A stretch of 64,000 bases of DNA from Limisphaerales bacterium. Its GTDB lineage: Bacteria; Verrucomicrobiota; Verrucomicrobiia; Limisphaerales; UBA1100. Shown here piece after piece: positions 1 to 64,000 of the stretch. The stretch lies in assembly GCA_014382585.1 (NCBI GenBank), contig JACNJL010000028.1:62001-126000 (forward strand). Reading direction: 5' to 3'. Position numbers and translations under genes: made by a program. The notes below the pieces were generated by a model. It saw only the letters and a list, made by a program, of their open reading frames with translations, had not been told where the DNA came from and ran no database searches. Numbering within the stretch: the first letter of the stretch is position 1; the number at the start of each line of letters is the position of its first letter.

Positions 1-1422
1 ACCGAAGCGGGCGCGCAGCTCCATCCATTGGGCGTCGCGCTCTTCGCGCGTGTGATCGGGGTGCGTGTAAATCCAATGTTGAAACGCATCGACCGTGGCG
101 ATCCACGGGAAGATGGTGATGATCCCCTCGAGGTGTTCGCGCCGCGCGCGTGTGGCTTCTTCTTCGCCGTAAAATTCCTCGAGATGCTCGTTGCCAATCA
201 GTTCCATGCTCATCGAAGCGACCTCGCAAAATTCCAGCGGCGCGTGCTGGTAATGATGAATGTCCTCATCCTGAGCCGCCAGCGTGTGGAAGGCGTGGCC
301 GGCCTCGTGGAGGAGCGTTTCCACATCGCGCTGCAGGCCCACAGCGTTCATAAAAATAAATGGCAGACGCGCCTCGGGGAGACTGCTTTGGTATCCACCG
401 GGTGCCTTGCCTTTGCGGTTGGCAAGATCCAGCAGCTTATGGTCGCGCATCGTTTGGAAGCCACCGGCCAATTCGTCGTCGACGTGATTGAAAATATTTT
501 TGGTGCGCGCCACCATATCGTCCACTTCAGTGAATGGCTTCAGCGGCGACCGGCCCAGCGGATCCACGCCGGTATCCCACGGGCGCAGTGTATCAAGTTG
601 CATTTGCTCGCGGCGCTCGGCGAGCAGTTGATTGTACAACGGCATCACCAACGTCTCTACGGCTTCGTGAAACTTAAAGCAATCGTCCGGCTGATAATCA
701 AAGCGCCCTTTGGAAAGGTGCTTGAACTCGCGGTAATCCTTGAAGCCCGCGTTGGCGGCAATCTGCACGCGCAGCGCCATCAATTTTTCAAACTGCTCAT
801 CGCAGGCATCCGCCACTTCGAGCCGTTTGTTGGCGACTAACTCCCAAGCTTCTTGGCGCAGCGCACGATCGTTTTCCTGTAAGTACACACCCATCTGCAC
901 CAGCGTTTTTTCTTCGCCCTGAAACTCGACGGTGAGCGCGCCCATCATTTCCTGATATTCCTGACCGAGCTTGGTTTCCTGCGTTTCCAGCGGCACATTT
1001 TCCTCGCGGAACAATTCCACGTACGACGCCCAATCGCGGTCGAGCACTTCGTAACGAGTCTCGGGCAAATTGCAACGCTGCGGATGTTCCACAAACAATT
1101 TGGACAATTGAAAAAATTTCTCCTTCATTCCCGGCTCGATGTTCTCCACAAAATCGAGGTAGCCCTTCTTGGCGTCTTCATTGGAAGTGTGGCACGTCAT
1201 CGCGATGTACCGACGTGAGCCATCTTCATCGAGGATCGCGCTCAACTCGCTGACTTCCAAAATCCACGCCTCGAGATCAGCCGCCGATTCACAACTGCCA
1301 ATGCGCTCGGCGAGTTGATCAAAAAACGGCTCGATGGTATTCCAGCTATCAAGCTTGAGATCTGTCGGCACGAATGCGCGCGGTTTGTAAGGGGCGAGTA
1401 TTCCAAACGGCAATAATTCCAT
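1..1422 (-). CDS. M3 family oligoendopeptidase (PepF-like), partial
   Basis: This is a zinc metallopeptidase of family M3, which cleaves short peptides, usually in the cytoplasm. The reading frame runs off the left edge of the window, so its C-terminus is missing and 474 codons are visible. The zinc-binding motif HEAGH lies at about residues 372-376 (near base 300). The third ligand region follows about 25 residues later in the context EFCEVASMSMELIG, which is typical of M3. PepF-type enzymes are about 560-600 residues, so roughly 100 residues are probably missing. The ATG at 1422 lies 43 bases after the stop of the upstream gene on the same strand, so the two may be co-transcribed. No signal peptide is visible. 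The family is clear; the substrate cannot be told. Confidence 0.9.
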   Translation of the reverse strand, partial: MELLPFGILAPYKPRAFVPTDLKLDSWNTIEPFFDQLAERIGSCESAADLEAWILEVSELSAILDEDGSRRYIAMTCHTSNEDAKKGYLDFVENIEPGMKEKFFQLSKLFVEHPQRCNLPETRYEVLDRDWASYVELFREENVPLETQETKLGQEYQEMMGALTVEFQGEEKTLVQMGVYLQENDRALRQEAWELVANKRLEVADACDEQFEKLMALRVQIAANAGFKDYREFKHLSKGRFDYQPDDCFKFHEAVETLVMPLYNQLLAERREQMQLDTLRPWDTGVDPLGRSPLKPFTEVDDMVARTKNIFNHVDDELAGGFQTMRDHKLLDLANRKGKAPGGYQSSLPEARLPFIFMNAVGLQRDVETLLHEAGHAFHTLAAQDEDIHHYQHAPLEFCEVASMSMELIGNEHLEEFYGEEEATRARREHLEGIITIFPWIATVDAFQHWIYTHPDHTREERDAQWMELRARFG

Positions 1423-1465
1423 GCGCGGGACGATGTCAAAATGCCCGCCAGTTGCGAGCCAAAAA

Positions 1466-2290
1466 TCAGTCAGCACGCCGAATCCAAACCCCCGTGTGCC
1501 GCCAACGCTCCCGCAATTGCTCAGCCGAAATCTCCATTCGACCGGAAAGCGGATCACCCAAAATCATTTTCCCATCTTCCTCACCCAGCCAAGCCACCCA
1601 GTGATCCATCATAAAACCGTATTTGATGCGAAGCAGCACCGAGCCCTCTTTCGGCAAATCCGCCAGCGAATCGAACCAGCAATACTCCGCCACCACACCA
1701 TCGCGCTCGTGCAGCCGGTTGATTGCCCGCGCCAATTCATCCGGCTCCGTGCCCGTAAAATGCGTGGTGTGCGCCGCCACCGCCAGCGCGCCTTCGCCCG
1801 AGTCCACTCCCAATCGTCGCAACCCCGTCACCGCCGAGGCCGGGCCGCAGGTGTAATCGCTGGTCTGCGCACACACCTCCCCGTTGCCGTGCCAACGCGT
1901 TTTCATCGCCGTCAATTTACCGCGCAACATGGCCGACGCGATAAAAGGCACCAGTGAATTGATCGCTGCCAAAACCATCATCACCGTGATGAGTTTGCGA
2001 AGATTATCCGTAGAGAGTTTTGGCAAAATCGTGGTGAACAGCAGCGTCACCGCGCCGCCCATCAAAACAAACTCGGTGCGGCCCGCCATCAGCCAAGTAA
2101 TGGGCGGCAGAAATTCCACCTGCTGAAACCGCCGCGCAGCGCCAAAGGCAAGAATGAACGCAACCGGAATCGCATAACCCAGTGCCCACCAATGTCCCGG
2201 CAATTTTTGCGCGCGCAAACCCAAACGCCAACCGCCAATGGACAGCGCGATTGCGATGAGTGTCAAAAGCAAATTCATGTGTGTAGCCAT
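1466..2290 (-). CDS. Membrane-anchored C39-like cysteine peptidase
   Basis: The product is 274 residues. The N-terminal half has about four hydrophobic segments (near residues 6-20, 36-50, 74-90 and 100-120). The C-terminal half is a papain-like C39 domain. The expected catalytic set is present: Q142 (oxyanion) and C148 in the context QTSDYTCGPAS, H230 in DHWVAWLG, and D246 in LGDP. C39 domains usually cleave double-glycine leaders as part of an ABC exporter; here there is no ABC domain, so this is a stand-alone membrane peptidase of unknown substrate. The frame is open back to 2335, but that extension runs through a REP-like repeat. I therefore prefer the ATG at 2290; a second ATG at 2278 is also possible. 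The M3 peptidase gene follows on the same strand. Confidence 0.75.
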   Translation of the reverse strand: MATHMNLLLTLIAIALSIGGWRLGLRAQKLPGHWWALGYAIPVAFILAFGAARRFQQVEFLPPITWLMAGRTEFVLMGGAVTLLFTTILPKLSTDNLRKLITVMMVLAAINSLVPFIASAMLRGKLTAMKTRWHGNGEVCAQTSDYTCGPASAVTGLRRLGVDSGEGALAVAAHTTHFTGTEPDELARAINRLHERDGVVAEYCWFDSLADLPKEGSVLLRIKYGFMMDHWVAWLGEEDGKMILGDPLSGRMEISAEQLRERWRHTGVWIRRAD

Positions 2291-2291
2291 C

Positions 2292-2358
2292 GTAGCCCGG
2301 GCCGGTGGCCCGGGTGGTTTCCAAAAGTCATTCAACCCGGGCCAGCGGCCCGGGCTAC
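2292..2358. repeat. REP-like palindromic doublet
   Basis: Two 24-base units in inverted orientation, 2292-2315 and 2335-2358, are separated by 19 bases. Each unit is itself an imperfect GC-rich palindrome beginning gtagcccgggcc. The two are reverse complements of each other except at one base. A third, single copy lies at 62004-62030. The doublet fills the gap between the DUF885 gene and the C39-like gene. This arrangement resembles paired REP (BIME-type) elements, which are often mobilised by RAYT transposases; no such transposase is in the window. Confidence 0.7.
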
Positions 2359-2359
2359 A

Positions 2360-3961
2360 TTAATCCAACCCGTATTTTTCCAGCCAACTTTGCGGCAGTG
2401 TGCCGAAGGAGAGCAGCCAATCGTTGAATTTTTTCAGGCTCCAACCGCGTCCCTGCACTAAGCGCTTGTGGAGACGTGCGTTTTCCAGGCGACCGAGCCA
2501 GTAGCTCATCGGCACAGCGGGCGAGCTGGTGTACCAGTTTACATCCGCCTCGGCGCGGGCTTTTGTGAAGCCGATATGCCGTTGTAAATGTTTCACGCCT
2601 TGCTCGTAAGTGTAGCGGCCCGATTGCAGCCGCAAATCAACGAGGATACGATGCGCGCGCCAGAGGGCATCGTGGAGTTGGATAATTTTTGTCCACGGCG
2701 ATTTATCAATTTTCAAATCGGTCATCATTTGTTCGCACCAAAGCGTCCAGCCCTCATAAAACACCGCGTGCGCAAACAGCGGTCGCCACTTGCGCGCGTG
2801 AGTATTGGCGGTGACGAATTGCAGATGATGCCCCGGATATGCCTCATGCGCGGAGGTTAGCGAAATCCCAAAGTGCTGTTGCACTTCAGCTAATTTATCC
2901 GCCGCGTTGGTTTTGGTGAGGCTCAAATCGTTCACCCAAAAAATACCGCGCTGTCGTTTCTCAAATGGCCCCGGCGAGGAATAGGCCGCCGTCGGATATA
3001 AGTGCCGCATAAACTCCGGAACCAATCGCACTTGCAATTCGTCGCCCTTCGGAAAACTCACCGCCTTTGCCGCCTTAAAGCCTTTCGCTACGCGATTGGT
3101 TTCCGCCCGATACACCTCCAGCAATTCGCCGCCCGGATTCCATTCCGCACGCGCCTTTTCAATTATCGTCTTCGCCGATTTGCCTTTGCCATACTTTGCG
3201 CAAGCAGTTTTCACCAGCCCTCCAATCCGCTCCGCCTCTGCCAAGGCCACCGCTTCCACTTGACCGAGCGTGTAATCAAGCCCCAATTCGTCGCGTACTC
3301 GTCGTTGCAAACGGTCCGCGCCCAATGCGAATGAGTTGCGCGGTGCCAACGGCCGCGCCATCACCGCATCGTGATAACGCCCCACGGCACGTTGAGCAGA
3401 GGCGATCAATGAGGCATCCTTTGCACCCAAAAATGTTTTCACCGCCCCAAACAATGCCCCCGATCCCGCAACGGATTGCTGCATAATTTTGCGCCAGACG
3501 CGTTCGGGACGATCAATCATTTTGGCCGACTGCGCCAAATAACGGGGAGCCTCCTTGAGCAAACTGCGCACATTTCGCTTCGCGCGCGCGGGCTCATCCT
3601 CACCGCGCTGCAATTCATGCAGCAGCACGCCAAAAACACAATCTACCGCATCCGGCTCCAGGCGATGCAGTCCGCGATCATAATCCTCGCACTCGGCCAA
3701 CAACATAGCCCGCAATGCGAGCCGATCTAAATGCTGTTCCGCGCTCAATTCCTGCACGGCCAAGTCTTCCAGCTTAGAAAGCGCCTTTTGGCGCAACACC
3801 TCCCCCTTCCTTGCCGCTGCTAATCCGGTTCTGCCCAATTTACCTTCGCCTGCCCGCAAACCGAGCGCATTGGCCCAAACTGGATTCTCCCGCAGAGCAG
3901 CCTCAAAATATTCATCGAGAATGCCTTCAAACCGATTTTGTGTTTCGTTGCTATTTTTCAT
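2360..3961 (-). CDS. DUF885 family metallopeptidase-like protein
   Basis: The product is 533 residues and belongs to the DUF885 family, which is distantly related to zinc carboxypeptidases. The signature HEAYPGHH begins at about residue 372 and contains the HExxH-like zinc-binding element. The C-terminal part (YWLGR near residue 490) also fits the family. No signal peptide is seen, so the protein is probably cytoplasmic. The start ATG at 3961 overlaps the end of the glycogen debranching enzyme gene by 11 bases, which suggests translational coupling. The enzymatic role of DUF885 proteins is poorly defined, so peptidase activity is inferred from the motif. Confidence 0.85.
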   Translation of the reverse strand: MKNSNETQNRFEGILDEYFEAALRENPVWANALGLRAGEGKLGRTGLAAARKGEVLRQKALSKLEDLAVQELSAEQHLDRLALRAMLLAECEDYDRGLHRLEPDAVDCVFGVLLHELQRGEDEPARAKRNVRSLLKEAPRYLAQSAKMIDRPERVWRKIMQQSVAGSGALFGAVKTFLGAKDASLIASAQRAVGRYHDAVMARPLAPRNSFALGADRLQRRVRDELGLDYTLGQVEAVALAEAERIGGLVKTACAKYGKGKSAKTIIEKARAEWNPGGELLEVYRAETNRVAKGFKAAKAVSFPKGDELQVRLVPEFMRHLYPTAAYSSPGPFEKRQRGIFWVNDLSLTKTNAADKLAEVQQHFGISLTSAHEAYPGHHLQFVTANTHARKWRPLFAHAVFYEGWTLWCEQMMTDLKIDKSPWTKIIQLHDALWRAHRILVDLRLQSGRYTYEQGVKHLQRHIGFTKARAEADVNWYTSSPAVPMSYWLGRLENARLHKRLVQGRGWSLKKFNDWLLSFGTLPQSWLEKYGLD

Positions 3962-6900
3962 TTAATAAATTCCAAACCCGAAATGCTTCTGACACGCTCC
4001 AAGCCTGCGCGTCGCAACCGCGTTGCGTGTGCGGCGCGTCGCCGTCGAGCACTTCGGGCAAATGCCCAAGGCAGCCTTCATTGAGCAACGGTTCCACGGA
4101 CAACAAATACGACCGTGCGGCTGCCACACTCTCTGGCGAAAAATCCCACGCCCTCACCAGTGCTTCGCAGAACACTGGCAATGGCCAAACCCATGCCGTC
4201 CCGTTATGATAAGCCGGTTTGCGCCGCGTGTCTTCGTCTCCTTCGTAACGACCCCAATATGGCTCTTGCGGATTGTTTAGCAAATCGCCTTCACCTGTCC
4301 GCACCGGCAGTGGCGGCTCCACCGGCAAGGGTGCCAGGGATCGCACCGCGCCGGGCACCACCAAATACCGCTGCGCTGCCGCTACCATTTCGCGTGCCGG
4401 TTTACCCGTCACTTCGCCCAGCGCCACCGCCAAAAGCCCGTTGCTCCGCAGTGCATTATCCGGCTTGGCTTCGGAGGCACCCATGTTTGGCGGAGCAATC
4501 AACTGATCCGCCAGCCAGTCGTTTTCAATTTTGAAAAGTGATTGGAATGATGCCTCCGCCTTTTCCAGCAACGCTTCCCATTCACCACCCAATTGACGAA
4601 GCAGCCGCAGCCACAGTGCTTGAATTTCCACAGGGTAACCCTCGCGCGGCGAACCTGCAGGGTGGTTGGTATCCATCCACGTGAAATGGGTTGGACTCCA
4701 AATCAATCCGCTCGCGGTGTCCATGCGAATACCATTCGGCGTTCCATCGCGGTAGTGCAGGGCAAAGGATTGCAGCACACCCAACACCGAACGCTCACCC
4801 GCGCGCAACTGATTTAAATCAACCCCAGTCGCAGCCAATTCTTCACATACAACGCCAAACCATAATGGCGCGTCGGAAGTTTCGCGATTAGTCGAATCGT
4901 CGCCGCGCAATGAGTTTGGCAAGGTGCCGTTTTCTTCCAAAGCGGCGTATGTCACCACGAGGTCGCGCACCTCATCGATCATCCCTGCCGCCAGCATTCC
5001 TCGCGCGACGATGAGCGTGTCGCGGCCCCAATCAAGAAACCACGGGTAACCCGCAATTACGGTTTTGCCGGTGCCACGCTGGACGATGAATTTTTCCAAC
5101 GAGTTTTTGAGGCGGGCGGCAAACCGATTCGCATGCTCGTCACTCCATTGAGAGTCGTCACCATGGAGAGGCGAGCTTTTGAATCTGCCGACGCTCGTTG
5201 TTAGCCTCACACTTTCACCCGGTGTCAACGGCAATTCAAACCAACCCGGGCTACAAGCATCTCCGCTTGGCGCGTGGCCGCGACTGGCCTCGACTGGATG
5301 GGCGATGTCACGCACCCATTCAAACTCGTGATGATAATTTCCGCTGCTTACCTCGACGGTCAGTCGCGTTTCAGGCGATGCCTCGAAGGCAAAACCGATT
5401 TCATTTGGAAGTTCACGGACGTGTTCCTCAAAATATTGATAAGCCGCATCGCTCAAATGAGTTTCAGAATGAAAATCACGGTTTTCGATGTCCACCCGAA
5501 CGGTCAGGAAAAACGATTTATTTTTTGAAAGTGCAGCGCCTTGCGTGGGTTGGCCATACATTCGACGAAACTCCAGCACCGTCGCATTCGCACCCGACGG
5601 CATCGCGGCGGTCAGTTCAACTTCCACTGTGCGATTGTCACCCGCGCTGATAAGGAACCGCCAGCGAGCCGGCGGGCCGGGCTGGAATTGGAGGAGGTTA
5701 TCCGCATCGAGCGGTGTGATGAACCCATCAGCGACGGCCCACACGCGGGCGCGCTTGGCGAGCACGGTGCGGTTGACCGGCAAGGAGTTGTGCAGATTGG
5801 CGGCAAGCAGGCAATCGTACTTGGATTTAATACTACCCAAGTCCACCGCCATCCGCGCCATCGCACCGTGTCCGTTGGTGAGGAGCGCGATGGGGCTTTC
5901 GGTGGGTTCAGCTTCCGCGCGCACCACCGCTGCGTTAAAAGGCTCGTCGGCGGGCTGGTTATTCAGAAACAACAATTCCCCACAAATCGGCTCGGGTTTT
6001 TCATTGAGTCGGCGCATCATCAAACGCGCGCCTCCAGTAAAGTCTGGCGGAAAAGCAGCCGCGTGCCCGTCACCCACCGGCACCGATTCGGCGTGATGGG
6101 ATTCATCCAAACTCACGCGGAACGGCTGCTCATCGCGCAACAACAACCAATGGCCGTGTGGCACGGGCAAAATGCGGGAGGCATCTGCCGCACGCCACGT
6201 GGTGATTTGCGGATAGCCAGTGCGTTCCATCGCGGTTTTAATTTCCACCAACAAGTCGGTGGCATTCGCGTCCATCCAGCTGATGGCGGCCAGAAATTTT
6301 TCAGGATCGTCTGCCACTAATTCAGACAAAGCGGCCCAGTCGTACGGTCCAATTTCTTCCGGCTCGAAAACCGTGGCCAGACATTGTATCGCCCACGCAA
6401 CACGTGCGCGCGCTGTGCGATAGTCGGTTTTCAATTCAGATTCACTCGCAGCGAGGCAAAAGACTTGACCGGGTTGCATTTTGAAATGGACGTGGTCGGA
6501 CAGCCACGCCACACCCATTGGTGAACCGCCGAGCAGATCGATCCAGCTTTCGTCGGCGGGCATTTCGACACGTGGGATATGCCATTCGTGCGGCGACTCA
6601 GAGTCGCTGTTGATTAGCACCACGACTCTCTCGCCGCAGCTTGAAGTTCGTTCCAGTGCAAAAATTGGAGAGTCATCCGGAGTAAGGCGCTTGAATGTAG
6701 CGCCATCGCGAAAACAGGGGTGATGAGAAAGCAATTCATTCAAGCGCGCCAACTCGGCGATCAGGTTTTCCTCGCTGCCCCAGGCGAGCCCGCGGGCGTT
6801 GTGGACGTTTACGCGTTCGTCGGCGAGCCACTCAACGCCGTTAGTGAAGGCGAACCCGCCGTTGACACTGGTGAGCGCGCAGAGGCGATTGCGCATGAGC

Positions 6901-8174
6901 GACCACACGCGGCCGCGTTCGGCGAGGCGCGGGTTGTCGTGGGTTTCGCTGTAATTAACGAGCGTGCCGATGCGGGGGCTTTGCAGCAGCGCGTGGTCGA
7001 GGTAGCCGGAAATATTGTCGCCGTTGTATTCCTGAAACAGCTCGGAGTAGGCCCATTGCATGCCGCCTTGGGTGAGGAGGTTTTCGGTGTCCTCCCAACC
7101 ACCGCCGAGGCCTTCGAGCAGGAAAATGGTGTCTGGAAATTCCTCACGGACGCGCGCGATGATGTAACGCCAAACGGGCATCGGCACTTTGTACCCGGCA
7201 TCGCAGCGGAATCCATCGACGCCGCGACGGCACCACGTGAGGAAGGCTTCGGCGAGATGCTCCCACAGCCCGCGATGATGTGGCTCCAGTTCGACGAGAT
7301 CACCCCACGTGTTTCCCCACGCGCCGGGGCTTGCGAATTCGCCGTTGTCTTCGCGCAGAAACCACTCGGGATGTTCCTCCTGCAACGTGCTGCCCCAGCC
7401 GGTATGGTTGATGACGAGATCGAGAAAAAGTCGCCCGCCGCGCGCGTGAACAGCATCGGTCAGTTCGCAAAACTGCTGCACCCCCGTAGCGCGTTTATCA
7501 AACTGCACGAGCGCGGGATCGATGTCGGTGAGATCGCCGCAGGCGTACGGGCTGCCGAAACGGCCCATCCGTGCGTAAGTAGTGGGCGTGGAATTAACTG
7601 GCAACATATGTAGTATGCGACAACCGAGGGTGTCCATGATATGAGGCAGTTCGGCGATGACGTCGCGAAATGTCCCACTCGGCGGGATGACGGCATAACC
7701 TTCATGATCGAGTTTTTGGATTTGCTCGTTGCCATCGCGAGCGGTGGTTTCACGCGCGGTTTTGTTCGGACCGAACATGCGCGGGAAACAACAGTAAATT
7801 GTGTTCGCGCAACGCGCATCATTGGGATGCACGGAAAGCCCAAAATTTTCACCCTGTGGCCAGTGCTGTTGGCCGTCCGAATCAACGGCGTACGCCTTTG
7901 CCTGAAACCACCCCACCTCGGCCAACGCGAATTCGACCACCCACTCATCGCCCTCGAGCCGCATCGGGACATCGCGCCACGACGCCTCAATTTGAACTTC
8001 GTGTTCTTGGATTTGGCGAATAATGCCATGCCGCAAGGATGCCGCGCGACCAATGTTTGTGCGCAAAAAAACCGAATGCGTTCCCGCCGCGCCGGACAGC
8101 GTAAATCGCAACCGATCGCCGACGTATCGAACCAGCCGCTCGCCGGCTGCGGGTTGCATTTGCAAATCTCCCAT
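3951..8174 (-). CDS. Two-domain glycogen debranching enzyme (GH13 + amylo-alpha-1,6-glucosidase)
   Basis: This 1407-residue protein joins two glycosidase modules. An N-terminal beta-sandwich (about 1-120) leads into a GH13 TIM barrel (about 130-480). Its catalytic set is visible: D325 (nucleophile, in GFRCDAGY), E354 (acid/base, in FLLEGLGG) and D413 (in SETHDNPR). The C-terminal part (about 1020-1405) is an amylo-alpha-1,6-glucosidase domain, with the motif WFLDWGRDTLIVARGML near residue 1045 and LPNSLRGDDSTNRETSDAPLWF after it. Animal and fungal debranching enzymes also combine 4-alpha-glucanotransferase and alpha-1,6-glucosidase in one chain, and the same division of labour on glycogen is inferred here. 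The linker between the modules (about 560-1000) is poorly recognisable. No signal peptide is seen. The DUF885 gene overlaps its 3' end. Confidence 0.88.
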   Translation of the reverse strand: MGDLQMQPAAGERLVRYVGDRLRFTLSGAAGTHSVFLRTNIGRAASLRHGIIRQIQEHEVQIEASWRDVPMRLEGDEWVVEFALAEVGWFQAKAYAVDSDGQQHWPQGENFGLSVHPNDARCANTIYCCFPRMFGPNKTARETTARDGNEQIQKLDHEGYAVIPPSGTFRDVIAELPHIMDTLGCRILHMLPVNSTPTTYARMGRFGSPYACGDLTDIDPALVQFDKRATGVQQFCELTDAVHARGGRLFLDLVINHTGWGSTLQEEHPEWFLREDNGEFASPGAWGNTWGDLVELEPHHRGLWEHLAEAFLTWCRRGVDGFRCDAGYKVPMPVWRYIIARVREEFPDTIFLLEGLGGGWEDTENLLTQGGMQWAYSELFQEYNGDNISGYLDHALLQSPRIGTLVNYSETHDNPRLAERGRVWSLMRNRLCALTSVNGGFAFTNGVEWLADERVNVHNARGLAWGSEENLIAELARLNELLSHHPCFRDGATFKRLTPDDSPIFALERTSSCGERVVVLINSDSESPHEWHIPRVEMPADESWIDLLGGSPMGVAWLSDHVHFKMQPGQVFCLAASESELKTDYRTARARVAWAIQCLATVFEPEEIGPYDWAALSELVADDPEKFLAAISWMDANATDLLVEIKTAMERTGYPQITTWRAADASRILPVPHGHWLLLRDEQPFRVSLDESHHAESVPVGDGHAAAFPPDFTGGARLMMRRLNEKPEPICGELLFLNNQPADEPFNAAVVRAEAEPTESPIALLTNGHGAMARMAVDLGSIKSKYDCLLAANLHNSLPVNRTVLAKRARVWAVADGFITPLDADNLLQFQPGPPARWRFLISAGDNRTVEVELTAAMPSGANATVLEFRRMYGQPTQGAALSKNKSFFLTVRVDIENRDFHSETHLSDAAYQYFEEHVRELPNEIGFAFEASPETRLTVEVSSGNYHHEFEWVRDIAHPVEASRGHAPSGDACSPGWFELPLTPGESVRLTTSVGRFKSSPLHGDDSQWSDEHANRFAARLKNSLEKFIVQRGTGKTVIAGYPWFLDWGRDTLIVARGMLAAGMIDEVRDLVVTYAALEENGTLPNSLRGDDSTNRETSDAPLWFGVVCEELAATGVDLNQLRAGERSVLGVLQSFALHYRDGTPNGIRMDTASGLIWSPTHFTWMDTNHPAGSPREGYPVEIQALWLRLLRQLGGEWEALLEKAEASFQSLFKIENDWLADQLIAPPNMGASEAKPDNALRSNGLLAVALGEVTGKPAREMVAAAQRYLVVPGAVRSLAPLPVEPPLPVRTGEGDLLNNPQEPYWGRYEGDEDTRRKPAYHNGTAWVWPLPVFCEALVRAWDFSPESVAAARSYLLSVEPLLNEGCLGHLPEVLDGDAPHTQRGCDAQAWSVSEAFRVWNLLNEK

Positions 8175-8229
8175 ACGCGGCGATTCAAGCCGATTTTAAG
8201 TGAGGCTGGAAGCTTGGGTTATTAGATGG

Positions 8230-8243
8230 GCTTGCGAGTCCGT
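8230..8243 (+). repeat. Partial copy of the 16.6-kb inverted-repeat arm
   Basis: Fourteen bases, gcttgcgagtccgt, are identical to the right arm (with its flanking t) of the long inverted repeat at 16613-16675. They sit in the short gap just downstream of the ahcY stop. No partner arm is visible here, so this may be a decayed or half copy. A chance match of this length is unlikely but not excluded. Confidence 0.4.
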
Positions 8244-8249
8244 ACGCGA

Positions 8250-9692
8250 CTAATACCGGTAATGTTCCGGTTTGTAAGGCCCCCCGACGGGCACGTTGAT
8301 GTAGTCCGCCTGCTCCTGAGAAAGCTGCGTGAGCTTGGCTCCGAGTTTGTCGAGGTGCAATCGTGCCACTTCCTCGTCCAATTTTTTATCCAACAAATAC
8401 ACGCCCACCTTGCGATCAGGATTTTTCCGGATGTCAATCTGCGCGATCGTTTGGTTGGTAAAACTGTTGGACATGACAAAGCTCGGATGACCCGTTGCGC
8501 AACCGAGATTGATGAGACGGCCTTCGGCCAACAAATAAATCGAGTGTCCGTCGGGAAAAATGAAGCGCGTAACGGGACCGCCCGGGATGGAGTCGTCCTT
8601 GATTTCTTCGCGCGTGACGCCTTCCATTTCGCTGAGCGCGGCCACCTGGATTTCATTATCAAAATGTCCGATGTTACAGACGATAGCTTGATCTTTCATC
8701 CGCGCCATCTGATCGGCGGTGATGATGTCTTTATTGCCGGTAGTGGTAACGTAAATATCCGCGATTGGCAGTGCGTCTTCTACCGTCGTCACTTGATAAC
8801 CCTCCATGCACGCCTGCAACGCACAGATGGGATCGACCTCGGAAACCAATACCCGCGCGTGTTCGTTCGCGAGTGCCGCTGAGGACCCTTTGCCCACGTC
8901 GCCATAGCCGCACACCATTGCCACCTTGCCGGAAACGAGCACGTCCATCGCACGCTTGATGCCGTCCACCAGCGAGTGTCGGCAACCATACACGTTATCG
9001 AATTTTGATTTGGTCACTGAGTCGTTGACGTTGATTGCCTGGAAGAGCAACTCGCCCCGCTCTTCCATTTGCAGCAAGCGATGCACTCCGGTGGTCGTCT
9101 CCTCTGACACACCTTTCATTGCCTTCGCTACCGGCCCCCAATGCCCGGGCTTGCCGGCATATACCTTTTTCAACAGTGCCTTGATGACCGCTTCCTCTTC
9201 GCTCTCAGAATCGCTGTTCACCCAATCGCTGCCATTCTCCAAATCCACGCCTTTGTGAATGAGCAAAGTCGCGTCGCCCCCGTCGTCCACAATTTGATCC
9301 GGCCCGGAACCGTCCGGCCACGTGAGGGCGTTCCAAGTGCAGTCCCAGTATTCCTCAAGCGTTTCGCCTTTCCACGCAAACACCGGCACGCCCGCAGCCG
9401 CGATCGCCGCGGCGGCGTGTTCCTGCGTGGAATAAATATTGCACGAGCACCAGCGCACATCCGCACCGAGCGCGACGAGCGTCTCGATGAGCACCGCTGT
9501 TTGAATCGTCATGTGCAGCGAGCCCATTACCTTCACTCCCGCAAGGGGTTGCTCAGGCCCGTACTTTTCGCGCGTGGCCATAAGTCCCGGCATTTCCTTT
9601 TCGGCTATGTCGATTTCTTTGCGGCCAAAATCGGCCAAGCCGATATCACGCACTTTGTAGTCTGTTTTGGTTTCTTCGCGTGTCGCAGTCAT
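8250..9692 (-). CDS. ahcY: Adenosylhomocysteinase
   Basis: S-adenosylhomocysteine hydrolase (480 residues, usual bacterial length) reversibly splits S-adenosylhomocysteine into homocysteine and adenosine and so removes the inhibitory product of methyltransferases. The NAD-binding Rossmann motif is clear ([15 protein letters not shown] near residue 265). The C-terminus ends KPEHYRY, as in the family, supplying the conserved Lys and Tyr that close the NAD site. Other landmarks are [15 protein letters not shown] near residue 57 and CNIYSTQDHAAAAI-like sequence near residue 83. The ATG at 9692 lies 9 bases after the metK stop, so metK-ahcY form an operon that produces SAM and recycles its by-product. 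Confidence 0.97.
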
Positions 9693-9701
9693 TATGAATC
9701 T

Positions 9702-10874
9702 CTATTGAACAGCCTTTTTCAAAGCCGCAACTTTATCAGTCTTTTCCCAGGTGATATCTTTGTGCTTCTTTCCGAAGTGACCGTAATTCGTGGTAAGCCC
9801 ATATATCGGCCGAAGCAATTTGAGTTGCTTCACGATGTCCGCCGGTTTGAAATTAAATACCCGATTGACCGCCCTCAGAATTTTTGCCTCGGACACTGTG
9901 TTCGTGCCAAAAGTTTCGACGTGCACCGAAACCGGTTTCGGATACCCAATCGCATACGCAAACTGAATTTCACAGCGCGCAGCCAACCCGGCGGCCACAA
10001 TGTTTTTGGCAACGTAACGCCCCATATACGCCGCGCTGCGATCCACCTTGCTGGGGTCTTTGCCGCTGAATGCACCACCGCCGTGGCGCCCCATTCCCCC
10101 GTAAGTATCAACGATGATTTTACGACCCGTGAGCCCGCTGTCACCTTCAGGCCCGCCGACCACAAATCGTCCGGTGGGGTTGATGAGTAATTGTGTATCG
10201 CGCGCGAGCATTGGTTTTGGGATAACTTTTTCGATGACTTGTTTGGTGATAAAATCCCGAATGGTTTTGTTTGTAGCGCTCTCCGCGTGTTGCGTGGAGA
10301 CGACTACACTCGTCACTTTCACCGGCTTGTCGTTTTCGTAGCGGATCGAAACCTGCGTTTTGGCGTCGGGCCGCAGCCATTTGGCTTTGCCCGCTTTGCG
10401 CAACTTGGTGAGCTGGCGTCCAAGGCGATGCGAATACATGATTGGCGCGGGCATCAATTCTGGCGTTTCGTCACATGCGAAGCCAAACATCAACCCTTGA
10501 TCTCCGGCGCCCTGCTCCGCCGTGGCTTTACCGGCTGCTTTTTTGGCGTCCACGCCCTGGGCGATGTCCGGGCTTTGGGCGGTGAGGTAATTATTGATGA
10601 ACACTTTGTCCGCGTGAAACCCATCGTCATCATTCACATAACCGATGCCGCGAATGGCAGCGCGGATGACTTGTTCGTGATCGAACTTCGCCCGTGTGGT
10701 GATTTCGCCGCCCACACACACGATATTGCTCTTCACAAAGGTTTCGCACGCCACACGACTGTGCTTATCCTGCGCAAGGCACGCATCAAGGATGGCATCG
10801 CTGATGGTGTCGCACACCTTGTCCGGATGCCCTTCGCCGACGGATTCAGATGAGAAAATATAACTGTTGGCCAT
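9702..10874 (-). CDS. metK: S-adenosylmethionine synthetase
   Basis: Methionine adenosyltransferase (390 residues) makes SAM from methionine and ATP. The diagnostic motifs are [10 protein letters not shown] near residue 13, the hexapeptide-like segment in [15 protein letters not shown] near residue 125, and the phosphate-binding loop [19 protein letters not shown] near residue 265. It is the first gene of a metK-ahcY operon. The 99-base region upstream is shared with a divergent ArsR-type gene and contains a good sigma-70-like promoter for metK. That region is too short for a SAM-I riboswitch plus promoters, and I see no such structure. Confidence 0.97.
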
Positions 10875-10905
10875 AATTTGTTTGGAATAGTCGGACGAAT
10901 CATAT

Positions 10906-10919
10906 TACGCATTGACGTA
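10906..10919. promoter_or_regulatory. Candidate operator between metK and the ArsR-type gene
   Basis: The short inverted repeat tacg-N6-cgta overlaps the -35 box of the plus-strand promoter and falls just downstream of the predicted metK transcription start. An ArsR-type repressor bound here could block both directions. The arms are only 4 bp, so this is a weak candidate resting mainly on position. Confidence 0.3.
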
Positions 10920-10941
10920 TCCGGATGGGATGATATATAAA
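10912..10941 (+). promoter_or_regulatory. Predicted promoter of the ArsR/methyltransferase gene
   Basis: A -35 box TTGACG (10912-10917) is followed by tatata (10934-10939, 16-base spacing) or tataaa (10936-10941, 18-base spacing). The start codon of the fusion gene is at 10974. The promoter overlaps the metK promoter on the other strand. Confidence 0.5.
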
Positions 10942-10957
10942 ATCACCCAGCCGTCAA
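10930..10957 (-). promoter_or_regulatory. Predicted metK promoter
   Basis: On the minus strand a TTGACG (10952-10957) is followed after 16 bases by TATCAT (10930-10935). This predicts a transcription start near 10923 and a leader of about 50 bases before the metK ATG at 10874. The promoters for metK and the divergent gene interlock, so one regulator could control both. Confidence 0.5.
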
Positions 10958-10973
10958 CCGGTTTTTATCAACA

Positions 10974-11903
10974 ATGACGCAAACACTCAAATGCCTGAAA
11001 GCTCTTGGAGACGCGACACGCGTCCGTTTGGTGGCGTTGTTGCAGCGCGAAGAGTTATCAGTGAATGAGTTGCAGCAAATCACTCGCCTCGGCCAATCTC
11101 GCATTTCAACGCACCTTGGGCTGCTGCAGGAAGTGGGGCTATTGGCGTCGCGCAAAGAGGGCAAGCGCAGTTTTTACTGCATCAACCCCAAGGCCCCCAC
11201 AGAAGCGAATGCCTGCCTCGAAATAGCGCTTAACGGCGCCTCAGAAATCCCCGAACACTCCACCGACCTCACCCACCTCAAGCGCGTGCTCGCTGAACGC
11301 AATGATCAAGCGAAACTCTACTTTAATCAAGTCGCCGGGCGGTTTGACCGGCAGTACGGACCGGGGCGTTCGTGGCAGGCGTTTGCCCAAACCTTGCTGC
11401 ACCTTATGCCGCCGATGGACATCGCCGATCTCGGCTCCGGCGAAGGGCTACAAGCGGAGCTGCTCGCCCGTAATGCGCGCCGCGTCATTTGCGTGGATAA
11501 CTCCAAACGCATCGTGGATTTTGGCCAGCGTAAAGCGAAGAAAAATGGGCTCAAGAACCTGGAGTTTCGACACGGCGATATTGAGAATCCGCCGCTCCGC
11601 GCCAAGAGTGTGGATGTGGCGTTACTCAGTCAGGCGCTGCATCACGCCGAGCATCCCGAAAACGCCATCGCCGCCGCGCATCGCATCCTGCGACCGGGCG
11701 GACGGATTTTGATTCTTGATTTGTTGGAACACGATTTCGATCAGGCACGCGAATTATACGGTGACCGTTGGCTCGGCTTCCCACAAAACAAACTGCACGA
11801 ATGGCTTGGATCGGTGAAGTTTAAAAAAATCGAAGTCAACGAAGTTGCGCGCGAAGCCGAACCGCCACATTTTCAAACCCTACTGGCAACGGCAGTAAAG
11901 TAG
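10974..11903 (+). CDS. ArsR-family HTH / SAM-methyltransferase fusion regulator (SahR-like)
   Basis: The 309-residue protein has an N-terminal ArsR-type winged helix (about 1-75; ALGDATRVRLVALLQREELSV, then LGQSRISTHLGLLQEVGLL as recognition helix) and a C-terminal class I methyltransferase fold (about 100-305). The SAM-binding motif I is DLGSGEGLQAELL near residue 155, and the later LLSQALHHAEHPENAI and LRPGGRILILDLLEHD also fit. Proteins with this architecture include SahR, a proteobacterial regulator of SAM-cycle genes that responds to S-adenosylhomocysteine (as I recall the literature). Here the gene is divergent from metK-ahcY with interlocking promoters, which supports the same role. 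The cysteine metal site of metal-sensing ArsR proteins is not evident. A purely enzymatic role, such as an ArsM-like methyltransferase, cannot be excluded. Confidence 0.8.
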   Translation: MTQTLKCLKALGDATRVRLVALLQREELSVNELQQITRLGQSRISTHLGLLQEVGLLASRKEGKRSFYCINPKAPTEANACLEIALNGASEIPEHSTDLTHLKRVLAERNDQAKLYFNQVAGRFDRQYGPGRSWQAFAQTLLHLMPPMDIADLGSGEGLQAELLARNARRVICVDNSKRIVDFGQRKAKKNGLKNLEFRHGDIENPPLRAKSVDVALLSQALHHAEHPENAIAAAHRILRPGGRILILDLLEHDFDQARELYGDRWLGFPQNKLHEWLGSVKFKKIEVNEVAREAEPPHFQTLLATAVK

Positions 11904-11907
11904 CAAC

Positions 11908-13251
11908 CTACAGCAACCCCTTAAGCCGGCCAGTGCTATCACCCATTCGCTGCGCAGGCGCACCCATAATGTCGAGCATGTTAAGGAACAGATTTGCCAT
12001 CGGCGTTTCTTTAGGATAAACGGCATGACGCCCGGTCTTAATCGTGCCGTTAGCGTTACCCGCAAGCAACACGGGCAAATCATGATGAGTATGGCGATTA
12101 CCATCCCCAATCGCGCCGCCATAAACAATCATGCTGTGATCGAGTAACGTCTCGTCGCCTTCTTTAATACTCTTCAAACGATCGAGAAAATGCGCGAAGA
12201 GTTCACAATGGTAACGATTGATTTTTATGAGGTCCGAAATGTTCCGGCTGTTATTACGGTGATGGGATAGGCTGTGGTGCCCCCCCTTGACGCCGAGGTG
12301 GGGATAGCTACGATTATCGCCATCGTGCGCGAGAAGATACGTGGCGATGCGTGTGGAATCGGTTTGGAATGCCAAGGCCATCATATCGGCCATCATGCGC
12401 ACGTGCGCGCCAAAATCACGCGGCTTACCGGTCGGCTTGCTGAAGCCTTCAGGCAATTCCACGGAGGCAGTCGGTGAACCGGTGACTCGCTTTTCGAGTT
12501 CCCGCACGGAGGTGAGATATTCGTCGAGCTTGCGCTTGTCGGTGTAGCCTAGTTTTTTTTCCAACGCCTTGGCGTCTTCCAACACAAAATCGAGGATGCT
12601 CTTTTTGTAACGCTCCCGCCGGATGCGGTTTTCGTTTTTCTCGTGGTGATTGCCGTTGCTGAAAAGCCGCTCGAAAACCAAACCCGGATCGGATTCCGGC
12701 GGCAATGGCGTGCTCTCACTTTTCCATGCGAGATTAAATTGATACGCGCAACTGTAACCCGAATCGCAATTACCGGACATACGCCGACCGTCACTACTGA
12801 GTTCCAACGAAGGCAGTCGCGTTTTATTGCCAATGATCTGCGCGGCCAATTGATCCACCGAAACCCCCACGCGAATATCCGCACCGGATGTCTTGCGCGC
12901 TTGGCAGCCGGTGAGGAATGTCGCATTCGCCCGGGCATGGTCTCCTGCACCGTCACCATTGGACCGCGCCTTGGTGTGTGCCAATCCGCTAAGAACAAGC
13001 AAGTCCTCGCGATGGGCCTTCAATGGTTCGAGAATATGCGAAAACTGAAAATCACTCCCCTCCCCCTTCACGTGCCACTTCTCCGGAATCACGCCGTTGG
13101 GAATGTAAATAAACGCCATCCGCGTCGGAAATTTCACGTTACCCGCCGCCAAAGCCCGCGCCGGCAACATCGCATCAAAAGCCGGCAAGGCCAAAGCCGT
13201 GCCCAACCCACGCAAAAAAGTGCGCCGCGGAATATGTGTTGATCGATTCAT
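11908..13251 (-). CDS. DUF1552 protein, Tat-exported
   Basis: The product is 447 residues with a twin-arginine signal (IPRRTFLRGLGTALALPAF) and belongs to the DUF1552 family found mainly in Planctomycetes and Verrucomicrobia. Its function is unknown. A mid-protein stretch (residues about 290-390: ADMMALAFQTDSTRIATYLL, then HSLSHHRNN and MIVYGGAIGDGNRH) resembles the corresponding parts of DUF1501 proteins, which belong to the alkaline phosphatase/sulfatase-like group. DUF1552 genes normally sit beside DUF1587/1592 cytochrome-like genes, and that partner is immediately upstream. The frame has a GTG at 13254 directly before the ATG at 13251; AAGGAG lies only two bases upstream. It is the last gene of the 24.5-11.9 kb run and converges on the ArsR fusion with a 4-base gap. 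Confidence 0.85.
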   Translation of the reverse strand: MNRSTHIPRRTFLRGLGTALALPAFDAMLPARALAAGNVKFPTRMAFIYIPNGVIPEKWHVKGEGSDFQFSHILEPLKAHREDLLVLSGLAHTKARSNGDGAGDHARANATFLTGCQARKTSGADIRVGVSVDQLAAQIIGNKTRLPSLELSSDGRRMSGNCDSGYSCAYQFNLAWKSESTPLPPESDPGLVFERLFSNGNHHEKNENRIRRERYKKSILDFVLEDAKALEKKLGYTDKRKLDEYLTSVRELEKRVTGSPTASVELPEGFSKPTGKPRDFGAHVRMMADMMALAFQTDSTRIATYLLAHDGDNRSYPHLGVKGGHHSLSHHRNNSRNISDLIKINRYHCELFAHFLDRLKSIKEGDETLLDHSMIVYGGAIGDGNRHTHHDLPVLLAGNANGTIKTGRHAVYPKETPMANLFLNMLDIMGAPAQRMGDSTGRLKGLL

Positions 13252-13360
13252 CACTCCTTAAACTTGACGAAAGATACACCGGAATGCTTCAAAAAACAAG
13301 AAGGGAGCGGGGAACACCCAAAACCAAAGCCCCAATTACCAACCGAATCCAAACGATGGG

Positions 13361-15247
13361 TCATTCACCCTCTTCTCCCCTCTTCATATCAAATGGCAAA
13401 CTCTTCACGATACCGTTCACCATTGTCTCGAACTTAAATCCATCGCGTTCCATTTGTTTCATAATGCCGTCGACGGCGCGTTTGTCGTAAAACTCTAAGC
13501 CGCGGCCGAGGGCAAAGGTGAGCATTTTCTCGGTGAAACAGCGCACGAAGAGGTCGCGCTTGCGGAGTGCGAGAATTTTGCGCAGACCGGTGGCGTCGCG
13601 GAATTTTTCGCCGGTGTCGAGTTGGGAGGCGGCGTTGATAGGTGCGCCGTTATCCAATGTACGCCAGCGGCCGATGGCGTCAAAATTTTCAAAGGCAAAT
13701 CCGATGGGATCCATCTTTTGGTGGCACGAAGCGCACACGGGATTTTCACGGTGCTTCACCATTTGCTGGCGCAAGGTTCCCTTTAATTCTGCGGAAGAGC
13801 TCAAATCTGGAACATCATCGGGAGGCGGAGGGGGCGGCGTCCCAAGAATATTTTCGAGCACAAAATTGCCTCGCTTCACTGGCGAAGTCCGATTGGGGTC
13901 TGACGTGAGGGTGAGCACGCTCGCGTGCGTAAGCACACCACCCCGCGGGGTGCCCTTGAGTGACACACTTCGAAACTGGCCGCCCTTCACATTCTTGAGG
14001 CCGTACCAAATTGCCAAGCGCTCATTCACAATGGTGTAATCTGAATCCAAAAATTCCAACACGCTTCGGTTGCCGCGCATCACGTGCATAAAATAAAGTT
14101 CCGTTTCCTGACGCATATCAGCGCGGAGTTCATTGTTGAAAGCGCCAAAAACCCGTCGATCTGGCTGCGCTATTTCCAGATCACGTAATCGCAACCATTG
14201 ACCGGTAAAATTGGCCACCAAAGCCTGTGATTTATTATCCCGCAACATTCGGCGAATTTGAGCGGCCAAATTTTTTCGCAACTGACCGCGGCGAGCCAAG
14301 CCCAGTAATTCATCGTCGGGCATGCTGTTCCAAATAAAATAAGATAGACGCGAAGCGAGTTCATATTCATTGAGCGAACGTACCGCCTTGGGGTTATTCG
14401 GTGCGCCATCAAATTCCCAACGAAATAAAAATTGCGGTGACACCAACGTAGCCGCAACTGCCATGCGGATCCCATGCTCAAAGCTGCCGCCTTCGTCCAC
14501 CACCCGTTTGGCCAGCAACATCAACCGCTGCAGTTCCTCAGGTTTAACTGGCCGACGATAGGCGCGCGTGAGAAAAGCTCGCATAAACTCCTCCGCCGCG
14601 TGACGCCGTTGGTTACGTGGGATGGGATATTGAAAATAGGACTTCTGAAACGCGGTCGGGACAACCCGTTCTTCAGCATCCGGCACGGCCACGGTTTGCG
14701 CCGCTATTTTTTCTGCAGCTGCAAAATATTTTTCCAACAACAGCGGCGACATCGAAAGCACGTCACCAATATTATCGAAGCCGTAACCGGCATCGTCCGC
14801 AGGGAAATCTTTTGCCGGCTTAAAATCCACCCGCATCAAGTCCCGAATGGTGTTGTTATACTCCGCGCGATTGAGCCGCCGCACTGTTACGCGGCCGGGA
14901 TCCGGTGGTGAATTGTGGTAAAAAGTGTCCAGCGTGTGCCGCGTCCAATGAACCAGTAACTCGCGTTGATTTGCATCGGGTTGCTGTTTTTTGTTTTTCG
15001 GAGGCATCTCCTTGGCAAGGACCAGCTTTCGGATTTTTTCCCAAACCTTATAACCACGATGAACATCTGACGCAGTCTTGAATTCATCCAATGAAAAATC
15101 GCCCTTTGCCTCCCCATCACCATGACAACTGAAACAGTTTTCCTTAAGAATGGGCAGGATGTTCTTCTCAAATGATACCTTCGCCAAATCCGCCGCAGTC
15201 ACGGAAGCGGCAAACAGCATAAATAAAATTAAGTTGGCGAATTTCAC
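13361..15247 (-). CDS. DUF1587/DUF1592/DUF1588/DUF1585 cytochrome-like exported protein
   Basis: The 628-residue protein has a Sec signal peptide (MKFANLILFMLFAASVTA) and a planctomycete-type cytochrome c domain with CFSCH at about residues 38-42. This is followed by the usual chain DUF1587 (VRRLNRAEYNNTIRDLM near 120), DUF1595/DUF1592 (FLTRAYRRPV, FRWEF, RLSYFIWNSMPDDEL), DUF1588 with a second haem motif CASCH near residue 510 (ASCHQKMDPIGFAFENFD), and C-terminal DUF1585. A six-proline run precedes DUF1588. Such proteins are thought to be periplasmic and redox-active, with no established reaction. The start codon is GTG. The partner DUF1552 gene follows on the same strand. Confidence 0.88.
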   Translation of the reverse strand: MKFANLILFMLFAASVTAADLAKVSFEKNILPILKENCFSCHGDGEAKGDFSLDEFKTASDVHRGYKVWEKIRKLVLAKEMPPKNKKQQPDANQRELLVHWTRHTLDTFYHNSPPDPGRVTVRRLNRAEYNNTIRDLMRVDFKPAKDFPADDAGYGFDNIGDVLSMSPLLLEKYFAAAEKIAAQTVAVPDAEERVVPTAFQKSYFQYPIPRNQRRHAAEEFMRAFLTRAYRRPVKPEELQRLMLLAKRVVDEGGSFEHGIRMAVAATLVSPQFLFRWEFDGAPNNPKAVRSLNEYELASRLSYFIWNSMPDDELLGLARRGQLRKNLAAQIRRMLRDNKSQALVANFTGQWLRLRDLEIAQPDRRVFGAFNNELRADMRQETELYFMHVMRGNRSVLEFLDSDYTIVNERLAIWYGLKNVKGGQFRSVSLKGTPRGGVLTHASVLTLTSDPNRTSPVKRGNFVLENILGTPPPPPPDDVPDLSSSAELKGTLRQQMVKHRENPVCASCHQKMDPIGFAFENFDAIGRWRTLDNGAPINAASQLDTGEKFRDATGLRKILALRKRDLFVRCFTEKMLTFALGRGLEFYDKRAVDGIMKQMERDGFKFETMVNGIVKSLPFDMKRGEEGE

Positions 15248-15303
15248 TCCTCGAAAAGTCTACCCCACAGACGAAGGTTCATGGAGCGTTGATTCAAATT
15301 TTC

Positions 15304-16596
15304 TCACCCGAACAATTCCCGGACCGGCTGACCATGGTCCGTGATGGGAACGGGACGTTCGCCGGCGTAGAGGTTTTTATGGGGATTGATTCCCAAAGCG
15401 CAGTGGATGGTGGCAAAGAGATCAGGAACAGAGACCGGTTTTTCGACAATGGTTTTGCCGAGGTCATCGGTGGTTCCCACCGCACGCCCATTATGCAGCC
15501 CCCCACCGGCCAAGGCAACGGTGAACGCTTTGGATTGGTGACCGCGTCCGCCGCCGGCATCGAATTCAGGCGGGCGCCCGAATTCGCTGGAGACGACAAT
15601 CAGCGTTTTGTCGAGCAGCTTGTTGGCCCTCAAATCTTTAATCAGTGTGGCGAGTGCTTGATCAAGTTGCTGGATAAGAATGTGCTGTTTGAGTTGTCCG
15701 TCGTTGTGGGTATCCCAGCCGGTGCCGTTAATAAAATTGAGATTGAACGAAACTTCCAAAAACCGTGTACCGCGCTGAATCAGCCGCCGGGCCAACAAAC
15801 AGCGCTGGCCGAATTCGCCGCCATAAGCGTTACGTAATTTGGCAGGCTCGGATTTCAAATTGAACGCACTCATGAACTCCCCGCCGGCAAGCGATTGTGC
15901 CTCCGTAATTACGGCGTTGTAGCCTGCGATCGCAGCATCCTTTGCATTGCGCTTGAGGTAATCACTGCGCAATGTGTTCAGCAACCGGTCGCGATCCGTT
16001 TGCCGGGCGATGGGTATATCTTTTGGGCGGGTAAGCCCCGCCGGACCGGCCTTTGTGTCAGTGAGATACACATAGCTATGTTTCGCGCCGAGAAACCCTG
16101 GCCCGCGCGTGAGGTTTGGGTAGCCCATCACCACGTACGCGGGCGCGCTGTCCACCGCCTTGCCGCGTTCGTGCGCCACCACCGAGCCGATGGAGGGATA
16201 CACAATTGTGCCACTCGTGGGTCGACCAGTGTGCATCTGATTGGTAGCCGCGGCGTGTTCGTCGATGACATTATGATTCACCGTGCGCAACAGTGAAAAA
16301 TGCTCCATCAAACCCGCGCATTGTTTGAGGTGCTCGCAGACTTGAACGCCCGGAACGGTTGTGTCGATGGGATCATAATAGGAACCGGCTTTTTTGAGTT
16401 TGGCGTCGCCTTTGCGTTTGGGATCCCACGTGTCCACGTGACACGAGCCGCCACCGAGCCAAATAAAAATGCAATGCTCGGCTTTGCCTTTGGGGAATTT
16501 TTTTGGGGCCGCCAAGGCATTGGGCAACACCGCTGCGCCCAAAGCGGAAGTCGCGAGAAATTGTCGCCGGTTATAATTTGTTTCGGTCGTCTTCAT
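15304..16596 (-). CDS. DUF1501 protein, Tat-exported (sulfatase-like fold family)
   Basis: The 430-residue protein carries a Tat signal ([18 protein letters not shown]) and belongs to DUF1501, a family in the alkaline phosphatase/sulfatase superfamily and very common in Planctomycetes and Verrucomicrobia. Family landmarks are [17 protein letters not shown] near residue 40, [24 protein letters not shown] mid-protein, and [32 protein letters not shown] near residue 350. The open frame extends to 16623, but those extra codons lie inside an inverted repeat; the ATG at 16596 gives a proper Tat signal at the N-terminus. It is paired with the DUF1549/DUF1553 gene upstream, the standard partner. Confidence 0.88.
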
Positions 16597-16612
16597 CGTA
16601 TTCAGTCGTTTC

Positions 16613-16675
16613 CGGACTCGCAAGCTCGTCCCTCCATTTCATGCACGCCATTGGAGGGACGAGCTTGCGAGTCCG
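16613..16675. repeat. Perfect 24-bp inverted repeat with 15-base loop
   Basis: Arms 16613-16636 and 16652-16675 are exact reverse complements over 24 bases and enclose a 15-base loop. The element lies between the DUF1549/DUF1553 gene and the DUF1501 gene and would fold into a very stable hairpin in the shared transcript, ending 16 bases before the DUF1501 start codon. No T-run follows, so it is not a standard terminator. Fourteen bases of one arm recur at 8230-8243. It could be a dispersed palindromic repeat or an mRNA-processing signal. Confidence 0.8.
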
Positions 16676-16696
16676 TTTTGTGCATCTCACTCTTCA

Positions 16697-19600
16697 TCAC
16701 GGGATAAAAATAAATTCGGGCGAATTGACCAGTGCATAAATCACATCTTCGATTTGCTTGCGCCAGCCAGCACGCAGACGTTTCGTGGGCGGATCCCCTT
16801 CGAGCGCTAAACGCTCAAGTTCAACTTTGATGCGGTTCGAATCGGATGACAAATGATTGTTCCACGAAACGTCCAGCACCTGCTCACGAGACTCCTTTTT
16901 CTTGGCACCCTCCAAAACCCGAAAGGCAAACGTCTGGCAAATGTGATCGTGCATCATTGCGCGTTCTTTCGGGTTTGGTGGACGCGATAAGATTCGCAAA
17001 TAAATTTGCTCCAACAATTCTTGAGTGTTGAATTCCTGCAGAGCCAACTCCGTAAATGCGCTGTCATCTGAAAGTTGCGTGATACGGCGACCCACGATGC
17101 CGTTGGCCATGAGGGCGGGTTGGAGAACGTTGGGTTCATGGTCGCGTTTGGTGACGGCGTCTTGCCGGGCGTCGCGCCAGCCAAAGGTTGAAAGAATATC
17201 AACAACGCTTTGCGCTTTAGGCAGAGCGAGCGAGGGCCGATCGCGTTCATTTGACAATGAAGTAAATTCCCACGCGCGGCGTGGATGACCGAGGTTTAAA
17301 AAAACATTGATCGCGCCACGACCGTTCACGTCGAGCGTGAGCATTTCTACTCCCATTCGTTTTCCCGCCACTGCATAGAGCGAATCGATGAGCTGTTCGG
17401 CCGACATACGGCGCCGGGCCGGCCCCACAAAAAGTCGAGTTTCAGGTTTACCTGCAGACGCAAACCCAACATCGATTTGCCGTTGGTACACATGCGAATT
17501 CATGATGAGCCGTGCGAGTTGCTGCAAATCATATCCACTCCTGACAAATTCATGCGCCAACCATTCCAGTAACGCAGGATGCGACGGCTTGGCCATTTCC
17601 CAATCGCCTGCGCGCTCCACAAGTCCCCAACCCAGATAACGCTGCCACACGCGATTGACGGTGACCTTGGCGAAACGATCACTCTGAATTTCAGTGATGA
17701 AGGTGGCCAATTGCGCGCGCGAGTCGGCGTGGATTGGCGCAGTGAGTTTGTTGCTTTTGAACGGCCACGCCGCTGCCACTTTGGTTCCGGGCTTGAGCGT
17801 GACTTCGACACGCGGTTTGCGGACGCCTTCGATCATTGGAACACTGCTGGTTTTCGGTACTTCGAGAGGCGCGCGCTGCAGCATGGCGGCGATACTGAAT
17901 AAATCTTTCTGATTGAAATTATGAAACGGCGCGTCGTGACAACGGGCACATTTCATTTGCATGCCAAGAAAAGCCTGGCCGAGCACCTGCGCCTTGGCGG
18001 CCATCGGCACGTCGTTTTGCGTGGCCACACCGAACCCCGCCGGGCCACCGTAAAAACTACTCCCCTCCATCATCACCAATTCGGTGACGAAACGATCCAT
18101 CGATTTGTTGTCCTGCAAACTTTCGTGAATCCAAAAACGAAACGGGCCGGTGTTGTTGAGTTTGGGTTTGAGAATGTTCGGATTTTCTGCCAACACATCC
18201 TGCCAGTAACCCGTCCAGTGGTCAGCCCACGCGCGATTGTTTTCTAACAGCCGATCAATCGCGCGCGCGCGGCGGCCCGGTTTTTGGTCCGCTTGAAACT
18301 GGGCGATCGTTTTTGGTGAAGGCACCACACCATTGGCGTCCAGCGAAACTCGCCGGAGAAAAGCCCAATCGTCGGTTAACGCGGCGGGACGCCGCCCCGC
18401 TGCGATTAATCGGGCATTAATGAAATGGTCGATGGCATTGTTCGCGGGATGCCCCGGAGTGCCATCTGGCACTGGAACTGATTGATTTTGGGCCACCCGT
18501 TCAAGCGTGCTTAGGTGCCGTTTTTTCCATTTTTCTGATTCCTCAATTCCAATCGTGGCGCGGGCGGCTTGATTAAACACACGAATCGCTTCCTGTGTTT
18601 TCTCGGCGTAATCAATCCAGTTGCCATCGGTCAACGCGATGTCGTGAGTCGGCGAAAGTAGTTTGAACGGTGCGCCGTCGATTGAAATGCTGACAGATAA
18701 ATCGCCTGTTTCAGGTCGCTTACCTTTGCCGCCGATGAAGGCTTCCAACAGGAAAAAATGCTGACTGCCCAATGATTCGAATCCCACAACAACCTCCTGC
18801 ATACCCGGCCGCAGGAAACGCGTGTGCCCTCCGTGATCTTTCGGAGCGGTGGACACTTTGCCGTGAGCGCTGGTGCTGCCGTAACCGGTTTCTAATTGTG
18901 CGATGTTTTTCCCATCCACAAACAATCGCGAACGTGTCCGCGAGCGGAGCAATATCCGATGTTTGCCTTTCGGCACATCCACCCTTGAGGCCGCACGCAA
19001 TAGCAGCGAATCAGACCACTGAACAATGAGCGCCTTGGAATTGTATTTGCTCGGTATAAAGGGAATCGCGAACGACGATTGCCCGAACATCGCCTGCGCA
19101 TCGGTGGCCGCGTAATTCCAATCGCTGCCCACATTTTCGTGGATGGTGATGGCTACTTGGTCAATTGGCACGTCTTCCCGCTTGAGTACAAACTCGCGGC
19201 CGGCACTGTTGAAACGGCTCGCGATGCGTTGCGGTGAAAGCGCTTGTCGATAAATCGCAACCTCATCGAGCCGTCCCACAAATGGAATCCCCGCCGGCCC
19301 CGGCGCTGACGCACCGATTCGCAATTCGTCGTCATCCACAAACGGTGCGCGATCCGTTTGGCCACCCATATCCCATGTGCCTGTGGCTGGCTTGCCGTCG
19401 AGGTAACCGCGGATGCTGTCGCCTTTGCCAAAGGTGTAGGTCACCGCAATGTGATGCCAGTCGCCGCGATCGCTCAGTGCGTCAGTGGATGTCCATCGGT
19501 GCCACGAACTCTCGCCCGAATTAGTTGCGTCACGAAATAAGAACGAAAGCCCGGTGCCGCCCTTCACGCCCACCAACCGTAACGCATAGTTTTGATTGTT

Positions 19601-20008
19601 GGTCGCAAACCTTTTCTGGCCCGTGCGCCCCTTGCCGATAACGTACATCATCCGCCCACCCGCCAGCGGATCCGGGGAGACCCACGCTTCCAGCGTAATT
19701 GAATCGCCCTTTGTGAAATCCAACGCGCTTTTTTTACCCGGATCAATCACCCGCACAAAGCCACCATTCGCCGTCAATTGCAGTGCCCTGTTGTCTTTGG
19801 AGAAATCAGGATAAAAAATCGGGCGCGGCCCTGACGGATGTTGAGCCGACAGTGTTGCATTTAATTTTCCGACCAAAGATTTCACCGGCAAATCAACCGA
19901 CTCCCCGAAACGCCAATACGCCACTGGCTTGTCCGCCAGAATTTTTCCGGAGTAAGAATCCGCCACCGCAACGAGCGGAAGCAACGCGATGAAAAATACC
20001 CATTTCAT
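16697..20008 (-). CDS. LamG-DUF1549-DUF1553 cytochrome-like exported protein
   Basis: The 1103-residue protein begins with a Sec signal (MKWVFFIALLPLVAVA). A LamG/concanavalin A-like domain follows (about 20-225; VAYWRFGE, ITLEAWVSP, WHHIAVTY, GRLDEVAIY). After a middle region come DUF1549 (about 520-720) with one c-type haem motif CARCHDAPFHNF, and DUF1553 (about 790-1090; FAKVTVNRVWQRYLGWGLVE, SAEQLIDSLYAVAG). DUF1549/1553 proteins nearly always pair with DUF1501 proteins, as here. The LamG domain suggests binding to a glycan or cell surface; the reaction is unknown. The frame is open to 20269, but that stretch overlaps the DUF3500 gene, so the start is the ATG at 20008. Confidence 0.87.
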   Translation of the reverse strand: MKWVFFIALLPLVAVADSYSGKILADKPVAYWRFGESVDLPVKSLVGKLNATLSAQHPSGPRPIFYPDFSKDNRALQLTANGGFVRVIDPGKKSALDFTKGDSITLEAWVSPDPLAGGRMMYVIGKGRTGQKRFATNNQNYALRLVGVKGGTGLSFLFRDATNSGESSWHRWTSTDALSDRGDWHHIAVTYTFGKGDSIRGYLDGKPATGTWDMGGQTDRAPFVDDDELRIGASAPGPAGIPFVGRLDEVAIYRQALSPQRIASRFNSAGREFVLKREDVPIDQVAITIHENVGSDWNYAATDAQAMFGQSSFAIPFIPSKYNSKALIVQWSDSLLLRAASRVDVPKGKHRILLRSRTRSRLFVDGKNIAQLETGYGSTSAHGKVSTAPKDHGGHTRFLRPGMQEVVVGFESLGSQHFFLLEAFIGGKGKRPETGDLSVSISIDGAPFKLLSPTHDIALTDGNWIDYAEKTQEAIRVFNQAARATIGIEESEKWKKRHLSTLERVAQNQSVPVPDGTPGHPANNAIDHFINARLIAAGRRPAALTDDWAFLRRVSLDANGVVPSPKTIAQFQADQKPGRRARAIDRLLENNRAWADHWTGYWQDVLAENPNILKPKLNNTGPFRFWIHESLQDNKSMDRFVTELVMMEGSSFYGGPAGFGVATQNDVPMAAKAQVLGQAFLGMQMKCARCHDAPFHNFNQKDLFSIAAMLQRAPLEVPKTSSVPMIEGVRKPRVEVTLKPGTKVAAAWPFKSNKLTAPIHADSRAQLATFITEIQSDRFAKVTVNRVWQRYLGWGLVERAGDWEMAKPSHPALLEWLAHEFVRSGYDLQQLARLIMNSHVYQRQIDVGFASAGKPETRLFVGPARRRMSAEQLIDSLYAVAGKRMGVEMLTLDVNGRGAINVFLNLGHPRRAWEFTSLSNERDRPSLALPKAQSVVDILSTFGWRDARQDAVTKRDHEPNVLQPALMANGIVGRRITQLSDDSAFTELALQEFNTQELLEQIYLRILSRPPNPKERAMMHDHICQTFAFRVLEGAKKKESREQVLDVSWNNHLSSDSNRIKVELERLALEGDPPTKRLRAGWRKQIEDVIYALVNSPEFIFIP

Positions 20009-20078
20009 CCGCCAGCAGTGTCGGAGTTTATGACAATAATTCAAGACCAAACGCTCCGCCGGAAAATGGCGGGCGTAT

Positions 20079-21077
20079 TTAAGCCTTGTCGCGAATGTGG
20101 AGCCACGTGTGCACGTGCGGTTTTCCACGGAAATACCAAAGCATCGCCGGGCCTTCCACTTGCCAAACGTCCCACACTTCGTCCTTACCAATATTTTCAT
20201 TTTTGTAAAAGGCGATGTGCAGATTATCGAACCCGTTTTTCTCGATGAGCTTGATTGATTCCGCCGCATCCTTTTCGCGGAACGGCGCGAGCATGTCTTT
20301 CATCACCGAACGCATGAGGCCCTGTTGATCCTTGCTCATGTCGGCGGTGCGCAGGCCGGGAAGGCCTTCTTTTTTGCCGGTGAGCTTCACCGTGCTGGTG
20401 CCTTTTTCGCCACGCGATTTGCCGAGCAGCGCTGCCTTGCGCTGCTTGCCGTCCAGCGCTTGGAAAAGTTCATTCGGTCGTTTGGCTTGGAACCAGTAAG
20501 CGTTGCCTTTGTGGTCGGCTTTTTCATTGAAGCCATCAGCGGCGTGCCCATAAAAAATCGGGCCGCCGAATGCTGCGCCGTCGAGCGAGTCGCCATCGCA
20601 CCGCCGCGTGACGTGGCGACCGGTGAACACCAACTCAAACTTGCCTGTGCCCGGTTTTCCAAAAATCGCGATTGCGCTGTCATCAAAGCCGCCCGGCGAA
20701 TCTTCCACCACCTGATCATAAACCGCCTTGCGATATTCGTCGCTGTGAAGGCCGTTGAAGATTTGTTTCACAAGATCGATTTGGTCATCTTCCATATCGC
20801 CAACGGCGAGTTTCTTTTGGATGTGCCAGTTGTTCTCCACGCGATTACGTAGCGGATGCTCCCACGCAAAACAAACCGACTTGCGCTGTTTTTCGCTGAG
20901 CGTTTTGTAGAGTTGCGTGGTCAACGTCTCCGGCGCGGAAAGGTTTTCGGCCAATGCATGGGCCATCGGAGCCGTGGCTGCCAAGGCCATGCCAGCACCG
21001 GCGGCTTGCAGGAATTCGCGCCGTGAAGTTTCACAGCAATCGAGAGCGTCAATGTGAGGGGTGGTTTTCATAATCAT
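20079..21077 (-). CDS. DUF3500 protein, Tat-exported
   Basis: The 332-residue protein has a Tat signal (SRREFLQAAGAGMALAATAP) and matches the DUF3500 family of unknown function. The family tail is clear: EVWDVWQVEGPAMLWYFRG followed by PHVHTWLHI. Earlier segments FGKPGTGKFELVFTGRHVTRR and AFGGPIFYGH are also typical. It lies between the M28 peptidase gene (30-base gap) and the LamG-DUF1549 gene (70-base gap), all on one strand, so it is probably part of the same exported-protein operon. No catalytic residues can be assigned. Confidence 0.82.
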   Translation of the reverse strand: MIMKTTPHIDALDCCETSRREFLQAAGAGMALAATAPMAHALAENLSAPETLTTQLYKTLSEKQRKSVCFAWEHPLRNRVENNWHIQKKLAVGDMEDDQIDLVKQIFNGLHSDEYRKAVYDQVVEDSPGGFDDSAIAIFGKPGTGKFELVFTGRHVTRRCDGDSLDGAAFGGPIFYGHAADGFNEKADHKGNAYWFQAKRPNELFQALDGKQRKAALLGKSRGEKGTSTVKLTGKKEGLPGLRTADMSKDQQGLMRSVMKDMLAPFREKDAAESIKLIEKNGFDNLHIAFYKNENIGKDEVWDVWQVEGPAMLWYFRGKPHVHTWLHIRDKA

Positions 21078-21107
21078 TTGAATGAGTTTGTTTAGGGGAT
21101 GTGAGTA

Positions 21108-24038
21108 CTACTTGCGACGTGCGGGGATGATTTCCAATTCGACTTTTTTCTTGGCGCGGAGAACGGTGATTCTAGTTGCCTTGCCGACCTTGATTGCGCC
21201 GAGGACGGCGGTGTAGTCGTAGATGTTTTTAATCACTTTGCCATCGAATTTGATGACGATGTCACCCCCTTTGATCCCGGCTTTGGCAGCGGGACCTCCG
21301 GCGCCGACGTCGGTAATGAGCAGGCCCTCCACATCGGAGGAGTAGTCCGGAATCACGCCGGTGTAGGCGCTCATATTTCCGCGGGCGGGGGCGGCAGTGC
21401 GCTTCACTTTGATGTAGTCAGGGCGTTTCATATCACCGGCAAGATCAAGCAGCAGGCGACCGGTGAATTGCGCGATACGCTCCATGCCTTCGTAGTTGAG
21501 CGTAGCCGGATCGTCGGTGGGCTTGTGATAATCTTTATGTAGGCCAGTGAAGATGGCGAGGGAGGGAACGCCTTTGGGATCGATGGAACCATTGTCGGTA
21601 TTCTGAGGTGGAGCATTTTCCAGCTTGAGGCCGAAGCCGGCGGCAACGTTCCGTTTCTCAATGAGTTTTTTCCAAACACTGGAGGTGCCTAATCCTTGGA
21701 CGATGAGTTTGTTGTTATTCAGGCGGCCCACCATATCAAGATTGACGTAAGCGGCAACCTGCTTGAACGGGATGATGGGATTTTTTGCATATTGAGCGGA
21801 GCCGATAAGGCCAAGCTCTTCGCCGGTCCACCAACAAAAGAGAATGCCGCGCTTGAATTTTTCCGGATGTTTTTTGCGTTCCTCAGCAAGCCACGCGGCC
21901 AATTCAAGAAGCGTGACTGTGCCGGAACCGTTGTCATCTGCGCCATTATGAATGCGGCCGGGGTTGCCGCCTTTGGGGTTGATGGAGCCGTCGTTGTAGC
22001 CGAGATGATCGTAATGCGCGCCGATCATTACATATTCTGGATTCTTGGTTTCCACGCCGGGCGGCAGGATGGCAATGATGTTTTTGTCGTGTCTTTGAAC
22101 TTGTTTGAGGGCACTGGTGACGCGGATTTTTACACCGGGCAAATTAAACCCAAACGGGGCATGCGGGTTTTCCTTATCGAGGGCAGTTTGGATTTTTTTG
22201 AGACTCCCCTTCCCCGAGGGTGCGAGGAGTGCATCGGCGAGTTTGTGGCTGCCGGAAATGGCAACTACACCGCTACTGGCGGAGCGACGGATGTAGTTTA
22301 CTGGGATCAGTTTGCCGGCGTTGTCAGAATTAGGGCCGGCAACAATGATCACGCCTTTCGCACCGTGCTTCCGCGCGAGAGTCGCTTTGAGCTGGAGCGC
22401 GGCACTGCTCATCAGTTTCCTCCGGCGTTCAGGCTTTACGTCTTCCGGCACATAACGAAGCACCAGCACCACCTTGTTGGTGCAATTGAGCCCAGCGTAG
22501 GAATCGTAACCAATCCCCGGTTTGCCCGCGACGCCAAGCCCGTAACCGGCGAAAACAACTTCCGAGTCGACGGTGTTGTTCACAGAAAAAGCCATCGGAT
22601 TAAAATCTTTGCCGAGCTCAAACCTTGTCTCTTTGCCGTCCTTGCCTGTGATGACGAGTTCATTTTTACCTTTAATAATATCGACGCCGTATTTGAATGA
22701 CATCGGATGCGTGTAAGTGCCCTTTGCATCGGCGGACTTAAGACCAAGTGTTTTGAGCCGACCGATAATGTACTCGCGTGCTTTGCGAATTCCCTCGGAA
22801 CTGGTATCGCGGCCTTCAAATGCATCGGAGGCAATAATTTCAATTTGCTTTTTAAGGTCTCCCTCTGAAATGTCCGCCCCCAATTCGGCGGCCTTTTCTC
22901 CAGCACAATTTTGATCAATGCCGCATCCCTCCACTTCAGGTGCTACAGTGCGCTTGGGCGCCTTCCCCAACGCGGCGAGCGCGGCAGAGTGGTCCCAACG
23001 GGCGATGAAGAGTTGCGACATTTTGTCCGCCGTGCGGTTGGAGGTCCACATCAACTGCTTGCCGTCAGGGGAAAATACCGGCAACCCATCAAAGCCATCG
23101 GTATGGGTCACACGCACCGGTTTGCGGGTTCCAGCAGCATCCACCATATACACTTCAAAATTAGAAAAACCGAGTTTGTTGGATGCGAAAACCACGTACT
23201 CGCCGCTCGGATGAAAATACGGCGCCCATGACATGGCTTTGAAATCGGTGAGCCGCTGAATATCCGAGCCGTCAGTATTCATGGTGAAGACGTCAGCGGT
23301 ATCGCCCTTTTTGGTGAAGTGTCGCCAAATAATGCGTTTGCCGTCCGGCGAAAAAAACGGTCCGCCATCGTAACCCTTCATAAATGTGAGACGTTTTTGG
23401 CCGGAGCCATCAGCGTTCATAATATAAATCTCCCCAAAATAAGAGACATCCACTTTGAGACGTGCCTGCTCTTTCGCTGAAAGTTTAACGTCGCCATAGG
23501 CGTCACGGATTGAACAGAACACAATCTGTTTTCCGTCCGGCGAATAGGCTCCCTCCGCATCATAACCCAGAGCGGTGGTGAGGCGTTTCGGGGCAGTGCC
23601 ATCGCGCTTGAAAGAAAAAATGTCCATCTGCTCATCGTAATCCCACGAGTACCGGCGCGTCTTGCCGGAGGCGCGAAAGTCCAATTCCGATTTTTGCTTG
23701 GCCTTCGCCTCAGGATCCACATGAGAACTGGCAAAGAGAACCTCATCACAATTCGGGCGAAAAAACGCGCAGGTGGTTTTACCATGACCGGGCGACACGC
23801 GGACCACATCGCCGCTTTGCATATCCATCGTATAAATCTGGTAAAACGGATTATGTTTTTCGCGTTCGCTTTGGAAAATGATGTGCCGACCATCGGGCGA
23901 GAAATAGCCTTCACCACTTCGCCGACCTTCAAGAGTGAGCTGGCGCACGCGAGAAAGGAAATGCGCCTCGCCATTGACAACATCTGCGGCCGGAAGATTG
24001 CCACCCAGAAGGGCTAGAATCAGAATTGTTTTTTTCAT
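21108..24038 (-). CDS. Exported TolB-propeller / M28 peptidase / PDZ protein
   Basis: This 976-residue protein has a short Sec signal (MKKTILILALLGGNLPAA). An N-terminal beta-propeller has at least five PD40-type repeats (variants of SPDGRHIIFQSER between residues about 35 and 330). A peptidase-associated region comes next (about 450-640), then an M28 zinc aminopeptidase domain (about 650-850) with candidate metal ligands in GAHYDHLG, NGADDNGSG, WTGEELG, VNLDMVG and DYHKPTDD. A PDZ domain closes the protein (about 880-970; DVGAGGPAAKAGIKGGDIV). It probably degrades peptides in the periplasm or outside the cell. The open frame reaches 24182 but would run into the next gene, so the ATG at 24038 is preferred. 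Confidence 0.87.
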   Translation of the reverse strand: MKKTILILALLGGNLPAADVVNGEAHFLSRVRQLTLEGRRSGEGYFSPDGRHIIFQSEREKHNPFYQIYTMDMQSGDVVRVSPGHGKTTCAFFRPNCDEVLFASSHVDPEAKAKQKSELDFRASGKTRRYSWDYDEQMDIFSFKRDGTAPKRLTTALGYDAEGAYSPDGKQIVFCSIRDAYGDVKLSAKEQARLKVDVSYFGEIYIMNADGSGQKRLTFMKGYDGGPFFSPDGKRIIWRHFTKKGDTADVFTMNTDGSDIQRLTDFKAMSWAPYFHPSGEYVVFASNKLGFSNFEVYMVDAAGTRKPVRVTHTDGFDGLPVFSPDGKQLMWTSNRTADKMSQLFIARWDHSAALAALGKAPKRTVAPEVEGCGIDQNCAGEKAAELGADISEGDLKKQIEIIASDAFEGRDTSSEGIRKAREYIIGRLKTLGLKSADAKGTYTHPMSFKYGVDIIKGKNELVITGKDGKETRFELGKDFNPMAFSVNNTVDSEVVFAGYGLGVAGKPGIGYDSYAGLNCTNKVVLVLRYVPEDVKPERRRKLMSSAALQLKATLARKHGAKGVIIVAGPNSDNAGKLIPVNYIRRSASSGVVAISGSHKLADALLAPSGKGSLKKIQTALDKENPHAPFGFNLPGVKIRVTSALKQVQRHDKNIIAILPPGVETKNPEYVMIGAHYDHLGYNDGSINPKGGNPGRIHNGADDNGSGTVTLLELAAWLAEERKKHPEKFKRGILFCWWTGEELGLIGSAQYAKNPIIPFKQVAAYVNLDMVGRLNNNKLIVQGLGTSSVWKKLIEKRNVAAGFGLKLENAPPQNTDNGSIDPKGVPSLAIFTGLHKDYHKPTDDPATLNYEGMERIAQFTGRLLLDLAGDMKRPDYIKVKRTAAPARGNMSAYTGVIPDYSSDVEGLLITDVGAGGPAAKAGIKGGDIVIKFDGKVIKNIYDYTAVLGAIKVGKATRITVLRAKKKVELEIIPARRK

Positions 24039-24093
24039 AGTAAGAACACAAATGGACACGTTCACCCGGAATTTATTCAGGATTCTCCGCAGA

Positions 24094-24543
24094 TTATTTT
24101 TTTTCAATTCGGCTAATTTTGCCAAACAAATGGCCGCCCACTTTGCCGTGTTTCCACGTGCCGGCGTATTTGTCACCATCAATCACCACGTGCGCACTGA
24201 AGGTGCCGAGGCCGGGAATGGACAGATTATCCATCGAAATCACCGGCGTATCGCCCGCCCACTTGATGGGCAAGGGCATTGGCAGCGTGATATCCGTTTT
24301 GCCATATTTCACCCGCGCACGGAACAGGAACAAATCACCCTTGCCGATTTTTTTTACATTGAGGATCGTGTACTCCTCTTTTGCCGGCGCGCCTTCCCGT
24401 CCGTCGATGGTAAACGAACCTGTAAATTTTGTACCACTGAGTTGTTTCTCCAATGCGGCGAACTTCTCCTTTTTCGGCACGTCATCGGCCCAACTCGATC
24501 CCGCGCCAATCATCAGCGCCAACATTGCTGTAAATGCTTTCAT
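24094..24543 (-). CDS. Small exported protein of unknown function
   Basis: The 149-residue product has a clear Sec signal peptide (MKAFTAMLALMIGAGSSWA) and a mature part predicted to be mainly beta strands (TGSFTIDGREGAPAKEEYTI, YAGTWKHGKVGGHLFGKI). The last segment resembles the strand pattern of small lipocalin-like or DUF-type periplasmic proteins, but I cannot name a family. It is first in the minus-strand run that continues with the M28 peptidase, 55 bases downstream, and is divergent from the PQQ-propeller gene. Its role is unknown. Confidence 0.7.
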   Translation of the reverse strand: MKAFTAMLALMIGAGSSWADDVPKKEKFAALEKQLSGTKFTGSFTIDGREGAPAKEEYTILNVKKIGKGDLFLFRARVKYGKTDITLPMPLPIKWAGDTPVISMDNLSIPGLGTFSAHVVIDGDKYAGTWKHGKVGGHLFGKISRIEKK

Positions 24544-24628
24544 CCGCCCATCATCGGCACTCCACGCCCAGGCGCAAGCGCAATCATTGCCACTTGGCAG
24601 GAATGTCGCCTACCGCTAGAGTTTGGCC

Positions 24629-25840
24629 ATGCAAATTCGAACTTTGATTCTTCTTGGCTGCATCCTGTTTTCAACCCTTTTGCCCGCTGAAAACTGGCCC
24701 CGTTTTCGAGGTCACAACGGAAACGGAATCTCCGCGGATGCAATTCCGGTTCAATGGAAGGATTCGAATGTGCAATGGAAGACCCCTCTACCCGGCACGG
24801 GCCATGGTTCTCCAGTGGTTTGGGGTAAAAAGATCTTCCTGTTGTGTGCCGATCAAAATACTGCTGCCCGCACCGTGGTTTGTGTGAACGCTGAAGACGG
24901 CGTGATCCTCTGGAACCACGCGCACGCCGCCGGCAAACACAAACACCACAAACAAAACAGCTTCGCCTCCAGCACGCCAACAGTCGATGGAGAACGGGTC
25001 TACTTCAGCTGGGGCACCCCTGAACAGCTTACGATCGCAACCTACACATTGGCAGGTAAACTGGCTTGGGAAACCCATCTTGGCCCGGTGAAAGGCGGAC
25101 ATGGGTTTGGCGCATCACCCATTCTCCACGAAGGTCTTGTTATTTTGAATAATGATCAAGACGGCGAGAGTTCGCTTATCGCGCTCGATGCCCGCACCGG
25201 TAAAGTAAAATGGAACACACCCCGCCAAAGCAAACGACTGACCTACTCCACGCCGGTCCTATTCCGTGACCAACTCATTTTCACCAACTGGACACACGGC
25301 ATTACCGGCATCGACCCCGCCAATGGAAAGGTGTTGTGGGAAAACCGGGTGTTCCCCGCTGCCTCAAATGAACGCGCCATTGGCTCACCCATCGTCGCTG
25401 GCAATTTAGTGATCGGTTCATGCGGTTTTGTTACCAAACTCAAACACGTCGTCGCCCTGCGGCCCAAAGGCAAATTGATGGAAGAAGTGTGGCGCATTGA
25501 AAAAAGCGTGCCGCATATTCCCACCCCACTGGTTTTGGGCGAAAATATTTTTCTTTGGAACGACCTCGGCGTGGTAACTTGCGCGGAAGTCGCCACCGGT
25601 AAAATCCGCTGGAGCGAGCGCGCCATTCGCAGTGGGAAATTTTTTGGAAGCCCCGTGGCTGCCGATGGAAAAATTTACTGCGCCGAGGCCAGCGGAACCA
25701 TCGTCGTTCTTCGCGGGGACGGCGAGTTTGAGCCATTAGCCCAAAATGACCTCGGTGAAACCTGCCACTCCACCCCTGCCATCGCCAATGGAGCGATGTA
25801 TGTTCGAACTTACCAAACCCTCTTCTCGATCAGTAAATGA
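24629..25840 (+). CDS. Exported PQQ-binding-like beta-propeller protein
   Basis: The 403-residue protein has a Sec signal (MQIRTLILLGCILFSTLLPA) and an eight-bladed quinoprotein-like propeller. The repeats show the tryptophan-docking pattern, for example ARTVVCVNAEDGVILWNH, IALDARTGKVKWNT, GIDPANGKVLWEN and ATGKIRWSE. The opening NWPRFRGHNGNGIS is typical of the PQQ-propeller proteins that are abundant in Planctomycetes and Verrucomicrobia. No dehydrogenase active-site residues are recognised, so it may be a scaffold like BamB rather than an enzyme. A TTG lies two codons upstream; the ATG at 24629 is preferred. Its stop overlaps the next start (ATGA). Confidence 0.85.
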   Translation: MQIRTLILLGCILFSTLLPAENWPRFRGHNGNGISADAIPVQWKDSNVQWKTPLPGTGHGSPVVWGKKIFLLCADQNTAARTVVCVNAEDGVILWNHAHAAGKHKHHKQNSFASSTPTVDGERVYFSWGTPEQLTIATYTLAGKLAWETHLGPVKGGHGFGASPILHEGLVILNNDQDGESSLIALDARTGKVKWNTPRQSKRLTYSTPVLFRDQLIFTNWTHGITGIDPANGKVLWENRVFPAASNERAIGSPIVAGNLVIGSCGFVTKLKHVVALRPKGKLMEEVWRIEKSVPHIPTPLVLGENIFLWNDLGVVTCAEVATGKIRWSERAIRSGKFFGSPVAADGKIYCAEASGTIVVLRGDGEFEPLAQNDLGETCHSTPAIANGAMYVRTYQTLFSISK

Positions 25841-26739
25841 CCATGCAAACTCGCCGTAATTTTCTGCAAACCGCTCCGGCCCTCGCTGCACTCCCGGTCA
25901 TCGCGGAAGACAAAAAACTCCCCAAAGATGAGGGCCTCACTTTGGGCTTTAGTTTGTACGGGATGAAAACGCTAAAGACCGGCGATGCGCTTATGCGACT
26001 GAATGCGATTGGATACGATTCAGTGGAGTTTTGCCTCCACTCCGGCTGGGATACCGCGCCGGACAAACTGACCGCGCAGCGACGGCGCGCATTACGCGCG
26101 TTACTTGGGCACTTCGAGCTGACGCTCACAGCATTGATGGTGAACTGCAGCCTCGCGGGAAACCAAAAACCGCACCACGAAACACTCAAACAAGCCGCGC
26201 AAGTAGCACACGACCTCGCGCCCGATTCACCGCCACTGATCGAAACGGTGATGGGCAACGGCAAATGGGATGCCGTGAAAAATCAGTTTCGCGATCACCT
26301 CGGCGGCTGGGCGGAAGTTGCCAAAAAAACGAAGACGCTTCTCTGCATAAAACCCCACCGTTTCGGCGCGTGCAATTTACCCGAGCACGCCGTGTGGCTG
26401 TCCGAACAAATCAAAAGCCCATGGGTGAAACTCGCCTATGATTACAGCCACTTCGCCCATCGTGATTTGTCCCTGGAAAAGACCATCCAACTTATGATGC
26501 CGCACACGCGCTTTATCCACGTGAAAGACACCGTGCTCAAAGAGGGCAAGCCACGCTTTGTGCTCCCCGGCGAAAGCGGCCAGATCGATTACCGCAAACT
26601 CCTCCGCCTCGCCCACAAGGCCGGTTACCGCGGCGACATCAATGTCGAAGTCAGTGGTCAAGTTTGGAGCCAACCCGACTACAACCCCATCGCCGCCGCC
26701 CTAAAAAGCTACCGCCACCTGGCCCCGGCGTTTGAATAG
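25837..26739 (+). CDS. Sugar phosphate isomerase/epimerase-like TIM-barrel protein, Tat-exported
   Basis: The 300-residue product starts with a Tat-like signal (TRRNFLQTAPALAALPVIA). It continues as a xylose isomerase-like TIM barrel (AP endonuclease 2 family, about 35-290). Characteristic strands are LGFSLYGMKTL, YDSVEFCLH, LLCIKPHRFG, VKLAYDYSHFAH, TRFIHVKDTV and GDINVEVSGQ. Metal-binding Glu, Asp and His candidates are therefore present. Enzymes of this family act on keto- or inositol-type sugars; the substrate is unknown. Its start codon overlaps the stop of the propeller gene by 4 bases, so the two are translationally coupled. A strong bidirectional terminator follows directly. Confidence 0.85.
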   Translation: MTMQTRRNFLQTAPALAALPVIAEDKKLPKDEGLTLGFSLYGMKTLKTGDALMRLNAIGYDSVEFCLHSGWDTAPDKLTAQRRRALRALLGHFELTLTALMVNCSLAGNQKPHHETLKQAAQVAHDLAPDSPPLIETVMGNGKWDAVKNQFRDHLGGWAEVAKKTKTLLCIKPHRFGACNLPEHAVWLSEQIKSPWVKLAYDYSHFAHRDLSLEKTIQLMMPHTRFIHVKDTVLKEGKPRFVLPGESGQIDYRKLLRLAHKAGYRGDINVEVSGQVWSQPDYNPIAAALKSYRHLAPAFE

Positions 26740-26740
26740 A

Positions 26741-26769
26741 AAAACCCCCGCCAAAATGACGGGGGTTTT
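26741..26769. terminator. Bidirectional rho-independent terminator
   Basis: A perfect 10-bp stem (26741-26750 with 26760-26769), four A at one end and four T at the other, encloses a 9-base loop. It starts two bases after the stop of the isomerase-like gene and also lies 3' of the minus-strand tRNA, so it can serve both. Confidence 0.88.
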
Positions 26770-26776
26770 GAATTTA

Positions 26777-26852
26777 TGGTGGAGCCGAACAGAATCGAAC
26801 TGATGACCCCCACAATGCCATTGTGGTGCTCTACCAACTGAGCTACGACCCC
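26777..26852 (-). tRNA. tRNA-Ala (anticodon GGC)
   Basis: On the minus strand a 76-base cloverleaf begins GGGGTCG and ends CGGCTCC-ACCA. The acceptor stem pairs fully and includes the G3:U70 wobble that marks alanine tRNAs. The D-loop region reads AGCTCAGTTGGTAGAGC, the anticodon stem CCACA/TGTGG encloses ATGGCAT (anticodon GGC), and the T arm has GTTCGATTC. The CCA tail is encoded. Confidence 0.95.
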
Positions 26853-26896
26853 ACGGAGGCGCGGAGTATGCGGATGCTTTAGGTGGGCGTCAAGCC

Positions 26897-27424
26897 CTAC
26901 ATCCCAAGCGTCTCACGACCCGCATCGCTGATCATGCCTTGGTTCCACGGCGGATCCCAAACAATTTCCACATCAGCGGAAGCCACGCCCTCGAGCGTAA
27001 GAATTTTGCTTTGAGCATCCGCCGCGATCGTGGGGCCCATGCCGCAACCTTGAGCGGTGAGCGTCATCTTCACGGATACTTCCGTGCCTTCGCTGCCTTC
27101 CCCCAAAGCGGTATCATAAACAAGACCGAGGTCGACGATGTTCACAGGGATCTCCGGATCGTAACATTGCTTCAACATCGCGAGCACGCTTTCGACAGTC
27201 ACCGGCCCATCAGCTGCATCAGCGCCAGCCGCCGCGGCCACGTCGAGCCCAAGCGCATCAGCATCCTGCGCGCCAACCCGAAATAGCCCCACCCCTGCTC
27301 GCACGGTGTATGTGCCGCCAAGAGTTTGAATGATGTCCACCCCCGTCCCTTTGCCGAGCGTAATGGTGTCACCGCCGGGTATTTGTACTGCATCACAGTC
27401 ACGTTTAAGCTCAACCGATTCCAT
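26897..27424 (-). CDS. sufT: SufT-type Fe-S assembly protein (MIP18/DUF59 domain)
   Basis: The 175-residue protein has an N-terminal beta-rich segment (MESVELKRDCDAVQIPGGD, about 1-60) and a C-terminal DUF59/MIP18 domain (about 75-170). The domain shows DPEIPVNIVDLGLVYD, MTLTAQGCGMGPTI with its conserved cysteine, and VWDPPWNQGMIS. Proteins of this build are annotated SufT and help mature Fe-S proteins. No other suf gene is nearby, so it is an orphan copy here. The frame is open to 27490, which would overlap the divergent ABC gene; the ATG at 27424 fits the family start. Confidence 0.88.
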   Translation of the reverse strand: MESVELKRDCDAVQIPGGDTITLGKGTGVDIIQTLGGTYTVRAGVGLFRVGAQDADALGLDVAAAAGADAADGPVTVESVLAMLKQCYDPEIPVNIVDLGLVYDTALGEGSEGTEVSVKMTLTAQGCGMGPTIAADAQSKILTLEGVASADVEIVWDPPWNQGMISDAGRETLGM

Positions 27425-27479
27425 ACGCGGAAAGTAACATATGCTTTCCGGCGCGACAAGATTGCAGTAATCTCGGTGG

Positions 27480-28388
27480 GTGGATGTCATTCAACTACGG
27501 AAGGTAAGTAAATCGTTTGGCGATTTAAGCGCGGTGGATGACCTTTCGCTGTCCGTGCCCCGCGGGTGCATCTACGGCTTCATCGGCCCCAATGGTTCCG
27601 GAAAAACCACCACCCTGCGAATGTTGATGAGTATTCTCCGGCCGGACACCGGTGCGGTGGAGATCCTCGGTGAACTCAATCCGCCCGCAGCCAAGGATTC
27701 TGTGGGTTACCTCCCTGAGGAACGCGGCCTCTACAAAAAAATGAACGTGCGCCGCCTGTTGCGCTATTACGGCAAACTCAAAAACGCCGGCCCGCAATTG
27801 GACGCCCGCATCGACGAATGGCTTGAGCGCATGGCCCTCACCGATTGGGCGGAAAAATTAGTCGAAACCCTCTCCAAAGGCATGGCACAAAAAGTGCAAT
27901 TCCTTTCCACCATCATCGCCGAGCCAGAAATTATCATCCTCGATGAACCCTTCTCCGGACTCGACCCCGTAAACCTCGAGGTGCTCCGCGAAGCGGTGGT
28001 GACCCTTCGCAAAAACGGCGCCACCATCATCTTCAGCACCCACGACATGGCCGTAGCCGAGCGCATGTGCGACCGTATCCTCATGATTTATAAAGGACAC
28101 AAAGTGCTCGACGGCACACAGGAAGAAATCCAAACCGAGTACGGGCAGGACACCCTCCGCATCCGCACCACCGCCGGCGCGGCCGCGCTCAAGAGCTTGG
28201 ACGGGGTGGAAGACGTACGGGATCACGGCCAGTTGCAGGAGGTGCGCTTCACCGGCGACACCCAACAACTCCTTCACAAACTGCTCGCCCTCACTGAAGT
28301 GCACCACTTCGAACAAACCCGCCCTTCCCTGCACGACATTTTTGTACGCATTGCCAAGCCCGAACCGGATGAGGAGGAAACGCCATGA
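27480..28388 (+). CDS. ABC-type exporter ATP-binding protein (NatA-like)
   Basis: The 302-residue ATPase has a Walker A motif (GPNGSGKTTT near residue 37), an ABC signature (LSKGMAQKVQ near 137), Walker B (IIILDEPFSGLDP near 157) and an H-loop (FSTHDMAVAE). A C-terminal extension (about 225-300) resembles the DUF4162-type tail of NatA-like proteins. It starts with GTG. The permease gene overlaps its stop by 4 bases (ATGA), so the two form one exporter. NatAB-like systems export sodium ions or other small compounds; the substrate is not known. Confidence 0.92.
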   Translation: MDVIQLRKVSKSFGDLSAVDDLSLSVPRGCIYGFIGPNGSGKTTTLRMLMSILRPDTGAVEILGELNPPAAKDSVGYLPEERGLYKKMNVRRLLRYYGKLKNAGPQLDARIDEWLERMALTDWAEKLVETLSKGMAQKVQFLSTIIAEPEIIILDEPFSGLDPVNLEVLREAVVTLRKNGATIIFSTHDMAVAERMCDRILMIYKGHKVLDGTQEEIQTEYGQDTLRIRTTAGAAALKSLDGVEDVRDHGQLQEVRFTGDTQQLLHKLLALTEVHHFEQTRPSLHDIFVRIAKPEPDEEETP

Positions 28389-29695
28389 ATAAAATGCTCC
28401 TCATCGCGAGCAACGAATTCTCGGCGTTCGTCCGCTCCAAAGCCTTTATCATCAGCGTGCTCTTCGCGCCGGCGATCATGGGCGTTTCCGTGCTCATCCA
28501 AAAAGCGGCGAACGACCACGTGGACACCACCGAACGGAAATTTGCCATCATTGATTCCAGTGGTCAACTGGCCAACCCACTCATCACGGCAGCCCACGCA
28601 CGGAATGATGCACTCGCGGCCACGACCGATCGCCAAGCGCTGGGCGGCCCCTTCACACCAGAGCTTGCCCAAGGCCACCCATTGCCTGAACTTCGCCTCA
28701 AATTATCCGAACGCATTCGGAGCGGGAACCTCTTTGCCTTTATCGAAATCCCCGCGAACATTTTACAAACCAACGCGACACCGGACGCCGTCCGCTATTT
28801 TTCCGATGAGCCCACCTATCGCGACCTACCGCGCTGGTTGAAGCAAACCCTCACCGCCGAAGTCCGTGACCGGCGTTTTGCCAGCGCACGCATCTCCCAC
28901 GCGGCTCGCCAATTGTTTCGCCAGTTGGATGTTTCAGTGAACATCGAACCTATGGGGCTGGTGGAACTCCATTCCCAATCCGGCCAAATTGAAGACGCCC
29001 AAAAAGTCGACAAAATCCGCGCCTTCATCGTTCCCATTGCGTTGATGGTTTTGATGTATGTCATCGTACTCACCAGCACCCCCAACATCCTCAACTCCGT
29101 GCTTGAAGAAAAAATGAGCCGCATTAGCGAAGTCCTTCTCGGCTCCGTTTCGCCCACCCATTTGATGCTCGGCAAACTCATCGGCTGCCTGTGGATCGCT
29201 GCCATTCTTGCCTTCCTTTATCTCGGCAGCGCGCTGACCGCCGCCCACTATCACGGCTATGGCGATGCCGTGCCCCCGGCGCTCCTCGCCTGGTTTGCCG
29301 CGTATCTGCTGCTTGCCATTTTCTTTTTCGGATCCCTCTTCATCGCCATCGGCGCGGCCTGTACTGATATCAAAAGTGCTCAAGCCGCGATGATGCCCGT
29401 AATGATGCTGGTCATCATGCCGCTAATGGCTTTCCCCATTATTTTGAAGAACCCAAACGGCAACCTCGCTGTGGGGCTCTCTTTGTTTCCACCTGCCACG
29501 CCCTTGATCATGACCCTCCGCATCGCCCTCCAGCCCGGGCCGCCGCTTTGGCAACCCATTCTCGCGCTGGTGCTCACTTGTGGAACCACGCTGGGCATTG
29601 TTTGGGCGGCAGGCAAAGTGTTTCGCACCGGGATCCTGATGCAGGGAAAATCCGCCAGCCTCCGCGAAATGTTGCGCTGGGTTCTAGCGAAATAA
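28385..29695 (+). CDS. ABC-2 type permease (NatB-like)
   Basis: The 436-residue membrane protein has one N-terminal transmembrane segment (about 17-38), a large extracytoplasmic domain (about 40-215) and a group of about five further segments (for example FIVPIALMVLMYVIVL, LIGCLWIAAILAFLYLGS, AYLLLAIFFFGSLFIAIGAA, MMPVMMLVIMPLMAFPIIL). This topology matches NatB and related ABC-2 permeases. It is translationally coupled to its ATPase and converges on a DUF1501 gene with only one base between the two stops. No terminator is visible there. Confidence 0.9.
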   Translation: MNKMLLIASNEFSAFVRSKAFIISVLFAPAIMGVSVLIQKAANDHVDTTERKFAIIDSSGQLANPLITAAHARNDALAATTDRQALGGPFTPELAQGHPLPELRLKLSERIRSGNLFAFIEIPANILQTNATPDAVRYFSDEPTYRDLPRWLKQTLTAEVRDRRFASARISHAARQLFRQLDVSVNIEPMGLVELHSQSGQIEDAQKVDKIRAFIVPIALMVLMYVIVLTSTPNILNSVLEEKMSRISEVLLGSVSPTHLMLGKLIGCLWIAAILAFLYLGSALTAAHYHGYGDAVPPALLAWFAAYLLLAIFFFGSLFIAIGAACTDIKSAQAAMMPVMMLVIMPLMAFPIILKNPNGNLAVGLSLFPPATPLIMTLRIALQPGPPLWQPILALVLTCGTTLGIVWAAGKVFRTGILMQGKSASLREMLRWVLAK

Positions 29696-29696
29696 A

Positions 29697-31109
29697 TCAG
29701 GAAATAATCTCATGCGCCACGTTGCCGTGCACATCAGTGAGCCGAAAGTCGCGCCCCGCGTGGCGAAAGGTCAATCGCTCGTGGTCAAACCCCATTAAGT
29801 GCAAAATCGTCGCGTGCAGGTCGTGAACGTGCATTTCATTTTCCACCGCCTTAAATCCAAATTCATCGGTGGCACCATATGCCATCCCGCCGCGCACGCC
29901 GCCGCCGGCCAACCACATACTGAACCCGTGATGATTGTGATCGCGCCCGTTGATTTTTCCCGCATTTGATCCGGCCTTGGGCAGCTCCACCGTGGGCGTA
30001 CGGCCAAATTCTCCGCCCCACATCACCAGCGTATCCTCAAGCAAACCGCGCTGTTTTAAATCAGTCAGTAACGCCCCAATTGCCTGATCACATTGCCTGG
30101 CAAGATTGCGATGATTCACCTCAATGTCATCGTGATTATCCCACGGCTGGCTGTCACCGTGCCAAACCTGCACGTAGCGCACCCCGCGTTCCACCAGCCG
30201 CCGAGCGATGAGAATTTGCCGCGCCTGCGTGGTGTTGCCGTATAATTCGCGGATGCGTTTTGGCTCGCGATTGATGTCAAACGCATCGCTCGCTTCCATC
30301 TGCATACGGTACGCGAGCTCAAAGGAATGAATGCGTGCTTCAAGCTGCGCTTCATTTTGGCGCGCCTTCGCGTGACGTTTATTTATGCGGCGCAACAAAT
30401 CCAGCTGCCGCCGTTGTTGTTCCAGCGTCATTCGCGGATTACGGATGTGCTGGATTAAATCTTCAACCTTGCGTTTGCGCGTATCGATATAAGTCCCTTG
30501 AAATGCCCCGGGCAAAAACGAGCACTGCCAGTTTTGAGATTCCTGAATCGGATAACCGGGGCACATCGCAATGAAGCCCGGCAGGTTTTGGTTTTCCGTA
30601 CCCAATCCGTACGTGAGCCAGGATCCCACGCTCGGTCGGGTGACAATGGATTCGCCGCAGTTCATCAGCATCAACGACGGTTCGTGATTGGGCACATCCG
30701 CGCGCAAACTGCGCAGTACGCAAATATCATCCATATGCTTCGCCGTATGCGGAAAAATCTCGCTCACCGGCAAACCGCTTTGGCCGTGCCGCTTAAATTT
30801 GTACGGCGAAGGCAACGCCGCACCGGTCTTCCGTTCGGTGGGTAAATTAGGGGTCGGCAACATTTTGCCGGCGTACTTTGCCAAGGCCGGTTTGGGATCA
30901 AACGTGTCCACGTGTGATGGCCCGCCGTTCATAAATAAATGAATGATGCGCTTGGCGCGCGGCCGGAAGTGCGATGCCTTGGGCGACAGCGGATTCGCCT
31001 CGGCCAGCATGCCGCCCAACCCAAGTGCGCCAAGCCCAATGCCGGCGCGCGCTAAAAAATCCCGGCGCGTGTAGCCGAGATGTTCCAAATTGAAGGGATG
31101 ATTCCCCAT
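29697..31109 (-). CDS. DUF1501 protein, Tat-exported (second copy)
   Basis: The 470-residue protein has a Tat signal (YTRRDFLARAGIGLGALGLG) and the full DUF1501 pattern: HLFMNGGPSHVDTFDPKP near residue 60, PLFMNCGES-like MLMNCGESIVTRPSVGSWLTYGLG, and MWGGEFGRTPTVELPKAG near 380, then GRDHNHHGFSMWLAGGGVRGG. The His and Asp residues fit the metal-binding core of the sulfatase-like fold. Its usual partner, a DUF1549/DUF1553 gene, is upstream on the same strand, but the rex gene stands between the two. The frame extends nine codons upstream of the chosen ATG at 31109. Confidence 0.9.
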   Translation of the reverse strand: MGNHPFNLEHLGYTRRDFLARAGIGLGALGLGGMLAEANPLSPKASHFRPRAKRIIHLFMNGGPSHVDTFDPKPALAKYAGKMLPTPNLPTERKTGAALPSPYKFKRHGQSGLPVSEIFPHTAKHMDDICVLRSLRADVPNHEPSLMLMNCGESIVTRPSVGSWLTYGLGTENQNLPGFIAMCPGYPIQESQNWQCSFLPGAFQGTYIDTRKRKVEDLIQHIRNPRMTLEQQRRQLDLLRRINKRHAKARQNEAQLEARIHSFELAYRMQMEASDAFDINREPKRIRELYGNTTQARQILIARRLVERGVRYVQVWHGDSQPWDNHDDIEVNHRNLARQCDQAIGALLTDLKQRGLLEDTLVMWGGEFGRTPTVELPKAGSNAGKINGRDHNHHGFSMWLAGGGVRGGMAYGATDEFGFKAVENEMHVHDLHATILHLMGFDHERLTFRHAGRDFRLTDVHGNVAHEIIS

Positions 31110-31147
31110 CGGCAAAAGATCGCGCGCGCGCCGCAAAAAGTCGACTC

Positions 31148-31795
31148 TTACTGTTGAATAAAGTAGCTGAGGTTTTCCAATTCGATGGCCATGTTCACAT
31201 TATTCACCGTCACCTCGTCAGGCACCTGCAACACGGTGGGCGCAAAATTCATAATCCCCGTTACGCCCGCCGCCACCAAATCATTGGTCACTTCCTGAGC
31301 CTCCTCCGGCGGCACACAAAGAATGGCCATCCGCACGTGATTTTCAGTGATGTACCAACTCAGTTTTTCCATCGGTAAGATCGGTTGTTTCACCCGCTTG
31401 TCCCGCTGGCGATCGTGCTGCACATCAAATGCCGCGTGCACACCAAACCCTTCCTTTTCGAAGCCGCGATACGAGAGCAACGCCTTGCCCAGATTGCCAA
31501 CGCCGACCAAGACCACCGGCTGCAGATGATCCGTGCCCAGTAAATCCGCGATCATCTGAATGAGTTGTTCCACATCGTAGCCCAACCCGCGCGTGCCGAA
31601 TTGGCCGAAGTACGCCAGATCCTTGCGCAATTGCGGCGATTTCACTCCGGCCGCTCCCGCCAACGCCTCGCTGCTGACGGTTTGAATTCCATTGGCCAAC
31701 AGCCGCTGCAAACAACGCGTATAAATCGACAATCGATAAACCGTTTTACGCGGAATTTCCGGTCGCGCATTGCGCCCATTTTTTTTTGCAGCCAT
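31148..31795 (-). CDS. rex: Redox-sensing transcriptional repressor Rex
   Basis: Rex represses anaerobic and fermentative genes and is released from DNA when NADH binds. The 215-residue protein has a winged-helix domain (about 15-80; RLSIYTRCLQRLLANGIQTVSSEAL, then KSPQLRKDLAYFGQFGTRG) and a Rossmann domain with the NADH loop VVLVGVGNLGKALLSY near residue 90. The C-terminal swap helix region is SYFIQQ. The length matches the family (about 210). The frame is open to 31855, but the ATG at 31795 begins where other Rex proteins begin. It lies between a DUF1549/DUF1553 gene (69 bases upstream) and its DUF1501 partner (38 bases downstream), an unusual place for rex. Confidence 0.93.
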   Translation of the reverse strand: MAAKKNGRNARPEIPRKTVYRLSIYTRCLQRLLANGIQTVSSEALAGAAGVKSPQLRKDLAYFGQFGTRGLGYDVEQLIQMIADLLGTDHLQPVVLVGVGNLGKALLSYRGFEKEGFGVHAAFDVQHDRQRDKRVKQPILPMEKLSWYITENHVRMAILCVPPEEAQEVTNDLVAAGVTGIMNFAPTVLQVPDEVTVNNVNMAIELENLSYFIQQ

Positions 31796-31864
31796 TTGTG
31801 GATATTCTTTGATGAAAGAACCCTCATCTTCTCGAACAGAACCGTGAACGGTCAAGGCAAATGG

Positions 31865-34231
31865 TTAATCTACAAACCCAAATTCATTGGAAAGAAATAA
31901 GATCTGCGCTAATTGATTGAAGGCATTGCTTTGATCAATTCCATCAGAACGGATCAGAAATTTTAAGGCGTCTAAAAGTTCCAATTCAGTCGGTTCGCGC
32001 TGCAAAATCCTCTGGTACAAACTCTTCACTTGCGCCTGGCCGTACGGTGCCTTGATCGTGATCGACACACGTATCTTCTCCGATTGTGCCGCAAGAAAAG
32101 GGCTGTTCATTAAAAATAATGCCTGTTGCGGCACGGTGTTTTCATACCGTTTAGGGCAATGCGTATCCGGGTTGGCAAAATCAAAAGTTCGAAACAGCGC
32201 AGGTAAATTTTGGCGGTCGATGAATCCATACACCGTGCGGCGTGGTGGGGATGGATGCTGAGTAATGTTCACCGGCCTGCCTCCCAGCGTGCGATCAAGC
32301 TGGCCGCTGGCCTGTAAAATGCCGTCGCGCATCGCCTCAAAGGTGAGCCGTTGCCGGTTCATTTTCCACAACAACGAATTGGCGGGATCAACGCGGAGGT
32401 ATTCCGGCCGAATATTGCTGGACTGTTGATAGGTGGCGGAAAGCATGATTTGCCGTTGAAGTTTTTTAATAGACCAACCCTCACTCACAAAACGCGCGGC
32501 TAACCAATCAAGCAACAGCGGGTGCGAAGGCGGTTGTGCGCGCAGGCCAAAATCGCTGGGGGTGGCAACCAGTCCATGGCCAAAGTGATGCGCCCACACG
32601 CGGTTCACCAGCACCCGCGCGGTGAGTGGGTTTTGGGGATCCACAATCGCCCGCGCCAATTCCAGCCTTCCGCTGCCTTGGGTGAAGGACTTTCGATCTG
32701 GAGAAAAATGCTCGAGAAACCGCCTCGGCACTGTTGCGCCACGATTGCCTTTATTTCCCCGCACAAAAATGTATGGCTCCGTTGCCCGCGGATTATCCAG
32801 CAAAACGTGGGCCCGTGGCGGCGCACCCGGATGCGTCGCGGCGAGTTTACCTAAACTGCTGCGGCGGTTTTTCAATGTATTGCGTTGGCCGAACAGCAAG
32901 CTGTTTGGGTCCCCCTCGGCCAACGTCTCGGGCACATCGGCAGGAGTCCCCTTCGCGTGCAACACTTGTCGGATGGCTTCCCAGTTTGGATCAACTAACG
33001 CGACCGCATTTGGGTTTTCCTTACGCAGTGCAATCCATTTACGCTCCACTTCCACAAACAAGTCACTGTAAATCTTCAACTGCGCCGTGCGATTCGTCGC
33101 CCGTTGCACCAATGGATTCCCCGCCCCCTCCAATTGGTGCCAGGCGAGAAACACGGGATGTTTTTCCACCTTCCACCTCGCCAGTGCGCGCTGCCAATTC
33201 AATGCGGAAACAATGTTTAGCTTTCGTTTGGTAAGCAACTGCACAGCAGCTTTTTTGTCGAGCCCCCGTGTTTTCACATCGTGAACAGCCGCGAGGTAGC
33301 CACCTGCTCGACGCCGCAATTCCGCGCGTCCTTTGGCGTAAGTGTCGCGGATTAATTGATCAATGACCGCTTGCTGGCGTTTCCGCTCCTTCAAATATGC
33401 CGCGTGCTGTGGCGGCAGCGATCCTTTCCCGAGCAACGGCAATTCCTTCGGCTCATGACTGCTGGCGAACACGCCATGAAGTGAGTAATAATCTGCCGTT
33501 GGAATGGGGTCATACTTGTGATCATGACAGCGCGCGCAGGTGACCGTGATTGCCATAAATCCGCGCGTCACCACGTCGATACGGTCATCAATAATATCGT
33601 CTTGCCGATTCAAAAACCGCCGGCCCAAAGTGAGATATCCCATTGCCGCGAGCGGACGTTTGTCTTCCCCAAGATCAAGTTGGTCGGCGGCCATTTGTTC
33701 GAGAACAAAACGATTGTACGGGAGATCTTCATTAAACGCACGCACGACGTAATCGCGATATGTGTACGAATACGGATAGAGCCGATCAACGCCCACTCCC
33801 ACGTAGCCCTTGTTGTCTGCATACCGTGCCACATCGAGCCAATGCCGTGCCCAGCGTTCGCCGTAATGCGGGGAAGCAAGCAGTCGATCTATGAGCTTGG
33901 GCCACGCCTCCGGTGAATCATCCGAAACAAACGTTTGCACCTCCGCAAACGACGGGGCCAAACCAGTGAGGTCCAGATAAGCACGCCGAATTAAAGTGCG
34001 CCGATCCGCCCGCAGGGAAGGCTCCCAACCCTTGGCCTCCAACCGAGCCAGCACAAACAGGTCTACCGGCGTGCGCGCTCGGTTTGAATGCTTCACTTTG
34101 GGCGGTACAATTTTTTCCACCGGCTGAAATGCCCAGTGGTTTTCCACCTGTTCGGCGGTCGATAATGGGGGCGTGATGGCACCCTGCGCGAGGACAGCTA
34201 TAAACCCTAAAACTGAAAAGGCCCGAATCAT
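31865..34231 (-). CDS. DUF1549-DUF1553 cytochrome-like exported protein
   Basis: The 788-residue protein has a Sec signal (MIRAFSVLGFIAVLAQGA). DUF1549 (about 45-260) includes RRAYLDLTGLAPS, YGERWARHWLDVARYADNKG and one haem motif CARCHDHKYDPIPTADYY. DUF1553 (about 510-760) includes ARVLVNRVWAHHFGHGLVATPSDFG and RQRLTFEAMRDGIL. Unlike the copy at 16.7-20.0 kb, it has no LamG domain. Its start codon overlaps the stop of the sugar dehydrogenase-cytochrome gene by 4 bases (ATGA), so the two proteins are probably made together. The long upstream open frame (to 34531) lies inside that gene and is not used. Confidence 0.9.
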   Translation of the reverse strand: MIRAFSVLGFIAVLAQGAITPPLSTAEQVENHWAFQPVEKIVPPKVKHSNRARTPVDLFVLARLEAKGWEPSLRADRRTLIRRAYLDLTGLAPSFAEVQTFVSDDSPEAWPKLIDRLLASPHYGERWARHWLDVARYADNKGYVGVGVDRLYPYSYTYRDYVVRAFNEDLPYNRFVLEQMAADQLDLGEDKRPLAAMGYLTLGRRFLNRQDDIIDDRIDVVTRGFMAITVTCARCHDHKYDPIPTADYYSLHGVFASSHEPKELPLLGKGSLPPQHAAYLKERKRQQAVIDQLIRDTYAKGRAELRRRAGGYLAAVHDVKTRGLDKKAAVQLLTKRKLNIVSALNWQRALARWKVEKHPVFLAWHQLEGAGNPLVQRATNRTAQLKIYSDLFVEVERKWIALRKENPNAVALVDPNWEAIRQVLHAKGTPADVPETLAEGDPNSLLFGQRNTLKNRRSSLGKLAATHPGAPPRAHVLLDNPRATEPYIFVRGNKGNRGATVPRRFLEHFSPDRKSFTQGSGRLELARAIVDPQNPLTARVLVNRVWAHHFGHGLVATPSDFGLRAQPPSHPLLLDWLAARFVSEGWSIKKLQRQIMLSATYQQSSNIRPEYLRVDPANSLLWKMNRQRLTFEAMRDGILQASGQLDRTLGGRPVNITQHPSPPRRTVYGFIDRQNLPALFRTFDFANPDTHCPKRYENTVPQQALFLMNSPFLAAQSEKIRVSITIKAPYGQAQVKSLYQRILQREPTELELLDALKFLIRSDGIDQSNAFNQLAQILFLSNEFGFVD

Positions 34232-36372
34232 TTGATTGGTTTTTGTTCGGCAATCCATTTGGCAAGTAATTGAATCCATTGCGGATCGGGCCCCGTTGCG
34301 CCGACGGGTGGCATCCGGCCGAGGTCGGAGCGAATGACGCGCTGAAGCATCACCGAATGAGCGGGATCCCCCGGGGCAATGATGCGCGCTTTGTCGCCTA
34401 AACCATAGCGGTTGTGCACCGGTTCCGCGCCCAGAGTTTTGGTGGCGTCCAACGCCAGATGATGGCTGAGTAACATTTGAGCGTTGCCGCCGCCGGCGTT
34501 TACGTGACACGTCGCGCAGTTCACCTGCCAATACGCACGCACCCGCGCGGTGCGATCGGCTTTTGCATCGTACGGATTTGCGAAACGTTTTTGGACGGAC
34601 TTTCCATCCGAACCATAATTTTCAGCGCGAACTCCGCTGACCAAACCGGACTTTCCCAAAACCTGAATTTGGTTGGCCTTAAATTTGCCGTAATCGTGCT
34701 GCCGATTGAGCTGCAATTCTGTGAGACTCAACACAAATCCCGCCGCGCGTCCGTGGCACATCATGCACTCGGCGCGGCTCGGGATGCGCCACTGTTTGCC
34801 ATTAGCCAGCGCGCGGTCCGCACCTTCATTTGCCACGAGCGTGGCATCGGTTTGAGCTTTATTCCATTCATAACTGTATCCGAGCCACTCGTTTTCTTGT
34901 TTGATCAACAAACGCGTCTCGATGCGTTTCCCCTCGCGCGCAAGCGTTTGCATCAACACCGTCCCATCGGGCCCCTGCCAACCGCGATTGCCCCCGAATC
35001 GCAGTTGCCCATTGCCCGGCAGCGCAAAATGATGAGTGGCCGTCGCACCATCGGTCCAGTGCGGCACGTTGATGGAATAAGCGATCACGCCGGGTGCGGT
35101 TTCGTGTTTGGCGGTTTTGCTGAATAATCCAGTTTGGCTGAGTGCGCGCGGGAAATTGCTGCGGCGTCCCACGGCGGGATTGGGTTTGAGGCGATGGAAT
35201 CCGGAGTGATCGTCGATGACAAGCAAGTTGCCGCGCGTATCTGTGGCAAACCCGGTGATGCCAAATGAGGTGTCAGCAATTTCTGCGTGCCACGTCACTT
35301 GGGTGCCGTCGTGTTTGCCGGCCCAGATTTTCCCAGTCGAGTAATCGCCGTAGATATAAGCGCCGTTGAGCTTGGGCAAAATGTTGCCGTAATAAACGAT
35401 GCCGCCGGTAAGCGATCGGGATTCGCGATGGTGATGCTCAAAGGTCGGCTTGGTGAGTTTACCGGGGCCAAGCTTGCGCTCGAGATAAAACGGGTGGCTT
35501 CCCTCGTACAAACTCCAGCCATAATTGGCGCCGCGCTCCACGCGCTTCACACTCTCCCAGTGATCCTGCCCGTTCTCCCCAACCCAAATCGCGCCGGTGC
35601 GCTCGTCACAAGTTAATCGCCATGGATTGCGAAAACCAAGTGCCCAGGTTTCCGGCGCGGCCTTGGGCGTTTTCAAAAAAGGATTGTCCGGCGGTATGCC
35701 ATACGCGCGCTCGCCCGTCGGGCGATCCACATCGATGCGCAACAGCTTGGCCAGCAACAAGTCGATGCGCTGGCCGGTGAGGTTTTCGTCCGAATCACTG
35801 GTGCCATCACCGGTGGTCAGGTAAAGCATTCCATCCTTACCAAAAACCACACCGCCACCGTCGTGCCCGTTCGAATTCCATTTGATAATCACCTTCCGTG
35901 ATGCAGGATTAATACGATGTGTTTTGCGATCCATCGTCCAGCGCGACACGAGGCAATTCTTGGCCTTGCTCCCCTCACCACGGCGAGGACCGTTGGTGTG
36001 CAAAAACACAAACCCGTTCTGCTCGAATTTTGGGTGAAAACAAAACCCATAAATAAGCCGGTTTGTGAGCGACAAACTCTCAACTTGAATTGTCGCCTTT
36101 GGCGTGTCGCGAAATACCCACAATTTAGAAATCGAACCCTTCTCCTCACGATGATCCGCGTAGGCCAACAAATCTTGGGTGCCCGGCAAACGCTTCATTT
36201 CCAAAGGCTTTTTAACCGGCAACCCCGGCCACACTTTTTCTGTGATGTACGGCAAAGGCGGCTCCGGGGTACCGATAAGCTTACCCCCCTGCCACTCCAC
36301 GCGTGGGATTATGTTGGTTTGCCCCGATACGGCAAATTGGCAAATGAATAACAATACAAATGAAAACCGCAT
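34228..36372 (-). CDS. PQQ-dependent sugar dehydrogenase-like protein fused to cytochrome c domain
   Basis: The 714-residue protein has a Sec signal (MRFSFVLLFICQFAVSG). Residues about 60-390 form a glucose/sorbosone dehydrogenase-type six-bladed propeller (GFCFHPKFEQNGFVFLH, GHDGGGVVFGKDGMLYLTTGDGT, WALGFRNPWRLTCDERTGAIWVGENGQDHWESV). The rest (about 400-714) is a haem domain with two CxxCH motifs, CMMCHG and CATCHV, as in the SO2930-type family. Electrons from a periplasmic alcohol or sugar oxidation could thus pass to the attached haems. The neighbouring, coupled DUF1549 protein also has a haem motif. An ATG at 36396 is an alternative start; 36372 gives the better signal peptide. Confidence 0.85.
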   Translation of the reverse strand: MRFSFVLLFICQFAVSGQTNIIPRVEWQGGKLIGTPEPPLPYITEKVWPGLPVKKPLEMKRLPGTQDLLAYADHREEKGSISKLWVFRDTPKATIQVESLSLTNRLIYGFCFHPKFEQNGFVFLHTNGPRRGEGSKAKNCLVSRWTMDRKTHRINPASRKVIIKWNSNGHDGGGVVFGKDGMLYLTTGDGTSDSDENLTGQRIDLLLAKLLRIDVDRPTGERAYGIPPDNPFLKTPKAAPETWALGFRNPWRLTCDERTGAIWVGENGQDHWESVKRVERGANYGWSLYEGSHPFYLERKLGPGKLTKPTFEHHHRESRSLTGGIVYYGNILPKLNGAYIYGDYSTGKIWAGKHDGTQVTWHAEIADTSFGITGFATDTRGNLLVIDDHSGFHRLKPNPAVGRRSNFPRALSQTGLFSKTAKHETAPGVIAYSINVPHWTDGATATHHFALPGNGQLRFGGNRGWQGPDGTVLMQTLAREGKRIETRLLIKQENEWLGYSYEWNKAQTDATLVANEGADRALANGKQWRIPSRAECMMCHGRAAGFVLSLTELQLNRQHDYGKFKANQIQVLGKSGLVSGVRAENYGSDGKSVQKRFANPYDAKADRTARVRAYWQVNCATCHVNAGGGNAQMLLSHHLALDATKTLGAEPVHNRYGLGDKARIIAPGDPAHSVMLQRVIRSDLGRMPPVGATGPDPQWIQLLAKWIAEQKPIK

Positions 36373-36418
36373 AGAAGGATTCAGCCCCCGTGTCATAAAT
36401 CTGTCAAACCCGAAAATG

Positions 36419-37552
36419 CTAACCCTCATCCAACAAGCGCAACACTGCCTTGGCCGCCCGGAGCGGTGCGCCTTTTTGTCCGAGGCTTTGGGCGATTTGA
36501 TTGAGATCGGCGCGAAGGGTTTTGCGGCGCGCGGAATCCTCAACAAAACGATTGGCTTCCCGCGTGAGATTATTAGGCGTGGCGGCGCGTTGGATGAATT
36601 CGGGAAACACCTCACGCCCAGCCAATACGTTGGGCATGGCGATGTGTTTGACTTTCACGAACAAGCGGCCGAGCAGATAAGTCACCCAAGAAGTTTTATA
36701 AAGCACCACCGTGGGCACGCGGAACCACGCACATTCGAGGGTGACGGTGCCGGAAGAAGCAATCGCAACGTCGGCCTCGGCGAGGGCTTCGTGCAGCCCG
36801 CCGATGCGCAGATCCCAATCAGCCACGGCGGGAGTCAATAGGCGCGCTTGCGCGGCGATCGAATCGTTGGGGAATACGATCATTGGCTCGGCGTTCAACT
36901 TGCGCGCAGCGCCGGCCATCACGGGGAGATGGCGGCTGATTTCCTTGGCGCGACTTCCGGGAAGAAGTAACAGCCGCGGTGGATCGTGCAGCTCATCCGG
37001 TTCGCGAAATTCCAAATCCGGATAACGATCGCACAGCGGATGGCCGACAAACTCGACCGGTAACCCGGGCGCGCGCCGGGCGTACCATTCTTTTTCAAAC
37101 GGAAAAATGCTGAGCAACAAATCGACGTCGCGGGCGATTTGATGCACTCGCGAGGAATGCCACGCCCAAAGTTGCGGGCTGATGTAATAAATAATTCGCG
37201 GCCGCCAATCGGTCCCGGCGGCGCGTTGGCGCAGGGCGCGCACGAAGCGTAAATTGAATCCGGGATTATCGATGCAAATGATCGCGTCGGGCTTGCGCTC
37301 AAATGCGAGGTCAAGGAGCTGATCAAAGAAGCCCTTGAATTTACCGTAATTCCGGACGGCCTCCCAAATACCGACCACCGCGTGCTCGGTCAAATCCAGC
37401 GCGAGATCCACGCCGGCGGCTTGCATTCTGGGGCCGCCCGCGCCGAACGCTTCCACTTCGCCGCCCTCTTTGCGCAACGCCTCGAGCAACTCAACCGCCA
37501 GCGTGTCGCCGCTGGTTTCGCCAGCCATGAACATGATGCGACGGGCGCTCAT
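36419..37552 (-). CDS. lpxB: Lipid-A-disaccharide synthase
   Basis: LpxB joins UDP-2,3-diacylglucosamine and lipid X to form the lipid A disaccharide at the inner face of the cytoplasmic membrane. The 377-residue product has the N-terminal GT-B start MFMAGETSGDTLAVELLEAL, and then FGAGGPRMQAAG, CIDNPGFNLRFV, YYISPQLWAWHSSRV, FEKEWY, FVGHPLCD, LLLPGSRAKEISRHLPVM and SSGTVTLECAWFRVPTVVLYKTSW, all family hallmarks. Length is normal. Its start overlaps the stop of the Gfo/Idh/MocA gene by 4 bases, so they are coupled. Its presence shows that the organism makes lipopolysaccharide. Confidence 0.96.
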   Translation of the reverse strand: MSARRIMFMAGETSGDTLAVELLEALRKEGGEVEAFGAGGPRMQAAGVDLALDLTEHAVVGIWEAVRNYGKFKGFFDQLLDLAFERKPDAIICIDNPGFNLRFVRALRQRAAGTDWRPRIIYYISPQLWAWHSSRVHQIARDVDLLLSIFPFEKEWYARRAPGLPVEFVGHPLCDRYPDLEFREPDELHDPPRLLLLPGSRAKEISRHLPVMAGAARKLNAEPMIVFPNDSIAAQARLLTPAVADWDLRIGGLHEALAEADVAIASSGTVTLECAWFRVPTVVLYKTSWVTYLLGRLFVKVKHIAMPNVLAGREVFPEFIQRAATPNNLTREANRFVEDSARRKTLRADLNQIAQSLGQKGAPLRAAKAVLRLLDEG

Positions 37553-38574
37553 GCGGTTTCGAGTTCCTGAATTTGTCGGGTGATTTCCAGCGCCACATCG
37601 AGCGCTTGCTTGGCGGATTCGCCGCTGACTTTCGGCGTTTGCTGCTCACGCACGCAATGGGCAAAGTGCCGCAGCTCCTGCAACAGCGGATCATCCTTTT
37701 CAATGGGCACCGGCTCGCGCACCACGCGTTTGCCGCCGAACTCGCTGACAATGGCAGTGTCTTTGGCGTGCAAAAGTTTTTTCCATAAACTGGATTCCGT
37801 CTCGCCGTCGCGCGCGATGCGGTAAATGTAGCCTTCTTGTTTTTGATAATCGAGCGACACGTAACTGGTTGTTTCGCCGCCGCTGAACACACGGATTTTC
37901 CGCATACTTTCGGGGCTCACACGGCTGGCGGTGAGGTTGGCCACGCATCCGTTTTCAAACTTCAACCGCGCATTGGCAATGTCCTCCGAATCGCTCAGCA
38001 CAGACACGCCCACGCCATCGACCGATTGCAGCGGTGAATCCACGAACGCCAACACGATGTCGAGATCGTGAATCATGAGGTCCAGCACGACACCAACATC
38101 GAGGCTGCGCTTGGGGTACGGCGACAGGCGGTGCGTCTCGATAAAGCGCGGCTCGCGCGCGACGTTTTGCAGATAATCAAAAACCGGATTGAAGCGTTCG
38201 ATATGGCCCACCTGCAGCACACATTTATTTTCGCGCGCAAGTTCCACCAACTCAGTCGCTTGCGCGGTGGTGTCGGTCATTGGTTTTTCCACAAGCACAT
38301 GGCGCCCCGCGCGCAACAGTTGGCTGGCCAAATCAAAATGAGTGATCGTGGGCGTGACCACATTCACCGCTGCCGCCGCATAGATGGCGGCCTCCACGGA
38401 GGGCAGCACGGGCACGCCGTATTTTGCACCGATGGTTTTGGCGCGGGCGGGGTCCGCATCGTAGAGCCCCACAAAATCCACCACGCCTTCGCGCGCCAAT
38501 CCGGCGTAATGTTTGGCGTGGTGTTGACCGAGGGAACCCACACCCAACACCGCCACTTTTAATGCATCCGACAC
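37549..38574 (-). CDS. Gfo/Idh/MocA family NAD(P)-dependent oxidoreductase
   Basis: The 341-residue enzyme has an N-terminal Rossmann fold (VAVLGVGSLGQHHAKHY near residue 8) and the family lysine in GRHVLVEKPMTDT near residue 95, followed by VGHIERFNP and the catalytic-region LDLMIHDLDIVLAFV. It is translationally coupled to lpxB. In some bacteria a member of this family, GnnA, oxidises UDP-GlcNAc so that lipid A can carry an amino group at position 3; the lpxB coupling makes a lipid A or nucleotide-sugar role plausible. The transaminase partner (GnnB) is not here, so this stays an inference. It is divergent from gpsA across a large palindrome. Confidence 0.88.
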   Translation of the reverse strand: MSDALKVAVLGVGSLGQHHAKHYAGLAREGVVDFVGLYDADPARAKTIGAKYGVPVLPSVEAAIYAAAAVNVVTPTITHFDLASQLLRAGRHVLVEKPMTDTTAQATELVELARENKCVLQVGHIERFNPVFDYLQNVAREPRFIETHRLSPYPKRSLDVGVVLDLMIHDLDIVLAFVDSPLQSVDGVGVSVLSDSEDIANARLKFENGCVANLTASRVSPESMRKIRVFSGGETTSYVSLDYQKQEGYIYRIARDGETESSLWKKLLHAKDTAIVSEFGGKRVVREPVPIEKDDPLLQELRHFAHCVREQQTPKVSGESAKQALDVALEITRQIQELETA

Positions 38575-38578
38575 GCGG

Positions 38579-38648
38579 GGAGGTTCAGGGTTTGTCGCAC
38601 GTCATTCAAGGTTAACCTTGAACCGCGCAGCAAGAACCCCGAACCTCC
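38579..38648. repeat. Nested 70-bp palindromic element
   Basis: Outer arms 38579-38592 and 38635-38648 (14 bases, one mismatch) enclose a perfect 18-base palindrome, ttcaaggttaaccttgaa, at 38605-38622. The whole element fills the gap between the Gfo/Idh gene (start 38574) and gpsA (start 38680). It could be a dispersed repeat, a cruciform, or an operator controlling both divergent genes. Confidence 0.7.
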
Positions 38649-38679
38649 GTGCGTGGACATCCCAAAAACCAGCAACCCC

Positions 38680-39651
38680 ATGCGGATCACCGTGCTTGGC
38701 GCGGGCGCGTGGGGCACCACACTGGCGAAGATCGCCCACGAAGCCGGGCACGAATTAACGCTCTGGGGCCATCCTGAACGCCTTGCAGGAATGGCTTACA
38801 AAAAAGAAAACACCGAATATCTCCCGGGCGTGACCCTGCCCAATGCTTGGCGACTGGAGGCCGATTGGGAAACAGCGCTGGACAAAGCCGAGGCGGTGAT
38901 TGTCGCCGTGCCGTCCGCGTCCTTTCGCGCGGTGGCTGCTGGCCTCGATGGATTTAGTGGCATCGCCGTCACCGTTACCAAAGGCATCGAACACAAAACC
39001 GGTCTGACGATGGGTGGCATCCTCAATGAAACCGCGCCCGAGGCGGCCGTCGTCGCCCTCTCCGGCCCATCGCTTGCGGCGGAAGTGGCGCGCAACATTC
39101 CAACTGCATTGGTGGCCGCTAGCGAAGAGGAAGCCAACGCCGCTACCGTGCAGGAATGGCTGCACCGCCCCACCCTCCGCATCTATACCAGCACCGATGT
39201 GCTGGGCGTTGAGCTGGGCGGCGCATTAAAAAACGTCATGGCCATTGCCGCCGGCGTTTGCGATGGCCTTCAACTGGGTGACAACGCCAAAGCCGCGCTC
39301 ATCACCCGCGGCTTGCGCGAGATGCGGCGGCTCGGCAAAGCCGCCGGTGCGCAACCCAATACGTTTAACGGCCTCAGCGGTATGGGCGATCTGACGGTCA
39401 CCTGTTTCTCCAAACAAAGCCGCAACCGCACGCTCGGAGAACGGATCGCCAAAGGTGAACCGCTGGACAAAGTGCTCGCCTCGGCCACGGCCGAAGGGCA
39501 TCCCACGGCAAAATCCGCGCGCGCGTTGGCCAACACATTGGAAGTGGAATCGCCCATCATCGAGCAAGTATACACGATGCTTTATGAAGACAAAGGCCCA
39601 AAAGAAGCATTAAAAGAATTAATGATGCGCGAACGGCGCGGGGAAGATTGA
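38680..39651 (+). CDS. gpsA: Glycerol-3-phosphate dehydrogenase [NAD(P)+]
   Basis: GpsA reduces dihydroxyacetone phosphate to sn-glycerol 3-phosphate for phospholipid synthesis. The 323-residue protein begins MRITVLGAGAWGTTLAKIAH with the GxGxxG nucleotide site. It has VTKGIEHKTG near residue 105, the LSGPSLAAEVARNIPTALV segment near 130, the catalytic lysine region GGALKNVMAIAAGVCDGLQLGDNAKAAL near 180, and GLSGMGDLTVTC near 240. A GTG nine codons upstream is in frame, but the ATG at 38680 matches the family start. The gene converges on thrH with an 8-base gap. Confidence 0.95.
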   Translation: MRITVLGAGAWGTTLAKIAHEAGHELTLWGHPERLAGMAYKKENTEYLPGVTLPNAWRLEADWETALDKAEAVIVAVPSASFRAVAAGLDGFSGIAVTVTKGIEHKTGLTMGGILNETAPEAAVVALSGPSLAAEVARNIPTALVAASEEEANAATVQEWLHRPTLRIYTSTDVLGVELGGALKNVMAIAAGVCDGLQLGDNAKAALITRGLREMRRLGKAAGAQPNTFNGLSGMGDLTVTCFSKQSRNRTLGERIAKGEPLDKVLASATAEGHPTAKSARALANTLEVESPIIEQVYTMLYEDKGPKEALKELMMRERRGED

Positions 39652-39659
39652 AGTAATCG

Positions 39660-40256
39660 TCAATCAAAAATCAATTCCATCAATGCTGCATAATCCGTCA
39701 CTACGGGGAATTGCGGGAACTCTTCAATCACATTATTCGGCGCACGAAACAAAACCCCTTGGTCGGCTTCGGCGAGCATTGTGGTGTCGTTATAGGAATC
39801 ACCGGCGGCGATGACGTGATAGTTCAGTGATTGAAAAGCGGCCACACTTTTTCGTTTTTGATCCTGCTGACGGAGATGATAATTGATGATCATATCGTCT
39901 CGCACCTCAAGTTGATGACAAAAAATCGCAGGCCAATCCAGCTGGCGCATTAGCGGGTTGGCGAATTGCAGAAAGGTATCCGAGAGAATGACCAGTTGCG
40001 TTCGCGCGCGTACTTCGTCGAGAAATGCTTTTGCCCCGTCCATCGGTTCGAGCGTGGCGATGACGGCTTGGATGTCGCTGAGCTTAAGATTATTTTCCGC
40101 CAGCAGATCGAGGCGATAGCGCATCAGCACATCATAATCCGGCTCATCACGGGTGGTGCGGCGCAGGGCGTCGATGCCGGTTTTCTCGGCAACAGCAACC
40201 CAGATTTCCGGCACCAAAACACCTTCGAGATCCAATGTAACGATCGTCTGTTTCAC
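39660..40256 (-). CDS. thrH: Phosphoserine phosphatase / homoserine phosphotransferase
   Basis: The 198-residue HAD-superfamily protein closely follows the sequence pattern of Pseudomonas ThrH. Motif I is TLDLEGVLVPEIW (nucleophile Asp then an unusual Glu in place of the second Asp), followed by AVAEKTGIDALRRTTRDEPDYDVLM. Motif II is VILSDTF, motif III the Lys in QDQKRKS, and motif IV AAGDSYNDTTML. ThrH dephosphorylates phosphoserine and can pass the phosphate to homoserine, linking serine and threonine synthesis. No signal peptide is present. A strong hairpin with a T-run on the minus strand lies just upstream and ends the glnK transcript before it. Confidence 0.93.
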   Translation of the reverse strand: MKQTIVTLDLEGVLVPEIWVAVAEKTGIDALRRTTRDEPDYDVLMRYRLDLLAENNLKLSDIQAVIATLEPMDGAKAFLDEVRARTQLVILSDTFLQFANPLMRQLDWPAIFCHQLEVRDDMIINYHLRQQDQKRKSVAAFQSLNYHVIAAGDSYNDTTMLAEADQGVLFRAPNNVIEEFPQFPVVTDYAALMELIFD

Positions 40257-40300
40257 GGGCGAGTTGATACCGAGCGAGGCGAGTGACGGCGAGAAAAAAG

Positions 40301-40330
40301 CACCGCGCGGGTCCGCAAACCCGCGCGGTG
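40301..40330 (-). terminator. Rho-independent terminator after the amtB-glnK operon
   Basis: The inverted repeat caccgcgcgg/ccgcgcggtg is a perfect 10-bp GC-rich stem with a 10-base loop. On the minus strand it is followed by CTTTTTT. It lies about 110 bases beyond the glnK stop and about 45 bases before the thrH start, separating the two units. Confidence 0.85.
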
Positions 40331-40358
40331 TGAATGGAATTCTTTAGTTGAGGTTGAG

Positions 40359-40432
40359 GCCCGGCATGCTGGTCTGGCCGATCCAGCACACCGGGCGCCC
40401 ATTCCCTGTTTCCCTGCCTGCCGAAACAGGCA
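40359..40432. repeat. Two further hairpins in the glnK 3' region
   Basis: One hairpin (40359-40396) has outer arms gcccgg/ccgggc and inner arms tgctgg/ccagca with a symmetrical internal loop. The second (40415-40432) is tgcctg-N6-caggca. With the terminator at 40301-40330 they make three hairpins in a row downstream of glnK. Their purpose is unknown; mRNA 3'-end protection or repeat remnants are possible. Confidence 0.5.
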
Positions 40433-40443
40433 AGAACCCTAAT

Positions 40444-40800
<357 letters not shown>

Positions 40801-40817
40801 TCAATTCCATTGCTCGT

Positions 40818-42308
40818 TTAGTGATCCGCTGACGCCGTGAATTCCGGGTAAGCTTCCTGTCCATGCTCAGAAACATCCAAGCCGGCGATTTCTTCTTCCT
40901 CGCTCACACGCACGCCCATGATGGCCTTAATTGCGCCGAAGACGACGATTGAGAAGACAAAGGCCGCAACACCCACCAAGGCAATGCCCTTGATTTGAGA
41001 CGCCAACACGACGCCCGACCCTTCAATCTGGAAGTAATAGGCGGCAAGGATTCCCCAAATGCCACAAGTGCCGTGAACGGAAATGGCTCCCACCGGATCG
41101 TCGATCCCGGCTTTGTCCAACGCGATCACTGAGAAGACCACAATAACGCCGGCGATCAAGCCGATGATTATTGAACTGCCTGGCAACACGATATCCGCGT
41201 TAGCCGTGATGCCCACCAAACCGGCCAAAGCACCATTGAGGCCCATGGAAAGATCCGGTTTGGAAAACACAATCCACGAGACGAGCGCTGCGGAAATTGC
41301 ACCCGCAGCCGCTGCGAGCGAAGTGGTCGTGAACACCAAGCCCAAAGGCCCGGGGTTGGCACTCAGCACCGAACCGCCGTTAAAGCCGTACCAACCGAAC
41401 CAGAGCAACAGCACACCAATCGTTGCCAGCGGCAAATTGTGTCCCGGAATGGGTTTGGGGTTTCCGTCTTTGTCGTACTTGCCTTTGCGAGGGCCGAGAA
41501 TCAACACACACCCCAAGGCAGCAAAGCCACCAAAGGCATGAACGACAGCGGAACCGGCAAAGTCTTTGAAACCGATTCCGGCCAAAACACCGCCGCCCCA
41601 ATGCCAGGAGCCAACAACCGGATAAGCAACGCCAACCAAGAGTGTGGCGAAAATCAAAAACGATGTTAGCTTCACCCGTTCAGCAACCGCACCGGAAACA
41701 ATCGTCGCCGCTGTGGCTGCAAACATCGCTTGGAAAATGAAATCACCAAAACCCGTCATGCAAAGATCGAGCCCGCCGTAGGAAAAAGTGGATCCACCTT
41801 CAGCATTCAAATCGCCGATCATGCTTCCCCAGCTAAACCAACCGTTAAAGGTTCCTCCGTCAGCTATTAAATCACCTGGATAATGGGTGTTAAACCCGAA
41901 CAAAGCATAGGTAATGAGGCCAATGGAAATGATGAACAGATTTTTAAATAAAATGTTCACAGTATTCTTGGAACGCGTTAACCCCACTTCCAATGTGGAG
42001 AATCCCAAGTGCATAATAAACACCAGCGCTGCGGCCATCACAGTCCAGAGCATTGAGGTGGTGAAAAAGGGAAATGCCTCCGCATCATCCTTTTCGGCCG
42101 CCACAACTTCCTGATACTTCTCAAGTTGCGTTTGCTCGGGCTCCGCGGGCTCCTTTTTCGATTCACCGTCTACTGGTGCCTCGGTTTTTGCATCGCTGCC
42201 TTCGCCTTCAGCCTGAGCCATTAACTCCGGTGTGAAGCCCGCGAGGGGCACGATTAGAAACAGCCAAAGTAAGAGGCTGCGTTTGATTGGGTTTGTCATT
42301 GTTTTCAT
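40818..42308 (-). CDS. amtB: Ammonium transporter
   Basis: The 496-residue protein has a signal peptide, an acidic N-terminal extension (about 30-80: EGEGSDAKTEAPVDGESKKE) and eleven transmembrane helices of the Amt/MEP/Rh family. The pore histidine pair is visible in VVHAFGGFAALG and ISVHGTCGIWGIL. The Phe gate region and the C-terminal tail EEEEIAGLDVSEHGQEAYPEF, which contacts P-II, are present. It moves ammonium or ammonia into the cell. A sigma-54-type promoter is located about 70-90 bases upstream of the start, and glnK follows, so expression is likely nitrogen-regulated. Confidence 0.96.
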   Translation of the reverse strand: MKTMTNPIKRSLLLWLFLIVPLAGFTPELMAQAEGEGSDAKTEAPVDGESKKEPAEPEQTQLEKYQEVVAAEKDDAEAFPFFTTSMLWTVMAAALVFIMHLGFSTLEVGLTRSKNTVNILFKNLFIISIGLITYALFGFNTHYPGDLIADGGTFNGWFSWGSMIGDLNAEGGSTFSYGGLDLCMTGFGDFIFQAMFAATAATIVSGAVAERVKLTSFLIFATLLVGVAYPVVGSWHWGGGVLAGIGFKDFAGSAVVHAFGGFAALGCVLILGPRKGKYDKDGNPKPIPGHNLPLATIGVLLLWFGWYGFNGGSVLSANPGPLGLVFTTTSLAAAAGAISAALVSWIVFSKPDLSMGLNGALAGLVGITANADIVLPGSSIIIGLIAGVIVVFSVIALDKAGIDDPVGAISVHGTCGIWGILAAYYFQIEGSGVVLASQIKGIALVGVAAFVFSIVVFGAIKAIMGVRVSEEEEIAGLDVSEHGQEAYPEFTASADH

Positions 42309-42379
42309 TGTTTTACTGCGTTGGTTGGATGGACCTCGATGGGAGGCTCAATCCGTTCATAAATGTCCAAGCGCACTCT

Positions 42380-42396
42380 AGCGTACAGCGTGCCAA
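42380..42396 (-). promoter_or_regulatory. Sigma-54-type promoter of amtB
   Basis: The minus strand reads TTGGCACGCTGTACGCT. The invariant GG and GC dinucleotides of the -24/-12 promoter class are present at exactly the required distance, and the TGGCACG half is a perfect match; the -12 half deviates at two flanking bases. The predicted start of transcription is near 42368, about 60 bases before the amtB ATG. Sigma-54 promoters commonly drive nitrogen genes. Confidence 0.7.
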
Positions 42397-42422
42397 GTGT
42401 TCCGTTTTTCTATTCATATATT

Positions 42423-42437
42423 TTATGGTTACCATAA
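42423..42437. promoter_or_regulatory. Perfect 15-base palindrome upstream of the amtB promoter
   Basis: The sequence ttatggttaccataa is a perfect 7-1-7 inverted repeat, located about 27-41 bases upstream of the -24 element of the amtB promoter. This is a reasonable place for an activator or repressor site. It does not match the enterobacterial NtrC consensus (TGCACC-N5-GGTGCA). Confidence 0.5.
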
Positions 42438-42622
42438 GTTTTAGTTATGCCTGATTCTTCATCTTGTTTTTAGCGGGTACAATTGAATCGTTTGTTTTTA
42501 GGAATAGCCGATTTGGGGGAGGTAATAATTTGTTTTCATTTTTATTCGCCCAATCGGATTGCCGGTATTTTGCAGGAGTGGATAAAATGCGACAGGCCCG
42601 CTGCCAAATCAGAACAAGAAAA

Positions 42623-42648
42623 AAGGCCGACGGTTACCCGTCGGCCTT
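42623..42648 (-). terminator. Rho-independent terminator after glnA
   Basis: On the minus strand an 11-bp stem AAGGCCGACGG/CCGTCGGCCTT with a 4-base loop is followed by TTTTC. It lies 35 bases beyond the glnA stop and ends the glnK-amtB-glnA operon. Confidence 0.9.
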
Positions 42649-42682
42649 GGAATGTGTTGATTAGCCTTTTGGCGTTCGCGAT

Positions 42683-43699
42683 TTAGGCGAGTGCCTTTTT
42701 GGTGGTCTTGATGATCACCGCGGCGATTTTATAGGGGTCGCCATTAGATGCGGGACGACGATCTTCGAGGCGCCCTTTCCAGCCATCCTGAATGGTGGCC
42801 ACGGGGATGCGGATGGAGGCACCGCGATCGGACACGCCGTAGCTGAATTTGTCGATGGATTGTGTTTCGTGCAACCCAGTGAGGCGACGGTCGTTATCCG
42901 CGCCGTATACGGCGATGTGTTCTTCGATATTCTTGCCGAATTCCTCGCAGATTTTGGTGTGCACCTCTTCGCCGCCGGGATCACGCATAGCGCCGCAGGA
43001 GAAGTTGGCGTGCATGCCGGAGCCATTCCAATCGCCTTGGACAGGCTTGGGATGCCAGTCGACAGCGACTCCGTATTTCTCGCCGGTGCGCTCCAGAAGA
43101 TAGCGGGCGATCCAAATTTGGTCGCCGCAGTCGGCCGCGCCTTTGGCGAAGATTTGGAATTCCCACTGGCCCATCATCACTTCGGCGTTGATGCCTTCGA
43201 CGTTGAGGCCGGCCTCGAGGCAAAGGTGCAAATGTTCGTCCACCAAATCGCGGCCGACGGTGTTGCGTGCGCCCACGGACGTATAGAACGGACCTTGCGG
43301 GCCGGGGAATCCGTTTTTCGGAAATCCGATGGGGAGGTTGGTGTCGGTATCGATCAGGGTATATTCCTGTTCAAGGCCAAACCAAAAATCCTCGCTGTCG
43401 TTATCGATCGTGGCCCGCCCGTTGGATTCGTGCGGGGTGGCATCGGCGTTGAGCACTTCGCACATCACGAGCCAGCCATTGCCGCCAAAGCGATCGGGGT
43501 CCGGATAAACGGCGACGGGTTTCAGCAGGCAATCCGAATCATTCCCTTCGGCCTGTTCGGTGGAGGAGCCGTCAAAGGACCACTCTTTGGCGTCTTCCAA
43601 CTTGCCGCTGAAATTTTCGCGAACGAGTGTTTTGCTGCGGAGGCTCTGCGTGGGCTTATAGCCATCGAGCCAGATGTATTCCAACTTATGTTTACTCAT
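42683..43699 (-). CDS. glnA: Glutamine synthetase, type II (eukaryote-like)
   Basis: The enzyme makes glutamine from glutamate, ammonia and ATP. At 338 residues it has the length and sequence of type II synthetases (GSII), not the about 470-residue GSI. GSII hallmarks are EYIWLDGY at the start, WSFDGSSTEQAEGNDSDCLL near residue 40, FGLEQEYTLID near 108, GINAEVMMGQWEFQ near 170, and the ATP and glutamate sites NGSGMHANFS and RGASIRIPV. It lies 54 bases downstream of amtB in the glnK-amtB-glnA operon, which ties ammonium uptake, sensing and assimilation together. GSII lacks the adenylylation site of GSI, so control by GlnE is not expected. Confidence 0.95.
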   Translation of the reverse strand: MSKHKLEYIWLDGYKPTQSLRSKTLVRENFSGKLEDAKEWSFDGSSTEQAEGNDSDCLLKPVAVYPDPDRFGGNGWLVMCEVLNADATPHESNGRATIDNDSEDFWFGLEQEYTLIDTDTNLPIGFPKNGFPGPQGPFYTSVGARNTVGRDLVDEHLHLCLEAGLNVEGINAEVMMGQWEFQIFAKGAADCGDQIWIARYLLERTGEKYGVAVDWHPKPVQGDWNGSGMHANFSCGAMRDPGGEEVHTKICEEFGKNIEEHIAVYGADNDRRLTGLHETQSIDKFSYGVSDRGASIRIPVATIQDGWKGRLEDRRPASNGDPYKIAAVIIKTTKKALA

Positions 43700-43753
43700 T
43701 TGTTTTGCTGTATCTGTTTTTTGTTAAACGGCTTTCGCCAATAATTCTGTGGG

Positions 43754-45196
43754 TTAAAGCGCGTAACCATCCTCGCCGTGATCCTTCACGTCAAGCCCTT
43801 GCATTTCAGTTTCTTCATCCACCCGAATGCCGCCGCAGAGCGCATCGGCAATTTTAATGGCGATGTAGGTAACGACCGAACTCCAGATGATCGTAACGAG
43901 TACGCTCATCAACTGGCCGCTGAATTGATTCTTAATAATCTCGCGGCCCTCATCGGAGAAGGCAAACACACCGGTGAGCAACGCGCCCACAATGCCACCC
44001 ACGCCGTGGACGCCGAAGACATCAAAGCTGTCATCATAACCGAGCTTTTGCTTGAGGCTGGTCGAAGCCCAATAGCAAACCAAGCTGGCACACCCGCCGA
44101 TGGCAATCGCCGCCATCGGGCCCACAGTTCCGGATGCAGGGGTGATGGCCACGAGACCGGCAACCGCGCCGGTAGCTAAACCAATGGCGGTGGGTTTCCC
44201 TTTACCGCACCACTCAATCATCATCCACGTGAACGCGGCGGCGGCAGTGGCCACTTGGGTGACGAGCTGCGCCATGCCGGCCTGGCCACCTGCAGTCAAA
44301 GCACTACCGGCGTTGAATCCAAACCAACCGACCCACAAGAGCGCTGCGCCGATCAGCACGAAGGGCACGTTATGCGGCGGCATTGGGGTGTCGGGATACC
44401 CCTTGCGCTTGCCCAACATAATGCACGCAACGAGTGCGGCCACACCGGCGTTAATATGAACAACCGTGCCTCCGGCAAAATCAATGGCTTCCCAAGTGGT
44501 GGCCAAATAGCCTCCACCCCAAACCATATGCCAAATTGGGCAGTAGGAAAAAGTGAACCAAATGGTCAGGAAAATCATCACTGCGCTAAACTTCATTCGC
44601 TCGGCAAATGCCCCGACGATGAGGGCCGGGGTGATGATGGCAAAGGTCATTTGGAAAGTCACAAAAACAGATTCCGGAATGGTGTCACTCATTGAGCCGG
44701 TGGTCAGCCCCTTAAGAAAGAGCCCGGAAAAATCGCCAAATAATTTTCCGTCACCGGAGGACGCGAATGAGTATCCGTAAATCACCCAAAGCAATGACAT
44801 CAGCGCGGTGACGGCAAAGCACTGGACCAGCACCGAAAGCACATTCTTCTTTCGGGTGAGGCCGCCGTAAAAAAGCGACAAGCCGGGGACGGTCATCAGC
44901 AACACCAGCGCGGTGGCCACGATCATCCAAGCGGTGTCGCCAGAGTTAAAATAGGGATCAATTTTAAAGCCGTTCTTGGCAAGCTTATCGTCACCATCTA
45001 AGCCGGAATACTTTTCGGCCATTGTTTTGCCATCCAGCCAGGCATCAGCTTTATTTTTTTCGCCGGCTGCGGTTTCTTTTTCTTCTGCTGTCAACTGCTC
45101 CTCAGCAGTATTAGCTTCCTCGGCGAATGTTTCAAAAGGCAGGCTTCCGGCAAAGAGCGCCAGCGCCATAGTCAAAATCGGGAAAAGTTTTTTCAT
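43754..45196 (-). CDS. amtB: Ammonium transporter (second copy)
   Basis: The 480-residue protein has a signal peptide (MKKLFPILTMALALFAGSLPFETFA), an acidic/lysine-rich stretch (about 28-75) and the Amt fold. Signature segments are PGLSLFYGGLTRKKNVLSVL, the first pore histidine in GGTVVHINAGVAALVA, the second in FGVHGVGGIVGALLTGVF, and the P-II-contacting tail ETEMQGLDVKDHGEDGYAL. It is more like classical AmtB than the 40.8-42.3 kb paralogue. It sits 25 bases after glnK and 54 bases before glnA, forming one operon. Confidence 0.96.
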   Translation of the reverse strand: MKKLFPILTMALALFAGSLPFETFAEEANTAEEQLTAEEKETAAGEKNKADAWLDGKTMAEKYSGLDGDDKLAKNGFKIDPYFNSGDTAWMIVATALVLLMTVPGLSLFYGGLTRKKNVLSVLVQCFAVTALMSLLWVIYGYSFASSGDGKLFGDFSGLFLKGLTTGSMSDTIPESVFVTFQMTFAIITPALIVGAFAERMKFSAVMIFLTIWFTFSYCPIWHMVWGGGYLATTWEAIDFAGGTVVHINAGVAALVACIMLGKRKGYPDTPMPPHNVPFVLIGAALLWVGWFGFNAGSALTAGGQAGMAQLVTQVATAAAAFTWMMIEWCGKGKPTAIGLATGAVAGLVAITPASGTVGPMAAIAIGGCASLVCYWASTSLKQKLGYDDSFDVFGVHGVGGIVGALLTGVFAFSDEGREIIKNQFSGQLMSVLVTIIWSSVVTYIAIKIADALCGGIRVDEETEMQGLDVKDHGEDGYAL

Positions 45197-45221
45197 GGTA
45201 CAGGGAATTTAAGGGTTAAGA

Positions 45222-45860
<639 letters not shown>

Positions 45861-48800
45861 ATGAGCAAAGGCAAGCGCGGCAAAAAACGGTTCCCCAAGC
45901 CTTCGCAAGCCTCGCCGTCGGTTCCACAGGAATTGCTGCCCGATGAGCCGGAAGCGGTGCCTGAACCCGAGCTGGTTTCCCCCGCCCAACCCACCTCCTT
46001 TTTCCGCCGATGCGATTGGTTGGCATTTACGCTGGCTACGTTGATTTCGTTTGGCGTTTATTTTTACACCCTCGCCCCGGATCTCACGCTGGAAGATTCC
46101 GGCGAACTGGCAGTGGGCTCGATGTATGCCGGTGTGCCGCATCCGCCGGGTTATCCGGTTTGGACACTTTACACTTGGGCATTCACCCAATTGCCCTTTG
46201 GGAATATCGCTTGGCGCGTCGCGCTCTCCTCCGCGGTAGCCGCAGCGCTCGCCTGCGGGTTGCTCGCGCTGATGGTTTCGCGAACCGCCCAATTGATGCT
46301 CAAGAGCATCGAAACATTTCGGGAGGTGAAAGAGCGTCAACGCGATCTGATCGGCCTCGCTTCCGGTACAGCCGCAGGTTTGCTATTGGCCTTCAACGGA
46401 TTCATGTGGAGTCAGGCGGTGATTGTGGAAGTGTACACGCTTGGCATTTTCACGTTTATGGCCGTATTGGCGCTGATGATGCGATGGTATTTTCGCCCAA
46501 CCCAACGGTGGCCACTTTACCTCGCCTATTTCTGTTTTGGCCTATGCTTTGCAAATCACCAAACCTTGCTGCTAGCCGCTGTAGGTATCGAAGCGATTGT
46601 GCTGCTAGCCGACCGAAAAATAGGGAAAGATTTTTTGCTTTGTAATTGCGGGGTGTATATCTTGGGGCTGTTCGCCACCCTGCCTGCAGAAGGCGCGCCT
46701 CCGGACAGCGAACCGGGCGTGTTCATCCTTTTCAATACCGTGGGCGTAACTATGTTTGCCCTGTTGCTGGGGATGATGCTTTACGACCGAGGGAAGCAAT
46801 ACGTCCTCAAGGGGTCATTGAATCCGACAAACCTAACCGCAATCACCGTGTCCGCAGTGGCTGTGTACCTGCTTTCCGCCGGAGCGTTTGGCTGGGCATG
46901 GGGTTCGTTTTTTGATGACAATAAATTCTCAAGTGCCGCCAACGCGGTGAAAGTGTGGGCTTTACTCAACGCGTTGCTACTCGGAGCGCTGGCCCTGTTT
47001 TCGTGGCTAAAAAACGGGGGCAACCCAAATACTCCGCCGCTGCTACGCCATTGGATGCCCTTGCTCAATACCCGCGCAGCTTGGCTGCTGGGAGCTGCAT
47101 TTTATTTGTACATGCCCATTGCTTCAATGACCAACCCGCCGATGAACTGGGCCTATCCGCGTACCGAACAGGGTTTCAAGCACTCCTTCTTTCGAAAGCA
47201 GTACGACAAAATTGAGCCTTCAAATTTAACGCGGATATTTTTTGACCGCAACTACATCGCGCCGCGCCCAAACAACCCCTCACCCCGCACCCAGTTCAAC
47301 GGCGGCCAAGCTTACGTTTACCTGGAGGAAGCCGCGCAGGAATTCAGCATGAGTTATTTGGCATTAGCATTCCTTCCAATGGCGTTCCTCCCGTGGATGG
47401 CAATCCGAGAGCGCCGTTGGATAGCGGCTCTCACCGGCATTTTCATTTCCTTCACACTCATTTTAATTTTCCTGCTCAACCCCACCGCGGATGAGCAGAA
47501 CCGGCACTTATACAAAGTGTTTTTCACAGCCACGCATATTTTCATCGCGCTCGCCGCCGGGCTGGGCACAGCCCTTGTCGCCGCCACGCTGACTTCGCGC
47601 AACCGGGAGCTTGCTATTGGATTAACAGGATTTCTCTCACTGCTCGTCATTTTGGAAATCATTCAAGCGGTTGACACGTTCAAAGCCACAGATTTCATCA
47701 TCCCGCAATCCGCAGCGGTGATCGGGCTGTCGCTCATTTTTCTGTTACTCCTTTGCGCAGTGGGCCGATTGGCCGGTCCCAAATCATTCCGCAGCAGCTT
47801 GCTGGCGCTGGGCGTTGGACTCATCATTTTACTTCCCATACGCCCGGCGCTTTCCAACTGGGCGGTGAACGAACAGCGCGGTCATCTCTTTGGCTATTGG
47901 TACGGCCACGATATGTTTACGCCGCCCTTTAAAATTTTTCCAGAAATGGACAAGGACGCCATTCTATTTGGCGGCACCGATCCGGGGCGCTTTGCGCCGA
48001 CGTATATGATTTTTTGCGAGAGCTTTATCGCGGCCAAATACAAGCGCGATAAGAATTTTGACCGGCGCGATGTGTATATCATCACCCAAAACGCGTTGGC
48101 CGATGGGACTTATCTGCAATACATCCGCGCCCATTACAACCGCAGCGCACAGGTGGATAAGGAGGATAAGGATTTTTTCCGCAGCCTCGCCGACAAACTG
48201 GACCCTGATGAAGCCAAGACGGCTGACGACCGCAGGGATGTCCTCGAACGCCGAAGCACGCTTTATATGCTCACGCTGCTTGGCTTATTGGTGGGCGCGG
48301 GAATGCTCGTTCATGCTTCAATCCTGCGAAGGGACGAGGAGAACCACCGCGAATCACTCGGCGCGTTTCGGTGGGGGGGCTTGGTTATTCTGGGTTCACT
48401 GTTGATGTTGCCGGCAGCGGCGAAATCCGTACTGCACAAAGCAGACGGGATTTTAACCGGTGTGGGTCAGCGCGTTGAGCAAGCCCGCCGTGACCGCGGA
48501 GTGTATCCCAAGAACGAGATCCACACGCCCTCAACGTTAGATAACCAAATTGCGTTCAACGATTATTTGCAGGACGCCATGCGCCGGATGGCCCTCGGAC
48601 AACTCGCCCACAACGAAAATGTAACGCTCAATTTCCCATTCCAATGCCCAAAATGCGGCACCGGCCATTTAGTTTCCGTCGACCGAAACCGATTGGAGCT
48701 CTACCGACAAATGACGGTTCAGGGCGGGCTTCTCTGCCCCAATGACCAACAGTTCATGCCCACCCCATCCAGCCCGCAAATGCAGGTGCGCGGCACCGGC

Positions 48801-50603
48801 TCGGTGATGGCAATTAATGCTCTCCTCACCAAAGTCATTTTTGAAACCAATCCAGCCCACTCATTTTATGTGGAAGAAAGTTACCCGCTTCAGTGGATGT
48901 ATCCATACATCACCCCGCATGGAATTATCATGAAGCTCGAAGCGGAACGCGAATTTGAAATCACCGCCATTACCCCTGCCCCGTTGAACCCAACCAATGC
49001 CCCCGTACAATTGGCCGTGGGCGATGAGCTGACCTTGCCACCCGGGCCTGACCAAGATTCAATAAAACCGCTGACGCCGGCAAAGTTTTTTGTGTCTTCA
49101 ATCCAAACCAACGGAATGCCCTCAGCCATCCGAATTGAAGATGGCGGGCGGTTCGAGTTGTCGCCCCCTGAACTTTTATTTGTCACCGGCGAACGCACAA
49201 ACGTGGCCAGCCTCAAGGTGAAGATGGAGCGCATCCCCAATGCCGCCGCGTACCAAATTATCCAGGCTGAAGTTGACCCAAAAATGGCAGGGTTCAACTT
49301 TCAGAAAAACGAAGTGCTGCAGGTTTTTGATTCCATTATCTCGGGCAGCTTACAGATCAAACAACACGCCCGATTACGTGTCACCGAAGTCAACTCGCAA
49401 ACCGGCATTGCCCAAGTAGAAATTATCCAGGGCGGACGGTACGTTTTGATGCCTCCGCGCCACATCAACCTCCACGCGGCCAACGGCGTTCCGCTTCGCA
49501 TGGAAATCCAGCCCCGACGGATCCCCAAATACACCGAACTGTCTGAAGCCATGCTCGCCCGCGATCGAAAATTTTGGGACGAATATTCCAAGCGCCTCAT
49601 CGGCGATGCCATCAATGAAACCATGACTGTTGAGGCCATTTGCCAGTGGGTTGAAAAAACCCATCTCCGACGCAACCTCGACGGATTTAACGGAGACCCC
49701 CGATTTCTGCGCGATCAATTGGCTCAAAAAGGGTTTTCAAAGCTGCGCGGCTCCATCGGCAACATTTACGCGTGGCGAATGCGGCTTTCACCCGTTGGCA
49801 GCAAATTACGCGCTCGCTATGCCCGCGAGGCCGAATACGCCTACCGACAAGCCTTCGCCTTCGGCCCCATCAGCCCTGAAGCGGTGATTCGCTACACTGC
49901 CCTCCTCGGCGAACTCGGGCGGCATCGCGACGCGGTGCACGTCACTCTCGCCTTCCAAAAACTCGACCCTCATTTTCCGCAGACCAGCCAAATGATCGAG
50001 CAAGCACTCGAACGAGAGATCGCCCTCCACGCAGCCGCTCATGAAATGGAGAAGGCTTTGGAATCCGCTGAATTCCTGCAGCAGTTAGTGCCCAATCCGC
50101 GTTACAAACAACTCGTGGAATCGCTGAAAGACGCCATCAAGGCGAAACAAATATACCTCGACCGATTTAATCGCGATCCTGGAAATGTGGATCATTTTAA
50201 CATGGCCGTGGATGTCACCGTCCAATCACGCAAACTGCAATTGCTACCGGCCTTAATCGATCGGTTCAAATCTAACATGATCCGTAACGAACCCAACCTC
50301 GCCGCCTTGGCGCGAGCCTACAACTTCACCGAAGATTATTCGAACAAGGAAAAAATCTACCAGGAGATGGCCACCCTAATTCCAAATGACCCCGTGCCCT
50401 GGTATGACCTCGCCAATGTACAAATGCGGCTGAACAAAACCAATGCCGCCGCAAATTCACTCCTCAAATCTCTCACACTATATTCAGCCTCCGGCACCAC
50501 TAATCAATATGATATTCCCTCATTCACCCGAACCAATGCTGTTTTGGCTCCGCTGCGTGAGCGACCGGTAATTCAGAAATTGCTGGAACCGAAAGAAGAC
50601 TAG
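45861..50603 (+). CDS. Giant DUF2723 membrane protein with C-terminal TPR-like repeats
   Basis: The 1580-residue protein starts with a short basic and proline-rich segment (about 1-45). The DUF2723 domain follows (about 50-230; TLAPDLTLEDSGELAVGSMYAGVPHPPGYPVWTLY), then more than ten further membrane segments to about residue 830. A soluble part has CPKCGTGH at residues 929-936 and LLCPND near 959, which may bind zinc with only three cysteines. The last 250 residues carry TPR-like helical repeats (YAYRQAFAFGPISPEAVIRY, LARAYNFTEDYSNKEKIYQE). DUF2723 is related to GT-C glycosyltransferases (TMEM260/protein O-mannosyltransferase type), so transfer of sugar from a lipid carrier is plausible. The ATG at 45861 is chosen over an in-frame TTG at 45795. 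Confidence 0.85.
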   Translation: MSKGKRGKKRFPKPSQASPSVPQELLPDEPEAVPEPELVSPAQPTSFFRRCDWLAFTLATLISFGVYFYTLAPDLTLEDSGELAVGSMYAGVPHPPGYPVWTLYTWAFTQLPFGNIAWRVALSSAVAAALACGLLALMVSRTAQLMLKSIETFREVKERQRDLIGLASGTAAGLLLAFNGFMWSQAVIVEVYTLGIFTFMAVLALMMRWYFRPTQRWPLYLAYFCFGLCFANHQTLLLAAVGIEAIVLLADRKIGKDFLLCNCGVYILGLFATLPAEGAPPDSEPGVFILFNTVGVTMFALLLGMMLYDRGKQYVLKGSLNPTNLTAITVSAVAVYLLSAGAFGWAWGSFFDDNKFSSAANAVKVWALLNALLLGALALFSWLKNGGNPNTPPLLRHWMPLLNTRAAWLLGAAFYLYMPIASMTNPPMNWAYPRTEQGFKHSFFRKQYDKIEPSNLTRIFFDRNYIAPRPNNPSPRTQFNGGQAYVYLEEAAQEFSMSYLALAFLPMAFLPWMAIRERRWIAALTGIFISFTLILIFLLNPTADEQNRHLYKVFFTATHIFIALAAGLGTALVAATLTSRNRELAIGLTGFLSLLVILEIIQAVDTFKATDFIIPQSAAVIGLSLIFLLLLCAVGRLAGPKSFRSSLLALGVGLIILLPIRPALSNWAVNEQRGHLFGYWYGHDMFTPPFKIFPEMDKDAILFGGTDPGRFAPTYMIFCESFIAAKYKRDKNFDRRDVYIITQNALADGTYLQYIRAHYNRSAQVDKEDKDFFRSLADKLDPDEAKTADDRRDVLERRSTLYMLTLLGLLVGAGMLVHASILRRDEENHRESLGAFRWGGLVILGSLLMLPAAAKSVLHKADGILTGVGQRVEQARRDRGVYPKNEIHTPSTLDNQIAFNDYLQDAMRRMALGQLAHNENVTLNFPFQCPKCGTGHLVSVDRNRLELYRQMTVQGGLLCPNDQQFMPTPSSPQMQVRGTGSVMAINALLTKVIFETNPAHSFYVEESYPLQWMYPYITPHGIIMKLEAEREFEITAITPAPLNPTNAPVQLAVGDELTLPPGPDQDSIKPLTPAKFFVSSIQTNGMPSAIRIEDGGRFELSPPELLFVTGERTNVASLKVKMERIPNAAAYQIIQAEVDPKMAGFNFQKNEVLQVFDSIISGSLQIKQHARLRVTEVNSQTGIAQVEIIQGGRYVLMPPRHINLHAANGVPLRMEIQPRRIPKYTELSEAMLARDRKFWDEYSKRLIGDAINETMTVEAICQWVEKTHLRRNLDGFNGDPRFLRDQLAQKGFSKLRGSIGNIYAWRMRLSPVGSKLRARYAREAEYAYRQAFAFGPISPEAVIRYTALLGELGRHRDAVHVTLAFQKLDPHFPQTSQMIEQALEREIALHAAAHEMEKALESAEFLQQLVPNPRYKQLVESLKDAIKAKQIYLDRFNRDPGNVDHFNMAVDVTVQSRKLQLLPALIDRFKSNMIRNEPNLAALARAYNFTEDYSNKEKIYQEMATLIPNDPVPWYDLANVQMRLNKTNAAANSLLKSLTLYSASGTTNQYDIPSFTRTNAVLAPLRERPVIQKLLEPKED

Positions 50604-51361
50604 CCCGCGAGCGGGGCATGCGGTGCCTGCATATCGTAGTTCAACACCGAAAGGCAATAAAGCGCCGCTGTCTCACTGCGTAAAATTGCGCGGCCCAACG
50701 TAATCGGATGCGCCCCACCGGAAAGAATCTCGTTACTCTCCTCCGGCGTGAAATCGCCTTCCGGCCCAATCCACACACCGATGGATTCTGGCATTGCGCC
50801 CCGCTCGGTTAAGTGTTCGAAAATGTATTCGCGCGGATGCCGGGTGCGACCCTGCAAACTCGCGATCAAAGGAAGATCAAATGATTCGCCGCGTGCCAGA
50901 AATTCACGTGGTGTCACTGGCGGCTCAATCACCGGCAACCACGGGCTACCGCATTGCTTGATGGAATCAATCGCAATCGCGCGCCATTTGTCCACCTTCG
51001 CCACGCCATCCTCCACTTGCGCGACTGAGCGTCCCGCCGCGAGCGTCACCACCCGATGCACACACAGCTCAGTCGCCTTTTGGATAATAAAATCCATCGA
51101 TTTCCCTTTCGTCATCGCCTGCAACAACGTGATGCGATACGGCAAAGGTTCGATGCGGTTTTGCTGCTGCACCACCAACCGCGTCGAGCGTTTATCAACC
51201 ACCGCCGCAGTGCACATAAACTCATTCCCCGCGCCATCGAGCACGGCCACGCGTTCGCCTTCGCGCACGCGCAGTACAGTCGCGGCGTGGTGGCTTTCGC
51301 GTTCATCGAGCGTGAGCTCGCCTTCGGTCACGCGTTCGGGAGGGAGATAAAAACGGTGCAT
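50600..51361 (-). CDS. rsmE: 16S rRNA (uracil(1498)-N(3))-methyltransferase
   Basis: RsmE methylates U1498 of 16S rRNA in the assembled 30S subunit. The 253-residue SPOUT-fold protein has an N-terminal PUA-like part (HRFYLPPERVTEGELTLDERESHHAATVLRVREGERV) and the knotted SAM-binding part with LLQAMTKGKSMDFIIQKATELCV, IGVWIGPEGDFTPEESNEI and LGRAILRSETAALYCLSVLNY, all typical. Its ATG shares one base with the dnaJ stop (TAATG), and its stop overlaps that of the convergent DUF2723 gene by 4 bases. A dnaJ-rsmE link is common in bacteria. Confidence 0.95.
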   Translation of the reverse strand: MHRFYLPPERVTEGELTLDERESHHAATVLRVREGERVAVLDGAGNEFMCTAAVVDKRSTRLVVQQQNRIEPLPYRITLLQAMTKGKSMDFIIQKATELCVHRVVTLAAGRSVAQVEDGVAKVDKWRAIAIDSIKQCGSPWLPVIEPPVTPREFLARGESFDLPLIASLQGRTRHPREYIFEHLTERGAMPESIGVWIGPEGDFTPEESNEILSGGAHPITLGRAILRSETAALYCLSVLNYDMQAPHAPLAG

Positions 51362-52503
51362 TAGTTGAAAAGATTGCGGGCTTTTTCGAAGAAACTTTTA
51401 CTCTGCGGATTCACGTCATCCCCGCATGAGTTGGCAAAATCCTGCAGCTTGGCTTTTTGTTCTTTATTGAGACGCGCGGGCACCTCCACAGTCACCCGCA
51501 CGTTGAGGTCCCCGGTGCCGTAACCCTGCAGATTTTTCACACCGCGTCCTTTGAGGCGAAACGTCGTTCCCGTTTGCGTGCCCGCCGGAACTTTAATGCT
51601 CGCACTGCCCGCCAGCGTGGGCACTTTCAATTCGCCGCCCAGAGCAGCCGTCACAAAACTAATCGGTACTTCGCAAATTAAATCATCCGCGTCGCGATCA
51701 AATATCTCGTGTGGTCGCACGTGCAAAACCACATATAAATCACCATTCGATCCGCCGCGCAACCCCGCTTCACCATTGCTGGAACTGCGCAAACGCGTTC
51801 CCGTATCCACTCCCTCGGGGACTTTTAATGTAATCGCACTCTTCTTCTCCTTGCGTCCGCCGCCCCGGCAATCGCCACAGGGTTTTTCCAAAACCGTACC
51901 CAACCCATCGCAATGCGGGCAGGTTTGTTGCATCCGAAAAAACCCGCGTTGCGTAACCACCTGACCTTGTCCATTGCAAGTGCCGCATTGTTTGCGCCCA
52001 CTCCCTGAAGCCGCACCGGATCCGTCACATTTTTTGCAGCGATCCAGTTTAGTGATTGTGATTTTCTTTTCGCAGCCAAGCACGGCATCCTCAAAATCAA
52101 TTTCCATATCGTAGCGCAAATCCGCGCCCCGTTGCGCTCCGCTGGGATCACGGCGTTGTCCACCGCCTCCAAAGAGTTGGTCAAAAATCCCACCACCCCC
52201 TCCCTCGCCAAATACCTGATTAAACAGATCCGATGCATCCACGCTCCCATGAAACCCGCCACCACCACCGCCGCCGGCTTCAAACGCAGCATGGCCCATT
52301 TGATCGTAAGCAGCTTTTTTTTGGTCGTCGCTCAGCACTTCGTATGCCTCGCCAACTTCCTTAAATTTACCCTCAGCACTCTGGTCATCGGGATTTTTGT
52401 CCGGATGAAATTTTACGGCCTGCTTGCGATACGCTTTTTTAATTTCAACCGCATCCGCATCTTTGCCCACACCGAGCACTTCGTAATAATCACGCTTAGC
52501 CAT
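51361..52503 (-). CDS. dnaJ: Chaperone protein DnaJ
   Basis: The 380-residue co-chaperone delivers unfolded clients to DnaK and stimulates its ATPase. It has a J domain (1-70) with the HPD motif in KFHPDKNP, a Gly/Phe-rich linker (about 75-125), four zinc-binding CxxCxGxG repeats ([32 protein letters not shown], about 150-215) and two C-terminal client-binding domains. It is therefore a full type I DnaJ. Its start overlaps the end of grpE by one base. No dnaK is in the window. Confidence 0.97.
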
Positions 52504-53108
52504 TAGTTTTCTGTGGTCTCAGCTTCCACAACCGGCGCGGCGGCCACGATCACTCGGGCCGGACGCACAAGCCGATCGTTGAGTTTATAACCGCGCTGCA
52601 CTTGCTGCAGCACCGTGCCTTCCGCCGCCTCGGTGGTATGCTCTTGAGAAATGGCTTCGTGCAAATTGGGGTCGAAGGACTCGCCCACCGCCTCCACCGT
52701 ATTCACGCCGGAATCCTTTAGCACACCGAGGAGTTGATCATAAATCATTTGCACGCCATCACGAATGGCCGGATCCGCCTTTTCGGCCGCGGCAAGCGCC
52801 ATTTCAAAATTATCCAGCACCGGCAGCAGTTTTTCCAACAAACTTTGATTTGCGAATTGGCGCGCCTCATCTTTCTCACGTTGAGAGCGTTTGCGGAAAT
52901 TTTCAATATCCGCCGCCTGGCGCACGTGGCGGTCATTGAGTTCATCAATGATGACCTGCGCTTCCTTCAGTGTTTTGGGCCCGACGGATTCGTTTTCCTC
53001 ATCAGCCTCTTGCTCGGCTTTTTCGGCGAGGCGCTTTTCCAGCGCGGTCAATTCCGGTTGTTCAACGGATTGCTTGTCTTTGTCTTTTCCCATGTTCCAG
53101 AATTTCAT
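52503..53108 (-). CDS. grpE: Nucleotide exchange factor GrpE
   Basis: GrpE releases ADP from DnaK. The 201-residue protein has a charged coiled-coil N-terminal half (about 20-95; [25 protein letters not shown]) and the C-terminal beta domain, with the family ending [45 protein letters not shown]. The first ATG (53108) overlaps the aspS stop as ATGA; a second ATG at 53093 (MGKDKDK) is also possible. It lies between aspS and dnaJ with overlaps at both ends. No CIRCE-like heat-shock operator is evident next to it. Confidence 0.95.
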
Positions 53109-54907
53109 TCGGCTTTCTTGGCCACTTTTAAATCAATGTGTAAATCGCGCAATTGACGCGCCTCCACGGCCGCGGGACTATCGGTCATCAGACACGAACC
53201 CTTTGCGGTTTTCGGAAATGCGATTACATCGCGAATGCTATCCGCGCCGCAAAGCAACGCGATGAGCCGGTCGAAACCCAACGCAATCCCACCGTGCGGT
53301 GGACAGCCGTACTTGAACGCTTCTAGCATATATCCAAAACGCGCCTGAGTAACTTCCGGCGAAAGTTGCAGCAAATCTTCAAAAATAGTTTTCTGCAATT
53401 CCGGCTGATGAATCCGGATCGACCCGCCGCCCAACTCGACGCCATTGACCACTACATCATAATGCTGACCGCGAACGCTCTTGGGGTCACTCTTCAAGTT
53501 TTCCGCATCCTCCTCCACTGGCGAGGTGAAGGGATGATGGCTCGAATACCATCGATCCATTTCGCGATCGAAAGCCAGCAACGGAAACTCAATCACCCAC
53601 AGGAAATTAAATTGATCCGTTGGGATTTCCAGCTTGCCAAGTTCCACCAGCTTGTCCGCGGCATACTGCCGAATGCGCCCAAGAATTTCACAAGCGTTGA
53701 TCCACTCATCGGCAGCAAATAAAATGAGGTCACCTTCCTCAATCTCCAGTTTTTCAGTTAATGCCGTTTTCTCAGCATCGCTGAAAAATTTCACAATCGG
53801 CGATTTCCATTCACCGTTTTCCACTTTGATAAATGCGAGCCCCTTCGCGCCGAGGCCCTTGGCAATGTCAGTCATCGTTTCCAATTGGCCCTGGGTGACG
53901 CAGGCAAAGCCCTTGGCGTTGATTGCTTTCACCACCCCGCCCCGTTCCACCGCACCGCTAAACACCTTGAACCCGCTCGCGGCAAATTCTTCGGTGAAAT
54001 CCGTAATCTCAATCGCATAACGCGTGTCTGGCTTGTCGCTGCCATAGCGATCCATCACTTCGCGATACGGAATGCGCGGGAATGGCGTAGGCACGTCGTA
54101 ATCGAGCGCGGTCTTCCAGATTTTTTTCAACAAGCCCTCGATGAGCGCATAAATATCCTCGCGATCGATGAAGGACATTTCGATGTCGATTTGTGTAAAT
54201 TCCGGTTGGCGATCCGCACGCAAATCCTCATCACGATAACAGCGCGCGAGTTGGAAATATTTGTCCACGCCAGCGCACATCAGCACTTGCTTAAATTGCT
54301 GGGGCGACTGCGGTAGCGCATAAAATTCACCCGCCGAAATGCGGCTCGGCACGAGAAACTCGCGCGCGCCCTCGGGTGTGGATTTGAATAACGTCGGCGT
54401 CTCCACTTCCAAAAACCCCTGTTCATCCATGAATACGCGCGTGGCCGTGGCCACTTTGCTGCGCAACCGAAGATTGGCCGACATTTCGGGACGACGCAAA
54501 TCCAGGTAACGATATTGCAGACGCAACTCTTCGTTCACTTTCGCCGCCGCTCCGGGGTCATCAATTTGAAAAGGCAAAACCGCCGCTGCGTTATGAACCT
54601 CCATCGCCGAGGCCACCATCTCGATTTGGCCGGTGGGGATTTTGTTATTCTCCGTGTCGTCCGGCCGTTGACGCACTTTTCCTGACACGCTGATAACGCT
54701 TTCGCTGTGCAGCTTGCCGGCCGATTCCACTAAGGCTGAATTGCATTCCTGCGGGTCGAAGACCAGTTGCGTGCGTCCTTCGCGATCGCGGATATCAATA
54801 AAAATCACTCCGCCCAAGTCGCGGCGCGAGTGTACCCAACCCGAAAGTGTGGCCTCTTGACCGGCGTTTTCCAGTCGTAATTCGTTGCAATGATGCGTTC
54901 GTTTCAT
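53105..54907 (-). CDS. aspS: Aspartyl-tRNA synthetase
   Basis: This 600-residue class IIb synthetase charges tRNA-Asp. It has an N-terminal OB-fold anticodon domain (about 1-110; GWVHSRRDLGGVIFIDIRDREG), the catalytic core with motif 2 (CYRDEDLRADRQPEFTQIDIEMSF near residue 215), a bacterial GAD insertion (about 290-420) and motif 3 (GIALGFDRLIALLCGADSIRDVIAFPK near 540). The size and insertion are those of bacterial AspRS. The ATG at 54907 is preceded by GGGGGG; a TTG four codons further upstream is less likely. It heads the aspS-grpE-dnaJ-rsmE set. Confidence 0.97.
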   Translation of the reverse strand: MKRTHHCNELRLENAGQEATLSGWVHSRRDLGGVIFIDIRDREGRTQLVFDPQECNSALVESAGKLHSESVISVSGKVRQRPDDTENNKIPTGQIEMVASAMEVHNAAAVLPFQIDDPGAAAKVNEELRLQYRYLDLRRPEMSANLRLRSKVATATRVFMDEQGFLEVETPTLFKSTPEGAREFLVPSRISAGEFYALPQSPQQFKQVLMCAGVDKYFQLARCYRDEDLRADRQPEFTQIDIEMSFIDREDIYALIEGLLKKIWKTALDYDVPTPFPRIPYREVMDRYGSDKPDTRYAIEITDFTEEFAASGFKVFSGAVERGGVVKAINAKGFACVTQGQLETMTDIAKGLGAKGLAFIKVENGEWKSPIVKFFSDAEKTALTEKLEIEEGDLILFAADEWINACEILGRIRQYAADKLVELGKLEIPTDQFNFLWVIEFPLLAFDREMDRWYSSHHPFTSPVEEDAENLKSDPKSVRGQHYDVVVNGVELGGGSIRIHQPELQKTIFEDLLQLSPEVTQARFGYMLEAFKYGCPPHGGIALGFDRLIALLCGADSIRDVIAFPKTAKGSCLMTDSPAAVEARQLRDLHIDLKVAKKAE

Positions 54908-55022
54908 GAATCCCCCCAACGCCCTTGGGCGAAATGGAGGCGGATACTGCCCGAAAATCCCAGAAAATCAAACAAATTTCACAGAAGTAAATTTATAGAC
55001 CCATTGGACCCCCACTTACTCA

Positions 55023-56177
55023 TCACTTCGATTCATTCCAAAGAATCCGCAGGTTATGTGTCTGACGACAGGCGACGATGATTTCGGGTTTGCCGTCACC
55101 ATTTAAGTCGCCGGCTTTGATGTCTTCCACGGCGGTTTCTTTGCCGCTTAGTTGATAAGTTTTCCATTTCGAATAACCAGCATTTTGGGGGACGTACAAT
55201 TTCAAACCCGGCACGCCGCGGGTAGTCATTCCACGCCAACCGGCCACCACTTGGTCGCCGCCCGTGCCCAGAAAATCCGCTGTGGCCAATGCGTGACCGT
55301 CCTTTAACGATTCATCCAGAACCCAGCGTTGCCACGATAAACTGGTGGTGGAAAGATACACCACCACCGTACTGCCGTGTTTCGGCTCAATAGTTGTGAT
55401 GAATCGCTTGCCTGTGACCGTGCGACCGTCCCGGACTTCCCCGGCATAATTTGAAGTGAAACGCATATATTTCCATTTATCATTGCGATCGCGACCGAAC
55501 CAATAGACCCCCTCCAAACCGGCCTGCAAAAATTCCTCACGGCCATCGCGATTCCAATCGATCGGATGAAAATTGTGACTGTCGTGCATGAAATTGGAAA
55601 CCAACGTGCGCTTCCATTCGTCGGCAGGATTTTTGGGCATACGATAGGCGTATACTTTGATGCCATCACCTTTGCCACCTTTATTGCCACGACCGTGGAG
55701 CGGCTTCACAATCAAATCAAACTTCCCCTTCCCGGCTTTCATCCAGTGCATTCGATGGGTGGTAGGCTCGTGAGGCAACCGGATGGGCGCCCAGTTCCCT
55801 AGCCGATTAGCGGTGGGGTTGAGATAAAAAATCGAGCCGGAATTTTTCTCATCGCTGGTTTCGCCAATATTCCATTGGGCGCCTACAGCCAGCTCGGCTT
55901 TACCGTCGCCATCAAGGTCGCGGGCAGTAACACACACGTGATCGCGCTGGGTGAGGTGGCCGCTCACTTGATGTTTTTTCCACGTCGGGTTTTCATACCA
56001 AACGATCTTATCCTTGTCGCACAGGATGATGTCGGTTTTTTTGTCGCCATTCATGTCGGCCAATTGCAAGCCGTAACCAATGCCAATCTTACCGTCGATT
56101 TCTTGTGTGCGGAATTTGGGTTCCGCCGCCGACCCCATCGAAACCAACACAAGCAGAATACAGGTGGATGTTTTCAT
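55023..56177 (-). CDS. Exported VCBS/FG-GAP repeat protein
   Basis: The 384-residue protein has a Sec signal (MKTSTCILLVLVSMGSAA) and calcium-binding-like repeats of an integrin-type beta-propeller: DMNGDKKTDII, DLDGDGKAELAVG, DWNRDGREEFLQ and DLNGDGKPEIIVA, spread from about residue 42 to 365. Exported proteins of this type are numerous in Verrucomicrobia and Planctomycetes and may bind polysaccharide or act in lyase-like assemblies. No catalytic residues can be named. It follows the small lipoprotein gene by 3 bases, so they are probably co-transcribed. Confidence 0.85.
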   Translation of the reverse strand: MKTSTCILLVLVSMGSAAEPKFRTQEIDGKIGIGYGLQLADMNGDKKTDIILCDKDKIVWYENPTWKKHQVSGHLTQRDHVCVTARDLDGDGKAELAVGAQWNIGETSDEKNSGSIFYLNPTANRLGNWAPIRLPHEPTTHRMHWMKAGKGKFDLIVKPLHGRGNKGGKGDGIKVYAYRMPKNPADEWKRTLVSNFMHDSHNFHPIDWNRDGREEFLQAGLEGVYWFGRDRNDKWKYMRFTSNYAGEVRDGRTVTGKRFITTIEPKHGSTVVVYLSTTSLSWQRWVLDESLKDGHALATADFLGTGGDQVVAGWRGMTTRGVPGLKLYVPQNAGYSKWKTYQLSGKETAVEDIKAGDLNGDGKPEIIVACRQTHNLRILWNESK

Positions 56178-56180
56178 AAA

Positions 56181-56408
56181 TTAATGCACCGGCCGCAGCC
56201 CGTGTCTTTTGCGGACGACATTATAGCCATAGCGATCAAGTGTTCCATCCTGATATCGAAACTTTGCATTATCCAATTCCCAGCGGGCGTGCTTCTCGCT
56301 CCAGCTCAACTCGGATTTCGCATCCAACTCATCCCGAAACGCATACTCCACCGCTTGGCATCCACCGAACAGGCACAATGTCGCCCCAAAAAGAATAATG
56401 TGTTTCAC
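56181..56408 (-). CDS. Small lipoprotein of unknown function
   Basis: The 75-residue product starts with a lipoprotein signal (KHIILFGATLCLFGGC); the cysteine in LFGGC would be lipid-modified. The mature part is charged and probably helical (AFRDELDAKSELSWSEKHARWELDNAKFRYQDGTLDRYG). I chose the GTG at 56408, since it places the signal at the N-terminus and has AGGA about 10 bases upstream; another in-frame GTG lies at 56441. The family is not recognised. It is followed after 3 bases by the VCBS-repeat gene. Confidence 0.65.
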   Translation of the reverse strand: MKHIILFGATLCLFGGCQAVEYAFRDELDAKSELSWSEKHARWELDNAKFRYQDGTLDRYGYNVVRKRHGLRPVH

Positions 56409-56450
56409 GCGCAAAGTGTCCTGTCGCAATGGAATTTTCACAATAAAAAA

Positions 56451-56474
56451 AACCGCCCGGCGAACCGGACGGTT
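56451..56474 (-). terminator. Rho-independent terminator after ppdK
   Basis: On the minus strand the stem AACCGTCCGG/CCGGGCGGTT (10 bp with one G-T wobble) and a 4-base loop are followed by a run of T. It starts about 20 bases beyond the ppdK stop. Confidence 0.9.
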
Positions 56475-56495
56475 GTTAACCTTGTTTCCGTATAC

Positions 56496-59204
56496 TCACG
56501 CCAGCGCAGCTTGGGCGGCGGCAAGTTTTGCAGTTGGAACCCGGAAAGGCGAGCAACTCACGTAATTCAGGCCGAGGGTGGCGCAGAATTTTACGCTGCT
56601 GGGCTCGCCGCCGTGTTCGCCGCAGATGCCGAGCTTGATTTTCGGGCGGGTGCTGCGGCCTTTTTTAACGGCGATTTCCATGAGCTGCCCGACGCCGGTT
56701 TGATCCACCACAGCGAAGGGGTTGTTGCCGATGATGTCCTGTTCCTGATAATTCGGCAGGAATGAACCAGAATCATCACGGCTCATGCCCATCGTGGTTT
56801 GGGTGAGGTCATTGGTGCCGAAGCTGAAGAACTCGGCGACCTCGGCGATCTCATCAGCAGTCAGTGCGCCGCGCGGCACTTCGATCATCGTGCCAACGAG
56901 GTAGTTGAGTTTCACCTTCTTTTTGGCACTCACTTCTTTGGCCACGCGATGGATGATATCAGCTTGCAACTCCAGCTCTTTGCGGAAGCCAACCAGCGGC
57001 ACCATCACCTCGGGCACAACTTTGATGCCCTTCTTTTGCACGTTGGCCGCTGCTTCAAAGATTGCTTGCGCCTGCATCTCGGCCACTTCCGGATAAGAAA
57101 TCGCCAATCGACAACCGCGATGGCCGAGCATTGGGTTGAATTCGTGGAGGTCATTCACGCGCTGTTGAATTTCGGCTGGCTTCACCTTCAATTTTTTGGC
57201 GAGATCCGCGATCTGTTTTTTGTCGTGCGGCAAAAACTCATGCAGTGGCGGATCCAATAAACGAATCGTCGCCGGCAATCCGTTGAGCGCTTTGAAGATG
57301 CCCTCGAAATCTTTGCGCTGAAACGGCAGCAACTTCTTCACCGCCTTGCGCCGGTCCGCTTCGTTGTCGGCAAGAATCATTTGGCGCACAGCATCAATGC
57401 GATCGCCCTCGAAGAACATATGCTCCGTGCGGCACAAGCCAATGCCGGTAGCACCAAAGGCCACGGCGTTTTTCACCTGTCCCGGGGTGTCCGCGTTGGT
57501 GCGCACCGCCATCTTAGCCGCTTTATCGCACCAGCCCATCAATTGAGTATAATTTTTATACGTCCGCCCGCGCTTGGCTTTGGCGTTGTTTTCGAGCAAG
57601 CCTTGAATGACTTCGCTGGGCGCAGTCTTCACTTCGCCCGCGTAAATCTCGCCCGACGTGCCGTCGATGGATATGTAATCGCCTTCCTTGAATTTCAGCT
57701 TACCCACGGTGAGCGTGCGCTTGCCGTAATCCACGATCAACTCCGCCGCGCCGCAAACGCAAACTTTGCCCATTTGGCGGGCAACCAATGCCGCGTGACT
57801 ACTCACCCCACCGCGCGCGGTGAGAATGCCGTTGGCGGCGATCATGCCACGCAGATCTTCCGGCGAAGTTTCCACGCGCACGAGCATCACCGCCTGTCCC
57901 TTTGCCGCGGCGGCCTCGGCGCGGTCGGCGTTGAAATAGATCCGTCCCGTCGCTGCGCCCGGGCCAGCGGGCAAGCCTTTGGCGATGACTTTGGTTGTCT
58001 TCAACGTGGCCGCATCAAAAATCGGCGCGAGCACTTGATCCAACTGCTCAGCCGGCACACGGTTCACGGCAGTTTTCCAGTTGATGAGTTTTTCTTTCAC
58101 CATCTCACACGCGATGCGCACGGCCGCGAGGCCGGTGCGCTTGCCGTTGCGGGTTTGGAGCATGAACACTTTGCGCTCTTCGATGGTGAACTCGAAATCC
58201 TGCATATCGCGAAAATGTTTTTCCAATCGCACGCGAATGGCTTCCAATTCCTTGTGCGCGCTCGGCATCACTTTTTTGAGCTTCGCCACAGGATCGGGCG
58301 TGCGCACGCCGGCCACCACGTCTTCGCCCTGCGCGTTCATCAGGAATTCGCCGTAGAAAACTTTTTCCCCGCTGGCGGGATCGCGCGTGAAGGCCACGCC
58401 ACTGCCGGAAGTCGCGCCGGTGTTGCCGAAGACCATTGCCTGCACATTCACCGCCGTGCCCCAAGCGGCGGGGATGCTGTATTTGCGGCGGTAAACATTG
58501 GCACGATCGTTCATCCACGAATTAAACACCGCCCCGATCGAGCCATCGAGTTGCTCCCACGGATCATTCGGGAACGCTTTGCCGGTGCGTTGCTTCACCA
58601 GTTTTTTGAAAGACGCCACCAATTCCTGCAAATGTTCCGCGGTCAGCTCCGTGTCTTCCGCGTGTGCGTTGCCGAGGTGTTTCTTTTTGATTTTCTCGAT
58701 GACCAGTTCGAAGGGCTCTTCGTCTTCGCTCGGCAGTTTCTGCACGCCCATCACCACGTCGCCATACATTTGGATGAAGCGACGATAACTGTCCCACGCG
58801 AATCGCGGGTTGTTGCTAAACTTGGCGAGCGCTTCCACTGTGTCATCGTTGAGGCCGAGGTTGAGGATGGTGTCCATCATGCCGGGCATCGACTCGCGCG
58901 CGCCGGAACGGACCGAAAGCAACAGCGGATTTTTCTTGTCGCCCAGTTTTTTGCCCATCTCTTTTTCCATGCGACGCACGCCATCTTTGATTTGGGCCTG
59001 CATCTCACCCGGATAAGATTTTTTGTGCGCGTAATAGTAAGAGCACACCTCCGTGGTGAGGGTGAATCCGGGAGGCACCGGCAGGCCGATGCGCTTCATC
59101 TCAGCGAGATTCGCGCCCTTGCCGCCGAGTAGCGCCTTCATGGTTCCGTTGCCGTCGGTTTTGCTTTTACCAAAGTGGTAAACGTACTTGTTTGCTTTAG
59201 CCAT
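56496..59204 (-). CDS. ppdK: Pyruvate, phosphate dikinase
   Basis: PPDK reversibly interconverts pyruvate, ATP and phosphate with phosphoenolpyruvate, AMP and pyrophosphate, serving gluconeogenesis or pyrophosphate-linked glycolysis. The 902-residue protein has the ATP-grasp part (about 1-340; [23 protein letters not shown]), the swivelling phosphohistidine domain with H470 in [19 protein letters not shown], and the C-terminal PEP-binding barrel ([23 protein letters not shown], and C861 in [10 protein letters not shown]). The order and length are standard. It is a single gene with its own terminator. Confidence 0.97.
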
Positions 59205-59436
59205 AAAATCGTTGTGTGAAATCCAGTTAGAAAACCGGAGCGCGGAAGGTAGGGGCGGGCGCGGGCCGTGTCAACGCAATTGGCGAAAAACCAGTAGAAA
59301 ACAGGCATTAAGCCTTCATCGATTCCAATTTGATGCTAATTTGCTGCAGGCAATCTCAATGGAAGATTTTGCGCGAGATAGTGAATATAAAAAACAAACT
59401 TGCCTCTTGAGCTAATAAGCCCAAACTGGACTCCTT

Positions 59437-60375
59437 TTGAAAAAGCACATTCAAATAACATTTGTTCTGTTTTTGTTGCAGACACTTGCTGTGAGTGCCA
59501 CTCAAATTACAGAATCAACAGTAACAACAACGATCAACAAAATTGATGGTTCCATTGAATTCCACGAAGTTGGCTTTAGCTCAGAATCTGGGCCGTACGA
59601 AATACACAAACAAATCGGACTTGATGAGCATACTCTCGAATGCGGTTTCTCCGAAAAATTGGGTGTTTTTTTCAAGGACTCACCAACTGAACTTCTTTTC
59701 TCAGATGAAAATGTAGAAGACGAGCTTTCAGGCTTTGATGAGATCAACCCATTTGTAGCCAACATAAACGCTGACAACGGATTTGAATTTTATGACGATT
59801 TATTTAGGAACGGGGAAGATGTCATTCTTGAATGGCTTTCAATCAACAAAACACCATCCATGGTCATCAATTTCAAGCCAACACCTGACAACATTGCCCA
59901 ACCTAAAACAGAGCAATTGGAATTATCACTATCAAATGAACAAGGTGTTTTGGATTATAAAATAAATGTTGTCACTGGCCCGGGTGCCGATGAAGGCGAC
60001 TTTCCTGAACCAATAAAACCAACTATGGTTTTATTGGTTTACAAGGAAGTCTTTAGACTATCACTTGCTTCAATCGTACACGAAAATGGACTAGCAGTTT
60101 TTGACGATGGAATCTTCACGTTAGAGAATGATTTTGGAATGCGCAAATTACGTATTGGAAACTCTAAACAACTTGGTGCTGATCCTTTACGAGAGGGTTG
60201 GAATTACAAAATGAAAGACAACCAAAACGGCCGCGATGCAACCAATATGGTCACTATTGGGCCACGCATACAACAGTCTGAGCCGGATGATGAATGCAAC
60301 TCATTTGTCATTTCCATTTGGCACGAATTATACTTCACACATCTCGGTTGGATTTCCGGAAAGGACAACAATTAA
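59437..60375 (+). CDS. AT-rich orphan exported protein
   Basis: The 312-residue product begins with a Sec signal peptide (KKHIQITFVLFLLQTLAVSA) and has an acidic, mostly beta-type mature part (for example SIEFHEVGFSSESGPYEIHK, MVINFKPTPDNIAQ). No family is recognised. The start codon is TTG at 59437; no ATG lies near the signal peptide. Base composition and codon use (many AAA, GAA, ATT and TTT) differ clearly from neighbours, which suggests transfer from an AT-rich source or relaxed selection. It is followed immediately by a small lipoprotein gene that has the same composition, so they may function together. Six cysteines or fewer and no enzyme motif are seen. Confidence 0.65.
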   Translation: MKKHIQITFVLFLLQTLAVSATQITESTVTTTINKIDGSIEFHEVGFSSESGPYEIHKQIGLDEHTLECGFSEKLGVFFKDSPTELLFSDENVEDELSGFDEINPFVANINADNGFEFYDDLFRNGEDVILEWLSINKTPSMVINFKPTPDNIAQPKTEQLELSLSNEQGVLDYKINVVTGPGADEGDFPEPIKPTMVLLVYKEVFRLSLASIVHENGLAVFDDGIFTLENDFGMRKLRIGNSKQLGADPLREGWNYKMKDNQNGRDATNMVTIGPRIQQSEPDDECNSFVISIWHELYFTHLGWISGKDNN

Positions 60376-60786
60376 ATGAAACATTCGATTCGTCTCATAT
60401 GCGCTCTGTTTGTTTTGGCTTCGACAAATGCCTGCATTCACAACCACTATTACATCGATTCTAAATCAGCTTACGCCCAAATATATGAAAATCAAATTTC
60501 CAAATGTGACAAGTCTGTCGATGCAGTTGCCAGATTCTTTACGACTAACGAAAGCACTATCCTAAATTTTGACTTGGGAGAATTTAACCGTGAAACAGCA
60601 ACCTTGGAAGAGTGTTTTTCTAAATTGAATAAAACCTCAAGGCAAACACTTGCCACTCACATTGTCAAAAACACGTTCAGCGCCATCAACACACCGCCAA
60701 TGGTTTTACGTCACATCAGAATCAGGTTAATTGATGCGGAAATAACGGCTTTGAAAGCTGAAGGCAGATTCGTCGACCACAATTAA
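60376..60786 (+). CDS. AT-rich orphan lipoprotein
   Basis: The 136-residue product has a lipoprotein-type signal (MKHSIRLICALFVLASTNAC; candidate lipidated cysteine at residue 20) followed by IHNHYY. The remainder is probably helical (SKCDKSVDAVARFFTTNES, TATLEECFSKLNKTSRQ). No family is recognised. Its ATG directly follows the stop of the preceding gene, so the two form a bicistron. It converges on the AhbA/AhbB-like gene with a one-base gap and no visible terminator. Confidence 0.65.
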   Translation: MKHSIRLICALFVLASTNACIHNHYYIDSKSAYAQIYENQISKCDKSVDAVARFFTTNESTILNFDLGEFNRETATLEECFSKLNKTSRQTLATHIVKNTFSAINTPPMVLRHIRIRLIDAEITALKAEGRFVDHN

Positions 60787-60787
60787 T

Positions 60788-61918
60788 CTAAACCTTCATC
60801 GAATCAATCGTTATCCCGTGCCCCTCGCACCATTTCCCGTAAGCCAGAGGCGAAATCTCGGAAGGTTTGATTTCGCTGCGGCCGCCCCAGAAGACGTTGG
60901 TGTAGCCTACTTCGATGCCGGCCTCGGCGAGGTGTTGGTCGATCCCGGCTTTGTGGGCGAGCACTTTTTCTTTGTCCGTGCCGTGGGCGACGCCCATAAT
61001 ATTTACGTTCTTAAACTCCGGCCCGCCTTCGCGCCAATAACCGTGGGTCATAATATAATGCCGCCCCACTTCGCGACCGGCCTCAATCTCTTTGCCCGGC
61101 GGCACGGCCCAGTGAAAGAGCGCGTTGTAGCGCGTGACTTGTTCGCCGGTGGAAAGTTTTTTGACGTGCTCCAAAAATGTTGAGAAACGGCCAACCACAC
61201 GGCGTTCATTTAAGTCTTCCGCGACTTTGAAAAATTCCTCCAACGACACACCCGCTTCCGCGGCACGCGCAACCCACAAATCCTCCACCAATTCTTCCGA
61301 CGCAAACTCACGTTTCACAGCCTCCATAATGCGCCACTCGTGGTCGGTCAAATCCACCACCGCCACATCGTTCACCCTACCCGGCTCCTCCGAACGCGCG
61401 CCCGGCTCCATATCCTTGCGCCGCACGTGACCCACTCCGAGGGCGAAAATTTTCTTGGCCGGCATAATGCGAAACGACTTCGCGCCCACCTTCGCCTTGA
61501 GCACTTCGCAATGTTTTCGCAATGAAAACCCCTGCGGCACTTTCAGCGTCGTCCAAAGTTTGTAATTGGATCCCGCCGTAGTCGCGTCCGTGGAGCGCGT
61601 CACCACATGGCCGGAAAACGGATCCTTCTGAAACATATAATCAAACGCCGCATCGAGGTCGCCCTGCTCCACCTCCCATGCCACCAGCGCGCCTTTGGCC
61701 AGATTCGTGGCCAGTAAGGTCTGCCGAATACGCCGGATGACTCCCGCCTCCAGCATCGCCCGCACGCGCTCCAGCACCACCGACTGGGCCAAACCCGTCC
61801 GCTCCGCCACCACGCCAAATGGATCGCGCTGAAATCCCTGCAACTGATCCTCGCTCACCGCAAGAATCTTCGCATTCACTTCATCAGCAATTTCAACAGG
61901 AACAACAACAGAACTCAT
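60788..61918 (-). CDS. AhbA/AhbB-like two-domain Lrp/AsnC-fold protein (siroheme decarboxylase family)
   Basis: The 376-residue protein has two Lrp/AsnC-type modules in tandem. The first (about 8-170) has a helix-turn-helix-like part (PFGVVAERTGLAQSVVLERVRAMLEAGVIRRIR) and SNYKLWTTLKVP. The second (about 190-365) has LTDHEWRIMEAVKREF, RRVVGRFSTFLEH, and YWREGGPEFKNVNIMGVAHG. These pairs of motifs resemble the AhbA and AhbB (NirD/NirL/NirG/NirH) subunits of siroheme decarboxylase, including a histidine in the second module. Such genes are often annotated only as AsnC-type regulators. It is followed upstream by hemW on the same strand, consistent with a haem-related role. The frame is open to a GTG at 61975, but the ATG at 61918 is preferred. 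Decarboxylase activity is unproven. Confidence 0.7.
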   Translation of the reverse strand: MSSVVVPVEIADEVNAKILAVSEDQLQGFQRDPFGVVAERTGLAQSVVLERVRAMLEAGVIRRIRQTLLATNLAKGALVAWEVEQGDLDAAFDYMFQKDPFSGHVVTRSTDATTAGSNYKLWTTLKVPQGFSLRKHCEVLKAKVGAKSFRIMPAKKIFALGVGHVRRKDMEPGARSEEPGRVNDVAVVDLTDHEWRIMEAVKREFASEELVEDLWVARAAEAGVSLEEFFKVAEDLNERRVVGRFSTFLEHVKKLSTGEQVTRYNALFHWAVPPGKEIEAGREVGRHYIMTHGYWREGGPEFKNVNIMGVAHGTDKEKVLAHKAGIDQHLAEAGIEVGYTNVFWGGRSEIKPSEISPLAYGKWCEGHGITIDSMKV

Positions 61919-62003
61919 CCGCGGATTCTTGGCAGCAAACACGGACGCTGGCCAACAGATTTTTTCAAGCGCCACATTTTATCAATTACCGCACGCGACT
62001 AAA

Positions 62004-62030
62004 TGTAGCCCGGGCCGGTGGTCCGGGTTA
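62004..62030. repeat. Single REP-like palindromic unit
   Basis: This unit starts gtagcccgggccggtgg, as does the left unit of the doublet at 2292-2358, and ends gtccgggttac. It is an imperfect palindrome that covers the 3' end of hemW (the stop is at 62028) and part of the gap to the AhbA/AhbB-like gene. It supports a dispersed family of REP-like elements in this genome. Confidence 0.65.
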
Positions 62031-63173
62031 CAAAAACTCCGCAGCCGCGGCATCGGCGAATCGCAATCCTTTCGGCGTAAGTCGAAAGCGTTCTTCCTCC
62101 AGCACACCGTTCCCCTGCTTCACCAAAGTTTGCATCGGTTCGGCCCATTCGTTGCGCAGATCGTAGCCGGTGGTTTTTTGAAATTCGGCGAATGACCAGC
62201 CGGCGTTCATTCGCAGGCCGAAGGCGGCGGTTTCGCCGGCACGTTGGAGGGGGGCCAATTGCTCAGTGTGATCGATGGCGCGTTCGTTGCGTTCGAGAAT
62301 CTCGCAGTAGCGTTGGGTGTTGGCGATGTTGGTGGTGCGGATGCCGCCGACGTATCCGGTGGCGCTCGGGCCAAGGCCGTGATAATCGCCACCGCGCCAG
62401 TAGTTGATATTATGCCGACAAGCTTCGCTTGGGGTTTCGAATTCATTTGCGCCGGAATGCTTTGCGAAATTGGCGACTTCGTATTGATGAAAACCGCGTT
62501 CGCCCGCGAAGTCCACGAGCGCCTCAAACATATCGCACGCCAAATCTTCGTGCACCTCAAACTCGCCCGCTTGCAGTTGCTCGTACAGCGGCGTGTCCTG
62601 TTCGTAAATGACCTCGTAGCAGGAAAGATGTTCCGGCTCCAAGTCGGCGGTTTCGCGCAGGGATGCCTTCCAAACCTCCATTGTCTGCGACGGGATGGCG
62701 AACATCAGATCCAGATTGATGCGCTCAAAACCCGCCGCGCGCAGAGCATCATAGGACTTAAAAACCATCTCGCGCGAATGCACGCGGCCAAGGCGCTCAA
62801 GTAAGCCGGCATCAAGCGATTGCACGCCCATCGAGATGCGGTTCACGCCCGCGGCGCGCAGCAGCTTGGCTTTCTCCAGCGAGAGCGTGGCGGGATTGCA
62901 TTCTACCGTCCACTCCTCCGCACCCGTAAGGCCAAGGCGATCCATCGCGGTGAGCACGGTTTCCCATTGGCGCAAATTCAAAATAGAGGGCGTGCCGCCA
63001 CCGAAGAAAATTGTGCGCGGCGGCAAATCGTCCGCCACCAATTCCAGCTCCCGCACCAGCGCGGCCACGTAGCGATTCACCGTTGCTCCATCCGGCGCGT
63101 GCGAGAAGAACGCGCAATAGCTGCACTTGCTCGCGCAAAACGGGACGTGGCAATAAAGCGATTCAACAGGCAC
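62028..63173 (-). CDS. hemW: HemW-type radical SAM haem chaperone
   Basis: The 381-residue radical SAM protein has the iron-sulfur cysteines C13, C17 and C20 in CHVPFCASKCSYCAF, the SAM-site FFGGGTPSIL near residue 78, ECNPATLS near 110 and GVNRISMGVQSLD near 130. The C-terminal HemW domain includes HNINYWRGGDYHGLGPSATGY. The pattern FCASKCSYC fits HemW; the extra cysteine of oxygen-independent coproporphyrinogen oxidase (HemN) directly after the triad (CxxxCxxCxC) is missing, as expected for the haem chaperone. It is divergent from uvrB, and the AhbA/AhbB-like gene lies downstream. Confidence 0.9.
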   Translation of the reverse strand: MPVESLYCHVPFCASKCSYCAFFSHAPDGATVNRYVAALVRELELVADDLPPRTIFFGGGTPSILNLRQWETVLTAMDRLGLTGAEEWTVECNPATLSLEKAKLLRAAGVNRISMGVQSLDAGLLERLGRVHSREMVFKSYDALRAAGFERINLDLMFAIPSQTMEVWKASLRETADLEPEHLSCYEVIYEQDTPLYEQLQAGEFEVHEDLACDMFEALVDFAGERGFHQYEVANFAKHSGANEFETPSEACRHNINYWRGGDYHGLGPSATGYVGGIRTTNIANTQRYCEILERNERAIDHTEQLAPLQRAGETAAFGLRMNAGWSFAEFQKTTGYDLRNEWAEPMQTLVKQGNGVLEEERFRLTPKGLRFADAAAAEFL

Positions 63174-63220
63174 GCGAGATATTAACGCGCCAGCAACGTC
63201 CAGTCAATTGACACACGTCC

Positions 63221-63241
63221 GCCGCACCCGTACCGTGCGGC
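63221..63241. promoter_or_regulatory. Hairpin directly before the uvrB start
   Basis: The inverted repeat gccgcac-N7-gtgcggc ends at the base before the GTG start of uvrB. A TTGACA at 63208-63213 stands 17 bases before taccgt (63231-63236), a weak -10. If that promoter is used, transcription would begin almost at the start codon. The hairpin could be an operator or be coincidental. Confidence 0.35.
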
Positions 63242-64000
63242 GTGTTTGAACTGCATCAGCCTTACCCGCCAGCGGGAGACCAACCGGAGGCGATTGCGCA
63301 GTTGTCGGCCGGGCTGAAGGAGGGCTTGGCACATCAGGTTTTGCTGGGAGTGACGGGGAGCGGCAAGACGTTTACGATGGCGAATGTCATCGATCAAACC
63401 AACCGTCCCACGTTGGTAATTTCCCACAACAAAACACTGGCGGCGCAATTGTACGCGGAGTTCAAAACTTTTTTCCCGAAGAACGCCGTGGAATATTTCG
63501 TGAGCTATTTCGATTATTTCCAGCCCGAGGCGTACATTCCGCGCACTGATACGTTCATCGAAAAAGATTCATCGGTGAACGAGGAAATCGAGCGGATGCG
63601 GCTCTCGACGATGGGCTCGCTGATGAGTCGGCGCGATGTGGTGGTGGTGGCCAGCGTGTCGTGCATCTACGGCATCAGCAGCCGCGAGGATTACGAGGCG
63701 CTGATGGTGCCTCTGGCGGGCGGACAAAATATCACGCGCGAACAATTGCTATCGCGTTTGGTGGATATTCAATACGCGCGAAACGATGTGGCCTTCGAGC
63801 GCGGGCAATTCCGCGTGCGCGGCGATACGGTGGACATCCGCACCTCCAACACGGAGGACGCCATTCGCGTGGAATTTTTCGGCGACGAAATTGAACGCAT
63901 CCAGCGCTTTGATCCGCTCACGGGGAATACGATTGAGACGCTGCCGGCCACCACGATTTTTCCTGGCAAACAATTCGTCACTCAGGGCGACAAAATGAAG
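63242..64000 (+). CDS. uvrB: Excinuclease ABC subunit B, partial
   Basis: UvrB is the damage-verification helicase of nucleotide excision repair, acting with UvrA and UvrC. The window contains its first 253 codons; the rest lies past the right edge (full proteins are about 670 residues). It begins with GTG and reads VFELHQPYPPAGDQPEAIAQL. The Walker A motif is GVTGSGKTF near residue 40, and the DNA-clamping beta-hairpin region follows in YFDYFQPEAYIPRTDTFIEK near 95, then EEIERMRLSTMGSLMSRRDVVVVASVSCIYG. The frame stays open to the end of the window. It is divergent from hemW with a 68-base gap. Confidence 0.96.
   Translation, partial: MFELHQPYPPAGDQPEAIAQLSAGLKEGLAHQVLLGVTGSGKTFTMANVIDQTNRPTLVISHNKTLAAQLYAEFKTFFPKNAVEYFVSYFDYFQPEAYIPRTDTFIEKDSSVNEEIERMRLSTMGSLMSRRDVVVVASVSCIYGISSREDYEALMVPLAGGQNITREQLLSRLVDIQYARNDVAFERGQFRVRGDTVDIRTSNTEDAIRVEFFGDEIERIQRFDPLTGNTIETLPATTIFPGKQFVTQGDKMK

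Follow-up and report, generated by a model that had tools for sequence, protein, structure and literature searches.

Recent insertion of two orphan genes into the 3' end of the ahb gene of a Limisphaerales bacterium

Introduction

Two abutting genes without convincing relatives, lying in a short AT-rich island next to ppdK and an ahb-like gene, raise the question of how such a pair enters a genome and what it leaves at the point of entry. We have studied this locus in a Limisphaerales bacterium (genome G000, a draft of 70 contigs), in a window of 64,000 nt (G000:C28:62001-126000), and all coordinates below are those of the window. An earlier note, made from the sequence alone, had described the island as carrying two exported genes of foreign composition and had suggested their recent acquisition as a two-protein surface module, for example in defence, competition or adhesion. 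Comparison with related genomes indicates that the orf1–orf2 segment is a real and recent insertion of two orphan genes, an event of an ordinary kind with an unusually legible scar in a core gene. The features considered are as follows.

56496..59204, minus strand: ppdK (pyruvate phosphate dikinase), flank on the far side, from gene annotation
59308..59336, minus strand: stranded native 3' end of ahb (IKLESMKA-stop), 29 nt, detached from the gene, 27/29 identical to the ahb end of the same-genus genome G004 (by eye) and contiguous with native sequence upstream of ppdK
59337..60815: inserted segment including the replacement ahb tail, about 1.48 kb, delimited by BLAST flanks against G004 and the empty site in nine relatives; right edge uncertain by about 15 nt
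59437..60375, plus strand: orf1, 312 aa from a TTG start; signal peptide read by eye (MKKHIQITFVLFLLQTLAVSA, then TQ); pI of the mature protein 4.4; no family
60376..60786, plus strand: orf2, 136 aa from an ATG start; signal peptide read by eye; Cys20 as a possible lipoprotein cysteine, in a non-canonical setting; pI of the mature protein 7.1; no family
60788..60815, minus strand: replacement 3' end of the live ahb (ITIDSMKV-stop), 19/28 nt alike to the stranded tail
60788..61975, minus strand: ahb, the target gene, open to its new end; a heme-pathway gene, siroheme-decarboxylase-like, with AsnC_trans_reg2 and an NirDL-like HTH (Pfam)

Results

Composition and location of the island

The GC content is 39.5% over 59340-60787, against a contig mean of 55.2%. 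In a profile of the whole 175-kb contig (500-bp windows, step 100; mean 0.552, SD 0.035) the island gives a minimum of 0.386, about 4.8 SD low, and values below 0.43 are observed only in windows overlapping it. The compositional shift reported earlier is thus borne out, while its placement between ppdK and ahb needs to be amended: the AT-rich stretch is indeed there, but it sits inside the 3' end of ahb, not beside this gene. The ahb gene is adjoined by a radical-SAM/HemN_C gene.

The Rfam search yielded a sub-threshold animal miRNA row only. Two promoter sites were predicted, compared to a shuffle mean of 3.1, and three terminator-like sites, compared to 1.2; as the latter are all on the minus strand, none serves orf1–orf2. 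Elsewhere in the window, a segment of about 2.09 kb (34290-36379, GC 0.559) is present in G000 and absent between adjacent positions of G005; it lies within a 795-aa frame, by eye of the glucose/sorbosone-dehydrogenase type.

The two genes

As previously described, the genes abut (TAA, then ATG), and the first one, the 312-aa frame, has a TTG start, the second, of 136 aa, starting with ATG. When the island was resampled 1000 times under a first-order Markov model, no frame as long as orf1 arose (longest 283 aa, median 92), and the GC content of orf1 by codon position (0.50/0.32/0.37) is coding-like. The values for orf2 (0.39/0.38/0.43) are much less so, and, given this weak codon-position signal, its coding status rests on the N-terminus and the coupling to orf1.

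Judging from the signal peptides read by eye, orf1 and orf2 most likely encode an exported pair; the same peptides, together with the operon layout and the patchy distribution, suggest the periplasm, the surface or the outside of the cell as the most likely site of action. The description of orf2 as a family-less lipoprotein holds in part: no family is recognisable, but the lipoprotein assignment is doubtful, as Cys20 is preceded by T-N-A (T-N-A-C, by eye), and N at –2 is disallowed by the lipobox rule. The combination of a small partner and an acidic secreted protein is compatible with an effector–immunity pair, phage exclusion or adhesion, without discriminating among them. Structure models built from single sequences (mean pLDDT 28.7 for orf1 and 44.4 for orf2) were too poor for use.

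Searches for relatives

The orf1 protein produced no row at E 10 in Pfam, PHROGs, NCBIfam, PADLOC or PDB sequences, and orf2, at most sub-threshold rows in Pfam, PHROGs, NCBIfam and PDB sequences, which were taken as noise (Ac76, E 0.039, and DUF2400, E 0.15, in Pfam; MreC, E 0.024, in NCBIfam; PrsA, E 0.71, in PDB; and those in PHROGs). By profile searches, the pair therefore belongs to no recognisable family, as had been stated. Neither protein matched any defence family of PADLOC up to E 10, nor, in the profile searches, a transposase or recombinase family, and no phage genes were recognised among the flanking genes examined. Both proteins were without a match at E 1 in tblastn searches of 50,697 phage and 72,556 plasmid records; scans of IMG/VR with both proteins and of GTDB r220 contigs with orf1 gave no confirmed match.

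Three sets of genomes, each including G000, were searched: 58 near relatives, 387 from the phylum and 320 from the order. Outside G000, none of these sets gave a convincing match to orf1 or orf2. A candidate for orf2 in G348 (27%, E 2.2e-5 for one genome, 387 having been searched) has three internal stops, with short repeats alongside, and was left unused as unproven; none of 300 orf2 shuffles reached its score among the fetched loci, which counts against dismissing it. Weak matches were also observed for orf2 in G641 (E 0.01, two internal stops) and for orf1 in G280 (32 aa, E 0.0085).

The empty site in relatives

In nine distinct genomes about 110 bp separate ahb from the ppdK that follows it, which constitutes the empty site (loci L004, L005, L006, L007, L014, L016, L017, L022 and L025, five of these being the same-genus genomes G001–G005). 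Among the six same-genus genomes with the ahb end examined, one has the insert, and all five others, with a located ahb 3' end, have the empty site; in G006, from the same genus, there was no ahb match. Other arrangements were also seen: G007 and G011 have another gene of about 200 aa between ahb and ppdK, in a stretch with GC 0.56–0.61, the ahb junction of L024 is a run of N, and G009 has a different cluster after ahb. The genes of the latter (L023 3150-9648) we take, by eye only, to resemble E2, E1/ThiF, JAB peptidase and ubiquitin-like proteins.

The ppdK–ahb junction was also examined for orthologues conserved across the group, which would have spoken against acquisition; none were found, the site being empty in nine relatives. 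Recent acquisition is well supported by this empty site, by the absence of any convincing homologue in the 320 genomes of the order (G000 apart) and by the foreign composition.

The joins and the exchanged ahb tail

In the BLAST comparison with G004, the left flank, which includes the native ahb end, extends to 59336; the right one starts again at 60789, and the two flanks share 28 bp of G004. The breaks in the native sequence on either side fall within about 15 nt of one ahb position, with hardly any native DNA missing. The displaced ahb end lies at the far edge, and the end of the target is restored: the live tail encodes GITIDSMKV-stop, in register with GIELESMKA-stop of G004. The stranded tail agrees with the genus and the live one departs from it; the pattern GI..(D/E)SMKx-stop persists in the live ahb despite the exchange. 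In 60-nt bins ahb is 83–100% identical to that of G004, the last bin alone being at 0.71.

The previous statement that neither an integrase nor a repeat marks the edges stands for the former, no recombinase being present in the insert, but not for the latter, since both edges have a diverged copy of the ahb 3' end (59309-59325 and 60789-60805). By length this repeat is unremarkable, several pairs being longer and chance-like, and 19/28 falls within the range of the reverse-complement control; it was recognised because of the alignment with relatives, and not by the repeat score, as scores of 19–20 occur in the control. The longest exact run common to both tails is CCTTCATCGA (10 nt), away from the join. 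No inverted repeat joining both edges was found; by eye, no integron core site was seen at the right edge and no homology at the left join.

The two tails differ by 9 changes in 28 nt, compared to about one expected under in-place decay (Poisson probability of order 1e-6, the rate being estimated from an assumed divergence of 7% from G004, of which half falls to the G000 branch). Six of the nine differences are at third codon positions (by eye), as if the tail had evolved within a real ahb gene elsewhere. As the live tail is too diverged for in-place decay and is ahb-like in frame, the incoming segment would have brought its own ahb tail, and we infer that an ahb-like 3' end was adjacent to orf2 in the donor DNA. 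A 25-nt match to the new tail in G012 (E 0.03) is inside a helicase-like gene (L048, named by reading) and was taken as chance.

Replacement of the neighbouring ppdK

The ppdK proteins of G000 and G004 are 97–98% identical, and their identity to those of G001, G002, G003 and G005 is 64–67%, with 83–94% for hemW and ahb. At the DNA level, G000 and G005 share 92% identity over roughly the first 100 nt of ppdK and not over the remainder. Downstream of ppdK in G005 (G005:C1; L031, L095) there is a 152-nt stub, 88% identical to the ppdK 3' end of G000 and 67% to that of G005 itself. Hence the G005 lineage had the G000-type ppdK first, which was later replaced, its tail being left. A repeat at the same distance downstream of ppdK as in G005 is observed in L035 (G002). 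The scar at ppdK of G005 appears similar to that at ahb, and a one-sided exchange is supported by this similarity.

Other ahb ends

The scan for tail copies was given 155 loci, with some genomes represented twice and G000 excluded, and located 152 ahb ends (N-bearing ends were skipped), of which 101 had more than 2 kb downstream. In G527 (L184; G527:C143:27000-29375), a second copy of 99 nt from the 3' end of ahb (93% identity, E 4e-34) is located some 600 bp further downstream; the intervening insert is AT-richer (GC 0.479 vs 0.558 downstream) and holds a 145-aa frame weakly similar to DUF2283 (E 6e-4, below the curated cut-off). The other rows of the ahb scan were six weaker ones on the plus strand (E 2e-4 to 0.009) and three on the control strand. 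The best forward scores of the tail scan overlap the reverse-complement control (up to 20/27), and 19–20 alone is uninformative. A control with 530 genes, using 3 kb downstream compared to up to 6 kb in the ahb scan, gave four rows at E 1e-6, namely tandem paralogues or repeats in L121 and L154, and ppdK of G005 and of L035/G002. These scans, too insensitive for the G000 scar itself, would neither prove nor exclude ahb as a hotspot.

L029 (G537; also L113) was considered as a second tail-replacing insert, 20/27 nt of its ahb tail recurring 202 bp downstream, but by alignment and reading this stretch corresponds to an ordinary intergenic region of L028. As for recombinases encoded elsewhere in G000, there are three matches to PF00589 (tyrosine recombinases), two of which (C17, C38) have counterparts of similar score in four of the five other same-genus genomes searched. 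The third one (G000:C23:276-683) is weaker, with a 435-aa frame and E 4e-7, and is near a contig end.

Discussion

Our first choice, which we hold with about an even chance of its being right, is that a foreign AT-rich segment of about 1.48 kb, bearing an operon of two genes for exported proteins, was taken up by one species of the genus via recombination at the ahb 3' end. The donor segment would carry orf1–orf2 and, adjoining orf2, a 3' end like that of ahb; strands would be exchanged within short ahb homology on one side, and the other end would be joined without homology, that is, by homology-facilitated illegitimate recombination. The target ahb would keep a complete reading frame through the replacement tail, because the exchange falls within the ahb-like tail homology. 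Once established, orf1 and orf2 might be co-expressed, cross the inner membrane and perhaps act outside the cytoplasm as an accessory pair, and may be likened to surface-altering cargo genes. Prophage moron genes are cargo of this kind and, like orf1–orf2, are short and AT-rich with exported products; unlike them, orf1–orf2 has no match in the 50,697 phage records at E 1 and none confirmed in IMG/VR.

Counting against one-sided recombination, no search yielded a donor, and the usable homology is short (28–40 nt). Moreover, this process usually deletes recipient DNA, and near-lossless coincident joins would suit conservative insertion better. Homology-facilitated illegitimate recombination (PMC3240628) combines homologous exchange at one end with an illegitimate join at the other; the G000 insert would share this pattern of homology at one end only, and differs in the near absence of recipient DNA loss and in a very short homologous side.

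Islands at tRNA and gene 3' ends restore the target gene, Salmonella genomic island 1 (PMC2297512) being an integrative island at a gene 3' end. A small element, or a remnant of a larger one, could likewise have used the ahb 3' end as its attachment site, with a recombinase acting in trans or lost and the tail restoring the gene, and we regard this as the main alternative, if rather unlikely. It would explain why the insertion is conservative and falls at a single position within the 3' end of a gene, with imperfect direct repeats and a restored tail, and G527, where some 600 bp are enclosed by copies of the ahb 3' end, speaks for it, but the G000 insert contains orf1 and orf2 only, without a recombinase, the longest exact core is 10 nt and not at the join, and among the 152 located ahb ends a strong tail copy is found in G527 only. 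Compared to Salmonella genomic island 1, the insert is similar in its insertion at a point in a gene end, the end being kept, and in repeats at the edges, and dissimilar in having no integrase, spanning only 1.48 kb and having repeats just 19/28 alike. On balance we place one-sided recombination somewhat ahead of an integrase. Much less probable is an insertion of the transposon type whose 28-bp target duplication has since diverged: the 28 bp of G004 matched on both sides would be expected from it, but the live copy has diverged far more than the age of the insert would allow, the edges are not linked by an inverted repeat, and neither gene matches a transposase family. An ancestral orf1–orf2 cleanly lost in relatives has nothing beyond logical possibility in its favour and is highly improbable: nine distinct genomes of the family have the site empty, the search of 320 genomes from the order yielded no convincing homologue, and each loss would require one native tail to be restored. 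An assembly or binning chimera, conceivable in a draft of 70 contigs, is hardly credible either, as collinearity with G004 and G005 extends for tens of kb on either side and the ahb frame stays in register through the join.

The locus offers a legible case of a family-less gene pair entering a genome, with the empty site, both joins and the exchanged tail all readable. It also demonstrates that a seemingly intergenic islet can sit in the coding end of a neighbour, where it is easy to miss because the ahb tail is restored. As a speculation that we consider improbable, Verrucomicrobiota might possess small cassettes of orphan exported genes, lacking an integrase, which insert at the 3' ends of protein-coding genes and supply a replacement tail that keeps the target functional, G000 and G527 then being two events at ahb. 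Should insertions like these recur, core genes would offer at their 3' ends a seldom noticed way in for orphan genes.
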